A DNA stretch of 15,411 bases from the NCBI GenBank assembly GCA_946577115.1, contig CAMOAP010000031.1:1-15411 (forward strand), read 5' to 3'. Below, piece after piece: positions 1-15,411 of this stretch. The notes under the pieces are model-generated. The model had not been told where the DNA came from. It ran no database searches and saw nothing but the letters and a program-made list of their open reading frames with translations. Within the stretch, counting starts at the first letter, position 1; each line of letters starts with the position of its first letter. The stretch comes from an uncultured Acholeplasmataceae bacterium. Lineage in GTDB: Bacteria > Bacillota_I > Bacilli_A > Acholeplasmatales > Acholeplasmataceae. The position numbers were made by a program, and so were the translations under genes.

Positions 1-115
1 CTTTGGTTTCGTGCTTAGTAAAATAACAATAAATAAAAGTGGCACCTATTAAAATTACAGCAAAATAAAGGACTCCCATATTGAATTTTTTAAAAATTTT
101 ATCAAAAAATGACAT
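1..115 (-). CDS. ftsH: FtsH/HflB N-terminus (partial, runs off the window)
   Basis: This is the first 38 codons of a minus-strand gene that continues beyond base 1. It starts MSFFDKIFKKFNMGVL and then has one hydrophobic segment (about residues 13-30), as expected for the N-terminal membrane anchor of the ATP-dependent zinc metalloprotease FtsH. An AAGAAAGG-type ribosome site lies just upstream (about 123-130). It follows tilS by 56 bp, and tilS followed by ftsH is a common order in Firmicutes and Mollicutes. The AAA+ and protease domains are outside the window, so the name rests on context and the short membrane anchor. Another membrane protein is possible. Confidence 0.55.
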   Translation of the reverse strand, partial: MSFFDKIFKKFNMGVLYFAVILIGATFIYCYFTKHETK

Positions 116-171
116 AAATTAACCTTTCTTGCAAGAAATTATCTTGGGGTTAAACATTAAAACCAAATATT

Positions 172-1548
172 TTAATGTTTGGAGTTTAAATTCGGGATGG
201 ATTTAATTTCTGCATTTATTTTTTTTCGATTCTCATTTTTAATTTGTTTGAGAAAAACAATTCGAAGAGGTAAAAAGTTTTTAAAAGCTAAATAAATCCT
301 GGATTGATTTCCTAAAGTTAGGTTAGTATATAAGTAAGGAATAAATAAAATATTATCTAGATTATCTACTACTAACCATAAATTATTTCTTTGAGCGAGG
401 AGAACTTTTTTTTCAATTAAAAATTTTTTCAATTTTTTAGTGCCAAAACTAAATTTTAATGTGTCTTTGGGTTGGCGCAAACGCACTTTTAAAGGGAAGC
501 TAACTTTTTGAGGATCATAATTAAAGGGTTGTAACAAAGGACAAACACAAGCAAGGCAAAAATTACATGTAGAAACAAACAACAAAGGTTTTATTAAAGC
601 CAAGGGGGGTAATAGTGTGGGTTTCATTAATTTAATATACTCATAATCTTTAATTAAATGCCAATCAGAATTAAGATGCCAAGATAAATTAGGCTTATAA
701 ATATTGTTAATGCCTTTGATTATATTTTGGATAAAAATAAAACTTTTCGTAATATTTTGTTGTTCTAATAATAATAAAATGATATCTTTTTGAATAACTA
801 AATCAAGGTTTAAAAAAGGTGCAAGTTCAATAGAATTTGTTTGGTTACAACTATGATTTGTGTTTTTTTTAAGAAATAAAAGAGTTTGTTTTCGAATAAA
901 ATTATAGGTTTGCAAAAGAGTTTGTTGGTATTTTTGGATATTTTGTAAAAAACTAGTTTGAGTTTTTAAGTAAGGGATAACTTGATGCCTGATTTGGTTT
1001 CTTTGATAAGTAAGTTTTTGATTAGTGTAATCTTCCAAAAAAGGAATTTGGTTAACAATAGCATAACTTATGATTTGAGCTTTGGGAATGTATAAAAAAG
1101 GCTTCAAAAAGAAGAAATCTTGCCAAGAAGTTTGAATCTGCATGCCACTATAACCTAACAAAGTGCTGCTTCTGATTATTTTTTGTAAAATAGTTTCTGC
1201 CAAATCATCTAAATGATGGGCTGTCAAAATAAAAGGGGTTTGGTGCTTTGTAGCTATTTGCATTAATTTTTGTTGCCTTAATAAACGCGCTTGGGCTTGA
1301 AAGTTTTTGTGAGAGCAATTTAGTTCAAAATAATGAAAGCCAAGTGAGTTTTGGAGGCAATAATTTTTAACTAATTCTTTATCTTGCCAAGCATTGGAGC
1401 GTGTTAAATGGTTGAAATGCACCACTTGTAGTTTGATTTTTTTTTCCACCAAATAATGAAGTAAAGCCATTGAATCAACACCACCACTTACAGCTATAAT
1501 ATAGGTTTGATTGGCATCTATACTACAAGCAAGTTGAATAGTTTCCAT
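172..1548 (-). CDS. tilS: tRNA(Ile)-lysidine synthase TilS
   Basis: TilS uses ATP and lysine to convert C34 of the CAU-anticodon tRNA-Ile to lysidine, so the tRNA reads AUA and is charged with isoleucine. The N-terminal PP-loop ATPase motif is SGGVDS (residues 21-26). The family motif HHLDDLAET (111-119) follows. The C-terminal tRNA-binding domain is recognisable at about 351-405 ([12 protein letters not shown], then [13 protein letters not shown]). At 458 residues it is within the normal size range. The ATG is preceded by AAGGATG, which overlaps the aspS stop codon 9 bp upstream, so the two are probably translationally coupled. Oddities are a Cys-rich C-x2-C-x2-C-x-C cluster at 328-336 and a basic tail after about residue 424. 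Confidence 0.93.
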
Positions 1549-1557
1549 GAAACATCC

Positions 1558-3312
1558 TTAATTACAATTGTATTTTAGTTTGAGGGTATTGAGTTGTTTT
1601 TGGTCAATTGCGCCAGGAGTTTCTAACATCAAATCTTTGGCACTTTGGGTTTTAGGAAAGGCAATCACATCTTTGATATTATTCGTTTTAGTAAACAACA
1701 TCACAAGACGATCAAGACCTAGGGCAAGTCCTCCATGAGGTGGGGTACCATATTTAAGGGCTTCAACTAAAAAACCAAAACGTTTTTGTACTTCTGCTTG
1801 CGAAAATCCTAAAAGACTAAAAATTAATTCTTGTATTTGGGGATTGTTAATTCTTAATGAACCACCACCCACTTCATATCCGTTCCAAACTAAATCATAG
1901 GCTTTGGAAAGGGCTTGTTGAGGATTGCTTTTTAAAATGGCAGCATCACAAGGGGCAGTAAAAGGATGGTGTAAAGAGTAAAGACGTTTTGGAGGGTTTG
2001 GGTTTCCTAAAGTAAGATTTGGTTGGGATAGGTCTTCTTGAATGTTTTCAAACAAAGGAAAATCAATAATCCACAATAACACTTCTTGAGTTGTGTCAAC
2101 CAAAGATAAATCAAGTGCTAGTTTCGTGCGAAAAATACCTAAAGCTTTATGAATAATGTCTTTTGTACCAGAAACAACAAAACAAATTTCTTCATTTTTT
2201 AAAAAAGAATCATCTTTAATAAATTGAGATATTCCACCTATAATTTTATCATTTTTTTTAACAAAAGAAAACAATTTCAAGTTAAAATGTTTTTTAAAAA
2301 ACAATTGATAATCATCTAGTTTACGGCGTGTTAAAACTGATGTTTTGGCAACTTTAAAGCCTTTAATGTCGCCTGCAAACATATTTTGGGGACAAGCCGT
2401 AGTATCAAAAAAATTAGTAAAATCAGTAATTTTAAGAGGATTCCTTAAATCTGGTTTATCAGATCCATAAAGTTCAAAAGTTTGTTGATAAGTTAATCTT
2501 AAAAAGGGTTGAAGAAGTGTTTTTTTCCAAATATTAGCAAATAAATCTACTATAATTTCTTCCGTTAAGGACATAATTTCATCTTGATTTAAAAAAGAGG
2601 TTTCAATATCAATTTGACTAAATTCAGGTTGTCTATCAGATCTTAGGTCCTCATCTCGGAAACAACGTGCTACTTGGAAATACCTTTCAAATCCTGCAAT
2701 CATGTATAATTGTTTAAAAAGTTGGGGGGATTGAGGAAGAGCATAAAAATTACCTGGATAAATCCTAGAAGGCACTAAATAATCTCTTGCTCCTTCAGGA
2801 GTTGATTTAGATAAAATGGGAGTTTCTAGTTCTAAAAAATCATTTTTCAAAAGAGTTTTGCGAATACTTTGGGTAATTTGGTGTCTTTGAATCAAAAAAT
2901 GTTTAACTTCAGGATTTCTTAAATCTAAATAACGATATTTAAGCCTGGTTTCTTCTAAACTTTCTTGACTTTGAAACACATTTAAAGGTAAGGTTTGAGC
3001 CTCACTTAAAATTTCAATATAAGATACTAAAATTTCAATATCACCAGTTGGCAAATCAGGATTTTTATTGATTCTTTCAATTACTTGACCTTTAATTTGA
3101 ACAACTGTTTCTAGTTTAATTAAAGCTATTTTATCGTATTGTGGATTGTTTTCTTTAACTAATAATTGAACAACGCCAGAAACATCGCGCAAGTCCAAAA
3201 AAAGATTTTTTCCTAAATTACGTTTACGAAAAATAAAACCTTTTAGAAAAACTATTTTTCCTTTATGGGCTAGTGTTAATTGATTATTATAATGGCTATA
3301 TTTAGTTTTCAT
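1558..3312 (-). CDS. aspS: Aspartyl-tRNA synthetase
   Basis: A class II aminoacyl-tRNA synthetase that charges tRNA-Asp with aspartate in the cytoplasm. The 584 residues show the bacterial AspRS layout. An N-terminal OB-fold anticodon-binding domain (about 1-105) is followed by the catalytic core. The core contains the motif 1 region (LELETPILSKSTPEGARDY, about 160-178) and motif 2 (FQVARCFRDEDLRSDRQPEFSQ, about 212-233). A bacterial insertion (GAD-like, about 300-400) precedes motif 3 (GGLALGLDRLVML, 527-539). The start ATG lies 3 bp after the hisS stop, and its AAGGAG ribosome site (3325-3330) forms the last Lys-Glu codons of hisS. This marks a tight hisS-aspS-tilS operon. Confidence 0.96.
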   Translation of the reverse strand: MKTKYSHYNNQLTLAHKGKIVFLKGFIFRKRNLGKNLFLDLRDVSGVVQLLVKENNPQYDKIALIKLETVVQIKGQVIERINKNPDLPTGDIEILVSYIEILSEAQTLPLNVFQSQESLEETRLKYRYLDLRNPEVKHFLIQRHQITQSIRKTLLKNDFLELETPILSKSTPEGARDYLVPSRIYPGNFYALPQSPQLFKQLYMIAGFERYFQVARCFRDEDLRSDRQPEFSQIDIETSFLNQDEIMSLTEEIIVDLFANIWKKTLLQPFLRLTYQQTFELYGSDKPDLRNPLKITDFTNFFDTTACPQNMFAGDIKGFKVAKTSVLTRRKLDDYQLFFKKHFNLKLFSFVKKNDKIIGGISQFIKDDSFLKNEEICFVVSGTKDIIHKALGIFRTKLALDLSLVDTTQEVLLWIIDFPLFENIQEDLSQPNLTLGNPNPPKRLYSLHHPFTAPCDAAILKSNPQQALSKAYDLVWNGYEVGGGSLRINNPQIQELIFSLLGFSQAEVQKRFGFLVEALKYGTPPHGGLALGLDRLVMLFTKTNNIKDVIAFPKTQSAKDLMLETPGAIDQKQLNTLKLKYNCN

Positions 3313-3315
3313 GAA

Positions 3316-4584
3316 TTAATTTAACTCCTTGTTGTTTTGGAAATAAGAAACAACATCTTTTTGCAATATAGTGGTTTGCTGTTGGGTGTAAGTATTTTTA
3401 ATTGTAATTTGATTGTTGGAAAATTCTTTTGGTCCCAGAATTAAAAGATAAAGGGGTTGTTGTTTTAAGGCTTGTTTAAGGCTTTTGGAAAAAGATAAAA
3501 ACTGATAATTAATATCAACAGAAAAACCTTGATGTCGGAGAGTTGTTGCAAGTTCAAGACCTTGATAAAAAAATTGCGGCAAACTAACTAATATAAAGGC
3601 ATCCAAAGAAGGTAAGATATTTTTGTTACAAAAAGAATGAGTGGCTAGAATTGACATCAATCGTTCCATACCTAAGGCAAATCCAATACCAGGCGAAGGA
3701 TTTCCTCCGAATAAAGCAACTAAATTATCATAACAACCACCCCCACCCAAAACTGCTTGATGTCCTTGTTCATTATTATAAATAATTTCAAAAACGCTAT
3801 GAGTATAATAATCAAGCCCGCGGACTAAATCATGACACAATTCAAAATTAACATTCATTTGTTTAAGTCCTTCTAAAACTTGTAAAAAACGCACTTTAGC
3901 ACCCTCAACAAGGTGGTCAAAAATACGTGGTGCTTTTTTTAAAAAAAGTTCATTATGACATTTTTTACAATCCCAAATACGCAAAATATTTTTTTCAAAT
4001 CTTTCTTGACATAAAAGACATAATTGTGGATAATGTGTTTGTAAATAATTTTTAAAAATTTGTAAATAATTATTGTATGTAGTTTTACATCCCAAAGAAT
4101 TAATTTTCACAGTAATATCACAAATCCCTAAGGATTTAAGGGTTCCATATGCAAGAGCAATTGCTTCCACATCTAAAAAAGGGCTTGATTGTCCTAAAAT
4201 TTCTACTCCTACTTGATGAAATTGACGATAGCGTCCTTTTTGAGGTCTTTCATAGCGAAAACAAGGTCCATAATAAAAAAACTTGTGTAATTTTGAGGTT
4301 TTATCTAATTTATTTTCAACATAACTACGAATAACACCAGAAGTGCCTTCAGGACGCAAAGTAATAAAACGTCCTTTTTTATCTTTAAAAGTGTAAGTTT
4401 CTTTGGAAACCATTTCTGAATCTTGAGCTGCTCTATCAAAAACACCACGATATTCAATTATAGGAGTCCTTATTTCTTGCAAATGATAATTAGCAAACAA
4501 AGTGCGAATGTGATTTTCTAATTTTTGCCAACAAACCATTTTATCTGACATCAAATCATAAGTACCTTTAATTTTAGAAAACAT
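3316..4584 (-). CDS. hisS: Histidyl-tRNA synthetase
   Basis: A class II synthetase that charges tRNA-His. The sequence opens with KIKGTYDL (residues 4-11), the usual HisRS start. It has motif 2 (FFYYGPCFRYERPQKGRYRQFHQ, about 102-124) and the HisRS-specific histidine-binding motif LVRGLDYYTHSVFEI (253-267). Motif 3 is GIGFALGMERLM (298-309). A C-terminal anticodon-binding domain follows (about 325-415). Length (422) is normal. AAAGGAG at 4592-4598 supports the ATG. The insertion domain carries four cysteines (C189, C192, C206, C209) in two CxxC pairs, which could bind zinc. The gene heads the hisS-aspS-tilS(-ftsH) group. No T-box leader is visible upstream. Confidence 0.96.
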   Translation of the reverse strand: MFSKIKGTYDLMSDKMVCWQKLENHIRTLFANYHLQEIRTPIIEYRGVFDRAAQDSEMVSKETYTFKDKKGRFITLRPEGTSGVIRSYVENKLDKTSKLHKFFYYGPCFRYERPQKGRYRQFHQVGVEILGQSSPFLDVEAIALAYGTLKSLGICDITVKINSLGCKTTYNNYLQIFKNYLQTHYPQLCLLCQERFEKNILRIWDCKKCHNELFLKKAPRIFDHLVEGAKVRFLQVLEGLKQMNVNFELCHDLVRGLDYYTHSVFEIIYNNEQGHQAVLGGGGCYDNLVALFGGNPSPGIGFALGMERLMSILATHSFCNKNILPSLDAFILVSLPQFFYQGLELATTLRHQGFSVDINYQFLSFSKSLKQALKQQPLYLLILGPKEFSNNQITIKNTYTQQQTTILQKDVVSYFQNNKELN

Positions 4585-4727
4585 CTTTGGGCTCCTTTGT
4601 TTTTGGGGTTTGGATTGTTTTTTTGTTTTTTGGTGATAAAAGTTTTGATAAAGCTTTTATTAATAATTGAATAAAATAGAATAAATAGAGTAATAAATAA
4701 TTGTCTGCATTATAAATAATAAATTAT

Positions 4728-6965
4728 TTAATTATTGATTCTTTGAATTTGATAAATTTGCGAAATTTTATATAAATTAGTAATTAAATTATTTAATTCT
4801 TTGGTATTAGCTATTAAAATCCTAATCTTAATAATTGTTTCCAATTTTTGTTTATTAATAACATTAAATTCTAAAATACTTATATTAAAAATGTTGATTT
4901 TATTAATAATTTGTGGCACTAAAGTATCTTTAGTAGAAGCAATAATAATAATCCAAGCAGGATATTTAGCAATAGTGAAATCTTGTTGCCATGAAGCAAT
5001 AATTAGTCTTTTTTGATCAAATTGAGCTAAATTATTACATTCCTTGCGATGCACAATAATACCTCTTCCTTTAGTAACAAATCCTAGTATTTCGTCGTTA
5101 TAAACAGGGGTACAACAACTTGCCAATTTTAATTGAGGATTTTTAAGACCTTCAATAATAACGCCTGTATCACTTTGATGTTTTAGTTTATCATGTGATT
5201 TTGAAATTTGTTTTTGCAAAATATTTTGACTTAAAGTTTCTTTGGCTAAAACAAACAATTTATTAATTACTGACTTAGGATTTAATTGTTTTTTAGCAAT
5301 TTCATAATAAAAATCGTTCAGATTTTGAATATTGTAACGATCAAAATGTTTTTGGACAAAATTATTATCAAGTAAGGAAAGTTCAATTTTATTGGTATTT
5401 AATTCTTTTTCAATAATATCTTTTCCTTTTTGAATCTCTGCTAAATATTCCGTTTTATTTTCTTTGATATCTTTTTTTAAAAAACCTTTAATTTTTCTTT
5501 TTGCATGTGTTGTTTTTACCATGCGCAACCAGTCTTTATTAACTGATAAAATATTTTTATTGGTTTTAATCGAAATAATATCGCCATTTTTGAGTTGATA
5601 ATCAATTGGTACAATTTTCCCGTTAATAATAGCTGCTGTCATTTTGCTTCCTACTTCGGAATGAATACGAAAAGCAAAATCAATGGGCGTAGAACCTTTG
5701 GGAAGTTCAAATACTTCTTGAGTAGGAGTAAAAACATAGACATTATCACTTAAAATATCATTTTTAATAGCATCTACAAATTCTTTGGGCGTTTCTTCGG
5801 GGTGATTTTTGGCATCCATAGTAATTTTAACTAATTCTTGATACCATCTTAATTTTTGGGCAAGTTCTAATTGTTTAGCTTCTTGGGAATAAATTTTATT
5901 TTCTTTATAAGCCCAGTGAGCAGCAATTCCTTTTTCAGCAATTTCATCCATTTCTTGAGTTCTTATTTGCATTTCAAACAAAGAACCATCCTTAGTTAAA
6001 ACAGTTGTGTGCAAAGATTGATAAAGATTGGGTTTAGGAACTGCAATATAGTCTTTAAATCTTAGGGGCAATGGCGAAAAATTACCGTGAATAATCCCTA
6101 AACATTGATAACACAAATCAACAGTAGGAACAATAATTCGGATAGCTAAAAGATCAAAGATTTCTTCAAAATTAACTTTTCTTTTAACAATTTTTTTATA
6201 AATGCTATAAATATTTTTGACACGTCCTTTAATAGTGTAATTTTTAAGTTGGTGGTTGTCTAAAAGAGATTGGATATTGGTAATAATTTTGGTAATGGAT
6301 TCTTCACGTTGTTGTTTTTTTAACCGTATTAAATTAGAAACACGGTAATATTCTTGAGGAAAAGCATATCTTAGAGACAAATCTTCTAATTGTGATTTAA
6401 TTTCAAAAAGTCCTAAACGATGTGTTAAAGGAGCATGAATTTCTAAGGTTTCTTTGGCAATGCGTAATTGTTTTTCTGAAGGCATCGCATTTAAAGTTTG
6501 CATATTATGCAAGCGATCAGCAATCTTTAAAATAACAACTCTAATGTCTTTGGCCATCGCTAAAAACATTTTTTGTTGATTATCGGCGTGTCCTTGATTT
6601 TTGTGAAAAGCAATTTTAGTAAGTTTGGTTGCTTGATAAACTAAATAAGCTACATCTTCGCCAAATAAAGAAGTTAAATCTTGCATAGTAGCATTAGCAT
6701 CTTCCAAAACGTCGTGGAGCAATCCTGCTATTAAAGTATTAGGTTCGCTGTTTAATTGTGCCAAAATTTTAGTCACTGCACAAGGATGAATAATATAAGG
6801 TTCTCCTGTAAAACGCGTTTGACCGTGATGTTTTTCTTTCGAAAAAAGATAGGCTTGAGTAATTTTTTGCAAAATGGTGGCATCTTGAATATTTTTGGAA
6901 ATCACAACCATTAAATCTTGATATAACTTATCTTTTTCTAAAGTTAAATAAGATTTTAAAATCAT
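4728..6965 (-). CDS. rel: Bifunctional (p)ppGpp synthetase/hydrolase, Rel/SpoT family
   Basis: Makes and degrades the stringent-response alarmone (p)ppGpp. The 745-residue protein has the complete long-RSH layout. The HD hydrolase has its key residues intact: R51, H60, H84-D85, D150 and N154. The synthetase (about 240-355) has D271, RFKD (302-305), Y315 and E331. A TGS domain spans about 408-468. A Cys-containing RIS/zinc-finger region (SCCTP, 616-620; HRKEC, 639-643) precedes a C-terminal ACT-like domain (about 660-735). The RFKD form is typical of bifunctional Rel. The frame stays open another 52 codons upstream into mnmA, but I place the start at 6965 because it has AGAAGGTG at the right distance and begins where homology begins. 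Leu314 replaces the Gly of the usual NGYxSLH. Confidence 0.93.
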   Translation of the reverse strand: MILKSYLTLEKDKLYQDLMVVISKNIQDATILQKITQAYLFSKEKHHGQTRFTGEPYIIHPCAVTKILAQLNSEPNTLIAGLLHDVLEDANATMQDLTSLFGEDVAYLVYQATKLTKIAFHKNQGHADNQQKMFLAMAKDIRVVILKIADRLHNMQTLNAMPSEKQLRIAKETLEIHAPLTHRLGLFEIKSQLEDLSLRYAFPQEYYRVSNLIRLKKQQREESITKIITNIQSLLDNHQLKNYTIKGRVKNIYSIYKKIVKRKVNFEEIFDLLAIRIIVPTVDLCYQCLGIIHGNFSPLPLRFKDYIAVPKPNLYQSLHTTVLTKDGSLFEMQIRTQEMDEIAEKGIAAHWAYKENKIYSQEAKQLELAQKLRWYQELVKITMDAKNHPEETPKEFVDAIKNDILSDNVYVFTPTQEVFELPKGSTPIDFAFRIHSEVGSKMTAAIINGKIVPIDYQLKNGDIISIKTNKNILSVNKDWLRMVKTTHAKRKIKGFLKKDIKENKTEYLAEIQKGKDIIEKELNTNKIELSLLDNNFVQKHFDRYNIQNLNDFYYEIAKKQLNPKSVINKLFVLAKETLSQNILQKQISKSHDKLKHQSDTGVIIEGLKNPQLKLASCCTPVYNDEILGFVTKGRGIIVHRKECNNLAQFDQKRLIIASWQQDFTIAKYPAWIIIIASTKDTLVPQIINKINIFNISILEFNVINKQKLETIIKIRILIANTKELNNLITNLYKISQIYQIQRINN

Positions 6966-7035
6966 CTTATCACCTTCTTTTTTTAAGGATTTGCAAAAAA
7001 AACAAAAAGAAAATAAAAGAAATGAAAATAATAAA

Positions 7036-8172
7036 TTAAGTGTATAGTCTTTTTGTGCCTCGAAAATAAACTTCTTTAATAACACCTGCACCACAACAAA
7101 TATTTTTATCATAAAAAGCACATATTTGCCCTGGAGTTACTGCTTTAATTGTTTGAGGATAATTAATTTCTAAGTTTTTTTGGTCTATCCAAGTTAAAAT
7201 AACATCTTGATTGGGTTGGCGGTAGCGCATTTTGGCTTGCAAGTGCCGATTGGTTTTTTTCCCGCGCCAAACAATATCACCAATTAAGGCTTTGTCGCTG
7301 TATAAATAAGGATGTGTGCTACCTTTTTCTACGTATAAAGTGTTAGTTTGAAGGTGTTTTCCCACGACAAACCAAGGTTTTGGGCTGGGAACCTCACCCA
7401 AACCTAAATTTTTGCGTTGACCTATGGTATAATACATTACTCCTTTGTGATGTGCTAAAAAAGTACCATCCAAAGTTTTAATATCACCTTTTTGAGTGGG
7501 TAAATAGTTACTTAGAAATTGAAAAAAATTTCTTTCACCAATAAAACAAATCCCTGTTGAATCTTTTTTAGTGGCATTAATTAAATTATTGTTTAAAGCA
7601 ATTTGGCGTACTTCTTGTTTGGTGAGATGACCCAAAGGAAACAAAATATTTTGTAATTGTTTAGTTGTTAGTTGTGATAAAAAATAAGTTTGATCTTTGT
7701 TTGAATCCACAGCACAAGCAAGTCGCGGCACTAATTTTTGGTCCGAAAAAGTTTCATATATGATGTTAGCATAATGTCCCATAGCAATATATTGGGGGGC
7801 TAATTGTGTTGTTGCATAATCAATAAAAGCTCTAAATTTAATTTCATTATTACACAAAATATCAGGATTCGGAGTAAGATTATTTTCAAATGATTTAATA
7901 AAAGATATAAAGACTTTTTGCCAATATTCTTCAATAAAATCAACACGATGCAATTTAATTCCTAGTTGTTCAGACACTTTTAAGGCATCTTTATAATCGC
8001 GTTCTTGCGGACATATGTCATTTAAATTTGGATTACCTTGGATATCAAAATTAAGATTACTATCCCAATTACGCATAAAAACTGCTTCTACCAAATAACC
8101 TTGTTTTTTTAAAAGAAAAGCAGCAACAGCACTATCAACTCCGCCTGATAAACCAACCACAACTTTTGTCAT
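7036..8172 (-). CDS. mnmA: tRNA 2-thiouridylase MnmA
   Basis: Catalyses ATP-dependent 2-thiolation of wobble U34 in tRNA-Lys, tRNA-Glu and tRNA-Gln. The PP-loop is SGGVDS (residues 9-14). The catalytic nucleophile is C107 in NPDILCNNEIKF, and the persulfide-forming C209 is in STGICFIGERNF. The Y(T)IGQRKNLGLG segment (248-259) and the C-terminal beta-barrel region are present. Length is 378, typical for bacterial MnmA. AGGAG at 8179-8183 lies six bases before the ATG. It lies 71 bp after nadE and 70 bp before the true rel start, all in one direction and without an obvious terminator between, so co-transcription is likely. Confidence 0.96.
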   Translation of the reverse strand: MTKVVVGLSGGVDSAVAAFLLKKQGYLVEAVFMRNWDSNLNFDIQGNPNLNDICPQERDYKDALKVSEQLGIKLHRVDFIEEYWQKVFISFIKSFENNLTPNPDILCNNEIKFRAFIDYATTQLAPQYIAMGHYANIIYETFSDQKLVPRLACAVDSNKDQTYFLSQLTTKQLQNILFPLGHLTKQEVRQIALNNNLINATKKDSTGICFIGERNFFQFLSNYLPTQKGDIKTLDGTFLAHHKGVMYYTIGQRKNLGLGEVPSPKPWFVVGKHLQTNTLYVEKGSTHPYLYSDKALIGDIVWRGKKTNRHLQAKMRYRQPNQDVILTWIDQKNLEINYPQTIKAVTPGQICAFYDKNICCGAGVIKEVYFRGTKRLYT

Positions 8173-8243
8173 TTTTTGCTCCTTTGCTTTGTTTTTAAGG
8201 TGTTTTGGTGTTGTATATTTTTGGAACTTTGATTTATTACTTT

Positions 8244-10163
8244 TTATTCTTGTCTTTGTAGATAAATAGGCAACAAAAATTCATTTCTGGGTGAAAGACT
8301 ATTTTCTAAAACTTTAGGACCTGGCGGCATATTTTGTCTTTTAAATTGGGTTTGATAAAAAGTTTTAAGATATGAAACAACTAATTGATTACTTTTTTCT
8401 GGACTCAAATCAAAGGCAATTTGCAATAACCAAGCAATTTTGGTTTTGGTAAAACCTTTTTTGATACGGCAACAAAGAATAAAATCTTCCATAATTAATT
8501 TTTGATTAATGTTTTCTTGTACTAATTTTTGATATAATTTTTTTAAGTTAGGTGTAATTTGTAAATGGTTGTTTTCTAAATGATAAAGTAATAATTCTTT
8601 AACTAAAACATTAGGAACACCAGCATTGACATTATAAATGTGGTCGTAATGACTGCGAGGATTATTTTTGCCTAAAGCCATGTCTGAAAAATTATTATTT
8701 TCTAACAACAAAAACTTTTGCGTTTGGGAAGCTAATTCCTTTAAAAAAACTTGATCTAGGTCTTTGGGAAAAGAAGCAAGTTCGTTGGGCGAAATAGAAA
8801 TGTTGTTAATATCATGGACTAAAGTAGCTGTTTCATTTGTTTCGCTTGTGTTGTTTGTGGCGTGGATTAAATTAGTAGTGTTATCATTTTTGTCCAGTCC
8901 CAAAAAGGATAAAAAATCTTTTTTCTTTAAAAAACTACTTTCACAAATGTGACAAACTCCTTTGGTTTGTAAAAAATCTTTGAGGAGTTGATAATGAGTT
9001 TGGTTGGTAAAAAGAAGTGGATTTAGGATTATAATGAAATCTTCTAACGGTTTTTTCAATAAGGAAAAACTTTGAAAAGCAACTACTAAAGTTAATAAAT
9101 CTTTAATATTTTCAGTAATTTCTACAATTATTTTGGCATTAAAATTGCTAAGTTTGGTTTTAAGTGCTAATACTTGGATTTCGTTTGCCAACTTTAAGTG
9201 CGAAGCGACATTTGATTGAGGAATAAAAGGTGTTTGATTGATTGGTTTTTCAAAATAATAATGAGGCGTTTCTTTAAGTTCAAAATAAGCTTTCAAAAAA
9301 GGATATTGTTTGCCTATTCTTTGGTCACCATAAGTAGTATCAATTCTTCTTTGAAATTTAATTAAATCAACACAAACATCCACTACTAAACTTACATCTT
9401 GATTAAATAAATCTTTTTCGGCAACCATTTCGCCTAACAAAGCAGCCATTTTGTGGTTAGAAAATAAATTATCAACAGTGGATTCAGTAATTCCACTACT
9501 GGTATAAAAATAACCTCCAATTTGTTTACGCGAATGATCAAGAACGGCATTTTTTCTTAAATCAAGTTTGCCTATGTGATCGGGTGAAGCAGAAGGATTA
9601 AAAATTAAATGAGCGCCGTTTAAGGAAAGTAGATCACCAGGAGAAAAGACAGTCCATAAATCTTGACAAATTTCTACTCCAAAAATAAGATCAAATTGAG
9701 AATTAATAAATAAAACATCTCCAAAAGGAACTGTTTGACCCAAAATTTGGATATATTGTGATTCGCAGGTTTTACCTGATTGAAACCATCTTTTTTCATT
9801 AAATTCTTTATAATTGGGAATAGTTTTTTTAGGTGTTATTCCTAATATTTTATCTTTTTGAATGATAACTGCTACATTAAATAAAACTTCATGCAAAGCA
9901 AGAGGCATACCAAAAATATAAACTCCTTCAAAAGAATTATTTTTTAAAAGCCAATCTAGAGCTTGAAAATTTTGTTCTAAAAAAGTAGTTTCAAAAAAAA
10001 GATCTCCTGCTGTATAACTACTTAAACAAAGTTCGGGGAATAAAACAAAACTGGATTTACTTTTGTTTAGAACATTTTGCATACTATAAGCATTTTTTAA
10101 GGGATTGCCTACTGTTAAAGGAGGACTTGCTAATTCAATTTTAATAGAATTATTTTTGTACAT
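8244..10163 (-). CDS. nadE: NadE-like protein: intact glutaminase domain, degenerate NAD+ synthetase domain
   Basis: By length (639) and two-domain layout this is the glutamine-dependent NAD+ synthetase family. The N-terminal nitrilase-type glutaminase (about 1-290) keeps its triad: E44 (FPELCLSSY), K112 (PKKTIPNY) and C166 (GVEICQDLW). The C-terminal part aligns with NAD synthetase at YNVNAGVP (510-517) and QFKRQNMPPGPKV (606-618), then SPRNEF. The ATP-binding SGGxDS is absent: residues 350-355 read TENIKD within an otherwise colinear KIIV...LTLVVA. The GTxDxSE motif reads ENNNFSD (488-494). An Asn/Thr-rich insert lies at about 425-455. Synthetase activity is therefore doubtful, while amidase activity looks possible. 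The start is preceded by AAGGA at unusually long spacing. It lies downstream of amp and is separated from it by a terminator. Confidence 0.88.
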   Translation of the reverse strand: MYKNNSIKIELASPPLTVGNPLKNAYSMQNVLNKSKSSFVLFPELCLSSYTAGDLFFETTFLEQNFQALDWLLKNNSFEGVYIFGMPLALHEVLFNVAVIIQKDKILGITPKKTIPNYKEFNEKRWFQSGKTCESQYIQILGQTVPFGDVLFINSQFDLIFGVEICQDLWTVFSPGDLLSLNGAHLIFNPSASPDHIGKLDLRKNAVLDHSRKQIGGYFYTSSGITESTVDNLFSNHKMAALLGEMVAEKDLFNQDVSLVVDVCVDLIKFQRRIDTTYGDQRIGKQYPFLKAYFELKETPHYYFEKPINQTPFIPQSNVASHLKLANEIQVLALKTKLSNFNAKIIVEITENIKDLLTLVVAFQSFSLLKKPLEDFIIILNPLLFTNQTHYQLLKDFLQTKGVCHICESSFLKKKDFLSFLGLDKNDNTTNLIHATNNTSETNETATLVHDINNISISPNELASFPKDLDQVFLKELASQTQKFLLLENNNFSDMALGKNNPRSHYDHIYNVNAGVPNVLVKELLLYHLENNHLQITPNLKKLYQKLVQENINQKLIMEDFILCCRIKKGFTKTKIAWLLQIAFDLSPEKSNQLVVSYLKTFYQTQFKRQNMPPGPKVLENSLSPRNEFLLPIYLQRQE

Positions 10164-10372
10164 TTTCTTTCATTTGTTTCCTTAGTTATTCATGATTTAA
10201 TACTTAAAAAATTAATATTTATGATAATTAATATTTTTTATTAAAATAACTTAATGATAAAAACTATAATTTTTATTGTTTACATTTAAATAATTTTTTT
10301 ATGATATTAAATAAATTAATAAATATTTAATTTATGGTTTGTAAATGATAAAAAAATAAAACCATTATATAT

Positions 10373-10401
10373 ATTATATAATTTTTTAATAATTTTCCCA
10401 A
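10373..10401 (-). promoter_or_regulatory. Candidate nadE promoter
   Basis: On the minus strand, TTGGGA (10396-10401) is followed after 17 bases by TATAAT (10373-10378). The -10 is a perfect match and the spacing is ideal, but the -35 is a weak match and the region is so AT-rich that chance TATAAT boxes are common. The implied leader to nadE is about 200 bases. Confidence 0.4.
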
Positions 10402-10409
10402 ATAAAACC

Positions 10410-10488
10410 TTATTATTAATAATAGTTTTGAGCAATAAAATAATCTTTATAAATACAAAATTATAATCAAAACTATTATTAATAATAA
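10410..10488. repeat. 22-bp perfect inverted repeat
   Basis: Arms 10410-10431 and 10467-10488 are exact reverse complements, separated by 35 bases. Each arm also contains the self-complementary 14-mer TATTATTAATAATA (10411-10424 and 10474-10487), so the two arms can pair with each other or each fold alone. It lies between the nadE promoter candidate and the amp terminator. Its function is unknown; it could be a protein-binding site, an mRNA-stabilising hairpin or a mobile-element trace. Confidence 0.75.
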
Positions 10489-10497
10489 AAAATAAAT

Positions 10498-10530
10498 AAA
10501 AAAACTAGGTTAAAAAAACCTAGTTTTTTT
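10498..10530 (-). terminator. Strong Rho-independent terminator after amp
   Basis: A 14-bp perfect stem (10498-10511 with 10517-10530) has a five-base loop. The core is CTAGGTT/AACCTAG flanked by runs of seven A and seven T. It lies 24 bases past the amp stop codon. It ends in a T-run on either strand, so it could work in both directions. It separates amp from nadE. Confidence 0.88.
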
Positions 10531-10554
10531 AAAATAGATATAATTAATGATTAA

Positions 10555-11049
10555 TTAGTTTTTATTGTTTTTTTTAATAAAGAAAACAACACCACCAGCA
10601 ACCGAAACAACTGTAACAACTACTAATGTTAAGAACCACCATGATTTATACCAAGATGTAGGAACAGTCACAACTCTATTAGTATCAATTATATAATCCA
10701 AAACTGCTAAGTTTGTAACAATAGTTGATTTATCAGTTTTGGCTGCAATTTTTACTTTTTTTGCATTTGAATCAGTTGTGTCAAGTGAAACGTCAACATT
10801 TTCGTCTATTAAAATGTCAGTATAATTTGTTGGTGCTTGAGCATTTTTTAAAGCTTTAACCACAGCGTCTAATTGTTTAGCTTCTTCATCTGACTTAAAA
10901 GTAAGTTTTTTATTGTTGATTATTCCTGCTAGTTTACTTAAATCAACAGCAGTAGCAAAAACTTGAACACTAGCAAATATTAAAACAACAGTAACAAATA
11001 AAATTAAAACTTTAGCAACTAAAGATTTTTGAGTTTTTTGATTTTGCAT
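10555..11049 (-). CDS. amp: Antigenic (immunodominant) membrane protein Amp
   Basis: A surface protein of 164 residues. A basic N-terminus and hydrophobic core (about 10-31) end in a likely signal-peptidase site after ATA (32-34). A hydrophilic external domain of about 100 residues follows (35-136). One C-terminal transmembrane helix (about 137-157) and a basic tail (KKNNKN) complete it. This is the Sec-exported, C-terminally anchored layout of phytoplasma Amp, and the position between groEL and nadE matches the known amp locus. In aster yellows phytoplasmas Amp binds insect-vector proteins and is under positive selection. This copy is shorter than that type and close to stolbur-type proteins in size. 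AAGGAG (11058-11063) supports the ATG. It has its own promoter and terminator. Confidence 0.88.
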   Translation of the reverse strand: MQNQKTQKSLVAKVLILFVTVVLIFASVQVFATAVDLSKLAGIINNKKLTFKSDEEAKQLDAVVKALKNAQAPTNYTDILIDENVDVSLDTTDSNAKKVKIAAKTDKSTIVTNLAVLDYIIDTNRVVTVPTSWYKSWWFLTLVVVTVVSVAGGVVFFIKKNNKN

Positions 11050-11077
11050 TATTTGTTCTCCTTTCTTTCGTTATATA

Positions 11078-11106
11078 ATTATATGTTTTGAGTTATTTTC
11101 TAACAA
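11078..11106 (-). promoter_or_regulatory. amp promoter
   Basis: On the minus strand, TTGTTA (11101-11106) is followed after exactly 17 bases by a perfect TATAAT (11078-11083). Transcription would begin near 11071, giving a leader of about 22 bases that contains the ribosome site. This would let amp be expressed independently of, and more strongly than, groEL. Confidence 0.65.
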
Positions 11107-11174
11107 AGAGTTAAAAGACAATCAAAACCTACTATTATTTTAACATGAAAAAGGAAAAATGAGAGATAATAATT

Positions 11175-11194
11175 AAAAAAAATAAAGCTTTATT
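11175..11194 (-). terminator. Weak terminator-like palindrome after groEL
   Basis: The perfect palindrome AATAAAGCTTTATT (11181-11194) is followed on the minus strand by a T-run (11175-11182). It starts 13 bases after the groEL stop. The stem is short and AT-only, so it may be inefficient and allow some read-through into amp. Confidence 0.4.
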
Positions 11195-11206
11195 AGTTAT
11201 AAAAAA

Positions 11207-12871
<1,665 letters not shown>

Positions 12872-12935
12872 TTAAAATATTTTATTTTTGTTTATTAATA
12901 TTTAGTTTATAATGATTTATCTTATCTACATTATC

Positions 12936-13205
12936 TTATTTAATTTGTGCCAAAATATCTTTTACGGCAACAATTAAATAATCTTTTTCTCCTAAAGTAA
13001 CTTTGCTACCAGAATAGCTTTTATAAACCACTTCATCATCTTTTTTTAAACCTTCAACTTTGGAACCTACTCCAACAACAACCCCAACAGAGGATTTTTC
13101 TTTTTCTGATAAAGCCAAAATAATTCCGCTAGCTGTTTTGGTTTCTTCCATTTTTAATTTTAAAATAACATTGTCATGTAAGGGGATAATTGTTTTTTGT
13201 TTCAT
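12936..13205 (-). CDS. groES: Co-chaperonin GroES (10 kDa)
   Basis: The heptameric lid of the GroEL chamber. Its 89 residues include the start KQKTIIPLHDNVILK, the mobile loop (about 16-34) with the GroEL-contacting GIIL (27-30), VGVVVGVG (40-47) and a YLIVAVKDILA end. AAAGGAG (13213-13219) precedes the ATG. It is the first gene of the groESL operon. Its leader carries a CIRCE-like operator, so repression by HrcA and heat induction are likely. Confidence 0.96.
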   Translation of the reverse strand: MKQKTIIPLHDNVILKLKMEETKTASGIILALSEKEKSSVGVVVGVGSKVEGLKKDDEVVYKSYSGSKVTLGEKDYLIVAVKDILAQIK

Positions 13206-13270
13206 GATTAAACTCCTTTTAATTTAGTAATTTATTATAGTAAATCTAATATTTTTATAATGATTTCATT

Positions 13271-13296
13271 TTAGCACTAAATAATTTCAGTGCCAA
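13271..13296 (-). promoter_or_regulatory. CIRCE-like heat-shock operator
   Basis: The arms TTGGCACT and AGTGCTAA (minus strand) form an inverted repeat with one mismatch. They match the HrcA target consensus TTAGCACTC-N9-GAGTGCTAA except that the spacing is one base shorter (10 rather than 11 bases between the 8-bp arms). It lies immediately downstream of the groES -10 box, the usual place for CIRCE. Confidence 0.75.
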
Positions 13297-13306
13297 AAGC
13301 AATTTT

Positions 13307-13335
13307 ATTATATCATAAGATTTCATAATTGGCAA
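13307..13335 (-). promoter_or_regulatory. groESL promoter
   Basis: Minus-strand TTGCCA (13330-13335) and TATAAT (13307-13312) are separated by exactly 17 bases, a good housekeeping sigma-70-type promoter. Transcription should begin near 13300, just before the CIRCE-like operator. This places the operator in the early transcribed region. Confidence 0.78.
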
Positions 13336-13463
13336 GTGTTAAAAGAATTAATTAGGTTTGGGAGGATTCAAAAAATTATTTTATGTTTGTGGTAAATATT
13401 GTTAAATTATCTTATTGGAAATTGCAACAAAATTTTTTATTTATGTGATTATATTTATTTATA

Positions 13464-14189
13464 TTATTGTTTTTTATCATAAAAATAAGTTTGATAAATA
13501 ACCTTTAATCTTGGATTAAGATAAATAACACAACCTAATAATAATAAATTACAAGTAATAACTGTTTCTAAATTAAGAACAAAAATAATAATAAAAGAAG
13601 TTATTCCATTAGCAAACAAAATATTATGATAGGGATTATATTTTAGAATATATTTAATACTTGGCAAATAACATAAATAACCATTTATAGCATAAAAAAA
13701 AGTATGAATTAACATAATTATAATTAAAATGATTAATAAACGTATAATATTTTTTTTATTAATATTAAAATGACTTAAATCTTTACAATATAACAATCCT
13801 GTAAAAGACCAAGATAAAAGAGGTATTAAAGTTTTTAAAAGATAATTCATTATGACAAAAGCTACTTTATTAATATTTATTTTTGAAAGTAAAAAAATAT
13901 CATAATCAGCTAAAATCCAAAAATGCCCCAAAGTAGTTACAAATTCACAAAAAAGATAAATAAGAAGCATTAAATAAGCTTTCTTAAAACCAAAGAAAAA
14001 ACCTAAATAAAATAAAGGTACTAAAGCAAGATTCAAATAAGCTTTATAAGTTAAAGGAGACCTAAAATAATCATAGAATCCTATTTGTTTAGAAAGATGA
14101 AATAATATAAGAGCTAAAGCAAGTATATGAGCTGCTAGAATATATTTATGTAAAGTCTTTTGAGTATTTTGGGCGATTGACGAATACAA
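13464..14189 (-). CDS. Six-helix integral membrane protein, possible ECF S-component (ThiT-like)
   Basis: A hydrophobic protein of 241 residues with about six transmembrane segments (roughly 16-34, 50-68, 70-92, 108-133, 149-170, 192-218). The helix count and the spacing of the last two helices, with GYLCY (170-174) and NPYHNILFANG (185-195), recall the substrate-binding subunits of energy-coupling-factor transporters, especially the ThiT thiamine family. This is an impression from pattern, not a firm match: the His usually found in helix five appears to be Tyr. The start codon is TTG with AAAAGGAG about seven bases before it. It may have its own promoter (extended -10 at 14268-14276). It is transcribed towards groES with no clear terminator between. 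Confidence 0.7.
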   Translation of the reverse strand: MYSSIAQNTQKTLHKYILAAHILALALILFHLSKQIGFYDYFRSPLTYKAYLNLALVPLFYLGFFFGFKKAYLMLLIYLFCEFVTTLGHFWILADYDIFLLSKININKVAFVIMNYLLKTLIPLLSWSFTGLLYCKDLSHFNINKKNIIRLLIILIIIMLIHTFFYAINGYLCYLPSIKYILKYNPYHNILFANGITSFIIIFVLNLETVITCNLLLLGCVIYLNPRLKVIYQTYFYDKKQ

Positions 14190-14267
14190 AATATTGCTCC
14201 TTTTAGTTTTTTAATATACTCGATAAATTTATTTTTAAGAAATTATTTTATCACTTTTATCATCTCA

Positions 14268-14276
14268 ATTATAACA
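14268..14276 (-). promoter_or_regulatory. Extended -10 element for the membrane protein gene
   Basis: The minus strand reads TGTTATAAT, a perfect -10 hexamer with an upstream TGn extension. No good -35 is visible at 16-18 bases. Transcription would begin near 14261, about 70 bases before the TTG start. The candidate is weak because of the AT-rich background. Confidence 0.35.
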
Positions 14277-14528
14277 TATATCAAAATACAATAACATAAT
14301 GTTAATATAAATAATTTATTCCCATTATCCCAACCAGATAAAAAAATTATTAATTAAGAATAAAAAAATAATGGATATAAAATATCTATTATTGACTATA
14401 ATTATTATTTAATTGCATTTATTATAAAAGATTTATAAATATAGATAATTATATTTATCGATAACTATTATAATCTAATCTCTATATGTGTTTAATTTTT
14501 CTATTCCTCCATAAATGTTTGAAAGGTT

Positions 14529-14557
14529 TGAACTGTTCCAAAAGTTTAGACACTTTT
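14529..14557 (+). mobile_element. IS3/IS150-type terminal inverted repeat-like sequence
   Basis: TGAACTGTTCCAAAAGTTTA followed by GACAC resembles the ends of IS150-group elements of the IS3 family, which begin TGAACTG, have an A-run and then a GGACAC/AGACAC block. In phytoplasmas the tra5 transposase of this family is associated with potential mobile units. No transposase gene is in the window, so this would be an isolated end or the edge of a larger element extending rightwards. Confidence 0.4.
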
Positions 14558-14578
14558 TATTTTTTAAAATTATTCTTT

Positions 14579-14608
14579 AAGACTAACTATTAAGTTAGTC
14601 TTTTTTTT
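14579..14608 (+). terminator. Rho-independent terminator hairpin upstream of the sigma gene
   Basis: A 10-bp perfect stem (14579-14588 with 14593-14602), loop ATTA, is followed by T at 14601-14608. It is oriented for the plus strand. No plus-strand gene precedes it in the window, so it either insulates the sigma gene from incoming transcription or acts as an attenuator in its leader. A third copy of the arm, AAGACTAA at 14616-14623, can pair with 14595-14602 instead. Confidence 0.7.
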
Positions 14609-14662
14609 CTTTTCTAAGACTAAAAAAAATAATTTCCTCTCTTTTCTAAAAACGTTTTTAGT

Positions 14663-14667
14663 AAGGA
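14663..14667 (+). promoter_or_regulatory. Shine-Dalgarno site placing the sigma gene start at 14673
   Basis: AAGGA lies five bases before an in-frame ACG, exactly where the ATG of the sigma-factor gene would be expected. No comparable site precedes the later in-frame TTG at 14760. Confidence 0.6.
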
Positions 14668-14672
14668 ATTAA

Positions 14673-15302
14673 ACGTTAAGACAAGAATTATTTAAAGAAT
14701 TTTTAAAAAATAAAAAGAATTTAGAAATTCGTAATCAATTAATCGCACTTTATTTACTTTTGGTAAAAAAACTAGTTTATCAATTTAAATATTATCCGCG
14801 TGTCCTTCAAAAAGAGGATTTATACCAAGAAGGGGTTTTAGGATTAATCAAAGCCCTAAATAATTACCAAGATTTCGGTTATGACTTTATCGCTTATGCT
14901 ACTCCAACCATCAAATCGGAAATAAGAGAAATAATAAGAAAAAGTCATTCGCCTTCAATCCCACAAAAAAATCATAAAAAGGATAATCTTTCTTTTCGAG
15001 AAGAATTTTATGAACCATATCAAATAAATAAATTAAATCCTCATCCATTATGGTTAAAACAAGTTAAGCATGAAAATTTTTTAAAAAAAATGAAAGCTAA
15101 ATTAAGTGAAAACGAATTTCAAATTATCCATTTAAGTTTTGGCGTTCCTTTAGGAAATATCAATGAAGATTATCAAAAATGTTATACCAATGCTGAAATA
15201 GCTGAAAAACTCAATTTATCTTTAAAACAAGTAGAAAATATTAAAAACATCGCTATCAAAAAATTAAAAAAACAAAAAAACGTTAACCTTTCCCGTCCGT
15301 AA
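14673..15302 (+). CDS. sigF: Sigma-70 family RNA polymerase sigma factor (PMU type, sigF/fliA-like), start codon ACG or lost
   Basis: An alternative sigma factor of about 209 residues. Counting from 14673, region 2 spans about 15-92: NLEIRNQLIALYLLLVKKL, EDLYQEGVLGLIKAL (48-62) and FIAYATPTIKSEI (72-84). Region 4, a helix-turn-helix, spans about 138-202 (LSENEFQIIHLSFG, then TNAEIAEKLNLSLKQVENIK). The linker replaces a recognisable region 3. Similar genes are carried by phytoplasma potential mobile units. Coding similarity clearly begins before the TTG at 14760, which would delete region 2.1. The only well-placed start is ACG at 14673, after AAGGA, with a stop codon (14670-14672) directly upstream. 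Either ACG is used inefficiently or an ATG has mutated and the gene is decaying. It is the only plus-strand gene here. Confidence 0.8.
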   Translation, partial: TLRQELFKEFLKNKKNLEIRNQLIALYLLLVKKLVYQFKYYPRVLQKEDLYQEGVLGLIKALNNYQDFGYDFIAYATPTIKSEIREIIRKSHSPSIPQKNHKKDNLSFREEFYEPYQINKLNPHPLWLKQVKHENFLKKMKAKLSENEFQIIHLSFGVPLGNINEDYQKCYTNAEIAEKLNLSLKQVENIKNIAIKKLKKQKNVNLSRP

Positions 15303-15411
15303 TGACGTTAAACTATAAGTTTTCGACGTTATACCAAGAAGATGGGTGAAAATTTAAAGTCTCATATAACGTACATAAGGTAACAGTTACACCAGTAAAA
15401 GATAACTGAGT

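Follow-up and report, generated by a model that had tools for sequence, protein, structure and literature searches.

Introduction

Glutamine-dependent NAD synthetases (NadE) couple two active sites. In the enzymes of Mycobacterium tuberculosis and human, the intermediate of the synthetase site activates the glutaminase 179-fold and 31-fold, respectively, and the human glutaminase turns over with a kcat of 0.18 per second without effectors, as against 5.6 per second (PMC6946656, available portion). An extended C-terminal loop is an interface signature of the two-component NadE enzymes described in the accessible part of PMC3376133. The glutaminase of a working NadE is slow without the intermediate, and an intact catalytic triad is therefore no proof of a useful rate.

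Phytoplasmas, which form one genus, are plant pathogens carried by insects. The 2011 review of PMC3322544 (section 8.3.1) assumes NadE to be functional in four genomes and proposes that deamido-NAD or a precursor is imported. In the accessible portions of other phytoplasma papers nadE is a map marker or neighbour, and PMC13202766 discusses NAD biosynthesis for Arsenophonus only. The literature that we searched, outside which most subscription journals lie, contains no report of a lost NadE active site in phytoplasmas. For Mycoplasma suis, NAD synthase and NAD kinase are reported missing and NAD production is left open in the available text of PMC3091866, which offers a precedent among parasitic mollicutes for losing NAD synthesis. 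Here we describe a nadE-like gene in which the glutaminase residues are present and the synthetase active site is erased.

Overall organization of the nadE-like locus

The nadE-like gene occupies positions 8244–10163 of the window, by which we mean the whole 15,411-nucleotide stretch of DNA analysed. Like all features described below, it lies on the minus strand. It begins with ATG and is open throughout its 639 codons, which comprise a glutaminase followed by a pseudo-synthetase. The minus-strand genes are, in order, groES, groEL, an amp-type gene, the nadE-like gene, mnmA, relA/spoT, hisS, aspS and tilS, where names other than those tested with profiles are our reading of the translations. 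The amp-type membrane protein gene (10555–11049), located upstream between nadE and groEL, is named from its position and has no NCBIfam match; the order groEL–amp–nadE is on record in the part of PMC4518686 available. The downstream neighbour is mnmA (7036–8172), which in profile searches gives the sole PF02540 match of the genome to which the window belongs.

The protein aligns end to end with the NadE of Alteracholeplasma palmae (P0046), at 43% identity over 100% of the length. It scores 306.7 bits against the NCBIfam NAD(+) synthase model NF002730, below the equivalog cut-off of 473, and 23.5 bits against Pfam CN_hydrolase (PF00795), for which the cut-off is 23.2. The Pfam NAD_synthase domain has no match in the protein even at E ≤ 1. 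The first-pass annotation of this DNA had pointed to a 639-codon NadE frame with an intact glutaminase triad and an altered synthetase site. The frame is indeed that of a real, full-length glutamine-dependent NadE homologue, and the residues named there (TENIKD, ENNNFSD, Asn-Val and the triad) are all found where it placed them.

The synthetase active site is erased throughout the sampled phytoplasmas

About 5.8 billion proteins were searched, and 492 of the 8000 scored candidates were matches. The best 120 of these 492, together with the window protein, form the set used here, of which 60 are counted as phytoplasma proteins and 61 as others. Eight of the listed matches are not labelled with an organism; they were initially assigned by rank and by a missing PF02540 match, which would be circular. 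A tree built from the glutaminase domain only places P0002, P0025, P0026, P0029 and P0031 in the phytoplasma group; P0003, P0012 and P0017 were not among the sequences of that tree. For the residue table, proteins shorter than 540 residues or at least 90% identical to another were dropped, leaving 31 phytoplasma proteins and 52 others.

Residues 344–362 of the window protein read KIIVEITENIKDLLTLVVA (window 9134–9078). Alignment and motif search place TENIKD at residues 350–355 (9099–9116) instead of the ATP-pyrophosphatase loop SGGxDS, and a motif search of the whole chain finds no SGGxDS elsewhere in it. Among the best 120 of 492 matches plus the window, SGGxDS occurs in none of the 60 phytoplasma proteins (59 extend to this position), as against 61 of 61 others. 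The GTxDxSE motif, which aligns with ENNNFSD at residues 488–494 (8682–8702), is likewise present in 0/60 phytoplasma proteins (57 reach the position) and in 61/61 others. In the best 80 of 580 loci, taken from named genomes, the two phytoplasmas, Ca. P. tritici and Ca. P. oryzae, lack both motifs; of the other loci 73 carry both, one carries SGGxDS only and four have no testable frame. In alignment A1, with 35 phytoplasma and 37 other members, PF00795 is matched by 71 of 72 proteins and PF02540 by 37 of 72; we read the split from this total, since 37 equals the number of non-phytoplasma members and the precomputed domains agree.

The loss extends over the whole active site. The ATP-loop glycines at 348, 351 and 352 are found in none of the 31 listed phytoplasmas, while Ser350 survives in two, Asp354 in one and Ser355 in one, and the substitutions have no common replacement. 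At position 491, Asp is changed to Asn in 31/31. The Trp or Phe on the nicotinate side at position 499 (Trp490 in M. tuberculosis) is kept in 0/31, being replaced by Lys, Gln, Asn, Arg or Glu, and the stretch around the M. tuberculosis acceptor Asp497, which reads NGDxMSMYN in most of the relatives shown, is rewritten in phytoplasmas. The adenine-side Phe607 is present in 6/31, the window included, and Tyr takes its place in 17/31. In the window, Asn518-Val519 (8607–8612) align where Lys-Thr is expected after NAGVP. This pair had been read as lost, and for Lys518 the reading stands (0/31, with Asn, His, Gln or Asp instead, vs 52/52 others). For the threonine it does not: Thr519 is retained in 25 of the 31 listed phytoplasmas, and Val519 is a local change. 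The other single survivors are Glu494, in five of the 31, and Thr489, in four.

Two regions that probably carry loops also differ in length. Region 526–558 (8490–8588), assigned from the alignment as the likely location of the P2 loop, is shortened to 33–35 residues in the 31 listed phytoplasmas, compared with 41–53 in the 52 others. Region 409–477 (8733–8939), which by its place in the alignment would hold the first synthetase loop, is free in length, with 7–72 residues in the 31 phytoplasmas vs 40–42 in the 52 others. Both motifs are absent from all 31 non-redundant phytoplasma proteins listed, so the loss is not a sequencing error of the window, and local decay is rejected on the same grounds. 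Aligning phytoplasma NadE proteins at both motifs, a check that the first-pass annotation had proposed, thus reveals a loss common to the genus rather than specific to this organism. We regard it as very nearly certain that NAD synthesis by this protein has been lost in phytoplasmas.

The glutaminase domain

The nitrilase-type glutaminase domain spans residues 1–270 (9354–10163) and was assessed by site counts and codon models. The catalytic triad, Glu44 (10032–10034), Lys112 (9828–9830) and Cys166 (9666–9668), is present in 31/31 phytoplasmas and 52/52 others of the listed, non-redundant proteins. In the best 120 of 492 matches plus the window, 59 of the 60 phytoplasma proteins have the full triad and the remaining one is partial. 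The three residues align with M. tuberculosis Glu52, which we take to be a glutaminase residue of that enzyme, Lys121 and Cys176; the chain numbering used in the alignment is one ahead of the published numbers. The equivalents of M. tuberculosis Ser203 and Arg209 (as Lys), presumably glutamine-side residues, and of Glu129 and Glu132 are the same in 31/31 phytoplasmas and in nearly all others. Lys121 and Cys176 are named in the available portion of PMC6946656, and residue equivalents combine the window/M. tuberculosis alignment with the roles given there. The YRE loop, which contacts glutamine and lines the tunnel entrance according to the same portion, corresponds to residues 118–123 (9795–9812).

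Conservation of this half is not restricted to the triad. Tyr50, Tyr118, Glu120, Phe121, Glu123, Trp170, Ser193 and Lys199 are invariant in the 31 listed phytoplasmas; Tyr118 is found in 31/31 of them vs 8/52 others. We surveyed sites at which one residue is shared by 95% or more of the 52 others, calling a site kept if that residue occurs in at least 90% of the 31 phytoplasmas and lost if it occurs in fewer than half. By this measure, 48 of 52 glutaminase sites are kept and none is lost. The glutaminase domain appears intact and, judging from these residues, is presumably active.

Selection on the synthetase domain and its C-terminal loop

The same survey gives a different picture for the synthetase domain, where 17 of the 76 sites fixed in the 52 others are kept in the 31 listed phytoplasmas and 50 are lost. 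The kept sites are unevenly placed: 0/10 in the surroundings of the ATP loop, 0/16 at 365–477, 6/25 at 478–525, 0/4 at 526–555, 2/5 at 556–600 and 7/14 at 601–639, with Gln330 and Leu334 as two further ones. Newly fixed phytoplasma positions, in turn, fall mostly in residues 1–329 (41 of 47). The median ratio of synthetase to glutaminase distance is 2.31 in phytoplasmas vs 0.84 elsewhere.

The C-terminal loop (residues 601–639, 8247–8363; QFKRQ..GPK..SPR) is a probable domain interface by site counts and codon models. Its GPK motif retains Gly in 31/31 and Lys in 30/31 listed phytoplasmas. In M. tuberculosis, Lys644 forms a bond with the YRE-loop residue Glu129 (PMC6946656); Lys644 aligns with Lys617 (30/31), and Glu129 aligns with Glu120 (31/31). 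Residues 601–639 are probably the C-terminal interface loop described in the accessible part of PMC3376133, docking on the glutaminase.

Codon models were fitted to 23 of 27 phytoplasma genes in six clades, whose labels (I, XII, III, II, XI and V) are our guesses; L017, L021, L023 and L025 belong to no clade, and the broken L006 was excluded. Maximum-likelihood ω ranges from 0.03 to 0.12 for the glutaminase and from 0.07 to 0.15 for the synthetase in the six clades, and ω = 1 is rejected in all 12 domain fits (two domains, six clades). The synthetase is less constrained than the glutaminase in every clade, about half as constrained. In the three of six clades compared with mnmA (3, 4 and 4 rows), ω is 0.18, 0.03 and 0.04 for mnmA vs 0.13, 0.07 and 0.10 for the synthetase, which is less constrained than mnmA in two of them. 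Pairwise Nei–Gojobori ratios were read for close pairs only; among the 45 of 348 pairs listed, the synthetase reaches values of up to 1.29 at larger dS, a rise that we put down to saturation, and the maximum-likelihood fits were used instead.

Finer segments behave similarly. Neutrality is rejected in all 36 segment fits (p ≤ 0.02, uncorrected), including four that stuck at ω = 1.000 and, when refitted on a coarse grid, gave 0.15, 0.01, 0.04 and 0.08 with ω = 1 rejected in each. The C-terminal loop has ω of 0.02–0.10 in the six clades. Among the four synthetase segments it ranks lowest in three clades (I, XII, III), highest in II and in between in two, and the argument for an interface is therefore mainly one of site counts.

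Synthetase ω is thus below 1 everywhere yet above that of the glutaminase, as expected of a dead domain that is relaxed but held. With its catalytic residues lost and ω below 1, the synthetase half is a pseudoenzyme domain under selection. Its fold is presumably retained, given that the sequence aligns end to end. The first-pass annotation had argued against simple decay and proposed measuring dN/dS for each domain; purifying selection on both domains in 6/6 clades bears it out.

The NAD pathway in phytoplasma genomes

We searched 29 genomes of the genus, many of them drafts; 16 of the 29 reach 90% completeness with contamination no higher than 5%. NadD (TIGR00482) has no match in any of the 29. 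It is matched at 99 bits or more in all eight genomes from the rest of the family, in three of them over the curated cut-off, and lies directly beside nadE in 8/8, with 7–29 bases between the matches. In the rest-of-order sample, 21 of 24 genomes have a NadD match of at least 70 bits, and G038, G047 and G057 have one weak NadD match and no NadE match. NAPRTase is matched in 0/29 genus genomes and in 6/14 controls. PF01467, which we take to be the NMN and NaMN adenylyltransferase family, is matched in eight of the 29, and these matches are CitC-like (six) or RibF (two). With NadD and NAPRTase absent and PF01467 accounted for in this way, no enzyme was found in these genomes that would lead from nicotinate or a mononucleotide to NAD. 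LigA, which consumes NAD, is present in 29/29.

The PF02540 search revealed no second intact nadE or synthetase in the 29 genomes. PF02540 is matched in every one, and in the 28 genomes with nadE the main match is no more than 1.3 kb away from that gene and on the same strand. This is the position held by mnmA in the window and in G018; other mnmA copies were identified from position and frame length. Extra matches below the cut-off, considered as a second nadE, proved to be AsnB (G028) and ThiI (G007), and G023 has a second small match just ahead of its mnmA-like match. The first-pass annotation had reasoned that the organism would need NAD by another route, and the lack of a second nadE, of NadD and of NAPRTase across the 29 genomes supports this.

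Matches to candidate importers and to NAD kinase were also sought. PnuC is matched in 0/29 genus genomes and in 5/14 controls. The ADP/ATP-type carrier family PF03219 is matched in 0/29 and in no control genome either, and is uninformative. A loss of NadK specific to phytoplasmas finds no support: PF20143 has no match in the 29 genus genomes and none in the eight from the rest of the family, with 20/24 matched in the rest of the order. PF01513 is matched in 0/29 genus genomes vs 7/8 in the rest of the family, two over the cut-off.

Origin and retention of the gene

In a tree of the 31 phytoplasma glutaminase domains and the first 30 of the 52 others, the phytoplasma domains form one group with support of 100/99. 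Their neighbours are A. palmae (P0046) and P0045, both with the two motifs intact. This grouping is most simply read as one ancestral loss that preceded the spread of the genus. The nadE-like frame is open in 27 of the 29 genus genomes. G018 (one contig, 769,143 bases) has no nadE match; upstream of its mnmA are mobile-unit-like genes (single-strand binding, HU-like, sigma-like, AAA ATPase), identified from our reading of the translations, and a coiled repeat protein. In G028 (contig of 853,092 bases), nadE is split into frames of 255 and 324 residues with the break at about residues 251–287, and ORFs of the expected sizes lie on either side. This break may be a real lesion or an assembly error. 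The absence of the gene from G018 and its breakage in G028 suggest that it is dispensable in some genomes. Compared with the first-pass annotation, the analysis adds that the loss most simply dates to the ancestor of the genus, that within the synthetase domain the C-terminal loop retains the largest share of old conserved sites and that two genomes have no intact copy.

Discussion

The explanation we favour, and consider somewhat probable on the sequence comparisons, is that the pseudo-synthetase is kept as a scaffold for the glutaminase in cells that import NAD. A glutaminase on such a scaffold had already been suggested, and the intact triad and the selection on the dead domain argue for it. 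The ancestral protein would have been a working glutamine-dependent NAD synthetase, its gene once directly after nadD. The ancestor of 'Candidatus Phytoplasma' would then have abandoned the pathway. Comparison with relatives shows that nadD is gone, that the synthetase domain has lost its ATP loop, its nicotinate pocket and its ammonia-acceptor region, and that loop regions over the active site were shortened or freed in length; the codon models show that the remainder of the domain was retained by selection. By site counts, the old conserved sites are best preserved in the C-terminal loop, which probably docks on the glutaminase.

The likeliest activity left is hydrolysis at the Cys-Glu-Lys site, with glutamine or a similar amide as the substrate and glutamate and ammonia as the products. 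The dead domain may hold the glutaminase in a multimer and shape the YRE loop and gate. Formation of the adenylated intermediate is not expected, so the glutaminase would run at its basal rate or constitutively; our preferred guess is that the remaining docking parts keep it active, rather than that a basal rate suffices. With the NAD pathway missing, intact NAD would be taken from phloem or insect cells via a carrier. A fuller version is offered tentatively, and we hold it as possible rather than probable: the genus would live on ready-made NAD, and its last NAD enzyme would now be a free-running glutaminase that converts phloem glutamine to glutamate and ammonia, with the dead half as built-in activator and scaffold.

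If NadE makes no NAD, the account given in the available section of PMC3322544 fails and phytoplasmas rely on whole host NAD. Such dependence, if true, bears on the failure to grow phytoplasmas outside their hosts and points to a carrier. The gene also allows the evolution of a coupled two-site enzyme after the death of one site to be followed in nature, and could show which parts of a channelling synthetase serve solely the shape of the glutaminase.

Nitrilase-family enzymes have wide substrate ranges, and the glutaminase might serve another purpose, acting on a different amide or supplying ammonia to some other enzyme; the pseudo-synthetase would then be an adaptor. Besides this breadth, the concentration of newly fixed positions in residues 1–329 (41/47) and the fixation of Tyr118 (31/31 vs 8/52) would fit such a shift; the equivalents of M. 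tuberculosis Ser203, Arg209 (as Lys), Glu129 and Glu132, however, are unchanged in 31/31, and we think the reading rather unlikely. The gene could instead be slowly dying, its synthetase lost, its glutaminase a by-standing remnant and the whole disappearing lineage by lineage. Its absence from G018, where mobile-unit-type genes take its place upstream of mnmA, its breakage in G028 though the neighbours are intact and the 2.3 times faster change of the synthetase domain are all in keeping with this. Purifying selection on both domains in 6/6 clades and on each of the four synthetase segments is not, nor is a frame that stays open in 27/29 genomes and across the sampled genus, and we judge the explanation unlikely.

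Two further readings give the altered synthetase site a task. As a sensor or regulator, the domain would bind NAD or another nucleotide and set the glutaminase activity, a role to which its retention, the Asp to Asn change fixed at 491 (31/31) and the Phe or Tyr at 607 (6/31, the window included, and 17/31) could be assigned. Yet the nicotinate residue (M. tuberculosis Trp490) and the ATP-loop residues are substituted without a common replacement, and both loop regions have changed in length. The first-pass annotation had raised an NAD-pathway regulator as one option; with the ATP and nicotinate residues gone along with the catalytic ones and little pathway left to regulate, this finds no support, although the retention of Phe607 in 6/31 speaks in its favour, and we consider a sensing role very unlikely. 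Continued NAD synthesis through an unorthodox ATP site would account for a gene that is retained where no other NAD synthetase was found. It is extremely improbable, in that the ATP loop occurs in no row, neither Lys518 nor the nicotinate residue survives in any of the 31, the acceptor region is rewritten, and NadD, the supplier of the substrate, has no match in 29/29 genomes.

The phytoplasma protein can be compared with several known systems. Single-domain nitrilases have no such pseudo-synthetase part; the phytoplasma protein shares the Glu-Lys-Cys triad of the nitrilase/carbon–nitrogen hydrolase superfamily (PF00795), with a Pfam score barely above the cut-off, and adds about 310 residues of selected pseudo-synthetase. 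Many NCBI entries of these proteins are named 'nitrilase-related carbon-nitrogen hydrolase', which indicates that automatic annotation had already noticed the missing domain. In Mycoplasma suis the gene is said to be missing (PMC3091866, available part), whereas the phytoplasma protein is full length and has its glutaminase. In the two-subunit NadE enzymes of types C and R (PMC3376133), the glutaminase likewise has no working synthetase on its own chain, and it serves a separate synthetase; no intact synthetase was found in the 29 phytoplasma genomes. A further close system is the glutamine-dependent NAD+ synthetase of type F (NF002730/PRK02628; M. tuberculosis structure 3DLA). Against NF002730, the window protein scores 306.7 bits and the A. 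palmae protein 628.8, on either side of the cut-off of 473. The phytoplasma protein differs from type F in lacking SGGxDS, GTxDxSE, the Lys of the PKT motif and the Trp or Phe at 499, and in its shortened region 526–558; it has the same two-domain layout, catalytic triad, YRE loop and C-terminal loop.

The length-variable segment of the nadE-like protein and the nadE locus in other phytoplasmas

Residues 409–477 of the nadE-like protein (window 8733–8939) form a stretch of 69 amino acids that is rich in Asn and Thr. In the length comparison, the equivalent region spans 7–35 amino acids in 29 of the 31 phytoplasmas aligned.

Two phytoplasma genomes carry no continuous nadE. In the single-contig genome G018, the gene is absent from the locus examined (L037 1–7900; G018:C1:470500–478400), where the stretch upstream of mnmA holds mobile-unit-like genes together with one for a coiled repeat protein. 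In G028, nadE is present as two frames of 255 and 324 amino acids (L038 4856–6790), with the break falling where the glutaminase domain ends, and the adjoining ORFs are of the expected sizes.

In the window, the relA/spoT ORF, read from its GTG codon at 7121, shares 86 bases (7036–7121) with the 3' part of mnmA; the real relA/spoT start may lie further inside the ORF. A sigma-70-like protein is encoded at 14760–15302 on the plus strand, opposite to the nadE-like gene, and resembles in appearance one from the mobile-unit-like stretch of L037.

NAD enzymes and CitC-like proteins

The NAD kinase profile PF20143 matched none of the eight family members outside the phytoplasma genus (G029–G036) and 20 of the 24 genomes sampled from the rest of the order. 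No NadE match was found in three genomes from one other family of the order (G038, G047 and G057), in which the NadD-type match is weak only. Proteins resembling citrate lyase ligase (CitC), which surfaced as PF01467 matches, are present in six phytoplasma genomes (L033, L035, L036, L124, L125 and L126), with one of the six exceeding the NCBIfam cut-off.
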